The position numbers and the translations under genes were made by a program. Of a DNA stretch of 64,000 nt, positions 1 through 64,000 are shown piece by piece. Below the pieces are notes generated by a model. It was not told where the DNA came from, did no database searches, and saw nothing but the letters and a program-made list of their open reading frames with translations. Positions within the stretch are counted from its first letter, which is position 1. The number at the start of each line of letters is the position of its first letter. Source of the DNA: an uncultured Luminiphilus sp. (GTDB lineage: Bacteria; Pseudomonadota; Gammaproteobacteria; Pseudomonadales; Halieaceae); assembly GCA_905182485.1 (NCBI GenBank), contig CAJJBO010000003.1, positions 183,579 to 247,578 on the forward strand. The letters are read 5' to 3'.

Positions 1-792
1 GATCGTGGTGAGGACGCATTGATTATCTATGACGACCTCTCTAAGCAGGCGGTAGCGTATCGGCAAATTTCCTTGTTACTGCGTCGGCCACCTGGACGTG
101 AAGCCTACCCAGGGGACGTCTTTTATTTGCACTCTCGCTTGTTAGAGCGTGCTGCTCGAGTCAATGCTGACTACGTTGAGCAGGCAACGGGCGGAGAAGT
201 GAAGGGCCAAACGGGCTCTTTAACCGCTTTGCCTGTGATAGAGACGCAAGCGGGTGACGTGTCAGCATTTGTCCCGACCAACGTCATTTCTATTACTGAC
301 GGTCAAATCTTCTTAGAAGCCGATATGTTCAATGCCGGTGTGCGACCCGCAATGAACGCCGGTATTTCCGTTTCGCGGGTGGGTGGCGCGGCGCAAACCA
401 AGATTGTTAAAAAGCTATCTGGCGGTATCCGTACCGCACTGGCTCAGTACCGGGAATTGGCTGCGTTCTCGCAGTTTGCCTCTGATCTCGATGATGCGAC
501 CAAAGCGCAGCTAGAGCACGGCGAGCGCATTACCGAGTTGATGAAGCAGAAACAGTACGCACCGTTGTCGATTGCTGATATGGGTGTGTTGTTGTACGCC
601 GGCAATGAGGGTGACTTGCAAGATGTAGACGTCGCCAAGATTGGTGATTTTGAGGCCGCATTATTGAGTTACATGCGAGCTGAACATGCCGAAGTCATGC
701 AACAAATTGACGCAGATGGCGACTGGAATGATGACCGAGAGGCGTCCTTTAAGTCCGCGATAGCAACGTTTAAATCAACTCAGACTTGGTAA
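1..792 (+). CDS. atpA: F1 ATP synthase subunit alpha, 5'-truncated by window edge
   Basis: Frame open from base 1 ([52 protein letters not shown]); typical AtpA C-terminal half; followed by atpG-atpD-atpC. Confidence 0.97.
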
Positions 793-798
793 CACCGC

Positions 799-1662
799 AT
801 GGCAGCTGGTAAAGAAATACGCACTAAGATCACGAGTATTCAGAGTACTCAGAAGATCACCAGCGCCATGGAAATGGTGGCTGCTAGCAAGATGCGTCGT
901 GCCCAGGATCGTATGGAGGTTGGAAAGCCCTATGCGCAGCGGATGCGTGCGGTAGTGGGTCATATTGCCAATTCAACTCCAGAGTATCGTCACGCCTATA
1001 TGCAGGAGCGAGAGGTTAAGCGGGCGGGTTACATCATTGTGTCGACGGACCGCGGATTGTGCGGTGGACTCAATATCAATTTATTTAAAAGCGCTATTGC
1101 GTCCATGAGGGACTTGCAAGATTCGGGTGTTGAGATCGAGCTGTGCTTGGTTGGCGCTAAAGCCGGAGGTTTTTTTGCCAGCGTTGGGGGCAATGTCACG
1201 GCGACGGTAAAGGACTTGGGCGAGGAGCCGTCTCTGGGGGATCTGATCGGTGGCGTTAAATCGATGTTAGATGCTTATACAGAGGGTCGAATTGACGCGC
1301 TGTATCTCGCTGGCAATGAGTTTGTGAACACCATGACGCAGTCGCCAACTGTCGAACAGTTACTGCCTTTAAAGGCAGAACAAAACGAATCGCTGTCTCA
1401 TCATTGGGATTACCTCTACGAGCCAGATGCGCGAGAGCTTCTCGATGCACTAATGGTGCGCTATATCGAGTCCCTCGTTTATCAAGCCGTGGTAGAAAAT
1501 GGTGCTTGCGAGCAGGCCGCTCGAATGATCGCAATGAAAAATGCAACGGACAACGCGGGCGAGCTAATCGAAGATTTACAGCTGGTCTATAACAAGGCAC
1601 GGCAAGCGGCGATTACCCAGGAACTGGCAGAAATAGTAGGGGGCGCGGCAGCGATAGGCTGA
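799..1662 (+). CDS. atpG: F1 ATP synthase subunit gamma
   Basis: [36 protein letters not shown]...; operon position. Confidence 0.97.
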
Positions 1663-1718
1663 GGCGTGATCCAATAACGTAACACGATGCAGCGCGGTGT
1701 TGACTGCATACCTTTTAA

Positions 1719-3124
<1,406 letters not shown>

Positions 3125-3144
3125 CGCGCGTCGGGGACTGACTT

Positions 3145-3573
3145 ATGGCGATGACCTTACAGTGCGATATTGTGAGCGCAGAAACTCAGATTTACTCAGG
3201 GCTGGTGGAGCTCCTCGTCGCTACCGGCATAGAGGGCGAGTTGGGCGTATGCCATGGACATGCTGCTTTGTTAACACGGCTGATTCCGGGACCCATTCGT
3301 CTTGTTGAGCCAACGGGTGAAGAGCACGTTTACTATGCTTCAGGCGGTTTTCTAGAAGTCCAGGGCGACGTGGTCACTGTGTTGGCTGATACCGCTGTCA
3401 GGGCTGACGATATCGACGAGGCCGCTGCCGAGACGGCGCGTCAAAACGCCGAGGAAGCGCTTGCCAATCAGCAGGGAGAAATTGATTACGGCCTCGCTTC
3501 CGCGCAATTAGCGGAAGCGACGGCGCAGTTGTCTGCTCTCCGTAAACTTAAGAACCGCGCCGGCCGCGGGTAA
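3145..3573 (+). CDS. atpC: F1 ATP synthase subunit epsilon
   Basis: MAMTLQCDIVSAETQIYSGLVELLVATGIEGELGVCHGHAALLTRL...; operon position. Confidence 0.95.
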   Translation: MAMTLQCDIVSAETQIYSGLVELLVATGIEGELGVCHGHAALLTRLIPGPIRLVEPTGEEHVYYASGGFLEVQGDVVTVLADTAVRADDIDEAAAETARQNAEEALANQQGEIDYGLASAQLAEATAQLSALRKLKNRAGRG

Positions 3574-3692
3574 TACCCCCCCCAATAAACGGGTTTATTT
3601 TGGTGTTTGTTTGCCGAAGGGCCCTCGCACGCTTGCAAACTGGGCCCGGTGGGTAATGATGACGATTGCATAGAGCCTTGAGCGAATCTTTC

Positions 3693-5060
3693 ATGCTGGA
3701 AGTCATCATTTTGGCCGCCGGACAAGGTAGCCGGATGCAATCTAGGTTACCTAAAGTACTGCACCTGTTGTCTGGCCGGCCGCTAATTCATTACACCTTG
3801 GATGCCGCGCGCGCTGCCGGCGCTAACCGCATTCATGTCGTGATTGGTTGTGGCGCCGATGCCGTGAAAGCGGCTGTTCAGGCCCCTGATGTGCAGTGTC
3901 ACCTGCAAGCACAACAAAAAGGCACGGGCCACGCTGTGCAGCAAGCGATCGGTGCTTGCCATCCAGATTCAACGTTGCTCGTGTTGTTTGGCGATGTCCC
4001 GCTGGTCAGTCAGGCGACTTTACAGGCGGTGGTGGCCGCTGCTGAGGGCGGTATTGCCATGCTGTCAGCCGTGGTGGAGGACCCGTCCGGTTATGGCCGC
4101 GTCGTTCGTGATGACCGGGGTGAGTTTTCGGCGGTTGTGGAACACAAAGACGCATCGATAGACCAACACCAGTTGCGCGAGATTAATACTGGCGTGTTGG
4201 CAAGCAGAGCCAGCTCACTTGAGGATTGGCTGTCTCGGATCGAGAATAACAACGCGCAATCAGAATATTACTTACCGGATGTTTTAGCGCTTGCTAAAGC
4301 GGATGGCATCGCCGTTTCAGTGGTGGTCTCTGGCAGTGCACTGGATACTCTGGGGGTGAATACACCCCAACAACTAGAGTATTTGGAGCGCCAGCATCAA
4401 CAAATGCTGTCGGAGCAGTTGATGGCGGCCGGCGTTTTTGTGACTGATCGAGCGCGGTTGGACATCCGAGGATCGTTACGTTGTGGCCGCGACGTATCAA
4501 TTGACATCAATGTGGTGTTTGAGGGTGATGTGGTTCTGGGGGACGAGGTAACGATTGGTGCCCACTGCGTGATCCGTAACGCGACGATCGAGGCGGGTGT
4601 GCAGGTTCGGCCGTTTACTCATATCGACGGCGCTACCATCAAAGCGGGAGCAGAAATTGGCCCTTATGCTCGTCTGCGCCCTGGCACTGAGATTGGCGAG
4701 CAGGCGAAAGTCGGCAATTTTGTCGAAATAAAAAATGTGTCGCTGGGTAAGGGTGCGAAAGCCAGTCATCTTACTTATTTAGGTGATGCCACAGTGGGCG
4801 CATGGAGCAATGTGGGCGCAGGCACCATCACGTGTAATTACGATGGGGCCAACAAATATCGAACCGAACTGGGCGAGGGTGTGTTTATCGGATCAAACAG
4901 CACCTTAGTGGCCCCTTTATCTGTCGCGTCTGGTGGCTTTGTGGCCGCGGGCTCAACGATTACCGACGATGTGGCAATCGATCAGCTGGCGGTTGCCCGA
5001 GGCCGGCAGAGTAACGTAGACGGCTGGCAGCGTCCCACCAAAACCAAGGATGAATCTTAA
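3693..5060 (+). CDS. glmU: Bifunctional GlcNAc-1-P uridyltransferase / glucosamine-1-P acetyltransferase
   Basis: MLEVIILAAGQGSRMQSRLPKVLHLLSGRPLI..., hexapeptide-repeat C-terminus; start chosen at the ATG at 3693. Confidence 0.96.
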   Translation: MLEVIILAAGQGSRMQSRLPKVLHLLSGRPLIHYTLDAARAAGANRIHVVIGCGADAVKAAVQAPDVQCHLQAQQKGTGHAVQQAIGACHPDSTLLVLFGDVPLVSQATLQAVVAAAEGGIAMLSAVVEDPSGYGRVVRDDRGEFSAVVEHKDASIDQHQLREINTGVLASRASSLEDWLSRIENNNAQSEYYLPDVLALAKADGIAVSVVVSGSALDTLGVNTPQQLEYLERQHQQMLSEQLMAAGVFVTDRARLDIRGSLRCGRDVSIDINVVFEGDVVLGDEVTIGAHCVIRNATIEAGVQVRPFTHIDGATIKAGAEIGPYARLRPGTEIGEQAKVGNFVEIKNVSLGKGAKASHLTYLGDATVGAWSNVGAGTITCNYDGANKYRTELGEGVFIGSNSTLVAPLSVASGGFVAAGSTITDDVAIDQLAVARGRQSNVDGWQRPTKTKDES

Positions 5061-6883
5061 TGTGCGGCATTGTGGCGGTAGCTGCCCGACGAGATTGCAC
5101 CGATATTCTTCTCGAAGGCCTTCGCAGGCTCGAGTACCGTGGATATGACTCAGCTGGGTTTGCGCTCATCGATCGCGAAGGTCAATTGTCGAGTCATAAA
5201 ACCTTAGGTCGCGTTGCCGCGTTAGAGGCCGTGCAACTGGCGACACCGTTGAGCGGTGGCACGGGAATTGCCCACACGCGTTGGGCGACCCATGGTGCAC
5301 CGTCGGTTGCCAACGCCCACCCTCATGTCATTAATGACCGCATTGCGGTGGTGCACAATGGGATTATTGAAAATCACGAACTGTTTCGGTCTGCGTTAGC
5401 AGCGCGGGGCTGCCAGTTTGCGTCGGAAACTGACACCGAGGTAGTGGCACATTTAATTGCACTGGCAATCGAAGAAGGTGACCACGACTTATTAGCGGCG
5501 GTACAGCAGGTCCTGCCAAAACTGCAAGGCGCCTATGCGCTCGCTGTTATTGATCGCGAATCACCCAATCAACTGGTAGTGGCACGCCAAGGTAGTCCAT
5601 TGGTGCTGGGCGTTGGTCTTGGGGAATACTTTGCTGGGTCAGACACTCTCGCGCTGCAGTCCGTTACCGATACGTTTATTTACCTCGAAGAGGGCGATGT
5701 CGCCCAGTTGACGGCAGATGGCTATGCCATTTTTAACGTTGAGGGGCAGCCGGTCGATCGAGGCCAAAATCGCCTTGCATTACGCCCTGAAAACCAAGGC
5801 TTGGGTGGCTACGACCACTACATGCGCAAGGAGATTTTTGAGCAACCTGCCCGCCTACAGGACACGATTAAGGGCGCCAACGCGGATGATCGCGCGTTTG
5901 ATGATAACGCGACGGAGCTGTTCTCGCGGGTTCAGGCTGTTCAGATTGTGGCCTGTGGCACCAGTTATCACGCTGGCCTAGTCGCCCGACACTGGATCGA
6001 ATCATTGACGGGACTGCCCTGTCAGGTCGAAGTTGCGTCAGAGTACCGCTACCGCAATGCGGTGGTGCTCCCCAATACCCTCATGGTGGGTATTTCGCAG
6101 TCAGGTGAAACGGCGGATACGCTAGCGGCTTTGGAGCATGTGGGCGTTGAAAACGTCCTCGCAAGGTTGGCGATCTGTAACGTTGATCATAGTGCTATGG
6201 TTCGTGCCTGCGAGTTGGTGTATTTGACGCAGGCGGGCGCAGAGATTGGCGTCGCATCAACCAAGGCGTTCACGACACAACTCGCGGCGTTGCTTATGCT
6301 GACGTCGCGGTTGGCCCACCATCATGCATCGGACACACTGGCCACGCAGGATATTGAGTCTGCGTTACAGGAGTTAGCGACGGTGTCTGACCAGGTGTTG
6401 GCGTGCGATGACAAGATCAAAACGTTGGCGCGGCGCTTCACCAATAAGCACCATGCTTTATTCCTAGGTCGGGGCATTTATTACCCCATTGCCATGGAGG
6501 GCGCGCTGAAGTTAAAAGAGATATCATATATTCATGCCGAAGCCTACCCTGCAGGAGAGCTTAAGCATGGTCCGCTTGCGCTGGTGGACGAGGATATGCC
6601 GGTCGTTGCGGTGGCACCAGATGATCTACTGATGGAAAAACTGCGGTCCAATCTTGAAGAGGTTCGCGCTCGTGGCGGTCACTTATTTGTGTTTGCCAGT
6701 GAAAAGGCGGGTTATCAATCGGGCCCGAGTTGTGATGTGTTAGAGCTTCCCGTCGCGAGTAACCTTGCGGGTCCCATTGCTTTCACCATCGCGTTACAAC
6801 TGTTGTCATATCACGTCGCGGTAGCCAAGGGTACTGATGTGGACAAGCCCCGTAACCTCGCGAAGTCAGTCACAGTGGAGTAA
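5060..6883 (+). CDS. glmS: Glutamine-fructose-6-phosphate aminotransferase (isomerizing)
   Basis: MCGIVAVAARRDCTDILLEGLRRLEYRGYDSAG..., two SIS domains, C-terminal PRNLAKSVTVE. Confidence 0.97.
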   Translation: MCGIVAVAARRDCTDILLEGLRRLEYRGYDSAGFALIDREGQLSSHKTLGRVAALEAVQLATPLSGGTGIAHTRWATHGAPSVANAHPHVINDRIAVVHNGIIENHELFRSALAARGCQFASETDTEVVAHLIALAIEEGDHDLLAAVQQVLPKLQGAYALAVIDRESPNQLVVARQGSPLVLGVGLGEYFAGSDTLALQSVTDTFIYLEEGDVAQLTADGYAIFNVEGQPVDRGQNRLALRPENQGLGGYDHYMRKEIFEQPARLQDTIKGANADDRAFDDNATELFSRVQAVQIVACGTSYHAGLVARHWIESLTGLPCQVEVASEYRYRNAVVLPNTLMVGISQSGETADTLAALEHVGVENVLARLAICNVDHSAMVRACELVYLTQAGAEIGVASTKAFTTQLAALLMLTSRLAHHHASDTLATQDIESALQELATVSDQVLACDDKIKTLARRFTNKHHALFLGRGIYYPIAMEGALKLKEISYIHAEAYPAGELKHGPLALVDEDMPVVAVAPDDLLMEKLRSNLEEVRARGGHLFVFASEKAGYQSGPSCDVLELPVASNLAGPIAFTIALQLLSYHVAVAKGTDVDKPRNLAKSVTVE

Positions 6884-6910
6884 TGCACAACAGTAAATTA
6901 ACAGGAGTTA

Positions 6911-7033
6911 ATGGTGGAAATAAATTTTTACATTTGGTTAATTTCGACGATTGCGGTGACAGCATATTCTTGGATTTTGATCGCAAAATGGGCAAAGAAA
7001 AAAGAGACGGAACAACAACCCCTCGAAGACTAA
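6911..7033 (+). CDS. Putative 40-aa single-TM microprotein
   Basis: MVEINFYIWLISTIAVTAYSWILIAKWAKKKETEQQPLED*; AGGAG just upstream (6903-6907); 27 bp after the glmS stop; hydrophobic helix followed by a basic/acidic tail; below the ORF-track length cutoff. Confidence 0.5.
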   Translation: MVEINFYIWLISTIAVTAYSWILIAKWAKKKETEQQPLED

Positions 7034-7074
7034 TTGACTGCTGTGAAACACTCCGCAACGGTTGAGTCGTCTTT

Positions 7075-7458
7075 TTGACCTCATTGCCTCATAAGTGCTC
7101 CGTGTTGACAATCGTTCTTGCCGTGGCTCATCTCATGCTTGAGACTTTATTTACCGTAAAATTTGGGCAAACCTTTGCGGGATATGTACCCGACCTGATT
7201 GCTGTTGCCTTATTACTGATCGGTGGTTATCTGACGATTAAAAACTCAAATGCAGTGGGTATTTTGTGAAGCGCATGGGGTTTTGCGTGTTGTCTTCATT
7301 ATCGCTCTTGGGCGTGTCGATTTAATGATGTGATGGAAGGGACGTCGACAGAGCTAGTCGAGACAATCATGACCGTTTTGGCGGTCACGATACCTATTTC
7401 ATTCATTGCAGTTGGCGTGACGCTCATCGCATGCCTGCCAAAACGTCGACGCCACTGA
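7075..7458 (+). CDS. Putative ~127-aa multi-TM membrane protein, frame interrupted by a TGA at 7267-7269
   Basis: MTSLPHKCSVLTIVLAVAHLMLETLFTVKFGQTFAGYVPDLIAVALLLIGGYLTIKNSNAVGIL*SAWGFACCLHYRSWACRFNDVMEGTSTELVETIMTVLAVTIPISFIAVGVTLIACLPKRRRH; same frame stays open and protein-like past the TGA. Confidence 0.45.
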
Positions 7459-7587
7459 GCAAAAAAGCGCCTCGCTGATCGCGGTGAGTGTAAGGGGGGG
7501 TAAAATACGGTGACGAGATGCCGTTAGCGTCGCGTTAACCCTGCAATGAGCGGTCATTTGGGCTTTGCGTGCCGCGACAAGCGTGTC

Positions 7588-7635
7588 AAAAATCAGAGGG
7601 TTACGGCGAGGCTTGTGCTAGGCCCCACCGTAACC
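7588..7635 (-). terminator. Rho-independent terminator of the 118-aa secreted-protein gene
   Basis: Minus strand GGTTACGG...CCGTAACC stem (7599-7635) followed by a TTTTT run (AAAAA on + at 7588-7592). Confidence 0.65.
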
Positions 7636-7650
7636 GGAAGAGAAACTTTA

Positions 7651-8007
7651 TCAGGGGTTGGCAGCTTTGAATGCCTTAATAGCGGTATTGAAGTCAGCTG
7701 CCACTTGTTCTTCCCGCGAGACTGCCGCGTTGTAGTCGGCAGCCGCCAGCGCATAGCGCTCGTCAGCATCGCTATCGCCCTCGTCCATCGCCGCTTTTTC
7801 AGCGGTCATTTGGTCGTCCACACAGGTGAGATACTCAGCATTAGCGGCTTGAAAGGCTTTAACTTCGCCTTGTGATGCCACCATATCTTCCATTGTTGCA
7901 CTGCCACCGTCTGGCGTCGGGGGCGCTACTGGAACATCACAGGCAAAAGCACCACTCAATGGCGTGGCAAGCAAGGCGAAGGCGAGCGTAACGGGTTTCA
8001 TATCCAT
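7651..8007 (-). CDS. Small exported protein of unknown function with a signal peptide and Ala-rich helical body
   Basis: MDMKPVTLAFALLATPLSGAFACDVPVAPPTPDGGSATMEDMVASQGEVKAFQAANAEYLTC...; Sec-type N-terminus; own terminator. Confidence 0.75.
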   Translation of the reverse strand: MDMKPVTLAFALLATPLSGAFACDVPVAPPTPDGGSATMEDMVASQGEVKAFQAANAEYLTCVDDQMTAEKAAMDEGDSDADERYALAAADYNAAVSREEQVAADFNTAIKAFKAANP

Positions 8008-8200
8008 TTTAGATTTCCTTTTTTAAGCAGCCAAATGTTGGCGTTTTTATCGAGACGCTGCCGCGGCGATACACTACCGGGATCAGGTCTTTATAGAGGC
8101 TTCTGTTATACCAATGAACGCGGCCTGAATAAACCATCTATGTCACATCTCATCACAACGTTTATCCAACCCCTAAAGCGCATTCCGTTACACTACGCGC

Positions 8201-10358
8201 ATGGATGTTTCCGATATTTTAAACCCCCTGAATGCCGCACAGCGAGAGGCTGTGACCGCGTCTACCAGTAACCAGCTTGTCTTAGCCGGCGCAGGGTCTG
8301 GCAAAACGAGCGTGCTCGTGCATCGCATCGCCTGGCTATTAGAAGCAGAGCAGGTGTCGCCTTTTTCAATACTCGCTGTGACCTTTACCAACAAGGCTGC
8401 GCGTGAGATGCGGCACCGCATCGAATCCTTGATGGGGCAGTCGTTTGGCGGCATGTGGGTGGGCACGTTTCACGGCCTTGCCCACCGCTTGCTCCGCACG
8501 CATTGGCAGGAAGCGGGTCTAATTCAAGACTTCCAGATTCTCGACAGCGACGATCAGCTGCGGCTAATTAAGCGAGTAATACCGGGACTAGAGCTGGATG
8601 ATACCCGCTGGCCACCCAAGCAGGCGCAGTGGTTTATTAATGGACAGAAAGATGAGGGACTCCGTGCGCGCCATGTTGATGTCCCGCTAGGCGATTTATA
8701 TGCCAAGACCATGGTGCGCGTGTATGCCGCTTATGAAGAGGCCTGTGAGCGAGGCGGCCTGGTCGACTTTGCTGAGTTGTTACTCCGTGCGCACGAGTTG
8801 TGGCTCAAGTCTCCCTCAACGCTCGCCCATTACCAAGCGCGTTTTAAAGCACGTGATGGTGGACGAGTTTCAAGATACCAACACGATTCAGTATGCGTGG
8901 CTGCGTGTTTTAGCGGGACAAACTATTCCGGTGGTTGCAGTGGGTGACGACGATCAGTCTATCTACGGCTGGCGTGGCGCTAAAGTCGAAAATATCCAAC
9001 GATTTTCAGAAGACTTTGCTGGCACCGTGACGGTGAGATTAGAGCAAAACTACCGCTCCACCGAGACTATTCTCGAAGCCGCAAACGGCCTCATTTCTCG
9101 CAATGCCGGGCGATTGGGTAAAAACTTGTGGACTGAAGGGGAGCGGGGCGACCCGATCACGCTCTACGCTGGCTTTAACGAACAAGACGAAGCGCGCTAT
9201 ATCGTAGAACAAGCAGAAACGTGGTGCGACGAGGGGAATCCACGGCGGTCGGTAGCGATTTTATATCGCTCAAACGCGCAATCACGTGTGTTGGAAGAAG
9301 CGCTGCTCCGAGAGCGTATCCCATACCGTATTTATGGGGGGCAGCGATTCTACGAACGGCTAGAAATTCGGAATGCGCTGGCCTATTTGCGGCTGGCTCA
9401 AGCTCGTCGTGACGATGCCGCATTGGAGCGTGTTTTGAATACGCCGCCGCGTGGCATCGGTAATAAGACAGTAGAGAAACTGAGAGAGGTCGCTAGGCGA
9501 GACCAAGCACCCCTGTGGGAGGCGATAGAAGTAGTGCGGAAACAGACGCTGTTACCGGCACGAGCACTCACTGCGCTCGCGAATTTCCAAGCACTGATTG
9601 ACGATTTTGCGACATCCGCTGAGACCTTATCCCTTGATGAATTTACAGAGCATGTCATCGAGATGTCAGGATTGATGAATTATCACCGGTCGGAAAAAGG
9701 TGAGCGTGGGCAAGCGCGGGTGGAAAACCTACAGGAATTGGTCACAGCAACACGGCTATTTGAACCCGAGGACGAGACCATCTCGCCGTTGCCGCAATTC
9801 CTGGATCAAGTGGCATTAGATTCTGGTGATCGGCAAGCTGATGAAGACCAAGACGCAGTTCAGTTGATGACCTTGCACAGTGCCAAAGGATTAGAGTTTC
9901 CCTTAGTGTTTATGGCGGGCGTGGAAGAAAACCTGTTTCCCCATCAAATGTCGTTAGAGGAGCCGGGCCGATTGGAAGAGGAACGCCGACTCGCGTATGT
10001 GGGTATTACTCGTGCGATGCAGAAATTGATCGTGACCTATGCAGAAAATCGACGTTTACATGGCAGTGATATGTACAACACACCGTCGCGTTTTATCCGC
10101 GAGATACCCGGCGAACTCATCGAAGAAGTGCGCCTCAATGGTTCGGTGTCCCGTCCTCTTGGGTCCTTGTCGCATCATTCCTTGACCGAACCGCCTGTTG
10201 AGGGACTCGATTTGGGTCGTCGGGTTTTGCATCAAGTATTTGGCGAAGGCGTGGTGACTCAATTTGAAGGTCAGGGCAGTAATGCTAGGGTCGAGGTGAG
10301 TTTTAGCGAAGGCAGTAAATGGCTAGTGCTGCAGTATGCGAATCTAACAATTCTGTAA
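8201..10358 (+). CDS. uvrD: DNA helicase II, interrupted by one apparent frameshift at the AAA at 8846-8848
   Basis: MDVSDILNPLNAAQREAVTASTSNQLVLAGAGSGKTSVLVHRIAWLL... and FKHVMVDEFQDTNTIQYAWLRVLAG...; removing one A restores YQARFKHVMVDEFQDTN. Confidence 0.95.
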
Positions 10359-10367
10359 GGCGAAATC

Positions 10368-11516
10368 ATGCGTGAGACACAAATACTACCCCTGGTCGTT
10401 ATCGCACTCGTCGCCGCTTTAGTGAGTGTGGTGGCGATGTGGTCTTTGGATCGATCGGGGCAAGGCGTGGATCTGACCAAAACGGTGCGCGGTACTGACG
10501 CGTTTATTGAATGGAAGTTAGTCACCACCTGGCCAAAAGGGCTGCCTGGGTTGGGTGCTGCTCCCGAGAACTTTGCGCGACGTGTGAACGAGGCATCAGG
10601 GGGCCGGTTGAGGATAAAAGTCTTTGGCGCTGGTGAAATTGTCCCTCCGTTTGAAGTCTTTGATGCGGTATCCCGACGGGTGGCTGAGGCGGGCCACGGG
10701 GCGTCCTACTACTGGAAGGGCAAGATCCCGGCCGCTGTTTTTTATACTGCAGTGCCCTTTGGGATGACGGCTCAAGAAGCAAATGGCTGGCTACATTATG
10801 GAGGGGGTCTCGCGCTGTGGCGCGAACTTTATGAGCCCTTTGGGGTGGTGCCCTTTGCTGGTGGGAGCACAGGTGTTCAGATGGCGGGTTGGTTCAATAA
10901 GCGGTTGAACACCCGAGAGGACTTAGCAGGACTAAAGATGCGTATTCCGGGCCTCGCCGGAGAAGTATTTGATGCGGCGGGTGGCTCTGCAGTTCGCATT
11001 GCGGGTGGTGAGGTGTACACGTCGATGCAGACCGGCGTAATTGATGCCGTTGAATGGGTGGGCCCTTATAACGACAGAACGCTGGGCCTGATGGAGGTCG
11101 GAGACTACTATTATTATCCCGGTTGGCATGAGCCTGGCGCGATGCTCGAGATTATTGTCAATAAAGAGGCGCTAGCGGCATTACCCGAAGACCTACAGGC
11201 CATTGTTACGGTGGCGGCTCGCGCGACCAATGGCGATATGCTCGATGACTTTACGGCCCACAATAGTGAATCACTTGAAATTTTACTAACAGATTTTCCT
11301 TTAGATTGTTTTTTACATGACGACGTGATGGATATTCTCTACGAGGAGAGTCAGGTCGCTGTTGCAGCGCTCATTGATGCGGATCCTATGGCAGCAAAGA
11401 TTGCCGCTTCGTACTTCGACTTTTTTCAACGTGTGCGGACGTATCATGAAATATCCGAGCGGGCTTACCTCAATGGGCGAGACCGAGTAATGCCCCCCGT
11501 GTCGTTTACGGAGTAA
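10368..11516 (+). CDS. TRAP transporter solute-binding protein (DctP/TakP-like)
   Basis: N-terminal hydrophobic segment, then WKLVTTWPKGLPGLGAAPENFARRVNEASGGRLRIKVFGAGEIVPPFEVFDAVS... Confidence 0.9.
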   Translation: MRETQILPLVVIALVAALVSVVAMWSLDRSGQGVDLTKTVRGTDAFIEWKLVTTWPKGLPGLGAAPENFARRVNEASGGRLRIKVFGAGEIVPPFEVFDAVSRRVAEAGHGASYYWKGKIPAAVFYTAVPFGMTAQEANGWLHYGGGLALWRELYEPFGVVPFAGGSTGVQMAGWFNKRLNTREDLAGLKMRIPGLAGEVFDAAGGSAVRIAGGEVYTSMQTGVIDAVEWVGPYNDRTLGLMEVGDYYYYPGWHEPGAMLEIIVNKEALAALPEDLQAIVTVAARATNGDMLDDFTAHNSESLEILLTDFPLDCFLHDDVMDILYEESQVAVAALIDADPMAAKIAASYFDFFQRVRTYHEISERAYLNGRDRVMPPVSFTE

Positions 11517-11904
11517 TAGGTCGCGTCAACCTCTGTTCGTCGATCGCCACGTAGATAAACTCCCCTTCTGTCACCTTGATCGGTTCGCCGTCTTGCCGTG
11601 CATTAATCCAGACCTCAACGAGTATCCGTAACGAACTGCGACCGGTTTCTAGCACATCGCAATAACAGCTCACGACGGCGCCAACATGCACCGGTGTCAA
11701 AAACGACATGCCTTCTATCGCTACCGTTGCGACCCGTCCTCCCGCGAGCTCCGATGCGGTGATGCTGCCAGCAAGGTCCATTTGTGACAACAACCACCCC
11801 CCGAAGATGTCGCCGTTTGCGTTGGTATCCCGAGGCATCGCAATGGTTTGTAATGCTAAATCACCATGAGGGAGAGGATCGGCGTCGAGTTCGTCAGTTG
11901 GCAT
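11506..11904 (-). CDS. Hotdog-fold acyl-CoA thioesterase, YciA-like
   Basis: DLALQTIAMPRDTNANGDIFGGWLLSQMDLAGSITASELAGGRVATVAIEGMSFLTPVHVGAVVSCYC. Confidence 0.9.
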   Translation of the reverse strand: MPTDELDADPLPHGDLALQTIAMPRDTNANGDIFGGWLLSQMDLAGSITASELAGGRVATVAIEGMSFLTPVHVGAVVSCYCDVLETGRSSLRILVEVWINARQDGEPIKVTEGEFIYVAIDEQRLTRPITP

Positions 11905-11971
11905 AGCATCTGTTCTCAGAGTGTTTGGCGGCGATGATGCTCACATCGCTCGCGGCAGGGGGTTCGGGTCA

Positions 11972-13339
11972 TTATCGCCCCATCACCCCGGGTAACCATA
12001 GGACTAAATTGGGCCACCACCACATGAGTCCGAGCAGCAGCAGTTGAATTAATACAAACGGCAATACCCCGGAGTAAATAGCGCCGGTGCTGACCGTGTC
12101 GGGCGCCACACCCCGTAAGTAAAACAGTGCAAATCCAAAGGGGGGCGTTAGAAAAGACGTCTGAAGATTTACGGCGATCATAATGCCAAGCCAAACTGGA
12201 TCAAACCCCATTGCTAACAAGATGGGTCCCACCACGGGTACGACCACGAAAGTGATTTCAATAAAGTCGAGAATAAAGCCCAGCAGAAACATGACGAGCA
12301 TCACAACCAACAATGCGGTGTGGGGTCCTCCCCCGAGCCCGTCAAAAAACGACTCGATCATGGCATCGCCGCCAAATCCGCGGAAAACCAGCGAAAACAG
12401 CGCTGCACCAATGAGAATGAGAAAAACCATGCTCGTCGTAAATAGGGTGGACTGTGAGATGTCTTGCAAAACGGGCAGCGAGAGTGCGCCCCGGCTCAGG
12501 GCGAGCAACAGCGCCCCCACTGCACCGACCCCGGCTGCTTCTGTGGGGGTCGCAGCACCCACGAGAATCGATCCGAGCACCAGTCCAATAAGGCCCAGCG
12601 GGGGAAGCACGGCGGTAACCACTGACCGCATATCGGCCTCTTCAACCGTTGCTGGCGGTGCACTACTGGGCTGCACTGTGGCTCGGATTAGAACATACGC
12701 CAGATACAGAAAGACTAAGACGATGCCAGGCACGATGGCGCCTACAAAGAGATCCCCCACCGAGACGGTTTGTGTATTGACGATGTTCATTTTTAATTGC
12801 GCTTGTTGGTAGGCGCTCGACATGGTGTCGCCCAGTAATACGAGTGCGATCGACGGCGGTATAATTTGCCCTAATGTCCCAGTGGCACAAATAGTGCCTG
12901 CCGCCAGTTGTGGTTGATATCCGGCGCGCAACATAGTGGGCAAGGCGAGCACACCCATGGTGACCACCGTCGCCCCAACGATCCCGGTGCTAGCAGCGAG
13001 GAGCGCGCCAACAAGTATCACGGCTAAGCCGAGCCCTCCTGGCCGAGCGCCGAACATGCCTGCTAGGTTTGCCAGCAGGTCTTCAGCGATTTTTGCTCGT
13101 TCTAGGACCACCCCCATTAAAATAAAAAGAGGCACGGCAACCAGCGTCTCGTTACTCATGGTGCCAAATATCCGGCCGGTTAATGCCGTTAAATAGGCGG
13201 CATCAAAATGCCCCAATAAAACACCGAGCGCCGCAAAGCCCAGAGCGGTGCCCCCTAATGTGAGCGCGACCGGAAAGCCCAGTAGCAATATGCCGCATAC
13301 AACAAAGAACATCGCGAGTGCTAACTGCCCCTCAATCAT
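11972..13339 (-). CDS. TRAP transporter large permease (DctM)
   Basis: 455-aa polytopic protein; VALTLGGTALGFAALG..., TPTEAAGVGAVGALLLAL DctM motif. Confidence 0.93.
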   Translation of the reverse strand: MIEGQLALAMFFVVCGILLLGFPVALTLGGTALGFAALGVLLGHFDAAYLTALTGRIFGTMSNETLVAVPLFILMGVVLERAKIAEDLLANLAGMFGARPGGLGLAVILVGALLAASTGIVGATVVTMGVLALPTMLRAGYQPQLAAGTICATGTLGQIIPPSIALVLLGDTMSSAYQQAQLKMNIVNTQTVSVGDLFVGAIVPGIVLVFLYLAYVLIRATVQPSSAPPATVEEADMRSVVTAVLPPLGLIGLVLGSILVGAATPTEAAGVGAVGALLLALSRGALSLPVLQDISQSTLFTTSMVFLILIGAALFSLVFRGFGGDAMIESFFDGLGGGPHTALLVVMLVMFLLGFILDFIEITFVVVPVVGPILLAMGFDPVWLGIMIAVNLQTSFLTPPFGFALFYLRGVAPDTVSTGAIYSGVLPFVLIQLLLLGLMWWWPNLVLWLPGVMGR

Positions 13340-13875
13340 GATGGATCCTTATGGCAGAGCACATTGAGCCCCCGTCCGACTTGGGCAATAGCCTGCAGTC
13401 CCAATAATACGGCCATGATGGGAATCAGTGTTTTTAAGACATAAACCAGCGGCAGCCCCCCGGGCTCAGGTGATGTTTCTAGTGCCGACCAGCTGTCCAA
13501 GACATAGCCAAACGAGCCCACGCCTATTAAGGCACAGAGGGGAAGTGTAAAAACAATATGCCCTAAGGTATTCACCCACGCTTTTTGCCGCGCATTAAAA
13601 CGCCGGTAGAACACATCAACTCGAACATGCTGATCCGCCCCCATGGTGACCGCAGCACCCAGCATGAACAGTGCAGCGTGGAGATATTGAACAGATTCTT
13701 GGGCCGCGATCGCGCCGGTACTGAACCCATAACGTAGCACGACGACGGCACAGACGGTCACTGCCATCACGGGCACACACCATGCGACAGCGACTCCTAA
13801 TAGTGCGATGCTGCGATCGATCAGGGTGTTAAGTGAGACATTGTTGCTCATCGTTTTCTCAAAGGCTTGTATCAC
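13336..13875 (-). CDS. TRAP transporter small permease (DctQ)
   Basis: Four-TM protein immediately upstream of dctM; QESVQYLHAALFMLGAAVTMGADQHVRVDVFYRRFNARQKAWV. Confidence 0.88.
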   Translation of the reverse strand: MIQAFEKTMSNNVSLNTLIDRSIALLGVAVAWCVPVMAVTVCAVVVLRYGFSTGAIAAQESVQYLHAALFMLGAAVTMGADQHVRVDVFYRRFNARQKAWVNTLGHIVFTLPLCALIGVGSFGYVLDSWSALETSPEPGGLPLVYVLKTLIPIMAVLLGLQAIAQVGRGLNVLCHKDPS

Positions 13876-13927
13876 CGAGCCTGAAGGTTATCATTCCACC
13901 CCTTAAGATTGCAGAAGAGGTGATGCA

Positions 13928-14705
13928 ATGCTGTCCATTCTGTCCCCCGCAAAAACGCTGGATTACGATACGGCGCCAACGACTCGCAAGTCGACGCAGC
14001 CGCTATTCTTAGATGAGGCCGCAACGCTGGTGGATGCGGCGCGTAGCATGACGCCCGAGGACATCCAATCCTTGATGGGCGTCTCGGAAAAAATCGCGCA
14101 CCTTAACCATGAGCGATTCATGAACTGGGCTCCAGAATTTTCCCTTGATAATGCCAAGCAGGCGGTTTTAGCGTTTAAGGGAGATGTCTATACAGGCTTG
14201 CGTGCAGACACCCTGAGCACGAAAGAGCTGACTTTTGCACAGAAGCATTTGCGCATTTTAAGTGGGCTCTATGGCCTGCTCAGGCCGCTCGATCTAATGC
14301 AACCCTATCGGCTTGAGATGGGCACCAAGTTTGCATCATGCCGACGGCAAAAATTTATATGAGTTTTGGGGAGACTCGATCACGCAACTGCTTGCCCAGC
14401 ACGTGAGGGCCAGCGGCAGCCCAGTTTTGGTGAATCTCGCGTCTAATGAGTACTTTAAATCAGTGCGACCGCAATTGCTGAATGTCGACATTGTCACGCC
14501 GCAATTCCGTGATTTGAAAAATGGGCAATACAAGATGATTTCCTTTTTTGCCAAAAAGGCCCGTGGCTTGATGGCGCGCTATATTATCGAGGAAGGCCTC
14601 AATACGCCGGAAGGGCTGAAGGATTTTACCGGCGAGGGTTATTACTTCAGCGCCGCTCAGTCTCAAGAAGGGCAGTGGGTGTTTCTGCGCGATGCGCCTC
14701 AGTAA
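13928..14705 (+). CDS. yaaA: YaaA family peroxide stress resistance protein, frameshifted near 14335-14342
   Basis: [31 protein letters not shown]... and [18 protein letters not shown]...; removing one base restores [18 protein letters not shown]. Confidence 0.92.
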
Positions 14706-14710
14706 ACGCC

Positions 14711-15871
14711 TTAGAGGCTGTCTAGTTTAAAGGGCAGCAACGTTGCCGCTTCTTTCTGATAAGCGCGAACATGATCACATTCTTGTGCGGCAAACTGTGC
14801 CACTGCGTCGCTGAACCGTTCGTCCACAATCCAGTGATTAGAGTACGTGAGCACGGGCTCAAAGCCTCGCTGAATTTTGTGCTCTCCCTGTGCCCCTGGG
14901 TCAAAGCGCGATAATCCGGCCTCAATGCAGTACTCAATCCCACGGTAATAACAGGCCTCGAAATGCAGATAATCAAACTCAGCAAGGCACCCCCAATAGC
15001 GTCCATAGAGGGTATCACGACCTTCAAAAAATAGCGCTGCAGCGACCGGCTCGCCCGCGCATGATGCCGTCACCATGACCGGCGTTTCACCCAGTGCTGG
15101 GCAGGTTTCTGTAAAAAAAGCGTTCGTTAAATAACCGCCGTGGCCCGATCTTTTTGCGTAAGTGGTCTGGTAGCAGCGATGAAAAAATTGCCAGTTTTCA
15201 GGCGTAATCTCAGCGCCTTTCTTGGTTTCTAGGATTAAGCCTTGTCGTGCGATCTGGTCTCGCTCTCGCCGTAGATTTTTTCGTTTACGGCTGTTGAAGC
15301 ACGCTAAAAAGTCTTGAAAGTCCCGATACCCGCGGTTAAACCAATGGAATTGCGTGGTTAACCGTTGTGGCATACCTAGCTCGACCAGCGCCTCAGACTG
15401 AGCTTGCTCCAAGAATAAGACATGCCAACTAGACACTTCTAATGACGAGCATAGCGCTTGTATTCCATGGACCACATCAGACAGCGCGTTCTGAGGCGCA
15501 GCATCATGCCAAAGTCGCTGACCGGTGGCCGGGGTGAAAGGCACTGCTGTCACCAGTTTTGGATAGTACTCCAGACCCATCCGTTGCCACGCTTCTGCCC
15601 ACGACCAATCAAAAACGTACTCGCCATAACTATGGCCTTTGACGTAAGCGGGCACGAAACCCAGTGGCGATCCCGATCGATCTAGTTGGATATGAGCGGG
15701 TTGCCAGCCGCTTTGCGACGTGGTGCAGCCTGTCGATTCCAGGCCGTGTAAGAAGTCCCACTGCAAAAAGGGATCGCCTTCACCAAAGTAATTGCGCCAC
15801 TGCGCCGGGTCGATCTCAGTCATTGACCGATGCACGGTGGCGCTGAGCGATGCTTCGTTGTGTTCAGTCAA
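14711..15871 (-). CDS. GNAT/FemAB-like acyltransferase (PF04339/DUF482-type)
   Basis: 386 aa; SCAGEPVAAALFFEGRDTLYGRYWGCLAEFDYLHFEACYYRGIEYCIEAGLSRFDPGAQGEHKIQRGFEP. Confidence 0.88.
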   Translation of the reverse strand: MTEHNEASLSATVHRSMTEIDPAQWRNYFGEGDPFLQWDFLHGLESTGCTTSQSGWQPAHIQLDRSGSPLGFVPAYVKGHSYGEYVFDWSWAEAWQRMGLEYYPKLVTAVPFTPATGQRLWHDAAPQNALSDVVHGIQALCSSLEVSSWHVLFLEQAQSEALVELGMPQRLTTQFHWFNRGYRDFQDFLACFNSRKRKNLRRERDQIARQGLILETKKGAEITPENWQFFHRCYQTTYAKRSGHGGYLTNAFFTETCPALGETPVMVTASCAGEPVAAALFFEGRDTLYGRYWGCLAEFDYLHFEACYYRGIEYCIEAGLSRFDPGAQGEHKIQRGFEPVLTYSNHWIVDERFSDAVAQFAAQECDHVRAYQKEAATLLPFKLDSL

Positions 15872-16778
15872 GTGCCACTGACCTTAACCAAAAATCAGCG
15901 CACAGCCCACTTAAAATAAGAACACCGATCCATTTACTCTGATTAAACGCTCTAAAACACTGCTGCGTGTCGCGATCTTTGATGAACCAGAGGTGTCGTG
16001 TAAACAGCAGCCCCACGGCTACGATTGCGGCGTAGTAGGCCATTCCAAGATCGAACGCAACACCGCAGCAGCAGAAGGCGACGACGCAAAGACCCTGTAG
16101 CAGCCCAATAATACGCACATCGAGATGGCCAAATAAAATAGCTGTCGATTTAATGCCCACCGTTAAATCATCTTCTCGATCGACCATGGCATATTGCGTA
16201 TCATAGATCACGGTCCAGAGGAGGTTGGCGACAAATAACCACCACAGAGCGCTAGGGAGCGTATTCATGCTGGCGGCAAAAGCCATCGGGATGCTCCAGG
16301 AAAAGGCAAGGCCCAACACAATTTGTGGCAGGTGGGTCACGCGTTTCATAAGCGGATAGATCAGTGCTAATGCTAGCCCTGCGATCGAGAGCTTTATGGT
16401 GAGCGGATTGGTGAGCGCGACTAACATCAGGGCTATGCTTAGTAAGCCAACCAGTAAAAAAAGGGCTTCAGGGACGCTCAAGGCGCCACTGACTAGCGGT
16501 CTTAAGCGGGTCCTTTCGACGTGGCCGTCTAAATTTCGATCAGCGAGATCATTTGCAACACAGCCTGCGGATCGCATCACAATAGCGCCGGCGACAAATA
16601 GGCAGAGTAATCCCCAAGGCGGGTAACCCTGATTCGCCAGCACCATGCCCCATAAGGTGGGCGCTAGCAGCAGAAAAGTCCCGATGGGCTTATCAAACCG
16701 CGTGATTTCGATTACCGCACGCAACTTACGAGCTTTTATCCCTGTATCCAGCGGGAGAGAAGGGGGAGGTTCAACCAT
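15864..16778 (-). CDS. ubiA: 4-hydroxybenzoate octaprenyltransferase
   Basis: RFDKPIGTFLLLAPTLWGMVLANQGYPPWGLLCLFVAGAIVMRSAGCVANDLADRNLDGHVERT. Confidence 0.95.
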   Translation of the reverse strand: MVEPPPSLPLDTGIKARKLRAVIEITRFDKPIGTFLLLAPTLWGMVLANQGYPPWGLLCLFVAGAIVMRSAGCVANDLADRNLDGHVERTRLRPLVSGALSVPEALFLLVGLLSIALMLVALTNPLTIKLSIAGLALALIYPLMKRVTHLPQIVLGLAFSWSIPMAFAASMNTLPSALWWLFVANLLWTVIYDTQYAMVDREDDLTVGIKSTAILFGHLDVRIIGLLQGLCVVAFCCCGVAFDLGMAYYAAIVAVGLLFTRHLWFIKDRDTQQCFRAFNQSKWIGVLILSGLCADFWLRSVALD

Positions 16779-16870
16779 TAACGCGCATTCTGCCTTTGGG
16801 GGTGCGCCAGTGTAGCGGCCTCAGCACAGCGATGCGACATCGGCTTGACTCAGTGCGTTGCTCTATTGGA

Positions 16871-18934
16871 TTACACACGCGCAAAATCGGCACGAGGACC
16901 GGCCCAGCGAGCCATTAAGGCTCGTGCCCGGGCCATGTCATGCTGATGCAGTTGTTGCGCAATATCGTGCGCCGTGTTTAAGAGCGCTTCGTGTTCTGGG
17001 AGCCTCGCAACCCTAAACTGCGCGAGTCCAGTTTGCCGGGTGCCGAGCAGTTCACCGGGTCCGCGTATGCGCAAATCCGCTTCCGCAATCACAAAACCAT
17101 CGTGGGTATCCTGCATGACCTTCAGTCTTTCTTGTGCTGTGTTCGATAGCGGCGGACGGAACAACAGTACGCAGTGACTCTCAATAGCGCCGCGGCCAAC
17201 ACGTCCTCTCAGTTGGTGAAGCTGTGCAAGCCCCAAGCGCTCAGCATTATCGATAATCATAAGGCTGGCTCTTGGTACATCGACACCAACTTCAATGACG
17301 GTGGTCGCCACGAGTAATTGCAGCGTTCCCGCCTTAAACTGTGCCATCACGCTGGCTTTATCCGCTGGCTTTAACTTGCCATGCACCAGGCCTATCGCCA
17401 CTCCCGGAAGAGCCGCCGATAGGGTGTCTAGCGTCGCCGTGGCTGCCTCCATGTGCAGCGAGTCGCTTTCTTCGATCGCGGTACAGACCCAATACGCTTG
17501 TCGTCCATCACGGCAAGCGGCGCCAACACGTTTGATGACGGCATCACGGCGATCATGATCAATTAATGTCGTCGTCACGGGTGTCCGTCCGGGGGGCAGC
17601 TCGTCGATCACCGAGCAATCAAGGTCGCCATAAGCGACCATGGCGAGTGAGCGTGGAATCGGTGTTGCAGTCAGTGCAAGCTGGTGCGGGTGCTGCCCAT
17701 CTGCACCTTTATCTGCCAACGCAAGGCGTTGGTGAACACCAAATCGATGTTGCTCGTCGACGACGATTAACCCAAGGCGTTGAAAAGTCACGTCTTCTTG
17801 GAACAAGGCGTGCGTTCCGACCACAACAGCCGCCTCGCCGTTCGCGAGTTGTTGCAATACCTCAGCACGGGCTCGCCCCTTAATACGGCCGCTTAACCAC
17901 GAAACAGTTTTGCCCAGTGGCGCGAACCAAGACTCTAATGTTGAAAAATGCTGTTCGGCGAGTAGTGCAGTCGGTGCCATGAAGGCAACCTGATAGCCTG
18001 ACGCGATGGTATCGAGCGCTGCTTTTGCCGCTACTAAGGTTTTGCCCGACCCCACATCGCCCTGCACTAAACGTAACATGGGGTGATTTTGAGAGAGGTC
18101 TTGACTGAGCTCTGCACCCACACGATTTTGCGCGTCAGTTGGGCTAAAAGGCAGGGACGACAAGAGTGCTCTCGATAAGGAAGAGTCTCTGTCGATGACC
18201 GGCGCAACAAATCGACGTTCTTTATCCCGCACGCCTAATACAGAGACTTGGTGAGCGATAAGCTCCTCGAGCGCCAGCCGCATTTGTGCGCGGTGTGTCC
18301 CCTGCTGAATTTCCCCCAGTGAGGCAGAGGGTGGGGGATTATGGAGAAATGAAATGGCTTCTGGCAGGGTAATGATATCGTCGGTGACACCGGCTAATAG
18401 ATCATCTGGCGGGGTTTTCGTCAGCAATGCCACCGCCTGACCACAGAGTTTTCGCCAGGTGCTCTGCCCAAGTCCGCTGACGGTGGGATAAACGGGCGTG
18501 AGTGCTGGTTCCAACAAGTTGGCCTCGTCACCCAGTCGATACTCCGGATGAACCATTTCCACCTTACCTGCTAATCTCCGCGGTGTACCAAAGAGTGTGA
18601 CGCGGCCTCCCGTTTTAAATTGGGCGACCTGCGTTTGCCGAAAATGGAAAAAACGGACGGTGATTAACCCCGTGTCATCGCCGATCTGAACCACCAATGT
18701 GCGCCGCCGGCCCATTGTGACGGCAGCGCCTTTGATGTCCCCTTGTACGACCGCATCGATTTGATCTGTGAGTGCGCCAATGGGTGTGATGCGAGTGCGA
18801 TCTTGATAGCGAAGCGGAAAATGAAACAGCAGATCTTCCAGAGAAGAGATGCCAATTTCTGACAGACGTAATCTCAATTTTTCGCCGACACCACGGAGCG
18901 TGGTCACAGAATTTTGCAAAATGGTTTGGCTCAA
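16871..18934 (-). CDS. recG: ATP-dependent DNA helicase RecG
   Basis: 687 aa; RLVQGDVGSGKTLVAAKAAL, VVDEQHRFGVHQR, RGRVGRG. Confidence 0.97.
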   Translation of the reverse strand: MSQTILQNSVTTLRGVGEKLRLRLSEIGISSLEDLLFHFPLRYQDRTRITPIGALTDQIDAVVQGDIKGAAVTMGRRRTLVVQIGDDTGLITVRFFHFRQTQVAQFKTGGRVTLFGTPRRLAGKVEMVHPEYRLGDEANLLEPALTPVYPTVSGLGQSTWRKLCGQAVALLTKTPPDDLLAGVTDDIITLPEAISFLHNPPPSASLGEIQQGTHRAQMRLALEELIAHQVSVLGVRDKERRFVAPVIDRDSSLSRALLSSLPFSPTDAQNRVGAELSQDLSQNHPMLRLVQGDVGSGKTLVAAKAALDTIASGYQVAFMAPTALLAEQHFSTLESWFAPLGKTVSWLSGRIKGRARAEVLQQLANGEAAVVVGTHALFQEDVTFQRLGLIVVDEQHRFGVHQRLALADKGADGQHPHQLALTATPIPRSLAMVAYGDLDCSVIDELPPGRTPVTTTLIDHDRRDAVIKRVGAACRDGRQAYWVCTAIEESDSLHMEAATATLDTLSAALPGVAIGLVHGKLKPADKASVMAQFKAGTLQLLVATTVIEVGVDVPRASLMIIDNAERLGLAQLHQLRGRVGRGAIESHCVLLFRPPLSNTAQERLKVMQDTHDGFVIAEADLRIRGPGELLGTRQTGLAQFRVARLPEHEALLNTAHDIAQQLHQHDMARARALMARWAGPRADFARV

Positions 18935-19005
18935 AGGTGTTTCGATACCCTGCTGTCTTTGCCAGAGTGTTATCTTAGCGATTCTTCGATGAGGCTGCGC
19001 ACTTT

Positions 19006-19836
19006 ATGCATCTGCTTATCCTTGGATGTGGTGACATTGGCACGAGAGTGGGGTCTTCAATGGCGGCTCTCGGTTGGGCCGTGTCGGCTGCGCGTCGGAA
19101 TGCCGGCTCGCTGCCCGAGCAGTTTGATCGGTATCAGGTAGATCTCACCGACCCAGTTTCTATGGCCGCTCTGCCAGTGCGCGATCCGGATTACGTTCTC
19201 GTGACGCCAACCCCTCAGTCATACGACCCACAGGGGTATCACAGGGGTTTTACCGAGGTGGCTGAGCTATTGGCGGCGCAATCGTGGCTGCTGGCGTGTC
19301 GTCGCGTAATCTGGGTGTCATCAACGCGGGTTTATCGTGAGGCGGAGGGTGGCTGGGTGGATGAGCACTCACCACTGAACGTGAGCGAGCCCCAAGCAAG
19401 GGCGATGGTCGCAGCGGAGGCTGCAATTCGACGCGCGCGAACCACCACCGTTATTCGTCCCGCCGGTGTGTATGGCGACCCGCAGGGCATGTTAATTCGG
19501 CGTGTTCTCTCCGGTCAGGGGGGGGCACCGGGATCTTCATTTGGTAATCGTATTCATCGCGAAGATTTAGCACGATTGATCACGCACTGCTTGCAGTTAG
19601 ATGAGCAGGGCGAAGCGGTACCACCGACTTTGGTAGCAGCGGATGAGGATACAACTCCTACTTATGAAGTGGAGCGATGGCTGGCGCAAAAATTGGGCGT
19701 TAATCTCAGTGAAACGTCTCAGCAGGCGATTTCAAGAGCGAATCGTCAATGCCGAAGCGCGTTACTTAAGGAAATTGGCTTCACGCTCACCTATCCTTCA
19801 TGGCGCGAGGGTTATGCCGCGGCCATCAAGGCGTAA
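19006..19836 (+). CDS. NAD(P)-dependent SDR/epimerase, YeeZ-like
   Basis: MHLLILGCGDIGTRVGSSMAALGWAVSAARRNAG..., WVSSTRVYREAEGGWVDE. Confidence 0.85.
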   Translation: MHLLILGCGDIGTRVGSSMAALGWAVSAARRNAGSLPEQFDRYQVDLTDPVSMAALPVRDPDYVLVTPTPQSYDPQGYHRGFTEVAELLAAQSWLLACRRVIWVSSTRVYREAEGGWVDEHSPLNVSEPQARAMVAAEAAIRRARTTTVIRPAGVYGDPQGMLIRRVLSGQGGAPGSSFGNRIHREDLARLITHCLQLDEQGEAVPPTLVAADEDTTPTYEVERWLAQKLGVNLSETSQQAISRANRQCRSALLKEIGFTLTYPSWREGYAAAIKA

Positions 19837-19857
19837 GGCGTGAGAACTGAGGGGTTA

Positions 19858-20241
19858 TTAGAGCGTGAGAATGGCCTCGATCTCAATCCGAGCGCCTTTC
19901 GGTAAGGCTGCCACTTGTACACAAGCTCTCGCGGGATACGGTTCTGCCAATTGTTGCGCCATGACGGTATTGACCGCCTCGAAATCAGCAAGATCGGTGA
20001 GGGAAATATTAATTTTCACGGCATCATCGAGAGTCCCCCCTGCCGCTGCGGCCACTGCGGAAAGATTGGCGAACACCTGCTCGGTCTCGGCAGTAATATC
20101 GCCCGATACCAGCGACATCGAACTGGGATCGAGTGGAATCTGTCCGGATATCCATACGGTGTTGCCGACCTTGATGCCTTGTGAGTAGGGGCCTATCGCC
20201 TGCGGTGCGGATGGGGTTGTGATGATGGCTCGGTTCGACAC
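19858..20241 (-). CDS. ridA: RidA family reactive intermediate/imine deaminase
   Basis: VSNRAIITTPSAPQAIGPYSQGIKVGNTVWISGQIPLDPSSMSLV...RACVQVAALPKGARIEIEAI; downstream of spoT; start inferred (GTG). Confidence 0.93.
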   Translation of the reverse strand: MSNRAIITTPSAPQAIGPYSQGIKVGNTVWISGQIPLDPSSMSLVSGDITAETEQVFANLSAVAAAAGGTLDDAVKINISLTDLADFEAVNTVMAQQLAEPYPARACVQVAALPKGARIEIEAILTL

Positions 20242-20349
20242 GTCAGCTTCCTGATATAAACGGTTGGTTTGTATTGAATAACGAACCCTCGAGCGACGCA
20301 AGATGGGTAAGTCTTGACCAAAAGAGGAGAGTCGTTCGGTCTGATGGGT

Positions 20350-22572
20350 TTATCGCCGCGCGCTGCGCGTCACTTTGAGCACACCCTCGATTATCCTGAT
20401 GCGCTTCATCACTCTTGCTAAATGGATGCGGCTGCTAACTTGTAGCTCTAAATCGACAAAGGTGAACTGGATGTCTTTGTTTTGTGTTGCAATGCGCTCG
20501 ATGTTGAGCCCAATACTGCTGAGCCGGGTGGCTAATACCGCAATCATCCCACGGCGATTTTCCACTTGAACCCGAAGGCCAACGGGGTAAGTACGGTCAA
20601 TATCTTCATCCCAGTGTAATGACATGAGCCGATCGCGTTGTTCTCTCAGGTCGACCAAGTTGCGGCAGCTATCACGGTGAACGACTAATCCGCGTTCTTG
20701 CCCTAGGTATCCTTGAATGGCATCTCCCGGCAACGGGCAGCAGCACTTCGCATACGCCACGCCCACGCCTTCCGTCCCACGGATGCCGAGCGTAGCGCCC
20801 TCACCACTCACGGCGGCGTCATCGTAACGATTAGTTAGGTGTGCAACGGCGATATGGGGCAACGTGTTGCCCAGTGCAACGTCGATGACTAAAGCATCGA
20901 TATCCGCTTTGCCCAATGAGGCTAAGGCGGTGTGCATCGTTGCGTCGTCAATGGCGCTGAGGCGAGTGTCGTGAGCCATCAGCGCGCGGTCGAGCAGATT
21001 TTTGCCTAGTGCGAGGGAGTCATCGCGCCGTTGATCCTTCAAAAAGTGGCGGATATGGGTACGGGCGCGGGCGGTGACGACCCAATTCAACCAAGAGGGG
21101 CTTGGTCTTCCAGTCGGTGAGGTGACAATTTCAATCGTCGCACCACTTTCTAATGGTTCTGATAGGGGGACTAGCTGGTTACTGACTCGCGCGGCAACGC
21201 AGTGGTTACCGATGTCGGTATGCACCGCGTAGGCAAAGTCGATACCACATGAGCCTTTTGGCAGCTCAAGAATATCGCCGCGCGGCGTGAAGACATAAAC
21301 CTCGTCGGGGAACAGATCGATTTTCACATTCTCGATGAATTCCAGTGAGTCTCCTGCGCGTTGCTGCATTTCGAGCAGGCCCTGCACCCATTCTCGTGCT
21401 CGGTGCATGCGATATGCTGGTACTGCCTTCTTCGCTCTTATAGAGCCAGTGAGCCGCGATCCCATTATTCGCCATATCTTCCATTTCGTGCGTGCGAATC
21501 TGAACTTCAATCGGCACGCCGTGCATGCCTTTTAATACGGTGTGCAGCGATTGATAGCCATTGGCCTTGGGGATCGCAATATAGTCTTTGAATTCACCGG
21601 GCACAGGTTTATAGAGGCTATGCACCATGCCTAGCGCGCGATAGCAGTCATCGACGGAGTCGACGATGAGCCGAAAGGCAAAGATATCCATGACGTCAGC
21701 AAAGGATTTTCGCTTCGCTTTCATCTTTTGGTAGATGCTATAGAGGTGTTTTTCGCGGCCGACAACGTTGCGCTCAACTCTTCACGCTTTGAGTGTTTGG
21801 CTCAGTTGCCCACGAATTTGTTCGATGAGCTGCTTCCGGTTGCCGCTGGCTGCCCGACGCGCCGCTTCAAGCCTTCTTGCGCGCATGGGGTAGAGGGCTT
21901 TGAGTCCTAAGTCTTCAAACTCCAGGCGGATCTCATTCATTCCCAGGCGCATTGCAATGGGGGCATAAATGTCGAGTGTTTCGGTTGCGATGCGCTTTAT
22001 CTTTCTCACGATTCAACACCCCGAGGGTACGCATATTGTGGAGTCGGTCAGCCAGTTTGACGAGAATGACGCGAATATCCTTGGCCATCGCCAAGGTCAT
22101 TTTCTGAAAGTTTTCGGCTTGTCTTTGCTCGGCTGAGTCGAACTCGACGTGGGTCAATTTACTCACACCGTCCACCAGATCGGCAACATCCGAACCAAAC
22201 TGCGCGCCACTATCTTCTTTTGGTAACGCCGGTATCCTCGATGACGTCATGGAGCAGCGCGGCCATCAGGCTTTGCGGATCCATGTGCATGCGCGCCAGA
22301 ATGCAGGCGACTGCGAGGGGGTGCGTGACATAAGGCTCACCGCTGCGCCGTGTTTGCCCGTAATGGGCCTGCTCAGAGTAGTAGTAGGCTCGCCGGACCA
22401 GCTTCACCTGTTCTAGCGGCAAATAGTCGGCGATTAATTGCTCGAATGCGGCCAGTGAACTATGGCCAGCGTGTCCGGTGCGAGCACTAGGCGGTAGTTT
22501 GCCTCGGGGGGCTAGATAAGAAGCGGGCCCGAGGAGCGGTCTACTGAGCGTTTGGCGCGTGATGGCTACCAT
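20350..22572 (-). CDS. spoT: SpoT (p)ppGpp synthetase/hydrolase, disrupted by three apparent frameshifts and one in-frame TGA
   Basis: HD domain (HPLAVACILARMHMDPQSLMAALLHDVIEDT), synthetase (YQKMKAKRKSFADVMDIFAFRLIVD...GYQSLHTVLKGMHG), TGS and ACT domains spread across several frames; context ridA-spoT-rpoZ-gmk. Confidence 0.93.
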
Positions 22573-22590
22573 CGCTAGCGACCCTCCAAA

Positions 22591-22848
22591 TTAGAGAATC
22601 GGCGTCTCAAACGTGGCGGCGAGCTCTTCTTCTGCCTCGATCTCACTCTCGCGAGCCAATATTTCGGGCGTAATCAGTCCGTCTGCGATCTCGCGCAGCG
22701 CAATGACAGTGGCCTTGTCTGACTCGTCTTCCACCAGTGGGTCGCGACCGCCGGTGGCGAGCTGCCGCGCTCGCTTAGAGGCAAGCATGACGAGTTCAAA
22801 TCGGTTTTCGACGTTATCCAGACAATCTTCTACGGTTATTCTCGCCAT
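22591..22848 (-). CDS. rpoZ: RNA polymerase omega subunit
   Basis: [34 protein letters not shown]. Confidence 0.97.
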
Positions 22849-22955
22849 GTCTGCGTGACTCTCCTGATCTCCGCCGCGATAAAACGCGGCCGCGTAGTAT
22901 ACCCCAGCTAAGGACAGTGCGAGCCCACCCTTGAGTGTAAATTTGCCGACATGCC

Positions 22956-23612
22956 TCACGGTGTCGCCGTTTCGGGGGCCAATAAATCCCTCAACAGGGT
23001 GCCGTGTGTGCTGGCCTGTTGGCGTCCCGTGCGCAGCCTTGCTGCGCTGATGACGGCTTGAAGCTCGATCAGTGCGGTGTCGAAGACATCATTGATGACG
23101 AGGTAGTCTGCCTCGTCGCAGTGTGACATTTCGTCTTGGGCCGCCTGCATGCGGAGATCAATGGTGGCGTCAGTATCCTGCCCCCGTTCGCGCAATCGCG
23201 TCTTGAGGGACGCCACTGAGGGAGGCAGGATAAAGATCCATGTGCTGTCCGGTAATAGGTTCCGCACTTGCTGAGCCCCTTGCCAGTCGATTTCTAGAAT
23301 CACATCGGCACCTTGCTTCAGACGTGCGTCCAATTGTGCTGTGCTGGTGCCATAGCAATGTCCGAATACTTCGGCCCATTCGAAAAATGCGCCGTCGTCT
23401 TGTAGTCTTTGAAACGTCTCAGATGCCACAAAAAAATAATTAATACCTTCAATTTCGCCGGGGCGCTGGGGCCGCGTCGTGTGCGAGACAGACACCTCGA
23501 TACGACGATCATTTGCTATCAGCGCTCGAATTAAAGAGGTTTTTCCAGCACCACTGGGCGCCGAAATAATCAGTAATTGGCCTCGCGAAATGTTTTTATT
23601 CATGGGTGTCAT
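22956..23612 (-). CDS. gmk: Guanylate kinase
   Basis: [51 protein letters not shown]. Confidence 0.97.
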
Positions 23613-24464
23613 CTACTCGATATTCTGAATTTGCTCGCGCATCTGCTCAATGAGTACCTTGAACTCTACGGCGGTGTTAGTGGTATCTAAAGCAGTTGAT
23701 TTAGAGGCGAGTGTATTGGCCTCACGATTGAGCTCCTGCATCAAGAAATCGAGCTTTCTGCCGCAGGGTACTGTTCCGATTAACGCCGCATTAATGGCGT
23801 CTAAGTGAGCATCGAGGCGATCCATTTCCTCCTCCACATCGACGCGCTGCAGCACGTAGACAATTTCTTCCTCTAAACGCTTAGCGTCTGCTGTGAGCTC
23901 TAATGACGCCATCCGAGCGAGCAGCTTTTCCCGATGGGCTTGCTGAAGTGCTGGCAGTTGTTGCCGGAGCGAGAGGAGCAAAGCCCTGATAAGCTCTCCT
24001 CGGTCTGACACCATGGCGGCTAATTTTGCACCCTCTTCTCGGCGGTTTTGCGACAGCGTCTCGAGGCATTGCTTGAGCGCGGCAGTGGTCGCTGAAATTA
24101 GCGCTTCGACCGCGATCGGACGCTCGCTTAGGACACCGGGTGCCTGCAATAACGTCAGTTGGTTTGGCGCCTCGGCATCCGGAAAGAACGTTGAAATTTG
24201 CTTCAATGCCGCCTGCAACGTGTTTAGGTAATCGGTATTTAACGCGGACTCAGATGTCGTCTTGTTTTGCTGGTATTGCACGGATAGCTCGAGTTTCCCT
24301 CGGGAGAAAGCTTGGCTGATCTGTGCTCGCATTTGCGGCTCATACTCGCGCAACGTCTCTGGCATTCGAAAGTGTAAATCGAGGTAACGATTATTAACCG
24401 AACGGCACTCTACAGTGACCGTTAAGCCCTCGGTTGTTACACTCCCCCGGGCAAAGCCCGTCAT
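23613..24464 (-). CDS. yicC: YicC family protein
   Basis: MTGFARGSVTTEGLTVTVECRSVNNRYLDLHFRMPETLREYEP...; ends DTTNTAVEFKVLIEQMREQIQNIE; start moved inward from the track ORF. Confidence 0.93.
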   Translation of the reverse strand: MTGFARGSVTTEGLTVTVECRSVNNRYLDLHFRMPETLREYEPQMRAQISQAFSRGKLELSVQYQQNKTTSESALNTDYLNTLQAALKQISTFFPDAEAPNQLTLLQAPGVLSERPIAVEALISATTAALKQCLETLSQNRREEGAKLAAMVSDRGELIRALLLSLRQQLPALQQAHREKLLARMASLELTADAKRLEEEIVYVLQRVDVEEEMDRLDAHLDAINAALIGTVPCGRKLDFLMQELNREANTLASKSTALDTTNTAVEFKVLIEQMREQIQNIE

Positions 24465-24558
24465 ACTCTGAGTCACCGCATTGCTCCAGCTATGGACGCA
24501 GTGAAGTGTAACAGTAGCCGAGGGGTTGTTAACTGTTACTGAGACCAGGAGACCCGCC

Positions 24559-25290
24559 ATGGCGGCAGCATTTGATCGACCTAGTGGTCGAGCACCTAAC
24601 GCAATGCGACCAATACAGTTTGAGCGGGGCTTCACTTGCCATGCTGAGGGCTCAGTGCTTGTGAGTTTTGGCCAAACTAAAGTGATTTGCACCGCCAGCG
24701 TGACGGCAGGCGTACCGAGGTTTTTACGCGGCAAGGGCGAGGGGTGGCTGACCGCAGAATACGGTATGTTGCCGCGGTCCACGAGCCGTAATGATCGTGA
24801 GGCGGCGCGTGGTAAGCAGGGTGGTCGTACTGTTGAGATTCAGCGTCTTATTGGTCGCTCGCTACGTGCCATGGTCGACATGAAGGCTTTGGGTGAGCGC
24901 ACTATTCGTCTAGATTGCGATGTGATTCAGGCTGATGGCGGTACTAGAACTGCGTCAATTTCGGGGGCTTGCGTCGCCGTTGTAGACGCGCTCAATGGCC
25001 TCCAGCGATCTGGAGATTTGTCGGGTGATCCGTTAAAGCACCTAGTTAGCGCCGTTTCCGTGGGGGTCTGGCGGGGCATGCCTGTGGTAGACCTTGATTA
25101 TGCTGAGGATTCTCGGGCTGACAGTGACATGAATGTGGTGCTCACAGAGAGTGGTGGGTTGGTTGAAGTGCAGGGCACGGCCGAAGGTGCCACCTTTACA
25201 CAAGCCGAATTGACCGAATTGCTGGAGCTCGCTACCGCCGCGGGGGCAGACATTAACGCTGCACAACGAGAGGCACTGAGTAAAGGTTAA
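24559..25290 (+). CDS. rph: Ribonuclease PH
   Basis: [44 protein letters not shown]...[14 protein letters not shown] with upstream CCAGGAG. Confidence 0.95.
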
Positions 25291-26048
25291 AGCGTGATGT
25301 CGTAGTCAATGACGACAGGCGCATGGTGCGAAAATACCTGTGCGTCGTAGATGTGAACTTTTTTGACCGCACTCACCAAGAGCTCAGAGATAATATGGGT
25401 ATCGGTTCGCATACCCCCTGCCTCATCGCCATGAGGCCACCAAGTCAGTGCATCGGGCTCGCCGTCGATCACTCTAAAAGCGTCGGCGTAGCCGCTATCG
25501 TAAAGGTCCAATAACCAGCCTCGCTCGTTGGGTGACAGGCCCGGGATATTCCCAGCAGTGCCGACCTTTTCCGCGTCAGCGTGGTGTGCCATAAGCTCCC
25601 ACCCGCCACACAATATGTAGCCGCGGCGTTTATGGCGCACTTTCTCTAGGTGGCTGCTTAATTGATTAAGAAAGGCCAGCTTATGTGCCATCGCTTGTTC
25701 GCCACTGAGCGCACTGGGGACCAAGACAGAGCCAATACTGACCTGATCATAATCAGCCTGTATGTAGAGACCCTGGGCATCAAACTGCTCAAATCCCAGG
25801 CCCCATATGATCGCCTTGGGGATCTTTTTGCAGTAAATCGCAACGCCATTGAGCCGAGCATCCTCAAAGTGATCGAGAAAATAGGGGTGGTAATGCGCTG
25901 GAAAAAAGTGGTCACCACTCAGCGAGTATTCAGAGCAACGCGTGTCCTGTAGGCAGATGATGTCCGCGTCTTGCGTCCACAGCCACTCAAGGCAACCGGC
26001 CTCCGCCGCGCGCTCAAGCCCCTCGACGACGAGGCTGATAATTCTCAT
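25287..26048 (-). CDS. crc: ExoIII-fold protein resembling Crc (catabolite repression control), catalytic motifs degenerate
   Basis: [37 protein letters not shown]...[25 protein letters not shown]...[13 protein letters not shown]...[12 protein letters not shown]; between rph and pyrE as in Pseudomonas. Confidence 0.75.
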
Positions 26049-26170
26049 TGCTAGTCCTATTGTCTGAGTTCCAATAGTATACCGTCAAAGCCCCGACCCA
26101 GACCGTAACTAATTGCTGAATTAAGCCAGAGGGGGCGCCTTTCGTTGATAACTGTATTTTGGAGTGGGTG

Positions 26171-26827
26171 GTGATAACAGCCTTGGAACAGTACCGTCAG
26201 GACTTCATTCGTTTAGCCCTCGCCTGTAACGTGTTGCAGTTCGGTGAGTTTGAGTTGAAGTCGGGCCGTCTGAGCCCTTATTTTTTTAATGCGGGTAAAT
26301 TTGCTTCAGGATCATCACTTGCTCAGCTTGGTAGGTGCTATGCGGCCGCTTCGCAAGCGGCCAATTTGCCGGCTGACATGCTCTTCGGGCCTGCTTACAA
26401 AGGCATTCCTTTGGTCGCGACTACCGCCATTGCGTTGGCGGATCACCATCATGTCGATATGCCATTTGCCTTTAATCGTAAGGAGGCTAAAGCGCACGGA
26501 GAAGGTGGCGAAGTGGTTGGCGCGCCGTTAGAGGGCAAAGTACTCATCGTGGATGACGTGATGACAGCAGGGACAGCGATTAGAGAGTCGATGGCTATTT
26601 TGGAAGCGGCTGGGGCAGCTGGTGCCGGAGTGTTGATTGGCCTTGACCGTTGCGAGCGCGGCGCGGCGGAACTCTCTGCCGTGCAGCAAGTTCAGCAAGA
26701 TTGGGGGCTTGAGGTGATCAGCGTCATCTCGCTCCACGACATTATCGAGTGGGTTGAGGACAACCCCGAAGCGATGGGGCATCGGGATTCGCTGCAGCGA
26801 TACCGCGACCGCTACGTTTCTGCGTGA
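26171..26827 (+). CDS. pyrE: Orotate phosphoribosyltransferase
   Basis: [18 protein letters not shown]..., [17 protein letters not shown]; start codon uncertain. Confidence 0.95.
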
Positions 26828-27000
26828 CGCTGGGAATGGGCCGCTACCCTCCGGGTTGTCAATGATGGGTGTTGCGGGCTTTGTGGCGATAGACCACCGT
26901 GACATGCCGTTATCATCAGCACTTATTATCCAGCGCTAGCCTAAGCCGGGCGGTTAACGCTGGGTGATGATGGCGTTTGGCCGAGTCTGGCCCTATTGGA

Positions 27001-27624
27001 CTATGAACTGGCCGCGGGAGGTACTGCGCGCATGAGGTCTGCCCCCAACCACTCCCACTGATCCTGCCAATTGTCGGTGGGTCCGCTCTTAAAACCACTG
27101 CGACAAAACTGGTGTATGCGCCCCTCGGCAAACGCCATCATCAGGTTAGCTGCCGTGTTGACAGGCAGTCGAGGTCGACAACCCTCACGCAGTTCGGCTT
27201 CCCTCAAATATTGCCGCAGTTGGGTTTCGAGACGCTCATAGAGCTGCGCGATGCGATGATGAAGCTGCCGCGATTCCCCCGTCAGCGCGCCACCCGTCAA
27301 GAGCCGACTGATGCCGTGGTTTTTCTCGCAAAACTCTAAGTACAGTCGCACCAAGGCGTGGCACCGCTCTATGGCGCTCAAAGACCCCTCGCTCATTCGC
27401 CCGATGCGCACAAACAGGGCTTCCTCTGCGAAGGTAATTAACGCTTCAAACATTTTGGTTTTGGAGGGAAAGTGCCGATAAAGCGCAGCCTCTGAGACGC
27501 CGACAGCCGCCGCAATTTTTGCGGTGGTGATCTTATTGTCCGGTGTTGCCTCGAGCATCTCCGCAAGGGCTTGCAGTATCTGTTCCTTGCGCTGAGGTGC
27601 TTTAGTCTGGGTTGCGTTGGCCAT
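27001..27624 (-). CDS. slmA: TetR-family nucleoid occlusion factor SlmA
   Basis: KITTAKIAAAVGVSEAALYRHFPSKTKMFEALITFAEEALF. Confidence 0.92.
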   Translation of the reverse strand: MANATQTKAPQRKEQILQALAEMLEATPDNKITTAKIAAAVGVSEAALYRHFPSKTKMFEALITFAEEALFVRIGRMSEGSLSAIERCHALVRLYLEFCEKNHGISRLLTGGALTGESRQLHHRIAQLYERLETQLRQYLREAELREGCRPRLPVNTAANLMMAFAEGRIHQFCRSGFKSGPTDNWQDQWEWLGADLMRAVPPAASS

Positions 27625-27697
27625 ACGCTACTGCAATTAAGATTGAGCCTTGATGCTAAAGAGTCACGCGCGTCCGTGCAAACGGTCGCCGGCGGAT

Positions 27698-28661
<964 letters not shown>

Positions 28662-28684
28662 TCAGCAAACTCGCCTGGTTGAAC

Positions 28685-29905
28685 TTAACTTGATGTCCGG
28701 CTTGTTGCCGCGAGGTGATGAGCAACAAGGCTAACAATGCGTTCCGCAATCAACTGCTTTGTCGCCAAGGGCAAATAATGCGCTTCGTCCTCACCAATCA
28801 GGTGTACCGCGTTTTGGTCTGAGCCAAAGGTGGTGTCAGGGTCGCTGACGTCATTCGCAACGATATAGTCCAGCCCTTTTCTGGCTCGCTTTTCCCGGGC
28901 ATGAGCGATGACGTCATTGGTCTCCGCCGCGAAGCCGATCATGAGCGTGGGCCGTTGTGACAGTTTTGCCACCGTAGCGATGATGTCGGGGTTTTGTACG
29001 AGCGTGATGACCCGGTCTTGCCCCTCTGTTTTTTTCAGTTTTTCAGGTGCGGCTGATTCCGGCCGATAATCAGACACTGCCGCCGCACCGATAAAAATAT
29101 CGGCGTCCGGTGCACAGTGCACGGTGGCGTCATGCATCTCGATTGCGCTGGTAACGGGCACCACCGTGACCCGGCTGGGAGGCGCCAAGGAGACGGGACC
29201 TGTGATCAAGGTCACCGCAGCACCGGCGTCAGCACAGGCGCGAGCCAACGCATACCCCATTTTCCCTGAGCTGTGATTACTGAGATAACGTACAGGATCG
29301 ATTGCCTCAACCGTAGGTCCAGCGGTAATCACCACTCGCTTGCCATCCAATAAGCGCGATTCAAACTGTTCGGCGAGCGCGTTTGCAATCGCGTCTGGCT
29401 CAAGGAGACGACCAGGACCCACGTCACCGCAGGCCTGCTCCCCCGCATCCGGGCCAATGATCTGAATGCCCCGACCGACGAGTTGCTCGAGGTTACTCTG
29501 GGTCGCTTCGTGAGCCCACATTTGCTGGTTCATTGCCGGTGCCACCGCGACTGGCGCTGGTGTGGCCAGCGCCACCGTGGTCAGCAAGTCGTCTGCTCTG
29601 CCCTGGGCGAGCCTGGCAATGACGTCTGCGGTCCCGGGGGCGATCACCACCAGATCAGCCCAGCGAGCCAGTTCAATGTGGCCCATACCGGCTTCGGCCG
29701 TTTCATCCAGCAATTCGCTATGGGTCGGTTCGCCAGACAGGGCTTGCAGCGTCAGCGGCGTGATAAATTCCTTTGCACCCCGTGACAGGATCACTCGCAC
29801 AACGGCGCCCTGCTTTTTGAGCAGACGCACGAGTTCAGCGCCTTTGTAAGCCGCGATACCCCCGCTGATGGCCACGATAATGTGACGCTGGTGCAACAGA
29901 CCCAT
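28685..29905 (-). CDS. coaBC: Phosphopantothenoylcysteine decarboxylase/synthase
   Basis: [52 protein letters not shown]. Confidence 0.95.
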
Positions 29906-29990
29906 CGGCCCCACCTCGTTACTGATGTGCCAGCACACTAGCATTTGCAGGGGTTTTTGCACACTTCAGCGGCCTCTGAGAGCAGATGGC

Positions 29991-30019
29991 TTGCACCGTC
30001 AATGGCCCTCTGGTATAAA
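29991..30019 (+). promoter_or_regulatory. Putative sigma70 promoter for rpmBG
   Basis: TTGCAC (29991-29996) - 17 bp - TATAAA (30014-30019), with TG extended -10, 35 bp upstream of the rpmB ATG. Confidence 0.6.
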
Positions 30020-30053
30020 ACGCGCCCTTTTGTTTATCTTCGCGGGTAGTCTC

Positions 30054-30290
30054 ATGTCACGTGTCTGTCAGGTAACGGGAAAGCGTCCCGCGACCGGTAA
30101 CAACGTTTCCCACGCAAAGAACCGCACTAAGCGTCGGTTCCTGCCAAATTTACATAACCACCGTTTCTGGGTGGAGAGCGAGAATCGTTTCGTATCGTTG
30201 CGGCTCACTTCCAAAGGCATGCGCATTATCGACAAGCGCGGTATTGATGTTGTGTTGGCAGAGTTGCGCGCCCGCGGCGAGAAGGTTTGA
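30054..30290 (+). CDS. rpmB: 50S ribosomal protein L28
   Basis: [61 protein letters not shown]. Confidence 0.97.
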
Positions 30291-30300
30291 GGATTTAAAA

Positions 30301-30456
30301 ATGCGTGAAAAAATTAGAATGAATTCAACGGCGGGTACGGGACATTTTTACACGACCGACAAGAATAAGCGCACCATGCCGGATAAACTTGAGATGAAAA
30401 AGTATGATCCAGTCGCGCGCAAGCACGTGATCTACAAAGAAGCCAAAATTAAGTAA
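30301..30456 (+). CDS. rpmG: 50S ribosomal protein L33
   Basis: [51 protein letters not shown]. Confidence 0.97.
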
Positions 30457-30480
30457 GCGTAATGCATGGCGCAACCTTCG

Positions 30481-30511
30481 AAACCCCGGCGATTGGCCGG
30501 GGTTTGTGTTT
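30481..30511 (+). terminator. Rho-independent terminator downstream of rpmG
   Basis: AAACCCCGGC-gattgg-CCGGGGTTT followed by GTGTTT. Confidence 0.75.
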
Positions 30512-30591
30512 AGGTGCCGGGTTTTCATGAGCCTCGCCGTCGTGACGCTGATAGTCAGCGAGGGGCGCCATTTGCGCTGCCCAAACGGAAT

Positions 30592-31401
30592 ATGCCGGAA
30601 CTTCCAGAAGTAGAGACCACTTGTCGGGGCATTGCGCCCCACATCATGTCGCGAGTGATTGCCCAAGTCATTGTGCGTGAATCCAGGTTACGCTGGCCGG
30701 TGCCACCCACACTGAACCAACTTTTGGCGGGAGCGCACTTCATTGGCGTGAGCAGGCGGGCAAAATATCTCTTGCTCGAAACCAATCGAGGCACCTTGAT
30801 GGTCCACTTGGGTATGTCGGGTAGCTTGAGGCTGATGTTGGCTGATACTCCGCCGATGTTTCACGACCATATCGACATTGTGCTCGACAACGAATGGTGT
30901 CTGCGCTATCACGATCCTCGGCGCTTTGGCAGCTTCCACTGGTTGCAAGGCGGGTCCCATCCCTTATTGGACTCATTGGGGCCTGAGCCGCTCACCAATG
31001 CGTTCAGCGGCCATTATTTATATCAACTCTCTCGTAAGCGGCATGTGCCGATCAAACAGTTCGTGATGAATGGCAAAGTGGTTGTGGGCGTCGGTAATAT
31101 CTATGCTAACGAAGCCTTATTTTTGGCGGGCATTCACCCCGCGCGGGCCGCAAGCCGCATTGCGAAGGCACGTTACGACGTGCTTGCGACCACGATTAAG
31201 CGAGTACTAGGTGAGGCTATTGAGCTTGGAGGTACCACGCTTAGAGATTTTGTCGGCGGAGACGGAGCGCCGGGTTATTTCGCGCAACAACTCCGCGTTT
31301 ATGGCCGAAGCGGGCAGCCCTGTCGCGCCTGTGGCGCATCGCTGCGAGACCTACGTCAAGGTGGCAGAGCCACGGTGTTTTGCGTTAAGTGCCAGCGTTA
31401 A
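30592..31401 (+). CDS. mutM: Formamidopyrimidine-DNA glycosylase
   Basis: MPELPEVETTCRGIAPHIMS..., C-terminal zinc finger CRACGASLRDLRQGGRATVFCVKCQR. Confidence 0.97.
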   Translation: MPELPEVETTCRGIAPHIMSRVIAQVIVRESRLRWPVPPTLNQLLAGAHFIGVSRRAKYLLLETNRGTLMVHLGMSGSLRLMLADTPPMFHDHIDIVLDNEWCLRYHDPRRFGSFHWLQGGSHPLLDSLGPEPLTNAFSGHYLYQLSRKRHVPIKQFVMNGKVVVGVGNIYANEALFLAGIHPARAASRIAKARYDVLATTIKRVLGEAIELGGTTLRDFVGGDGAPGYFAQQLRVYGRSGQPCRACGASLRDLRQGGRATVFCVKCQR

Positions 31402-31445
31402 TCGCTCGGTTGCTGCTTGTGCCGAGTGGCGCGGGCAGAGCGCTT

Positions 31446-31937
<492 letters not shown>

Positions 31938-31996
31938 CTATCACGCTGAATTGCCAGCCTACACAAGTCTGGAGAGGCGAACAAACGCCGATAACG

Positions 31997-32578
31997 CTAT
32001 GCTGAACGAAATCTCAGAAGCTGGAAACACACGTCGCCCGCTGTCTTTTCTCGGTAGACCTCGTAGCGCTGTTCGGGGACTGTTTCGGGTGCCGAGCGCC
32101 GCGTTTCAAAGTACACCAAGCCACCCTCCTGCAGGCACTGTGACGTGGCAAGGCGATTGAGGAGGCTATTGCCCAGACCTGCCTCAAAGGGAGGATCAAC
32201 AAAAACAATGTCCCATTGGACATTCCCAGTGAGCACGGTGTCTGCCCGGCAGGTGCGCAGTGTCGCCCGTTCATAAGCGCCCAATGAGCGCAGATTTTTT
32301 TCAATGGCGTCAATGGCTTGTTGATCTGTATCCACAAAGTCGCAGCGCTGGGCGCCGCGAGATAGTGCCTCGATGCCCAGCGCGCCCGATCCGGCGCATA
32401 AGTCGAGGCATTGGGCCTCTACCACGATAGGAGCCAGCCAGTTGAACAGGGTTTCCCGCACTCGATCAGTGGTGGGCCTGAGACTACCCTTACTCGGGAA
32501 GCTGAGCTTGCGACCGCGCCAATCTCCACCGATGACACGAAGTTGTGGTTGACCCAGTGGGCGGTCACGTTTACTCAT
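31997..32578 (-). CDS. rsmD: 16S rRNA (guanine(966)-N2)-methyltransferase
   Basis: LRVIGGDWRGRKLSFPSKGSLRPTTDRVRETLFNWLAP...DLCAGSGALGIEALSRGA. Confidence 0.95.
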   Translation of the reverse strand: MSKRDRPLGQPQLRVIGGDWRGRKLSFPSKGSLRPTTDRVRETLFNWLAPIVVEAQCLDLCAGSGALGIEALSRGAQRCDFVDTDQQAIDAIEKNLRSLGAYERATLRTCRADTVLTGNVQWDIVFVDPPFEAGLGNSLLNRLATSQCLQEGGLVYFETRRSAPETVPEQRYEVYREKTAGDVCFQLLRFRSA

Positions 32579-32676
32579 GCTGGCACCTCATTGTTGGAAT
32601 GCTAGACTATCTCTGCGGCAGTATCGAGCGCGTCCCAACTGCCTAGTTAGGCCCTCCCAAGTGAGAACGATGAATC

Positions 32677-33783
32677 ATGAAGTTATTCAAACGTCGCGCC
32701 AAGACTGAGTCTGGGTCTCAACCCAAGGATCAGGAAGTCGTGGTGGACGAGCAGCCCTCAGAGGCGGCCGCAGTGCCGGTAGCGCAGCAGCAGGGGCTAG
32801 CAGCCAGCGGCCCCTCGGTTGCTGCGGATGATCGCGAAGCGGTGCTGCCTGCCAAGTCTGCAGAGCCCGGCATGTTTGAGCGGTTACGAGCAGGGCTAGG
32901 CCGCAGTCGCAGCCAGCTATCAGAGGGCTTGGCCAGTCTGGTTTTGGGGAAAAAGCAGCTTGATCCGGCTTTGATGGAGGCGCTTGAAGAGCAGTTGATT
33001 ATGGCTGATCTGGGCCTTGAGACATCAGCGCGCGTTCTTGAGCTTTTGCGTCAGCGTCTTGATCGGAAATCGCTGTCTGCGACGGAAACGGTCATGTCCG
33101 CATTAAAAGCGACCCTCGTGGAATTGCTGATTGATCAAGAACTCCCTCTAAAAACAGAGGGCCATCGTCCCTTTGTGATCCTGGTCGTGGGGGTCAACGG
33201 CGCGGGGAAAACAACAACCATTGGCAAGCTGGCCCATCGATACCAGCAGGAGGGCCGCAGTGTGATGCTAGCTGCGGGTGACACTTTCCGGGCCGCAGCG
33301 GTTGAGCAGCTCGAGGCCTGGGGTCAGCGACACGATGTTCCCGTGGTTGCGCAGCACACGGGTGCCGACAGTGCATCGGTGCTCTACGATGCACTGCAAG
33401 CGGCGACCGCAAGAGGGGTTGATGTTTTGATTGCGGATACGGCGGGCCGCTTACAGAATAAATCCCATCTTATGGATGAGTTGGCAAAAGTGGTCAGGGT
33501 CATGCGTAAGCAAAATCCTGCGGTGCCACACGAAACACTCTTGGTGTTGGATGCGGGAACGGGTCAGAACGCGGTTTCGCAGGCGCTAGAATTCGACCAG
33601 ACCGTTGGTATTACAGGGGTTGCCGTGACAAAGCTGGATGGCACTGCCAGAGGCGGGGTGCTGTTTGCGATCGCGAACAAACTGAAGCGTCCGATTCGTT
33701 TCATTGGTATCGGCGAGAAAGCGGAGGATTTGCGGGACTTTTCGGCTCAAGATTTCGTTGATGGATTGCTAGATGATCAGTAG
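32677..33783 (+). CDS. ftsY: Signal recognition particle receptor FtsY
   Basis: VVGVNGAGKTTTIGKLAHRYQQEGRSVMLAAGDTFRAAAVEQL. Confidence 0.96.
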   Translation: MKLFKRRAKTESGSQPKDQEVVVDEQPSEAAAVPVAQQQGLAASGPSVAADDREAVLPAKSAEPGMFERLRAGLGRSRSQLSEGLASLVLGKKQLDPALMEALEEQLIMADLGLETSARVLELLRQRLDRKSLSATETVMSALKATLVELLIDQELPLKTEGHRPFVILVVGVNGAGKTTTIGKLAHRYQQEGRSVMLAAGDTFRAAAVEQLEAWGQRHDVPVVAQHTGADSASVLYDALQAATARGVDVLIADTAGRLQNKSHLMDELAKVVRVMRKQNPAVPHETLLVLDAGTGQNAVSQALEFDQTVGITGVAVTKLDGTARGGVLFAIANKLKRPIRFIGIGEKAEDLRDFSAQDFVDGLLDDQ

Positions 33784-33798
33784 CGGCGGGCAGTGCTG

Positions 33799-34461
33799 AT
33801 GATTGAATTTGACCGTGTCAGCCGTCGGTTTGGGCAACAAGACGCACTGCGCAATCTGAATTTACAGATCGATGACGGTGAAATGGCGCTGCTAACCGGC
33901 CATTCTGGGGCTGGTAAAAGCACGTTATTGCGCCTTTTGTTGTTACTGGATAGACCCACCGGCGGTCAGATTCTCGTCGATGGGCAATCTACCAAGCAGA
34001 TTCAGGGGAATGCGGTAGGGCATTATCGGCGTCGGTTCGGCGTGGTATTTCAAGAGCACCGACTACTCTTCGACCGCAACGTTCGTGACAATATTGCCTT
34101 ACCTCTTGAAATTGCTGGATTTTCTCCCCATGACGCGAATCGGAGAGTGCGGGCGGCCCTAGACAAGGTGGGGCTGTTAGCGAAGGAGCGAGCGGACCCA
34201 AATGGGCTCTCCGGCGGGGAGCAACAACGGGTAGCGATTGCGCGCGCGGTCGTGGCGCGACCAGAGTTTTTGATTGCAGATGAGCCCACAGGGAACCTCG
34301 ATCCAGCGCTCTCTGCAGAAATCATGACGCTGTTTGAAGCCTTTAACCAAGTGGGGGTCACCGTGTTGGTGGCGACGCATGACCTGTCATTGATTGCGCG
34401 ATCGCGTCATCGGCTGATGACGCTTGCAGCGGGACAATTAATGCAGACCGAGGTAGCGTGA
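33799..34461 (+). CDS. ftsE: Cell division ATP-binding protein FtsE
   Basis: MIEFDRVSRRFGQQDALRNLNLQIDDGEMALLTGHSGAGKSTLLRLLLLLDRPTGGQILV. Confidence 0.95.
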   Translation: MIEFDRVSRRFGQQDALRNLNLQIDDGEMALLTGHSGAGKSTLLRLLLLLDRPTGGQILVDGQSTKQIQGNAVGHYRRRFGVVFQEHRLLFDRNVRDNIALPLEIAGFSPHDANRRVRAALDKVGLLAKERADPNGLSGGEQQRVAIARAVVARPEFLIADEPTGNLDPALSAEIMTLFEAFNQVGVTVLVATHDLSLIARSRHRLMTLAAGQLMQTEVA

Positions 34462-35420
34462 CGCAGCCGCTAAAACGAGAGCAGGGGCATTGGGGCGCTT
34501 GGGCGGCTTGGCGTGCACAGCACCGTGCCGCCGCTAGCAATAGTTGGCAGAAATTGGCTGTTCAACCCGTTGTGACGTCTGTCACGTGGTTGGTGATTGC
34601 CATTTCATTGGCATTACCCAGTACGCTGTTGCTCACCCTAGATAACCTGAGTGCCGTCGCGGGGGGAGTGGACCGATCTCCCCAATTATCGGTGTTGTTA
34701 ACCGGCGATAGTGAGTTGCCGGTGGCCGAACAATTACAGCGCACCTTGAAGAGCTGGCCAGAGATTGATGATGTTGTGCTGCTGGATCGAGAGCTGGCCT
34801 TGTCTCAGTTTATTCAGCAGACCGAATTGGCGACAGTTGTGGGGTCGCTGGCACGCAACCCGTTACCCCATACGTTAATTGTGATGCCGGGGCCCGCCTT
34901 GTCGGCGGCCGCGATGACTGAGTTGGGTCAGCGGGTGCAGACGCTGTCAGGTGTTGATCGAGTGATCGTGGATACACGCTGGGTCGCGCGCTTAGAGACC
35001 GCACTGCAGGCGGGATGGCGTTGGGTGCTGGGTTTAGGCGCGGTGATGCTGATGGGCGCGGTGCTGCTGTTGGGCAATACCTTGCGTTTGGCGATCGAGG
35101 CCCGCAAAGACGAAATTTTGGTGGTGCACCTTATTGGTGGTTCACCAGCATTCGCACGAAGGCCCTTTTTGTACCTAGGTCTGTGGTACGGCGTAGGCGG
35201 CGGCATGGTTGCTGCGCTATTGCTAATGGTCATGACCTGGTGGATGACCGGGCCAGTGAACACGCTATTCTTGTTGTACGAGAGCCCTCAAACAATGCGC
35301 GTTCCAGGCGCGTTTTACCCGATGAGTTTGACTGTGTTGGGTGGATCTCTCGGGTTATTGAGTGCTCGGCTGGCCGCAGGGCGTTATGTTCGGCAATTGG
35401 TATCGCTGGCCTCCTCGTAA
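34458..35420 (+). CDS. ftsX: Cell division protein FtsX
   Basis: Follows ftsE with overlap; four-TM architecture; VHLIGGSPAFARRPFLYLGLWYGVGGG. Confidence 0.93.
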   Translation: MTQPLKREQGHWGAWAAWRAQHRAAASNSWQKLAVQPVVTSVTWLVIAISLALPSTLLLTLDNLSAVAGGVDRSPQLSVLLTGDSELPVAEQLQRTLKSWPEIDDVVLLDRELALSQFIQQTELATVVGSLARNPLPHTLIVMPGPALSAAAMTELGQRVQTLSGVDRVIVDTRWVARLETALQAGWRWVLGLGAVMLMGAVLLLGNTLRLAIEARKDEILVVHLIGGSPAFARRPFLYLGLWYGVGGGMVAALLLMVMTWWMTGPVNTLFLLYESPQTMRVPGAFYPMSLTVLGGSLGLLSARLAAGRYVRQLVSLASS

Positions 35421-35439
35421 AATCGGTAATTTTTTGGGT

Positions 35440-35466
35440 TTAGCACTCTCGGGGTGAGAGTGCTAA
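35440..35466. promoter_or_regulatory. CIRCE element (HrcA operator) upstream of rpoH
   Basis: Exact TTAGCACTC (35440-35448) - TCGGGGTGA - GAGTGCTAA (35458-35466); symmetry extends to TTTAGCACTCTC ggggt GAGAGTGCTAAA; overlaps a possible extended -10 TGCTAAAAT (35461-35469). Confidence 0.92.
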
Positions 35467-35498
35467 AATACGGCCACGAGCTTACAGGAGGCCAGGAA

Positions 35499-36374
35499 AT
35501 GACTGAGACAAAGCGAGCATTAGCTGTGCCCAACAGCGCCGTACTGAATATGGCGCCAGGCGCCAATTTGTCAGCGTACGTGCAGGCCGTCAGTGGCATT
35601 GCATTGCTGTCTCCGGAGCGCGAGAAAGCATTGGCCGAGCGGCTTTTTTATGAGGAATGCGTTGACTCTGCGAGAGAGTTAGTACTTGCTCACCTGCGGT
35701 TTGTGGTGCATATCGCGCGCAGCTATTCTGGCTATGGTCTTGCCGAGGCGGATCTGATTCAGGAGGGTAACGTCGGCTTGATGAAGGCGGTTAAGCGTTT
35801 TGATCCGACCAAGGGCGTCCGGCTTGTATCCTTCGCGGTGCACTGGATCAAAGCAGAGATGCATGAATATATTTTGCGTAACTGGCGCATCGTCAAGGTG
35901 GCAACGACCAAGGCCCAGCGTAAGTTATTTTTCAATCTGCGCAGCCAGAAGAAAACCCTTGATTGGCTCTCTGCTGAGGAAACACGTGCGATTGCGGCTG
36001 ATTTAGGGGTTGATGTGACTGAAGTCACGCGCATGGAAGGCCGTCTAACCAGTCGTGATGTGGCATTTGATGCGCCAACAGACAGTGATGATGAGGACAC
36101 GTGGCAGGCCCCGCAGCATTTTCTGAAAGACGAACAAGCGGACCCCGGTCAGCTCGTCGAGGCTGCAGAGTTTGCTGAGGACGGCTCGGCTCGGCTTCAT
36201 GTGGCGCTAACGGATCTCGATGGCCGCAGCCGAGATATTTTAGAACGACGCTGGTTGGTCGACGATAAGGCGACACTGCATGAACTGGCCGCCGAATATG
36301 ACGTGTCGGCGGAGCGGATTCGGCAGCTGGAAGCCAATGCATTGAAGAAACTGCGCACCGCACTGGTCGCGTAA
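35499..36374 (+). CDS. rpoH: RNA polymerase heat-shock sigma factor sigma-32
   Basis: MTETKRALAVPNSAVL...LIQEGNVGLMKAVKRFDPTKGVRLVSFAVHWIKAEMHEYILRNWRIVKVATTKAQRKLFFNLR; Q(R/K)KLFFNLR is the RpoH-box region; follows ftsYEX. Confidence 0.97.
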   Translation: MTETKRALAVPNSAVLNMAPGANLSAYVQAVSGIALLSPEREKALAERLFYEECVDSARELVLAHLRFVVHIARSYSGYGLAEADLIQEGNVGLMKAVKRFDPTKGVRLVSFAVHWIKAEMHEYILRNWRIVKVATTKAQRKLFFNLRSQKKTLDWLSAEETRAIAADLGVDVTEVTRMEGRLTSRDVAFDAPTDSDDEDTWQAPQHFLKDEQADPGQLVEAAEFAEDGSARLHVALTDLDGRSRDILERRWLVDDKATLHELAAEYDVSAERIRQLEANALKKLRTALVA

Positions 36375-36397
36375 GTTTTTCAATCAGTTCACTTCTC

Positions 36398-37093
36398 GTG
36401 GTATCCCCAGAGCGCTTAGCCGCGAATCGGATTCGCAGCTTTGTGATGCGCGCTGGGCGCATGACGCCAAGTCAGCAGCGCGGCTGGGAAGAGGGCTTTC
36501 CTCAATTAGGGCTTGCGGCAAGTGCGGGAGTGCTGGATTGGGACGCGACCTTTGGTTGTGCCGGCAGACGGGTCGTCGAGGTGGGTTTTGGTATGGGAGA
36601 TAGTCTCCTGCAAATGGCCGAGGCCGATGCCACCACGCAATTCATTGGTATTGAGGTCCATCGCCCGGGGGTGGGTCGCTTGTTGGCTCAGGCGCTGACG
36701 GCGAAAGTCGATAATCTTCGTGTGTACGCGGAAGACGCGGTTGATGTGTTAACGCACTGTTTAGCCCCCGACTCGGTTGACGCGTTCCACGTGTTTTTCC
36801 CCGATCCTTGGCATAAAAAAAAACACCATAAGCGCCGGTTGATTCAAACCGACCTAGTGAGGCAGTTATCAGCACGACTTCGCCCCGGGGGCTATGTGCA
36901 TCTTGCAACGGACTGGGCGCCCTATGTTGAGCATATGTTCGACGTGTTAGAGGCAGAGCCTACTTTGCTCAACACTCACGGTACTCGCGCGGCGGTCTCG
37001 AGACCTGACTATCGCCCCTTAACGAAATTTGAGGCCCGGGGAGAACGACTGGGGCATGGCGTATGGGATCTGATGTATCACCGCCAAGACTGA
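36398..37093 (+). CDS. trmB: tRNA (guanine-N7)-methyltransferase
   Basis: RRVVEVGFGMGDSLLQMAEADATTQFIGIEVHRPGVG...DAFHVFFPDPWHKKKHHKRRLI. Confidence 0.96.
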   Translation: MVSPERLAANRIRSFVMRAGRMTPSQQRGWEEGFPQLGLAASAGVLDWDATFGCAGRRVVEVGFGMGDSLLQMAEADATTQFIGIEVHRPGVGRLLAQALTAKVDNLRVYAEDAVDVLTHCLAPDSVDAFHVFFPDPWHKKKHHKRRLIQTDLVRQLSARLRPGGYVHLATDWAPYVEHMFDVLEAEPTLLNTHGTRAAVSRPDYRPLTKFEARGERLGHGVWDLMYHRQD

Positions 37094-37118
37094 TGGCAAT
37101 CACCGCGCCGCATCGGCG

Positions 37119-38273
37119 CTATAAAAATGACGCCACCACGCTGTCGAGGAATTGATAGCCTAACGGTGTCGCTCTGAGGGACCCACTGTCTAAGTGCTGT
37201 ATCCAACCTCGAGACTGGGCCTGCTCTGCTGCTCGCTCGAGCTGCCGAAAAGGCAGGCCAGTGCGCTGGGTGAAGTCACCGACGGGTGACCCCGATTTGA
37301 GCCGCAACGCATTCATCACGTACTCCACTACCCGTTCTTGCTGACTGATGGTTTTACCGCGTGGCGCGGGCATCGATCCGTTCGTGATCAACGCCAAATA
37401 ATCCGCGGGGCTGCGAGTCCGTTGGGTTCGGATAATCTGTCCATCGTTGCGTGATATCTTGCCGTGAGCGCCGGCACCGAGTCCGACATAATCACCAAAT
37501 CCCCAATAATTAAGATTGTGCCGACTCTCATAGCCCGGGCGACAATAAGCCGACACTTCATATTGGTGATAGCCGGCATCACTCAGTAGTTGCTCTCCGG
37601 TGGATTGAATCGATTCCAGCGTTGTTTCGCTGGGCAGCTCGGGTTGCGACGTCCAGAATCGTGTATTGCGCTCAATCGTCAACTGATACCACGAAATATG
37701 ACCAGCACTCAGCGCAAGCGCTTCCGAAAGATCAGCCGCCGCAGTGTCGGCTGTCTGTCCTGGTAAGCCATGCATCAGATCGATGTTCCAGTTTTGGAAG
37801 CCCGCTGTACTCACCAGATGAAGCGCTTGACGGGCGTCATCACCCGAATGAATGCGGCCGAGTCGGCCCAACGCGCCATCGTCAAAACTCTGCACACCGA
37901 TACTGAGTCGGGTTACGCCCGCTTCAAGATACGATTGGTATCGGCCGCGCTCAGCACTACCTGGATTACTCTCCAAGGTGATTTCAGCGCCTGGGGCAAA
38001 GGGCATGCGTTCTGCTAGACCGGAAAGCAGGCGCTGTATCCACTCCCCAGAGAACAAACTGGGGGTGCCGCCACCGATAAAAATGGATTCGACAATGCGC
38101 CCGCCGATCTCTGGCAGTTGACTATCAAAATCTTGAAGTAATGCGGAGACATAAGGCCCTTGCAACTCAGGCGTAAACCCTTCGTGGCTATTAAAGTCGC
38201 AGTAGGGACATTTTTGCGTGCACCAGGGCAAGTGCAGGTAGAGAGACAGTGGAATTGCGCTCGGTGTGATCAA
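37119..38273 (-). CDS. hemW: Radical SAM heme chaperone HemW
   Basis: LSLYLHLPWCTQKCPYCDFNSH...IFIGGGTPSLFS. Confidence 0.95.
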   Translation of the reverse strand: MITPSAIPLSLYLHLPWCTQKCPYCDFNSHEGFTPELQGPYVSALLQDFDSQLPEIGGRIVESIFIGGGTPSLFSGEWIQRLLSGLAERMPFAPGAEITLESNPGSAERGRYQSYLEAGVTRLSIGVQSFDDGALGRLGRIHSGDDARQALHLVSTAGFQNWNIDLMHGLPGQTADTAAADLSEALALSAGHISWYQLTIERNTRFWTSQPELPSETTLESIQSTGEQLLSDAGYHQYEVSAYCRPGYESRHNLNYWGFGDYVGLGAGAHGKISRNDGQIIRTQRTRSPADYLALITNGSMPAPRGKTISQQERVVEYVMNALRLKSGSPVGDFTQRTGLPFRQLERAAEQAQSRGWIQHLDSGSLRATPLGYQFLDSVVASFL

Positions 38274-38866
38274 TCGTTTGCTAGCGCCAGTAAAGAGTTG
38301 ATGGCTTTGGCACGATGGCTTATGCGATTTTTTTCAGCGGATGAGAGTTCGGCTGCGTGCAGGGAGCCGCCCTCGGGAATAAAGATAGGATCGTAACCAA
38401 AGCCGCCTTTGCCCCGCGGTGCGTCGGCGATGCGGCCCTGCCAGCGGCCTTCTGCTATGAGCGGAGTGGGGTCTTGCGCATCTCGCAAAAGCACGACCAC
38501 TGCGATATAAAACGCTTGTCTATTCGCGCCCTGTAACGCCGCCATATTATTGAGCAGTAACGTATTGTTGTCCTCATAACCTGAGCCTGAATAGCGCGCA
38601 GATCGAAGCCCCGGGGCCCCGTCTAGTGCCGGCACCACCAGTCCCGAGTCGTCGGCTAATGCCGCATGACCCGTCATTGAACACGCATGCCTTGCCTTAA
38701 TCAGTGCATTTTCGACAAAGGTGCTGCCGGTTTCTTCTGCTTCTGTCACGCCAAAGTCGGCCTGCGGCTGTACCTGCCAGTGAGTGCCGAGCACCTGCTG
38801 GAATTCCTTAATTTTACCGGCGTTATGGCTGGCAATAACGAGTTGCGGGGACGTCTCAGCGATCAC
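38270..38866 (-). CDS. rdgB: XTP/dITP diphosphatase
   Basis: LVIASHNAGKIKEFQQVLG...ALADDSGLVVPALDGAPGLRSARYSG...GKGGFGYDPIFIP. Confidence 0.96.
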   Translation of the reverse strand: MIAETSPQLVIASHNAGKIKEFQQVLGTHWQVQPQADFGVTEAEETGSTFVENALIKARHACSMTGHAALADDSGLVVPALDGAPGLRSARYSGSGYEDNNTLLLNNMAALQGANRQAFYIAVVVLLRDAQDPTPLIAEGRWQGRIADAPRGKGGFGYDPIFIPEGGSLHAAELSSAEKNRISHRAKAINSLLALAND

Positions 38867-38869
38867 AGA

Positions 38870-39349
38870 TCACTCCTGGCGCCACAGTTGCACTTTCATG
38901 GTGTGCTCATACACGGTGTCGGCGCCCTCGGGCTGAAACTCAAATTCAAAGAATCGATACTCGCGGTTCAAAAACTCGAACGGCACAATGTAATAGGTGG
39001 CACGACCCTCCCGAATTTCTTTGACGCGCAGCGCCCCGCCAGTGATCAAATCCCAGGTCCTGCCCTCAATACTCATCGGCCGACCTGCTATCTCGCCCGA
39101 TGTGGTGTCGCGGACAGATAGCGTCAGAATGGCCTTGTCCGCACCGCGGGTAATCCCATATTCCGCTGCAATATCGGGAGTGAGGAAGGTCGTATAGACA
39201 ATACTGTGATGTAATTCGAAGGGTCCATATTGCGTGGATTGTTGAGCGCTACCCGTCATCGGGATGACACTCAGGCCGCAGGCAAGGATTAACGCGCCGA
39301 GCGGCGTATTCTGTAAACGGCACTGCTGGCAAACAAATTGGGCCACCAT
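38870..39349 (-). CDS. DUF4426-type exported protein
   Basis: N-terminal hydrophobic signal, then QQSTQYGPFELHHSIVYTTFLTPDIAAEYGITRGADKAILTLSV; between metW and rdgB; start uncertain. Confidence 0.8.
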   Translation of the reverse strand: MVAQFVCQQCRLQNTPLGALILACGLSVIPMTGSAQQSTQYGPFELHHSIVYTTFLTPDIAAEYGITRGADKAILTLSVRDTTSGEIAGRPMSIEGRTWDLITGGALRVKEIREGRATYYIVPFEFLNREYRFFEFEFQPEGADTVYEHTMKVQLWRQE

Positions 39350-39888
39350 TTTCCAAGCCAGTTTTGTGCGGCGCCAGCAACCGTTGCCCGCTCTATAATG
39401 TCGATACGCAAATCTGAACACAGTGCTTCAAAATCCTTGACCGTACAAAAGTGAATGTTAGGGGTGTCATACCAACTCCGAGGCATTGCCCTAGAGACAG
39501 GCATATGACCAGTTAACCCGAGGTGGGTTCGACAGCGCCAGTGCCCAAAATTAGGAAAAGAGACGATCGCTTCTTCACCAATATGTACCATACGCTCTAA
39601 GGCTAGGTGCGGATGCGTCAGCTCTTGCAACGCGTGGGTGAGTATCACCACATCAAAACGGTAGCGAGTAAAGCAGTTTAGGCCTTCGTTGATGTCTTCC
39701 TGAATGACGTCGAGACCTTTGCTCACCGCTGAAACGAGGTTGTCAGGATCAATATCAACTCCGACGCCCACAGCGCCACGCTCTTCGCAAAGGCGCTTTA
39801 AAAACGCGCCATCACCGCACCCTAGGTCAAGTACTTTGCTACCCCGGGGGACCCAACCTAACACCGTATTAAGATCAAGACGATTCAT
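39289..39888 (-). CDS. metW: Methionine biosynthesis protein MetW
   Basis: MNRLDLNTVLGWVPRGSKVLDLGCGDGAFLKRLCEERGAVGVGVDIDPDN; ATGA overlap with metX. Confidence 0.93.
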   Translation of the reverse strand: MNRLDLNTVLGWVPRGSKVLDLGCGDGAFLKRLCEERGAVGVGVDIDPDNLVSAVSKGLDVIQEDINEGLNCFTRYRFDVVILTHALQELTHPHLALERMVHIGEEAIVSFPNFGHWRCRTHLGLTGHMPVSRAMPRSWYDTPNIHFCTVKDFEALCSDLRIDIIERATVAGAAQNWLGKWWPNLFASSAVYRIRRSAR

Positions 39889-41030
39889 GCTGGACCGACC
39901 CGTTGCATCCACTGTGTTAGCAGCGCCTCATAGGTTTGATTGGGCAGCAGGAAACCGTCGTGGCCGTTGTCTGTTTCAATGTTAGCGTAGGTCACGGGTT
40001 TGCCGGCAGCCATTAAGGCATCGCGGATTTCAATGGAGCGGTGTGGGGGGAAGCGCCAGTCGGAGCTGAAAGATAACACCAGAAAGTCGGCGTGTGCTTT
40101 GTCGACGGCGGCCTTTAAGTCACCGTGATCGCCAACGGCTAGGTCAAACAGATCCAATGCGCGTGTCATCAGCACATAGGTATTCGCATCAAACTGAGTT
40201 GAAAATCGCGTGCCCTGATGTCGCAGATAGCTCTCTACTTGGAACACCCACTCGCTCTCTGCTTCCGGCGTAAAACTCCCTTCCCTGAGCTCTCGGCCAA
40301 AGCGGTCGCTCATACCATCGGCGGACATATAGGTGAGGTGGCCGACCATACGGGCAAGTGCCACGCCTCGACTCGGTATCGTATCGCGGCTCAGGTAGTC
40401 GCCGTCGCACCAATCGGGGTCGGATAAAATGGCATGCCGGGCAATTTCATTGAAGGCAATATTCTGAGCGGTGAGCTTGGGTGCTGCGGCGAGTGCCACA
40501 CAATGCTCAACCCATTCTGGATAATCGATGGCCCACTGTAGCGCTTGCATGCCACCGAGGCTGCCACCGATTACCGCTGCCCAGCGCGAAATGCCCAAAT
40601 ATTCTGCCAGCAGTTTTTGGCTACGAACCCAATCTTGTACCTGCGGCTGAGGGAACTTAGCGCCCCATGGTTTGCCCGTTTCGGGGTTTAAGGTATTGGG
40701 TCCTGTCGACCCGTCACATCCGCCTATATTATTGGAGCAAACGACGAATAAGCGTCGTGTATCGATGGGCTTGCCGGGGCCAATGGCAAGATCCCACCAT
40801 CCGGCACGTTCACCGTCGTCAGCATAAAAGCCCGCGGCGTGATGCGTGCCAGACAGCGCATGGCAAATGAGCACCGCATTGTCGCCAGCCGCATTGAGTT
40901 CGCCATAGGTTTCGTAGACCAGCTCGTGCTCAGCCAGCACTGACCCATTTGCTAATTGAAAAGCGGTCTCGAACCGAACGCGGCAGGGACTGACCAGCCC
41001 GACACTGTTGTGCGCGCCACTATTTGGCAT
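39885..41030 (-). CDS. metX: Homoserine O-acyltransferase (MetX family)
   Basis: ELVYETYGELNAAGDNAVLICHALSGTHHAAG..., AAVIGGSLGGMQALQW, DNGHDGFLL. Confidence 0.95.
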   Translation of the reverse strand: MPNSGAHNSVGLVSPCRVRFETAFQLANGSVLAEHELVYETYGELNAAGDNAVLICHALSGTHHAAGFYADDGERAGWWDLAIGPGKPIDTRRLFVVCSNNIGGCDGSTGPNTLNPETGKPWGAKFPQPQVQDWVRSQKLLAEYLGISRWAAVIGGSLGGMQALQWAIDYPEWVEHCVALAAAPKLTAQNIAFNEIARHAILSDPDWCDGDYLSRDTIPSRGVALARMVGHLTYMSADGMSDRFGRELREGSFTPEAESEWVFQVESYLRHQGTRFSTQFDANTYVLMTRALDLFDLAVGDHGDLKAAVDKAHADFLVLSFSSDWRFPPHRSIEIRDALMAAGKPVTYANIETDNGHDGFLLPNQTYEALLTQWMQRVGPA

Positions 41031-41033
41031 CGT

Positions 41034-41627
41034 TCACAGTCCAACGACCAAGTTAGGCGGAAGTGACAGCGCTACTGCTGCATGTCGCAAGCCAATTTGC
41101 ACGATGTTGATGGTGACAAAAAGCAAAATTGGTGAAAAGTCGATACCCCCCATATTGGGTAGCAGGGCGCGAAAAGGAGTCATAATGGGGTCAGCAATTT
41201 GCCCGATCAGCTCGATGGCAGGATGCCGACTGCCGGCCGCTACCCAGCTGACGATGATCATGGCGATGAGCACAAAAAAGGTCAGATTGGTGAGTAACCC
41301 GAGCACACCAATAATGCCCCAGCCCACTAATATAAGCGGGTTAGGCACACTCCACTGCTCCCCTAGCACCCAGGTGATGCCCAGCAAAATTAAGATCTGA
41401 ATGAGGACGGCCATCACTAAGACAGCCCAATCAATGCGTCCCCTCGCCGGAAGCATGCCGCGCAGTGGCGCGAGAAACGGGTTGGTGATTTTGACAATGA
41501 CTTGAGAAATGGGATTGTAAAAATTGGCTCGCGACGCGTGCAGCATGCCGCGTAAGACGATCAAGGTGAGTACCAAAGCCCCAAGATTCTGTATCAGATA
41601 AAGCGCCATTTCAGTTCCCGCGGTCAT
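41034..41627 (-). CDS. yggT: YggT family membrane protein
   Basis: Duplicated YggT repeat: FYNPISQVIVKITNPFLAPLRGMLPA ... HPAIELIGQIADPIMTPFRALLPNMGGIDFSPIL; downstream of proC. Confidence 0.92.
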   Translation of the reverse strand: MTAGTEMALYLIQNLGALVLTLIVLRGMLHASRANFYNPISQVIVKITNPFLAPLRGMLPARGRIDWAVLVMAVLIQILILLGITWVLGEQWSVPNPLILVGWGIIGVLGLLTNLTFFVLIAMIIVSWVAAGSRHPAIELIGQIADPIMTPFRALLPNMGGIDFSPILLFVTINIVQIGLRHAAVALSLPPNLVVGL

Positions 41628-41628
41628 A

Positions 41629-42444
41629 TCAACCAAACTCCTCGCCCAGCGTTCTCGCTCGTTCAGCACAGGCCTGAACGGCATGAGTGATTATCTCGTC
41701 GAATTGATGGGACTGTAAGGCTAATAGTGCCTGTTCTGTCGTGCCGCCCGGGCTCGTGACATTTTCCCGCAGCGTTGAAATGGGCAGTTCGGAGCGCCCA
41801 GCGAGCTCAGCCGCCCCGATAGCGGTTTGCAGGGTTAGCGCTACCGCGGTCTTTTGATCCAGCCCTAGATCAATACCAGCCGCAATGATGGACTCTATCA
41901 GCGCAAAGAAATAAGCCGGTCCACTGCCAGAGACGGCGGTCACGGCATCGAGCAGTGCCTCTGAGGGCACCCATATCGTCATACCGACTGCGTTAGTCAC
42001 TTGCTCAGCTAAGGCGCGATGTGCATCGCTGGCTTGTGCTGTTGCGAACAGCCCACTGGCCCCCTTGCCTATCATGGCAGGCGTGTTTGGCATGCACCGA
42101 ATAACCGGGACGGTGGGATCGACAGCAGCCTGTAGGGAGGCAATTGGAATGCCCGCTGCAATCGACAGAATGGCGGTATTGGGCCCAATCTGGTCTCGTA
42201 TCGCCGCCAAGGCGTCAGGGGCGACCTGTGGTTTGACCGCCACCACCACCAGATCCGCATCGATAAAAATGTGTTGAGGCGAGGTGTTGAGCTGCGACAG
42301 ACCGAGTGATCGGAGCCGCGATAACGCAGCTTCGCTAGGGTCGCTAGCGCGCAATTGTGACGGCGAGAAGCCACTGGCCAACAGGCCATTGATCATGGCG
42401 GTGGCCATATTGCCCGCGCCTAGGAATGCGATGTGAGGCGACAT
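41629..42444 (-). CDS. proC: Pyrroline-5-carboxylate reductase
   Basis: IAFLGAGNMATAMINGLLASG..., VTAVSGSGPAYFFALIE, VTSPGGTTEQALLAL. Confidence 0.96.
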   Translation of the reverse strand: MSPHIAFLGAGNMATAMINGLLASGFSPSQLRASDPSEAALSRLRSLGLSQLNTSPQHIFIDADLVVVAVKPQVAPDALAAIRDQIGPNTAILSIAAGIPIASLQAAVDPTVPVIRCMPNTPAMIGKGASGLFATAQASDAHRALAEQVTNAVGMTIWVPSEALLDAVTAVSGSGPAYFFALIESIIAAGIDLGLDQKTAVALTLQTAIGAAELAGRSELPISTLRENVTSPGGTTEQALLALQSHQFDEIITHAVQACAERARTLGEEFG

Positions 42445-42473
42445 AAGATCAGGAGTATCCGTGAAGAATGACT

Positions 42474-43196
42474 TTAATTATACCGTGCGCCAAAAATATC
42501 TGTGCCGACTCTGACCAGGTTCGATCCTTCGGCAATAGCGGCCTCTAAATCGCTGGACATTCCCATCGATAATATCGCCAATTTTGGGTTGCGGCCGATG
42601 AGGCTTTGTTGAATGGCGCGCAAATGACGAAAAGGCACTCGCTGGGCAGCGGGTTCGGCACTGGACGCTGGAATGGTCATTAGTCCTTTCAATTGCAGAT
42701 TGGGCAGCGTCTCTACTGCATCAATCAGCGTTTTGAGTGTGTCAGGCTGTACCCCTGATTTACTCGCTTCATCCGATGTTTTGACTTGAAGGAGTACCTT
42801 TAACGGCCCTTTTTCTGGGGGGCGTTGATCACTGAGGCGTTGCGCTATTTTGAGCCGATCTACGCTATGCACCCAGTCACTAAACTCGGCAATCAGCCCC
42901 GTTTTATTGCTTTGAATCGGCCCAATAAAGTGCCACGTCAAGCCTAAGTCAGATAGTTGAGCGGCTTTTTCGGCCATTTCTTGGGCGTAGTTTTCACCAA
43001 AATCAGTCAGGCCCGCCTGGTGCGCCCAACGGATGAGTTCAGTTGATTTTTTTTTACTGACCGCCAATAGAGAGACCGCCCCGGGTGGCCTGCCTGCAGC
43101 GCACTCTGCCGCGCGAATACGTCGGTTGATTTCTGATATATTAAGACGCAAGTCTGTCGGTGTCATGTCTGCATCATAAGGAAATTGATGCGCCAT
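42474..43196 (-). CDS. yggS: PLP homeostasis protein YggS/PLPBP
   Basis: VSLLAVSKKKSTELIRWAHQAGLTDFGENYAQEM...WHFIGPIQSNKT...LSMGMSSDLEAAI. Confidence 0.94.
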   Translation of the reverse strand: MAHQFPYDADMTPTDLRLNISEINRRIRAAECAAGRPPGAVSLLAVSKKKSTELIRWAHQAGLTDFGENYAQEMAEKAAQLSDLGLTWHFIGPIQSNKTGLIAEFSDWVHSVDRLKIAQRLSDQRPPEKGPLKVLLQVKTSDEASKSGVQPDTLKTLIDAVETLPNLQLKGLMTIPASSAEPAAQRVPFRHLRAIQQSLIGRNPKLAILSMGMSSDLEAAIAEGSNLVRVGTDIFGARYN

Positions 43197-43227
43197 GTGT
43201 TAGTCCGACGCTATCGGAGACTATGAT

Positions 43228-44268
43228 ATGGATATCACAGAGTTACTCGCGTTTGGCGTTCAACAAGGTGCTTCGGATCTGCATCTTTCAGCAGGGCTTC
43301 CGCCCATGATCCGGGTAGACGGTGATATTAGGCGGGTCAACTTGCCGCCGCAAAATCCGACCGAAGTCCAAGCCTTAATTTACGACATTATGAATGATCG
43401 CCAGCGGAACGAATTTGAGGAGCGTCTCGAAACGGACTTTTCTTTTGAGCTCCCCGATGTGGCGCGTTTTCGTGTGAACGCCTTTGTTCAAAATCGCGGT
43501 GCCGGTGCGGTATTTCGCACGATCCCGTCCGAAGTATTGACGATGGAGGCGTTGGGAATGGGACAAACGTTCCGCGACATCTCCATGCTACCAAGAGGGT
43601 TAGTCCTGGTGACTGGTCCTACAGGTTCTGGAAAATCCACCACGCTTGCCGCCATGATCGACTACGTCAATGCAAACCGCTACGACCATATTCTTACGAT
43701 TGAGGATCCGATTGAGTTTGTTCATGAAAGCAAACGCTCCCTGATTAATCAGCGCGAAGTTCATCGTGATACGTTGGGTTTTTCCGCAGCACTGCGTTCT
43801 GCTTTACGTGAGGATCCTGACATTATTTTGGTGGGCGAACTGCGAGATCTAGAGACAATCCGGCTGGCGCTGACAGCCGCTGAGACCGGTCATTTGGTTT
43901 TTGGCACGTTGCATACCACCTCGGCTGCAAAGACAATTGATCGTGTTGTCGATGTCTTCCCTGGAGAAGAAAAAGCCATGGTGCGCTCGATGTTGTCAGA
44001 ATCCTTGCAAGCTGTGATCTCTCAAACTCTGCTCAAGCGCAGTCAAGGCGGGCGTATTGCGGCACACGAGATTATGCGCGGTACCGCGGCGATCCGAAAT
44101 TTAATCCGGGAAGATAAAGTGGTTCAAATGTATTCCGCTATTCAAACGGGACAATCCACGGGGATGCAAACGATGGATCAATGTTTGCAAGGACTGGTTC
44201 AAAAAAGACTGATTACCGCCGAAGTCGCGCGCGAAAAGGCTCGTCAGCCAGAGGGCATCATTGGCTGA
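43228..44268 (+). CDS. pilT: Type IV pilus retraction ATPase PilT
   Basis: MDITELLAFGVQQGASDLHLSAGLPPMIRVDGDIRRV..., VTGPTGSGKSTTLAAMID. Confidence 0.96.
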   Translation: MDITELLAFGVQQGASDLHLSAGLPPMIRVDGDIRRVNLPPQNPTEVQALIYDIMNDRQRNEFEERLETDFSFELPDVARFRVNAFVQNRGAGAVFRTIPSEVLTMEALGMGQTFRDISMLPRGLVLVTGPTGSGKSTTLAAMIDYVNANRYDHILTIEDPIEFVHESKRSLINQREVHRDTLGFSAALRSALREDPDIILVGELRDLETIRLALTAAETGHLVFGTLHTTSAAKTIDRVVDVFPGEEKAMVRSMLSESLQAVISQTLLKRSQGGRIAAHEIMRGTAAIRNLIREDKVVQMYSAIQTGQSTGMQTMDQCLQGLVQKRLITAEVAREKARQPEGIIG

Positions 44269-44681
44269 TCGTTGAGCCAAGTGACGAGGATAATGGCCGC
44301 CGCTTTGTCGTCGATAGGGTCGTTGACGAAATCGCCGCGATGCCCTTCTGCGAACGCGTCAGCCTTTGCTTCGCGGCTGGATAGCCGCTCGTCAACCAAT
44401 GTCACGGGCAACCCTAATCGGCCTTCGAGTTGCCGGGAAAACTTAGTTGCTCGCCGACTCAGCTCGCTTTCTGAGCCGTCCATGTTGATAGGGAGTCCAA
44501 CCAGTAAGCGATTCGGTCGCCATTCCTCAGTCAGCGCAATGATCGATGGCCAGTGCGGTACACCATTCTTTGCCGATACCACGGTGAGAGGCTCGGCGGT
44601 GCGCGACAGCGTATTGCCAATTGCGACGCCTATATTGCGCAGTCCAAAATCAATCGCCATGATCGTTTCATATTTTGGCAT
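44244..44681 (-). CDS. yqgF: YqgF/RuvX family putative Holliday junction resolvase-like protein
   Basis: IMAIDFGLRNIGVAIGNTLSRTAEPLTVV...RLLVGLPINMDGSESELSRRATKFSRQLEGRLGLPVTLVDERLSS. Confidence 0.94.
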   Translation of the reverse strand: MPKYETIMAIDFGLRNIGVAIGNTLSRTAEPLTVVSAKNGVPHWPSIIALTEEWRPNRLLVGLPINMDGSESELSRRATKFSRQLEGRLGLPVTLVDERLSSREAKADAFAEGHRGDFVNDPIDDKAAAIILVTWLNDQPMMPSG

Positions 44682-44683
44682 CC

Positions 44684-45295
44684 TTACGCGTGTCCCGCGT
44701 CGGCGGTGAGTAGATCGACATCAATGCCCAACATGCGACCGGCCTCTGCCAGTTTTTTTGACGTTGCTGCATGAAATAGCGTTTGCCGGTCTGCAGCAAC
44801 CGTCAGCCAGCTATTGTCGGCTATTTCTGCTTCGAGTTGTCCTGGCGCCCATCCTGCGTAGCCTAAAGCGACAAGGCATTCTCGGGGTCCTTCACCCTTA
44901 GCCAATGCGCACAAAATATCGCGCGAGGTCGTCAGGTTAATGTCATGGTTAACCGCCTGACCCCCTTGCCAGTCTCCCGCCTCGCTGTGCAATACAAATC
45001 CGTGGTCTTTCCTGATCGGCCCTCCCGCTAAGATCGGGTAATTGGGGACCTCAGGATCGGTGGGTATTTCGAGATGCTCCAACATGTCGTTGAAGGTGAT
45101 ATCGAGCCGCTGATTCACGACAATGCCCATTGCACCCTTCTCATCGTGACGGCATAGGTAGATGAGTGAGCGGTTAAAAAAACCTCGACCGATGGCCGGC
45201 GTGGCAATTAAAAAATGACCACCAAGCGTCACAGTGACGGCTTGTCTATCAGCGATGGGGTTAGTGCGTTCAGGTTGAGGGCCCTTTGGCAACAT
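44684..45295 (-). CDS. yqgE: YqgE/AlgH family protein
   Basis: [52 protein letters not shown]...[14 protein letters not shown]. Confidence 0.93.
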
Positions 45296-46233
45296 GAGAT
45301 TGAATAACATCGAGCAGCTGGCCTGCAATATCAAGTCCTGACTCAGCCTCTATTTCTCTGAGACAGGTTGGGCTGGTGACATTAATTTCAGTCAGGTAGT
45401 TGCCAATCACATCGAGCCCCACGAAAAAAAGACCCCGGGCCTTAAGAGCGGGACCCACTTGCTCTGCTATCCATCGATCATGATCTGATAGGGGTTGCAC
45501 TCGACCAGAACCGCCCGCTGCCAAATTGCCTCGGCTCTCTCCGGCAAGTGGGATTCGGGCAAGGGAGAAAGGGTACGGGTTCGCCATTGATGAGAAGGAT
45601 ACGTTTATCGCCGTCACTAATAGCCGGCAAATAGCGTTGTGCCATGATCGTTTGCACGCCTGAGCGTGTCAGTGTCTCTAAAATGACGCTGAGATTAGGA
45701 TCATCTTTGCGCGCCCGAAAAATAGCGCTGCCACCCATGCCATCTAGCGGCTTAAAAATGACATCTCCGTGTTCACCGTGAAACGCGCGAAGCTTAGCCA
45801 TATCTCGACTGACTAATAGAGGTGGGCAGCAATCAGGGAACTCGGTGGCAAACAGCTTTTCGTTGCAATCTCTCAGACTCTGGCAGCGATTGACGATCAG
45901 CGTGCCCCGCTGCTCCGCTCGCTCCAACAAATAAGTGGCGTAAATATATTCAAGATCAAACGGCGGGTCTTTTCGCATCAGGCAAATGTCGAGGTCGCCT
46001 AGCGATAGGTCTTGTGGCGCTTTCAGTGCATGCCACTGAGATGCGTCTCGATAGACGGTCAGTGATTGCGCGCGAGCCATTGGCTCCTCGCCGCTGAGGT
46101 AGAGGCCGTCAGGCTCAATATAAAATAACGACCAGCCGCGATCCTGCGCCGCCCAAAGCAGTCCTAAGGTGGTATCTTTTTTGTAGTTGATAGAGCTGAT
46201 GGGGTCCATGACGACGCCGAGGTTGAGACTCAT
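45270..46233 (-). CDS. gshB: Glutathione synthetase, frameshifted at AAA 45568-45570
   Basis: [42 protein letters not shown]...[13 protein letters not shown]; removing one T joins [25 protein letters not shown]. Confidence 0.95.
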
Positions 46234-46342
46234 TTCTGGATCCTTTTAGGCCGAGGGCTACTATCTTGCGATTCGCAGCGAATCCCCGCAAGCTTCCCGG
46301 GCAGCCGAAGCTGTGCATTTTTTGATTGAGGTTCGTTGCATT

Positions 46343-47605
46343 ATGGATGGTTTTTTTGTCGTCGTCGCCTGTATCAGTCTGCTGTGCGCGATCACAGCAG
46401 TGTTGAGGGTGCGGGCAATCGGCTGGGCAGTTTGGTTGTGGTTTTTTGTCGGATGGATAACGGGCGAGCTCGCCATTTGGTGTATCGGCCTCCAAGTGGT
46501 TTTTGTGGCCGCGTGGGTGCTGATTGCAGGGACCGACACCGCGGGCTTTAGTTGGGGCCTATCGCTTTTCCTCGCTACGTGGGTGTTGTTGGCAGTATTT
46601 TTACGAGACGCATTTGATGCGGGCGCCACCTTTAGCCGTTCATTGCGAATGACACTCGGCGTCGATTTTCTGGAGCAAATACCCCTTTCTCGGCGCGCTA
46701 AGATTACGACTCAGGTGCACAGCAAAGAGTGGCAGTGGCCGTTTCGGTTCAAGCGCCCCGGCGTGCGATACGTCCGGAGCCTCCCCTATACAGAATCGGG
46801 TAAGCGCGGCCTACTAGACGTGTATGTTCCAGTCGCCGCTGGTGAACGTCGCCCCGTACTGTTGCAGGTGCATGGTGGGGCGTGGATGGTGGGGCACAAA
46901 TCCGAGCAGGCGCAACCGCTTTTGCATCGCATGGTGGAATCGGGGTGGGTGGGGGTGTCGATCAATTATCGCCTGGCACCCCGGTCGGCTTTTCCGGCGC
47001 AAATGGTCGATGTTAAAAAAGCGATTACCTGGGTAAAGGACAATATTGCTGAGTATGGCGGCGACCCCAATTTTATTGTAGTGACAGGCGGCTCTGCTGG
47101 TGGCCATTTGTCGTTACTGGCAGGTTTAACGCCGAATCATGCGGACTGGCAGACCGGTTTTGAGCACTTTGATACGGCGATTCAAGGCGTGCTAGCGTTG
47201 TACCCCGTTGTGGATTTGACCAACCGTCACGGCATTCGACAGCAATCCAAGATGGATTCATTTATTGCTCAGCGCATTATCCAGCAGTCCCGTGAGGAGG
47301 CGCCGGCTATTTACGAGGATGGTTCGCCGATCTCTTGGATACATCGCCCGGGTGTTGTCGAGGCCGCCCCGCCGATGTTCATTGTCCAAGGTACGCACGA
47401 TTCACTGGTTTGGGTAGAAGAGGTTAGGCGATTTGTTGCGGAGCTCAGCCCCATTGCAGCGGCGCCTGTGGTGTATGCGGAATTGCCCCGAGCGCAGCAC
47501 GCGTTTGAAATTTTTCATTCGCCTCGAACCAGCCATTATCTCAACGCAGCAGGGTGCTGGCTCGAGTGGGTGTGGGCACGGCATCAAAGGGGTGAGCAGG
47601 AGTAA
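46343..47605 (+). CDS. Membrane-anchored alpha/beta-hydrolase (esterase/lipase)
   Basis: N-terminal TM segments; LLQVHGGAWMVGHKSEQAQPLLHRMVESGWVGVSINYRLAP; nucleophile elbow GGSAGG. Confidence 0.85.
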   Translation: MDGFFVVVACISLLCAITAVLRVRAIGWAVWLWFFVGWITGELAIWCIGLQVVFVAAWVLIAGTDTAGFSWGLSLFLATWVLLAVFLRDAFDAGATFSRSLRMTLGVDFLEQIPLSRRAKITTQVHSKEWQWPFRFKRPGVRYVRSLPYTESGKRGLLDVYVPVAAGERRPVLLQVHGGAWMVGHKSEQAQPLLHRMVESGWVGVSINYRLAPRSAFPAQMVDVKKAITWVKDNIAEYGGDPNFIVVTGGSAGGHLSLLAGLTPNHADWQTGFEHFDTAIQGVLALYPVVDLTNRHGIRQQSKMDSFIAQRIIQQSREEAPAIYEDGSPISWIHRPGVVEAAPPMFIVQGTHDSLVWVEEVRRFVAELSPIAAAPVVYAELPRAQHAFEIFHSPRTSHYLNAAGCWLEWVWARHQRGEQE

Positions 47606-47649
47606 TGTCGCAGGCTACGGTTGGCCGAGATGCTTGGCGCGCTGAGTGA

Positions 47650-48381
47650 TCATTGAGCCATGTCGCCCCATTGGGCGCCAATGACAGAGAGGGCAACCAC
47701 GGGTGCGGTCTCTGTTCTGAGAATGCGCGGCCCCAGCTGCCACGGCTGAAAGTGATGTCGCTCGGCCGTGGCCACCTCTTCATCGGTCAGGCCACCCTCA
47801 GGCCCGATGAGCAGTGCGACCGACTGTGGTTTGGCTGCAAGCAGTGGCGCACTGTGCACGTCACAATGCAGCACCAATTTAACGTCTGCCACCGTTTCCG
47901 ACACCCAGTTTGTCAGTGAGGTGGGCGCATTAACGTTAGGGATACGGACCCGTCCTGATTGTTCGCAGGCGCTGGTGACAATGTGTTGCCAGTGGGAGAG
48001 CCGCTTTGCTACTCGCTCTGGGGGGACGATGAAATCGACGCGAGTGCTATAAAGCGGCGAGATGCTAGTGACACCCAGTTCGGTTGCTTTCTGAATGGCC
48101 CAATCGAAGCGGTCACCCTTACTCAAGCACAGCCCTAGGTGAGACTGCAGAAGGGATTCGGTTTGCGGAGTGTTAACGGCGCCAAGCAATACCGATATCG
48201 ATTGTTTGGTAATGGCTTTGATGCTTGCCGAGGCTTGCTGCCCCTGCCCATCAAATAAGATGACATTGTCACCAACGCGAGCGCGGAGGACTTTGCCAAG
48301 GTATTGTGCTGCATGTTCGTTTAAAACCACTTCCGCTCCGGCGAGCAGCGGTTGGTCTGAAAAAATTCTAGGGGTTCGCAT
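47650..48381 (-). CDS. rsmE: 16S rRNA (uracil(1498)-N3)-methyltransferase
   Basis: EHAAQYLGKVLRARVGDNVILFDGQG..., LLIGPEGGLTDEEV, LGPRILRTETAP. Confidence 0.95.
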   Translation of the reverse strand: MRTPRIFSDQPLLAGAEVVLNEHAAQYLGKVLRARVGDNVILFDGQGQQASASIKAITKQSISVLLGAVNTPQTESLLQSHLGLCLSKGDRFDWAIQKATELGVTSISPLYSTRVDFIVPPERVAKRLSHWQHIVTSACEQSGRVRIPNVNAPTSLTNWVSETVADVKLVLHCDVHSAPLLAAKPQSVALLIGPEGGLTDEEVATAERHHFQPWQLGPRILRTETAPVVALSVIGAQWGDMAQ

Positions 48382-48426
48382 AAAAGACCCTGGTCATTTT
48401 TGCTGTATTAGCGAGAACGACAGCGT

Positions 48427-48461
48427 CTCACCAAGGCGAATCAATCCTGCGCCTTGGTGAG
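48427..48461. repeat. Perfect 12-bp inverted repeat (hairpin) downstream of ahcY
   Basis: CTCACCAAGGCG (48427-48438) - 11 nt - CGCCTTGGTGAG (48450-48461); no clear U-tract. Confidence 0.8.
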
Positions 48462-48474
48462 CTGGGCCCCTACC

Positions 48475-49866
48475 TTAATACTTATACGAGTCCCCTTTAA
48501 AGGGGCCACTGACGCCGACACCAATGTAGTCCGCCTGCTTTGTTGTCAGTTGCGTCATGACCCCGCCAAAGCCTTGTACCATCAATGCGGCGACTTGCTC
48601 ATCGAGGTGCTTTGGCAACACCTCTACTGCAATGGCATCTTGGCGTGCGTCTTCTGGTAGGTCGGCAAACTTCTTTTCATAGAGGTGAATTTGCGCTAAT
48701 ACCTGATTAGCGAAAGAGCCGTCCATGATGCGTGAGGGATGGCCCGTGGCATTGCCTAGGTTGACCAGTCTGCCTTCTGACAAGAGCAAAAGGTGGTCGT
48801 TACTGGCGCTGTCGCGGATGATCTTATGCACTTGGGGCTTGATCTCTTCCCACTGCCACTCTGCGCGCATGTAGGCGGTATCAATCTCATTGTCAAAGTG
48901 TCCAATATTGCACACCACTGCTGTTGATTTGAGAGCGCGCAGCATGGGCGCAGTGCAGACGTTGTAGTTGCCAGTGGCAGTGACCAACAAATCAGTGGCG
49001 CCGAGCAAATCGGCATTGACGCTGCCGTCTGTGCCGTCATCGACACCGCCGTTGAAGGGCGACACCACCTCAAAACCATCCATGCAGGCTTGCATGGCGC
49101 AAATGGGATCGCATTCAGTGACCCGCACAATCATCCCTTCTTGTCGAAGTGATTGAGCCGACCCTTTGCCGACGTCACCATAACCAATCACGAGGGCGCG
49201 CTTGCCTGCTAGTAAGTGATCAAGGCCACGTTTGATGGCATCGTATAAAGAATGACGACAGCCGTACTTATTATCATTTTTACTTTTAGTAACCGCGTCG
49301 TTGACATTCACTGCTGGCACTTTCAGTTCGCCATTGGCAAGCATTTCATAGAGACGGTGCACGCCTGTTGTGGTTTCTTCAGTGACACCATGAATGCGTG
49401 CCAACATTTCAGGATATTGCTCGTGCAGCATCCCAGTGAGGTCGCCACCATCATCGAGCACCATATTCGCATCCCACGGTTTACCGTCTGCAAGAATAGT
49501 TTGCTCGATACACCACTCATATTCCTCTTCCGTTTCGCCTTTCCAGGCAAAAACCGGAATTCCTGCAGCAGCGATAGCGGCGGCTGCATGATCTTGGGTA
49601 GAGAAAATATTGCAAGATGACCAGCGAACCTCTGCGCCGAGCGCGACCAGCGTCTCAATGAGCACGCCCGTCTGAATCGTCATGTGAATGCAGCCCAAGA
49701 TCTTAGCGCCGGCCAGTGGCTGAGCATCGCGATAATGCTCCCTCAGCGCTATCAACGCGGGCATCTCGTTCTCGGCAATTTCCAATTCACGTCGACCCCA
49801 GTCGGCCAAATGAATGTCCGCGACTTTATAATCAGCAAATACAGTTTGCTCAACAGCAGTGTTCAT
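48475..49866 (-). CDS. ahcY: S-adenosylhomocysteine hydrolase
   Basis: [34 protein letters not shown]...[20 protein letters not shown]; ends FKGDSYKY. Confidence 0.97.
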
Positions 49867-49897
49867 AGCATCGTCTCTCTTTTGATCAATTGATTCA

Positions 49898-51059
49898 TTA
49901 TCGTCCTGAAGCCGCACGAAGTGCTTCTGCGTGGTCAGTGTGTTCCCAAGTAAAGGCATCCCCTGTGCGGCCAAAATGTCCGTAAGCGGCAGTAGTACGA
50001 TAGATGGGGCGTTTTAGATTGAGCATATTAATAAGGCCTTTGGGTCGGAGATCAAAGTGCTCGCGGATCAGCGACTCGATCGCGTCGTCAGCAATTGCCC
50101 CGGTACCAAAGGTGTTGACTGAGATAGAGGTGGGCTCTGCCACGCCAATGGCATAAGAAACCTGCACTTCACAACGACGAGCAAGCCCAGCCGCGACGAT
50201 ATTTTTCGCCACATAACGACCTGCATAAGCGGCGGAGCGATCCACCTTAGAGGGGTCCTTACCCGAGAACGCACCGCCACCATGCCGAGCCATGCCCCCA
50301 TAAGTGTCGACAATGATCTTTCTTCCGGTTAGCCCGCAGTCTCCCTGTGGGCCGCCGATCACAAAATTACCGGTTGGGTTGATGTGAAACAGGGTATCGC
50401 TGTGTAGCCACTCTGCCGGCAAGGTCGATTCAATAATCTCCCTGCGAACTGCTTCGCGAAGATCGGCCTGTGAGATGTCAGGGTCATGCTGCGTCGAGAG
50501 GACCACGGCCTCTACGCGTTCGGGTTTGCCATCAGCTGAATATCGCATCGTAATTTGGCTCTTTGCGTCGGGGCGCAGCCAAGGTAGGGCCCCTGATTTA
50601 CGAAGTTCAGCTTGTTTCTCAACCAGTCGATGCGCGTAGTGGATCGGCGCCGGCATTAACACCTCAGTCTCGTCCGAGGCAAACCCGAACATGAGTCCTT
50701 GGTCGCCGGCGCCTTGGCTGGCTTCATCTGCCTCATGGGTGCCTAGGGCAATATCCGCCGACTGCTGTCCAATGGCATTGATCACTGCGCAGGAGCGCCG
50801 TCGAAGCCGACGTCCGAGCTATCATATCCAATGCCCAGTATGGTCTGACGAATGGTCTCTTCCAGGTCCATAGTGGCCGAAGTGGTGACCTCGCCCGCCA
50901 CGATACACATACCCGTCTTGACCATGGTCTCTACCGCGACGCGTGCATCTTTATCTCGCTTAAGAAGATAATCTAAATGGCATCCGAAATTTGATCGGCC
51001 ATTTTATCTGGGTGTCCCTCGGAGACTGACTCAGACGTAAAGAGAGAGTACTCACTCAT
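49898..51059 (-). CDS. metK: S-adenosylmethionine synthetase, two apparent frameshifts (about 50791-50796 and 50975-50977)
   Basis: [28 protein letters not shown] + [61 protein letters not shown] + [18 protein letters not shown]... Confidence 0.96.
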
Positions 51060-51082
51060 AATGTGTGTTCCTAACGTTGGGT

Positions 51083-52073
51083 TTAGTGACGGATAAAATG
51101 TTGGATCTGTATTTGAAAGCCGTTTCTTTGACCGAAGAAGAGCTCTGCGTTGCGCTCCAGGCCGGCCGCGGCCGCCCAGATGTGGAGTGCGTTTGGATCG
51201 AGTCCTAACCATAAATCGCCGCAGTGCTCGCGTGCCCATGCCTGATCGTGTGGGCAGAGTTCGCTCACAACGAGATGCCCACTTGGTGCCAACAATCGCG
51301 CCACCTCTAAAATAAGTCTCTCGGGATCAGGCACGTGGTGAAGCACCATGTTGACGACTGCCGCCGAGAAAGCGCCTGCATGATCCGTCAGCGAGGCGGG
51401 TTCACCAAAACAAAATTGAACATTGCCTAACGCGCTAGCGTGTTTTTTTTGCGGTGCCGAGCATTTCTTGAGCATTATCGAGCGCGACAATAGCGGCTCC
51501 TCGTTTTGACAGCGCGGGCAGCAAACGCCCGTCACCGGGGCCGACTTCAAGGATTTTGTTGCCGCTAAAGTCTCCCGCTCTGTCGAGTAAGTGAAGCGTT
51601 GCGCGGCTATAGTCCTCCCAAGATGCGATGGATTCCTGATGACGTTTAAACTGTTCGCCATGCTCACGAAAAAAAGTTGCCGAGTGCGCCTCACGTTGAC
51701 GTTGCACTCTTTGCAGTCCCAGCACCACGTCATGCCCGAGGGGTTCTTGATCGATATCGTCGAACATGGTTTGCCGCAAACTTTCGTGCGGACCTTCGGG
51801 CAGTTGCCGACGGTAGAAAGTAGCAGTCCCCTCAGGTCGCCGGCTTAATAGGTTAGCTTCCGCCAGGATTTTAAGGTGGTGGCTCAAGGCACTTTGGCGC
51901 ATCGAAAACAGATCGCACAGCTCCGAAACGCTGAACGATTCGGCTTTTAGCACCCTCAAAATACCCATTCTTAATGGGTGTCCAGCAGCACTGAACAGCG
52001 CGTGAAGCGGTTCTTGTGAGCGTGGGGTCCGACTGGGAGGATTGATCGGAACGATGGTTGAAGCGGCGTTCAT
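51083..52073 (-). CDS. sahR: ArsR-family regulator fused to a SAM-methyltransferase domain, SahR-like; frameshift in the T8 run at 51443-51450
   Basis: wHTH ([57 protein letters not shown]) + MTase ([32 protein letters not shown]); adjacent to metK-ahcY. Confidence 0.78.
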
Positions 52074-52109
52074 GGGCTAAGGCTACCACTGCGCTACCCA
52101 TTTATCTAA

Positions 52110-52125
52110 ATATTTTGATGAATAT
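52110..52125. promoter_or_regulatory. Putative ArsR/SahR operator in the sahR-rpiA divergent region
   Basis: ATATT-TTGATG-AATAT interrupted palindrome in an AT-rich patch (52101-52126), about 37 bp upstream of the sahR ATG. Confidence 0.4.
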
Positions 52126-52210
52126 AGACTTGGCGGTCTGGATCCCTGCTGGGCGCTCCCGGGGCTATACTCGTTTACCAGTCATTACCAAGCCGCTATT
52201 GGGAGCACGT

Positions 52211-52894
52211 GTGGATCAACAAGCGTTAAAGGAACAAGTGGCCGAGGCCGCACTGGAGCGCGTTGCAGCGCGTCATAACGACCGACTGCTATTGGGCATC
52301 GGTACTGGCACTACTGCTGAGTGTTTTATTCGCACCCTGCCGGCTATCCGCTCGCGCATCGAGGCAACCGTTGCCAGCTCAGAACGCTCGGCTGCCTTGC
52401 TAGAAGAGCTCGGTCTGCCCGTGATGGATCTCAACAGTGTCGGACCGCTAGATGTCTATGTCGACGGCGCAGACGAGGCCAATGAGCAGTTGGTGCTGAT
52501 CAAAGGGGGTGGCGCGGCATTAACGCGAGAAAAGATTGTCGCCGCCGCGTCGGAGGAGTTTATTTGTATCGCAGACGCGAGCAAGCTGGTTCACGTGTTG
52601 GGGGACTTTCCCTTACCCGTTGAGGTGATTCCTATGGCGAGGAGTCATGTTGCCCGTGCATTGGCGCGGTTGGGTGGGCAACCTGTGTGGCGTGAACAGA
52701 CGATTACCGATAATGGCAATTTGATTTTAGATGTTCATGGTTTGCATATTAGCAATCCTCTAGAGATAGAAACTCGCATTAATCAGATGGCCGGTGTCGT
52801 ATGTAATGGGCTATTTGCCAATCGGCCAGCTGATGTATTGCTGTTAGGCACGCCAGCTGGGGTAGAAGTAGTGTGCGGTTCGACGTTGTCGTGA
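52211..52894 (+). CDS. rpiA: Ribose-5-phosphate isomerase A
   Basis: [15 protein letters not shown]..., [31 protein letters not shown]; start GTG. Confidence 0.95.
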
Positions 52895-53297
52895 GATAGT
52901 CCGTAGTCGCTACGGATGCCCTTCACGACAGGCCTCAGTATCAGATCATGAAGTGAAAAGGCACTCGGAGGCGTTGATGCGCTAAGCGAAGCGAAAACCG
53001 ATGACGTGCGCAGCTTTGATTCTACTCACTTTAATGGGCCTCTCGTAGACAATAAGGGTCAATTTATTTTGGTATCCCCCCTTTCGCGATACCTGATCCG
53101 TTGGAGCCATGAGCGGAAGTCACGCCTGAAGAGGGCTTACTCATCCTGTTTCCCTCTTATTGATTTCATGGGACTCGGGTTGCAGCGCCCGGATATCGGC
53201 GAGAGACACTGGCGTTTGATGCGAGTTGATTAGCGATATTTGCCCATCAGGCCGGCATCGCGGACAATACGGCTCGCCCTGTGATCCCGGAGTTTTC

Positions 53298-55299
53298 ATG
53301 CCCGCTCAAATAGAATTGGCCAACGCTATCCGTGCCCTAGCAATGGATGCCGTACAGGCCGCCAACAGCGGTCACCCTGGTGCTCCGATGGGTATGGCAG
53401 ATATTGCCGAGGTGCTGTGGAATAAAGTATTGCGCCATAACCCGGCTAACCCACAATGGCCAAATAGAGACCGCTTTGTTTTATCAAATGGCCATGGATC
53501 GATGTTGATCTATTCGCTGCTCCATTTGACCGGTTACGACCTGACAACTGACGACTTAAAAAACTTTCGACAGTTACACAGTAAAACGCCAGGACACCCA
53601 GAGTATGGGTATACCCCCGGTGTCGAAACCACAACGGGTCCGCTTGGTCAGGGGCTGGCAAATGCTGTCGGCATGGCGATTGCTGAAAAAACGTTGGCGG
53701 CACAATTTAACCGAGAGGGGCACGGTGTGGTGGATCATCACACATGGGCTTTCCTGGGTGATGGCTGCCTGATGGAAGGGATATCTCACGAGGCATGCTC
53801 ATTGGCGGGAACGTTGGGCCTTGGCAAGCTGATTGCTGTTTATGACGACAACGGTATTTCAATTGACGGTGAGGTTGAGGGTTGGTTTACCGATGATACG
53901 CCGCAGCGTTTCGCGGCCTATGGCTGGCATGTGATTCCGGTTGTAGATGGCCACGATCCTGATGCGATCGAAGCGGCGTTCATTGCAGCAAAGGCGGAGC
54001 ATGATCGACCTTCGCTGATTTGTTGCCAAACCGTTATTGGCAAAGGCAGCCCAAATAAGGAGGGCACCGAGGGCTGTCACGGGGCGCCACTGGGCGACAA
54101 GGAAATTGCGCTCACACGCGAGGCGCTCGGCTGGCAGCACGCGCCTTTTGAGATTCCTGATGTGATTCGCGAAGCGTGGGATGGGAGAGCAAAGGGCGCA
54201 TCGTTAGAGTCAGAATGGGGTGCGCAATTTGATGCATACCGGGCAGCTCATTCGGATTTAGCGGATGAGCTTCTGCGGCGTTTGGCAGGCGCATTACCGC
54301 GTGATTTTCCCGCAGCAAGTGGACGCGTATATCGATGAGTGCGTTGTTGCAGGTGCTGATATTGCCTCGCGCAAGGCGTCTCAGCAGGCTTTAAATGCAC
54401 TGGGGCCCTATTTGCCTGAACTATTGGGTGGCTCAGCAGATCTTGCAGGGTCGAACTTGACGCTGTGGTCGGGTGCATCAGGTATCTCGGCTGAGGACGC
54501 CAGCGGCAATTATGTGTATTACGGTGTGCGAGAATTTGCGATGGCCGCCATTATGAATGGCGTTGCTTTGCATGGAGGCTTTATTCCTTACGGCGCGACC
54601 TTCCTGATTTTCATGGAGTATGCGCGTAACGCCATTCGTATGTCCGCGTTAATGGGCAAGCGTGTCATTTATGTTTTCACGCATGACTCAATTGGCCTTG
54701 GCGAGGATGGCCCCACTCACCAACCGGTAGAGCAGTTAACGGCGCTGCGGGCGACGCCTAATCTGCATACCTGGCGTCCCTGTGACGCGGCTGAATCGGC
54801 GATTGCGTGGAAGCAATCATTGATGCGGGAGTCGGGCCCTAGCGCATTGGTGTTTTCTCGTCAGACATTGCCTGCTCAGGTTAAAACGGCAGAACAGGTC
54901 GCCGGCGCGCACCGCGGCGGTTACACACTGGTGGCCGAGCAAGGCCCATTAGACGCTGTGCTCATCGCGACCGGTTCAGAGGTGGGGTTAGCGGTTACGG
55001 CGGCCGAGCAGCTGACGGCTGCCGGGAGGGGTGTGAGGGTCGTATCCATGCCTTGTACGGCACTGTTCGATGCTCAGGAAGCGGGGTACCGAGAAATGGT
55101 TCTACCCAGTGAGGTGCTCGCGAGAGTAGCCGTCGAGGCTGGCCATACTGATGCTTGGTATAAGTACGTGGGACTGGATGGCCGTGTTGTGGGCATGTCC
55201 ACTTACGGTGAATCCGCTCCCGCTCCGGCGCTTTATCAGCACTTTGGCCTGACAGTAGACAACGTGGTTGCTGCCGTCGAGGAAGTGATCCTCGATTGA
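53298..55299 (+). CDS. tkt: Transketolase, frameshifted at CCC 54309-54311
   Basis: [42 protein letters not shown]... and [33 protein letters not shown]...; removing one C joins the frames. Confidence 0.96.
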
Positions 55300-55301
55300 C
55301 A

Positions 55302-56351
55302 ATGCGTTTTGCTATTAACGGCTTTGGTCGAGTGGGTCGGACACTGTTAAGAGTGTACGCGTCCCGTGAGGACGCCCGAGCGAAGCTCACTCTAGCTGCC
55401 ATCAACGAAATTGCTGATGCCGATACGGTGGTGCATCTCGCGCGCTATGACTCCAATTATGGACGGTATCCGGGAGAGATCGCGCGATCGGCATCGTCTC
55501 TTGTCATTGATCAATTATCGGTGCCACTAAGTCATGTTGCCGACGTCGCCATGCTGCCTTGGCGGCAACACCAGATTGATCTGGTGTTGGAGTGCACGGG
55601 CGCCTTCACCGACCGCATTACCGCAGAGCAACACCTGCAGGCCGGCGCTTCACGCGTCCTGTTTTCACAGCCAGCGGAATCAGATGTCGATGAGACCATC
55701 GTTTATGGCGTGAATAGTGATGCGCTGTCAGCAGACATGACGGTCGTATCGGCTGCTTCTTGTACGACGAATGCGGTCGTTCCTGTCTTGGCAACGCTCA
55801 ATCGCGCGGTAGGTATTGAAGCCGCGACCATTACGACTATTCATTCTCTGATGAATGACCAGCCGGTGCTGGATGCCTACCACCATACAGATTTGCGCAA
55901 AACGCGCGCTGCATCGCAATCCATCATTCCTGTTGATACGGGGCTGGCAGTGGGTATCGAGCGCATATTGCCATACTTGTCGGGCAAGTTATCTGCGCAC
56001 GCGCTCAGAGTCCCTACTACCAAGGTATCGGCGATTGAGCTGACGGTGGCGACGGATCGTGTTTGCACGAGTGAGGATGTTAATACGGCGCTTCGCACCG
56101 CGGCAGAGGGCGCATTAGCGGGGGTGCTGGATTACTCTCTTGAGCCTTTAGCCTCTTGCGATTTTGTGGGTGAGGCCGCCTCGGCGATTGTCGATGCCAA
56201 ACAAACACAAGTTGCCGCGGGACGGCTGGTCAAAATCTTGATTTGGTTTGACAATGAGTGGGCGTATGCCAGCCGTATGATTGATGTGGCGCTGGCATGG
56301 CAAGCAAAGATCGAGGCATCACACAGTGCCGTGCGAGGAAATGCACGATGA
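55302..56351 (+). CDS. epd: Erythrose-4-phosphate / glyceraldehyde-3-phosphate dehydrogenase family, Epd-type
   Basis: [24 protein letters not shown]..., [34 protein letters not shown]; tkt-epd-pgk-fba order. Confidence 0.88.
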
Positions 56352-57502
56352 AACTGATGACGGACCTGGCGCTTGCAGGGCAGCGCGTGCTGATTCGAGA
56401 GGATCTTAATGTCCCACTTCGCGATGGCGTGATTACCAATGATGCCCGATTGGGAGCCGCTGTTCCCTCCATCTTAGCGGCGTTAGAGCAAGGTGCGGCG
56501 GTGATATTGATGTCACATTTAGGCCGGCCCCTTGAGGGAGAGTGGCGCGAGGAAGCCTCTTTGGCGCCCATCGCAACGCGCTTGGCAGAGCTGCTGGGTC
56601 GTGACGTTTTGCTGGCTAAAGACTGGCGTCAGGTAGCCCCCTTACCGGGTGATGTCGTGCTGTTGGAGAACGTGCGGTTTAACCCTGGAGAAGCGGCAAA
56701 CGAGGATAGTTTGGCGGCCGCTTATGCCGCTTTGTGCGATATTTTTGTAATGGATGCGTTTGGAACGGCACATCGTGCGCAAGCCTCTACCCATGGGGTA
56801 GCGAGGCACGCGCCAGTGGCCTGTGCCGGTCCACTGCTCCACGCTGAGTTGACCGCATTAGAGCGCGCATTAACCAGCGCGCAACAACCGATGATCGCCG
56901 TGGTGGGAGGGTCCAAGGTCTCTACCAAGCTGGCCGTTTTAGGGGAGCTGGCAGCGCGCTGCGACAGTTTGATTGTGGGTGGCGGCATTGCGAATACGTT
57001 CTTGGCTGCTGCCGGTTATCCCGTTGGCCAATCGTTATGCGAATGGGATCTCTTAGATATCGCCCGCGAATTGATGGACAGGGTGGATATCCCATTACCG
57101 ATAGACGTCATCGTCGCCCCAGGTATTGATGCGCCTCAACATGCTGAGATTAAGCTGGCAGCTAATGTGACGGCTGACGACATGATCCTCGATGTGGGAC
57201 CGAGTACGGCGGCTGAGATCGCAAGCCGGATTCACAGTGCGGCGACAGTGTTGTGGAATGGCCCGCTGGGTGTTTTTGAACAAGAGGCCTTTGCGGCAGG
57301 CACTCGTGTGCTGGCTGGTGCGATTGCAGAGAGCGCGAGCTTTTCGTTGGCTGGCGGCGGCGACACGTTAGCCGCGATCGATCAATTTGGTGTCGCGGAT
57401 AACATATCGTATATCTCGACAGGTGGCGGCGCGTTTTTAGAATATGTCGAAGGCAAAATGCTGCCCGCAGTGGCAGTGCTAATCGAACGCGCGCAAGACT
57501 AA
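56348..57502 (+). CDS. pgk: Phosphoglycerate kinase
   Basis: [32 protein letters not shown]..., SHLGRP; ATGA overlap with epd. Confidence 0.97.
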
Positions 57503-57523
57503 AAGACAAATAGGAGAACAGAA

Positions 57524-58564
57524 ATGGCGCTGATCAGCTTAAGGCAATTACTGGACCACGCTGCGGAGTGCGGCTATGGCGTGCCCGCTTTTAATGTGAA
57601 CAACCTCGAGCAAACGCGCGCCATTATGGAGGCGGCAGATGAAACGGATTCGCCGGTAATCATGCAGGCAAGTGCCGGCGCTCGAAAGTATGCGGGCGCG
57701 CCATTTTTGCGCGCACTCATGGAGGCGGCCATGACAGAATTTCCACATATTCCGGTTGTTGTGCATCAAGACCACGGCATGTCAGCGGGTGTCTGCCAGC
57801 GATCGATCCAGTTGGGCTTTAGTTCGGTGATGATGGACGGGTCTCTGGGGGAAGATGGTAAAACGCCGATGGATTACGATTATAACGCCAGTGTCACGCG
57901 GCAAGTCGTTGCAATGGCGCACGCTTGTGGTGTGTCAGTAGAAGGCGAAATTGGATGTCTTGGGTCCCTGGAAACGGGAGAAGCGGGTGAAGAGGATGGT
58001 ATTGGTGCGGTGGGTATATTAAGCCATGACCAACTACTTACAGACCCTGAGGAGGCTGCTCAATTTGTGACTGATACCGGTGTAGATGCACTGGCAATTG
58101 CCTGTGGCACCAGTCACGGGGCCTATAAATTCACGCGCCCACCGACCGGTGATATCCTCGCGATGGATCGCATTAAAGCGATTCACGCACGTATTCCCAA
58201 TACCCACTTAGTCATGCATGGTTCTTCCGCCGTGCCGCAAGATTGGCTGGCAATCATCAATGAAAACGGCGGTGAGATTCCAGAGACGTATGGTGTGCCG
58301 GTTGAGCAGGTAGTGGAAGGCATCAAGCACGGGGTCCGTAAAGTCAATATTGATACGGATCTTCGGCTGGCTTCAACGGGCGCTATCCGACGATTTTTAA
58401 CAGCACATCCGGCGGAGTTTGATCCCCGAAAATATCTGGCGGCCAGTCAGGAAGCCATGAAAGCAATTTGTGTCGACCGTTACGAGTCATTTGGTGCGGC
58501 GGGTAACGCGTCTAAAATACGGCCGATGACACTCGATGCCATGCAAGTGCGCTACGCACACTGA
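57524..58564 (+). CDS. fba: Class II fructose-bisphosphate aldolase
   Basis: [58 protein letters not shown]. Confidence 0.97.
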
Positions 58565-58669
58565 GATCGTCTCATCCACAATGGCACCGGCCATTTTGCC
58601 AAGAACGGCCCGTGCCATGTTGGTGCTAAAGTTCTATAGTACTTAGCTTTTCTGAGAAGCTGTTGGGTC

Positions 58670-60202
58670 ATGCCACACTCTTACATCAAGAAAATACTAA
58701 ACGCCCGGGTGTACGACGTGGCCCGTGAGACGCCGTTAGAGGTAGCGCCGCTCTTATCGTCGCGATTGAATAATCAGGTCTGGCTGAAAAGAGAAGACCT
58801 GCAGCCCGTCTTTTCTTTCAAATGCCGCGGCGCCTACAACAAAATGAGTCGGCTCGATGAGTCGGCGCGCCAAGCGGGTGTGGTGGCAGCGTCGGCCGGT
58901 AATCACGCCCAAGGCGTTGCCCTGGCTGCACAAAAGCTCAGTATCAAAGCGACTATTGTTATGCCAGTGACCACCCCCGCTATTAAGGTTGATGCGGTGC
59001 GTGCTCGCGGTGCGAGAGTCGTACTCTTCGGCGACACGTTTGATGAGGCGGCGGTTCGTGCAGCTGAGCTGGTAGCCACGCAGGGCCTTACTTTTATTCA
59101 TCCTTTTGATGATCCCGATGTGATAGCGGGTCAGGGCACGGTGGCGATGGAGTTGGTGAGACAAGCACCTGGTCCGCTTGATTATGTCTTTATTTGTTGT
59201 GGCGGAGGCGGTTTGTTGGCCGGTATGGCCGCTTATCTTCGATATACATGGCCCAATACGCGGATCATTGGTGTCGAGCCTGAAGATGCCGCCTGTACTC
59301 AAGCAGCACTCAACAAAGGTCGTCGGGTCACGTTGCGTGAAGTGGGCTTATTTGCAGACGGTTGTGCGGTGGCTCAAGTGGGCAAAGAAACGTTTCGGGT
59401 GATCCGTGAGTGTGTTGACGAGGTGATGACGGTTTCCACAGACGAAATCTGTGCCGCAGTGAAAGATATTTTTGAAGACACACGCGCCATTGCCGAGCCG
59501 GCAGGCGCATTGGCGGTAGCAGGCATGAAAAAGTTTGCTGAAGCCCACGCCATTACCGGAAAAATGATGGCAGCGACTGTCAGCGGCGCCAATACTAATT
59601 TTGATCGGCTGCGCTACATCTCTGAGCGCACTGAAATTGGCGAGCGTCGTGAGGCAATATTGAGCGTCACCATTCCTGAGCGTGCGGGCGCCTTCCGCAC
59701 TTTTTGCAGCGCAATTGGTAAGCGCAATATCACGGAATTTAACTATCGGTACGAAATGTCGGGAGAGGCGCGGGTCTTTGTGGGGCTGACTGTGACGCCG
59801 GATGACGAGGGGGTGTCCGCATTGCAGTCAGTACTGGAGCGCAAGGGATATCGGGTATTGGATATGACGGACAACGAGACCGCTAAGCTGCATCTGCGTC
59901 ATATGATCGGGGGCAGAGTTTCTCCTGAAATTGCCGACGAAATGGTGTTTCGAGTTGAGTTTCCGGAGCGTCCCGGGAGCTTGCTGCAGTTCCTCGACGC
60001 GCTGGGGAATGAATTCAGTATTTCCTTGTTTCATTACCGGAACCATGGATCTGCATTTGGCCGGATACTAGTGGGCATGCAAGTGCCACCCAGCAAGCGT
60101 CCTGTGCTCAAAAAAGCACTGTCTCGATTGGGTTATCGGTTTTGGGAAGAGACGGATAATCCGGCTTATCGCGAGTATTTAGGCCGCCCAACAACAGGAT
60201 AA
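58670..60202 (+). CDS. ilvA: Threonine ammonia-lyase, biosynthetic, with two ACT-like domains
   Basis: VWLKREDLQPVFSFKCRGAYNKMSRL...; C-terminal ERAGAFRTFCSAIGKRNITEFNYRY and ERPGSLLQFLDALGNEFSISLFHYRNHG. Confidence 0.96.
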   Translation: MPHSYIKKILNARVYDVARETPLEVAPLLSSRLNNQVWLKREDLQPVFSFKCRGAYNKMSRLDESARQAGVVAASAGNHAQGVALAAQKLSIKATIVMPVTTPAIKVDAVRARGARVVLFGDTFDEAAVRAAELVATQGLTFIHPFDDPDVIAGQGTVAMELVRQAPGPLDYVFICCGGGGLLAGMAAYLRYTWPNTRIIGVEPEDAACTQAALNKGRRVTLREVGLFADGCAVAQVGKETFRVIRECVDEVMTVSTDEICAAVKDIFEDTRAIAEPAGALAVAGMKKFAEAHAITGKMMAATVSGANTNFDRLRYISERTEIGERREAILSVTIPERAGAFRTFCSAIGKRNITEFNYRYEMSGEARVFVGLTVTPDDEGVSALQSVLERKGYRVLDMTDNETAKLHLRHMIGGRVSPEIADEMVFRVEFPERPGSLLQFLDALGNEFSISLFHYRNHGSAFGRILVGMQVPPSKRPVLKKALSRLGYRFWEETDNPAYREYLGRPTTG

Positions 60203-60263
60203 ATGCCCTAGCGATACGACGATAAATGCGGGTCGTTTGAGCTCTATTTTTGGCGCCGCCAAG

Positions 60264-60839
60264 CTAGTGCCCAGAACGAAAAAGCACCAGCTCAGAGTCA
60301 CTCAAGAAGCCGTTCAAAGGTTTATCGTGTGCTTCTGCTTGCCAGTCGCTGACGTGTTGTTGCGCAAAGCCTACCCCTAGCCGAAACCCGCGTGCCGTGA
60401 CAAAGAGTCGATCATAAAACCCTCCTCCGTAACCCAGTCTCATGCCGGTGCGCCCACAACCCAGCAGTGGCGTGATAAAAAGATCAATGGTCTCGATTGA
60501 GACGGGTGTGGCAGAGGCCACTGGTTGACGAACGCCGCCTAGTGTTGTCTCGGTTGCATCACCGTCTTGCCACAAATGAAAGTTCAGCGTGGTGCCGACG
60601 ACTCGGGGGCAGGCTACCTGAGCTCCAGGGCGCCTATGTGCCAGCAGCCCGGACGGGTCGAATTCTGACTGATGCGGTAAATAGCTGGCAATGACGCCTG
60701 CTGATTCCCAGACGGACCAGTCTTTGAGATGTTTGTGGGCGCTTTGGCATGCAAGATGTCGTTGCTCGTCTGTCAGCTGATCCCGCGTGCTCCGCAGAGC
60801 GCCCCGCAACGCTGTTTTCTCTGCCTTGAGGTCAGCCAT
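60264..60839 (-). CDS. ygfA: 5-formyltetrahydrofolate cyclo-ligase
   Basis: MADLKAEKTALRGALRSTRDQLTDEQ..., GCGRTGMRLGYGGGFYDRLF; next to 6S RNA and zapA as in E. coli. Confidence 0.92.
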   Translation of the reverse strand: MADLKAEKTALRGALRSTRDQLTDEQRHLACQSAHKHLKDWSVWESAGVIASYLPHQSEFDPSGLLAHRRPGAQVACPRVVGTTLNFHLWQDGDATETTLGGVRQPVASATPVSIETIDLFITPLLGCGRTGMRLGYGGGFYDRLFVTARGFRLGVGFAQQHVSDWQAEAHDKPLNGFLSDSELVLFRSGH

Positions 60840-60949
60840 CGAAAGCGCCCGTGGCGGATGGTGGAGCTTGCAGGGGTGCAACCCTGTAACGTGGTGGGGG
60901 TGCGCCACTCGCGCGCCATCGCGAGGCTACGCCCCACTTGCGAATAAAA

Positions 60950-61126
60950 TGACCCACGGTACCGCTGACGAATAGGCCCTTGAACCCTTGCGGCTCAAGG
61001 TGGTGACCACCTCGTGGCTTCAGGCTTCCCGGCTTAGACCAGGCTTGCTCAACCGCCACGGAGGTGCTCTCCGGGTACTGCATTATCGGCTCGAGGACAA
61101 ATCGTCTGGCGCATACAACAGGCCAT
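60950..61126 (-). ncRNA. ssrS: 6S RNA (ends approximate)
   Basis: Minus strand contains GAGCCGATAATGCAGT..., GGTTGAGCAAGCCTGGTCTAAGCCGGGAAGCCT and CACCTTGAGCCGCAAGGGTTCAAGGG, matching 6S signature segments; located between zapA and ygfA; TATACT -10 at 61131-61136. Confidence 0.9.
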
Positions 61127-61150
61127 GCGGAGTATAGCGGATTCTTGGCT

Positions 61151-61469
61151 TCAGTTAATCTCGAGCTGCCGCAACTGATAGAGCACCTCGTCCAGCTGGC
61201 TATTCAGTGCTGACAGCCGCTGCTGTTCTTCACTGTTTTGCGTGGATTGTTCGCCACCCTTAAGCGCGAGCAGCTCGTGGCTGATATTCAGTGCTGCCAT
61301 AATGGCGACGCGCTCTAAACCAATGACTTTTCCCGTGGAGCGGATATCTCGCATGTGCTGATCGAGGTAACGAGCGGCGGTGGTGAGCGCTGACTCCTCG
61401 TCAGCGGGGGCAAGCGACTTGATACTCCTTGTCGAGGATATCGACGCTGACGGTGTTAGAGCGGCTCAT
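61151..61469 (-). CDS. zapA: Cell division protein ZapA, frameshifted in the G5 run at 61406-61410
   Basis: MSRSNTVSVDILDKEYQVACPR... then ...YLDQHMRDIRSTGKVIGLERVAIMAALNISHELLAL. Confidence 0.9.
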
Positions 61470-61675
61470 GCAGTACCATCCAAAGACCGCAATCTGGCCA
61501 AAGACGTCTCAACGTGCTCGCTAGCTTGACGTTGCCGTTCCAATAACTCGCGGCGCTCTTTTTGCAGCTCTGCAGTGCGCAGCTTCAAGGCACGATTTTC
61601 TCGGTTTAACTCGCGGCTCAGCTCAATGAGGTCAGTCACTTTTGTTTCCAGCGCCTGTATGAGGTTTTCAGCCAC
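61466..61675 (-). CDS. TIGR02449-type short coiled-coil protein (ZapB-like), upstream of zapA
   Basis: MAENLIQALETKVTDLIELSRELNRENRALKLRTAELQKERRELLERQRQASEHVETSLARLRSLDGTA; overlaps the zapA start. Confidence 0.8.
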   Translation of the reverse strand: MAENLIQALETKVTDLIELSRELNRENRALKLRTAELQKERRELLERQRQASEHVETSLARLRSLDGTA

Positions 61676-61842
61676 GGCATGTACACTATGTCAGTTAGAA
61701 GCAAGCACTATAATGCGCGTTGTTTCACCGGGTCAATGCACGGCAACACAACTGAGATGACGACGGGCTATTTTAGGAAGTAGCGTTGCGTCATCATCGA
61801 TGAATAAGGTTTCAATTACCGACAATTAGGGATGGCATTATT

Positions 61843-62445
61843 TTGTTATTCGACGCACTGGGCGCATTCGAAGATATGCCTCATTGGGAAGAGGCGGCAG
61901 ACAGCCTTTTCAATGCGGGCCTGACTATTAATCCGTCTGCGCTTCATGGCGGTATGGTGGGTTTGCTGGCGGCGGGATTTAGCCCGCGCACGGAGCAACA
62001 TTTTTCGTCGACCGTGGCGGCATTGGAAAAAGCATTGGCGGTCGAGTTAACAGGGGATTTGGTCGACTTTATCTCCCGCTTGAGTCTTGCGACCTTGTCG
62101 GCTATTGAGGATGCAGATTACACCTTTCAACCGATGTTGCCGCCAGACGATGATGCCTTAGAAGAACGCTTATTATCCGTTTCTGAGTGGAGTACGGGGT
62201 TTTTATCGGGCTTCACACAAGGGATCACGATTCGCGAAGCAGCGGGTCAGCCTGTTGCGGGCTTAACGGCTGAGGCGCTGAAAGATATCGCTGCTATCGC
62301 GCAAGTCGATACTGAGGAGTCTGATTCTGAAACGTCAGAGCGACAACTGGATGACATCATCGAATACTTACGGTTTGCCGCCATCAACACCGTGATGGAA
62401 GCACAAGCGCTACAGGAGACTGATCTTGAAGATCACCAAAGCTGA
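61843..62445 (+). CDS. UPF0149 (YgfB/YecA) family protein
   Basis: SLFNAGLTINPSALHGGMVGLLAAGFS...SVSEWSTGFLSGFTQGI...LDDIIEYLRFAAINTVME; upstream of pepP. Confidence 0.9.
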   Translation: MLFDALGAFEDMPHWEEAADSLFNAGLTINPSALHGGMVGLLAAGFSPRTEQHFSSTVAALEKALAVELTGDLVDFISRLSLATLSAIEDADYTFQPMLPPDDDALEERLLSVSEWSTGFLSGFTQGITIREAAGQPVAGLTAEALKDIAAIAQVDTEESDSETSERQLDDIIEYLRFAAINTVMEAQALQETDLEDHQS

Positions 62446-63745
62446 GTTTACGCGTCGCCGTAAAAAACTGATGTCTATGATGGACAAGAACAGTATTGCG
62501 ATCATCCCTGGTGCGCGGGAGGTCACTCGGAGCCGAGATACCGAATATCCGTTTCGGCAGAATAGCGATCTCTTTTACTTAACAGGATTCGAGGAGCCTG
62601 AGGCAGTGTTGGTCCTCCTACCGGGTCGCCGGCAGGGTCAGGTGATCTTGTTTTGTCGAGAGCGCGACCCCGACATGGAGCTTTGGAATGGTTATCGACT
62701 GGGACCGGAGGGCGCGATAGCGTATCTGGGGCTCGATGATGCTTTTCCTATTGATGATCTCGATGAAATTCTTCCTGGTCTCATTGAGGGAACGAATCGG
62801 ATCTACTACTCGATGGGCCACGATGATCATTTTGATCAGCGGGTGATGGGTTGGGTAAATCAGATCCGACGCCTCGCGCGGAGCGGGGCGGCGCCCCCTG
62901 CCGACTTCACTGACAATTGCTTTTCTGCTGCATGAGCAGCGCTTGATCAAGTCCGCTGCCGAACTGCGCGTGATGCGCAAAGCAGGTGAGATCAGCGCTG
63001 AAGCGCACATTCGTGCCATGCGCGAGTGTCGTGCGGGACGATACGAATACCACCTTGAAGCGTCTATTCAGCATACTTTTGCAGAGCATGGCGCACGTTT
63101 TCCTGCCTACAACTCCATTGTGGGTTCAGGCGTTAATGCCTGCGTACTGCATTACACAGAAAACAACGCGCGCATGCGCGGCGGTGATTTGGTGTTGATT
63201 GACGCCGGCTGCGAATACGAGGGTTATGCGGCTGACATTACCCGCACCTTTCCGGTCAGCGGTCGTTTTTCCCCGGAGCAACGCGCTCTGTATGACGTCG
63301 TGTTGGCGGCGCAGCATGCCGCGATTGCCAAGGTCAAACCCGGTAACACGTGGAATCAGCCCCACGATGCCACCGTACGGGTGATTACCCGGGGACTCAT
63401 TAAGCTGGGTTTACTGAAAGGTCAGGAGCGCGATTTGATCAAATCAGAAGCTTATCGCGACTTTTATATGCATCGAGCGGCCATTGGCTGGGTCTGGATG
63501 TTCACGACGTGGGGGACTATCGCGTGGGTGGGCGTTGGCGGCAGTTAGAGGCGGGAATGGTCATGACCATCGAACCTGGTATTTACGTCGCGCCTGACAA
63601 CACGCGCGTTGCCAAGCGGTGGCGTGGCATCGGGGTGCGAATAGAGGATGATGTGGCGGTGACTGAGACAGGATGCGACGTAATGACCGGCGACGTTCCG
63701 ACGGATGCCGACGAGATTGAAGCGCTGATGTCAGGGACGCCATGA
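62426..63745 (+). CDS. pepP: Xaa-Pro aminopeptidase, two apparent frameshifts (about 62910 and 63475)
   Basis: FTRRRKKLMSMMDKNSIAIIPGAREVTRSRDTEYPFRQNSDLFYLTGFEEPEAVLVL + LIKSAAELRVMRKAGEISAEAH...LVLIDAGCEYEGYAADITRTFPV + GDYRVGGRWRQLEAGMVMTIEPGIYVAPD. Confidence 0.95.
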
Positions 63746-64000
63746 ACTCTCATTCGCAGGTGCTGATTCTGGGTGGGGGGCTAGCGGGGCTCTCGTTCGC
63801 CATTGCTATCGCCTGTGAGAATCCTGATTCAGACATTGTGTTGTTGGAGGCCAGTCCCTTTCGATCGGGGTCACCTAATCCACTCGATACGCGGGGCTCT
63901 GCACTCAATTTACATTCTGTGTCACTGCTGGAATCGTGGGGCATATGGTCAGGTCTGCGTTCCGCCGCTGGAGCGATACGCGATATTCATGTCTCTCATC
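63742..64000 (+). CDS. ubiH: UbiH family FAD-dependent hydroxylase, truncated by window end
   Basis: MNSHSQVLILGGGLAGLSFAIAIACENPDSDIVLLEASPFRSG...TRGSALNLHSVSLLESWGIW; follows pepP with ATGA overlap. Confidence 0.85.
   Translation, partial: MNSHSQVLILGGGLAGLSFAIAIACENPDSDIVLLEASPFRSGSPNPLDTRGSALNLHSVSLLESWGIWSGLRSAAGAIRDIHVSH

Follow-up and report, generated by a model that had tools for sequence, protein, structure and literature searches.

A perfect CIRCE operator overlaps the predicted promoter of rpoH in Luminiphilus and accompanies hrcA across the Gammaproteobacteria

The usual teaching on heat shock treats HrcA and sigma32 as alternative or parallel systems. The presence of a perfect HrcA operator (CIRCE) directly in front of rpoH, the gene for sigma32, raises the question of whether one of these systems could command the other. 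This was studied in a 64-kb stretch of DNA from an uncultured marine Luminiphilus sp. (the window, meaning the whole stretch analysed), where the operator lies within the gene order ftsY-ftsE-ftsX-rpoH, with the following features:

32677-33783, + strand: ftsY, an SRP54-type GTPase with an SRP54_N domain (domain match)
33793-34461, + strand: ftsE (TIGR02673 above cut-off)
34458-35420, + strand: ftsX (TIGR00439 at 247 bits, just below the cut-off of 255; Pfam FtsX above cut-off)
35439-35467, no strand: full dyad, with perfect 12-bp arms at 35439-35450 and 35456-35467 and a 5-nt loop (direct reading of the sequence)
35440-35466, + strand: CIRCE operator core, 0 mismatches, conserved in 74/80 relatives
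35486-35491, + strand: Shine-Dalgarno AGGAGG, 7 nt 5' of the rpoH ATG (direct reading of the sequence)
35499-36374, + strand: rpoH, heat-shock sigma factor sigma32, 291 aa (TIGR02392 above cut-off)

The product of rpoH scored 380 bits against the TIGR02392 equivalog, over the cut-off of 323.1, and is thus a member of the RpoH (sigma32) family. An alternative GTG start at 35454, inside the operator, was ruled out, since the AGGAGG serves the ATG at 35499. The operator, TTAGCACTCTCGGGGTGAGAGTGCTAA, has the form TTAGCACTC-N9-GAGTGCTAA with 0 mismatches, and the stop of ftsX at 35420 and the ATG of rpoH leave a gap of 78 bp that contains it, in such a way that the preliminary description was right about the perfect match, its position, the 12-bp reach of its arms and its place in the gap. 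It is the sole match with up to 3 mismatches in the window, where 100 shuffles gave an expectation of 0. This expectation, together with the class-wide conservation reported below, rules out a chance origin, and the probability that we leave to a fortuitous similarity is practically nil.

A promoter scan of the window found TTAGCA-N18-TAAAAT with an extended TG coinciding with the CIRCE, at the same spot where the preliminary description had proposed an overlap with an extended -10. Its elements are:

35440-35445, + strand: predicted sigma70 -35 TTAGCA, in the left CIRCE arm (promoter scan)
35461-35469, + strand: predicted extended -10 TGC-TAAAAT, formed by the right CIRCE arm plus AAT (promoter scan)
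35476, + strand: predicted transcription start, around 7 nt past the -10 (placed by the spacing rule)

The pattern TGnTANNNT with a -35 around 18 bp upstream is conserved in relatives, and the T at 35469 was unchanged in 75/75 aligned sequences. As the operator is symmetric, its mirror image provides a built-in control for promoter-like asymmetry. Class-wide, TANNNT was found on the rpoH side in 88% of 111 rpoH sites, against 8% on the mirror side. The commonest arm change, A3 to G, converts TTAGCA into TTGGCA, nearer to the -35 consensus and the commonest left-arm variant in relatives, and it occurred 32 times in the left arm against twice at the mirrored place of the right arm. These two asymmetries support that each arm has a promoter duty besides its repressor duty. 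The CIRCE upstream of groES in Luminiphilus looks different: it is followed by AAAA, with no -10, and a sigma32 promoter (CTTGAAA-N13-CCCCAT) lies 6-7 bp downstream of it, so that the CIRCE of rpoH is a distinct, specialised architecture.

The site is also kept in relatives, a check that the preliminary description had proposed. Judged by RpoH, the window is closest among named genomes to Luminiphilus MAGs of the Halieaceae (e.g., CALKEI010000044, 89% identity). Among 80 rpoH loci from the genomes of named relatives, 74 carry the CIRCE with at most 1 mismatch over the 18 arm positions, five of the six exceptions being more distant species and the sixth a locus (L075) with no more than 22 bp 5' of the gene. 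The whole 27-bp operator is identical in the nearest relatives (G004, G012, G013 and G023). Column information is near 2.0 bits in the arms, below 0.9 in most spacer columns and mostly below 0.5 in the downstream flanks.

Such a repeat could act instead as RNA: transcripts derived from ftsYEX would carry it in the rpoH leader as a hairpin, with a role as attenuator, thermosensor or stabiliser. In favour of this, folding predicts a strong 12-bp hairpin (z = -2.7), and no terminator was detected in the ftsX-rpoH gap. However, the hairpin is upstream of the predicted start and would be missing from the main transcript, and no U run follows it. Moreover, the exact letters of the HrcA consensus are conserved while the spacer varies freely, the most frequent arm change makes for a better -35, and the hairpin is gone in most hrcA-less genomes, which an RNA role does not predict. 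A role as RNA was rejected on the position of the predicted start and the conservation at DNA level, and we consider it very improbable.

An operator of this kind calls for its repressor. The preliminary description had taken the presence of hrcA in the genome as decisive, and on this point the outcome was mixed, as a profile search found no HrcA match in the source assembly (2.17 Mb in 42 contigs, around 70% complete), whereas nearly all genomes of the genus have the gene (34/36 other same-genus genomes, counting full or partial matches over the cut-off). The four genomes with the identical operator are among the carriers, the match being partial in G013. In the complete relative G006 the gene order is hrcA-grpE-dnaK-dnaJ, and its HrcA matches the solved HrcA structure 1stz and shows the C-terminal domain PF01628 far above the cut-off, with the DNA-binding domain just below it. 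When the 12-kb hrcA-grpE-dnaK-dnaJ region of G006 was compared with the source genome, only two short weak matches were obtained. Since this assembly also lacks dnaK and grpE, which are essential, incompleteness is the best explanation for not finding hrcA.

The absence of hrcA from the assembly would also fit a loss of the gene from the source species, the operator being a remnant. A relic would be expected to decay, as in the hrcA-less genomes G037 and G045 described below, but the operator of the window has no mismatch, the CIRCE in front of groES is perfect as well, and the missing DNA takes in dnaK and grpE too, in such a way that we give this explanation hardly any weight.

With regard to other CIRCE sites, which the preliminary description had suggested looking for, the source genome has exactly two CIRCEs within a limit of 3 mismatches, that of rpoH and one in front of groES (G000:C12), the latter accompanied by a sigma32 promoter. 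A CIRCE was also sought at the Luminiphilus hrcA-grpE-dnaK-dnaJ cluster, where the best site had at least 5 mismatches. Two genes of this cluster have sigma32 promoters in relatives, CTTGAAA-N13-CCCCAT for grpE and CTTGAAA-N13-ACCCAT for dnaK. In one such cluster (L297, 6149-8776), a near-perfect sigma32 promoter precedes grpE and another precedes dnaK, whereas hrcA lacks both a CIRCE and a clear sigma32 promoter.

Taken from sequence, these data make it very likely that the element works as an HrcA operator and forms one physical unit with the promoter of rpoH, and that HrcA, by repressing rpoH and groESL, ranks over the sigma32 regulon. We infer binding and repression at rpoH from the operator itself; as the CIRCE arms are the -35 and the extended -10, bound HrcA would have to exclude RNA polymerase. 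In Bacillus, GroEL supports the activity of HrcA, and by analogy with this HrcA-GroE mechanism a similar feedback may operate here. Without stress, GroEL would keep HrcA active and HrcA would hold rpoH and groESL down; misfolded proteins occupying GroEL, or heat inactivating HrcA, would release both. The new sigma32 would then transcribe its own regulon, grpE and dnaK and also groESL, until the increasing GroEL re-activates HrcA. Control by HrcA would be direct on rpoH, and both direct and through sigma32 on groESL. Transcription of rpoH might also start at fts promoters further upstream, which HrcA would leave unblocked.

It could be argued that HrcA binds here with a local or minor role, the level of sigma32 being set mainly by translation and stability and derepression of rpoH changing the regulon little. 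In E. coli, sigma32 is indeed controlled mostly post-transcriptionally, and the RpoH of the window keeps in its translation the RpoH-box residues QRKLFFNLR. The evidence on the other side comes from the whole class, where the near-invariance of the operator and its loss together with hrcA, as detailed next, imply sustained selection, and leads us to see a merely local role as rather unlikely.

To follow the link between repressor and operator, hrcA was scored and rpoH was located in 146 genomes of Gammaproteobacteria spread over families, and a CIRCE with up to 3 mismatches was sought in the approximately 400 bp upstream of rpoH. The CIRCE was present in 105/111 genomes with hrcA against 6/35 without it (Fisher p ~6e-19, an ancestry-blind value that, like the other p-value given here, overstates independence because the genomes share ancestry), and in 0/146 shuffled sequences. 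Within the order of the window the figures were 6/6 against 2/15 (p = 0.0005). The idea of the preliminary description, which left open how widespread the arrangement is, is thus supported by a strong association, and the result goes beyond its view: a CIRCE at rpoH is the rule in HrcA-bearing Gammaproteobacteria. Some of the six apparently hrcA-less genomes that retain the CIRCE may carry hrcA in unassembled DNA. Six of the 111 hrcA-bearing genomes have no CIRCE with the 9-bp spacing at rpoH. G154 (L184), which has hrcA and was scored as CIRCE-less, apparently keeps the same -10 together with a variant CIRCE whose spacer measures 8 bp, CTGGCGCTC-N8-GAGTGCTAA. In two hrcA-less genomes of the order of the window, G037 (L319) and G045 (L316), CIRCE-like remnants with 5 and 7 mismatches, respectively, stand next to an intact sigmaE -35, possible snapshots of the decay of the operator following repressor loss.

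This sigmaE -35 belongs to a further layer of the element, one that the preliminary description could not have seen. In the Halieaceae alignment GGAACTTTT is conserved 5' of the CIRCE, and GGAACTT (at least 6/7 matches) begins 14-17 bp before it in 56/72 sequences (window included) and 15-17 bp before it in 58/111 class-wide sites, whereas it was absent at those positions from all shuffled sequences. With TCTAA or TCTCA at CIRCE positions 8-12 and a spacer of 15-17 bp, GGAACTT would form a sigmaE-type promoter, the -10 of which falls within the CIRCE in most relatives. Most relatives have its elements intact, and the window copy does not:

35425-35451, + strand: decayed sigmaE-type promoter, GGTAATT (35425-35431) and TCTCG (35447-35451) (alignment of relatives)

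The decay of the -35 is shared by the closest clade (L040-L053), which still encodes RpoE and RseA, while other Halieaceae keep GGAACTT; the lineage of the window seems to have lost the input from envelope stress but retained that from HrcA. The rpoE match of the window genome (G000:C15:25716-26261) contains one in-frame TAG, either a sequencing error or a real inactivation, and the gene is intact in most relatives. Precedents make a sigmaE function plausible for the promoter of the relatives, as the rpoH P3 promoter of E. coli is sigmaE-dependent (PMC8103513) and the Bordetella fam/rpoH promoter is transcribed by SigE in vitro (PMC3490749). Both have, as most relatives do, a sigmaE-type promoter immediately upstream of rpoH; unlike in them, the sigmaE -10 lies inside the CIRCE in HrcA-bearing lineages, and the -35 is decayed in the clade of the window. 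An E. coli control genome gave no HrcA match.

Regulation by HrcA through CIRCE at groESL and dnaK operons, as in Bacillus subtilis and many others, uses the same 9-9-9 palindrome at a heat-shock promoter, and groESL, a target in Bacillus-type systems, is likewise a predicted one in Luminiphilus. In contrast to these systems, the target here is the sigma32 gene, with the operator arms as -35 and -10, and the Luminiphilus hrcA-grpE-dnaK genes have no CIRCE, unlike Bacillus-type dnaK operons. The work of Permina and Gelfand in 2003 is said to be the main comparative study of gamma- and betaproteobacterial HrcA regulons, and some of these sites may already appear in it; we found no description of a class-wide rule or of embedded promoters in the literature, and HrcA is not mentioned in the regulon paper of Leyn et al. 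2016. The only report of a CIRCE at rpoH that we found is that on Geobacter sulfurreducens, with a predicted site at position -51 (PMC545781, Table 8, 2004). According to that report, groESL is the only constant HrcA target, and the G. sulfurreducens site is, as here, a perfect CIRCE directly upstream of rpoH. It differs in that it is a prediction for a deltaproteobacterium, one genome among those studied, and in that hrcA-grpE-dnaK-dnaJ is also under CIRCE, unlike in Luminiphilus; in the passages on it neither a promoter overlap nor a class-wide pattern is described. RpoH and HrcA of Agrobacterium act differentially and independently, to go by the title of a study cited in PMC11764788 (ref. 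65). This alphaproteobacterium also has both systems in one cell and groESL under both, although that title presents the two as parallel, whereas here HrcA would sit above sigma32.

One heat-shock control system thus probably commands the other in much of the Gammaproteobacteria. Whether the sigma32 regulon has HrcA as its master switch in nearly all HrcA-bearing members of the class, through one compact element in which sigma70 and sigmaE promoters and the CIRCE share bases, with the post-transcriptional control of sigma32 in E. coli derived after HrcA loss, is a wider proposal for which we see even chances. Should control of rpoH by HrcA hold for most Gammaproteobacteria that bear the repressor, HrcA and sigma32 would form a hierarchy with GroEL as the sensor, and E. 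coli-type organisms would show what remains after the repressor is lost. This is a specific prediction about one 27-bp operator and one deletion, and any cultured strain with HrcA would serve to test it.

Two rpoH genes were detected in three genomes (G039, G087 and G215), and in G039 the first copy carries the CIRCE and the second (L325) lacks it.
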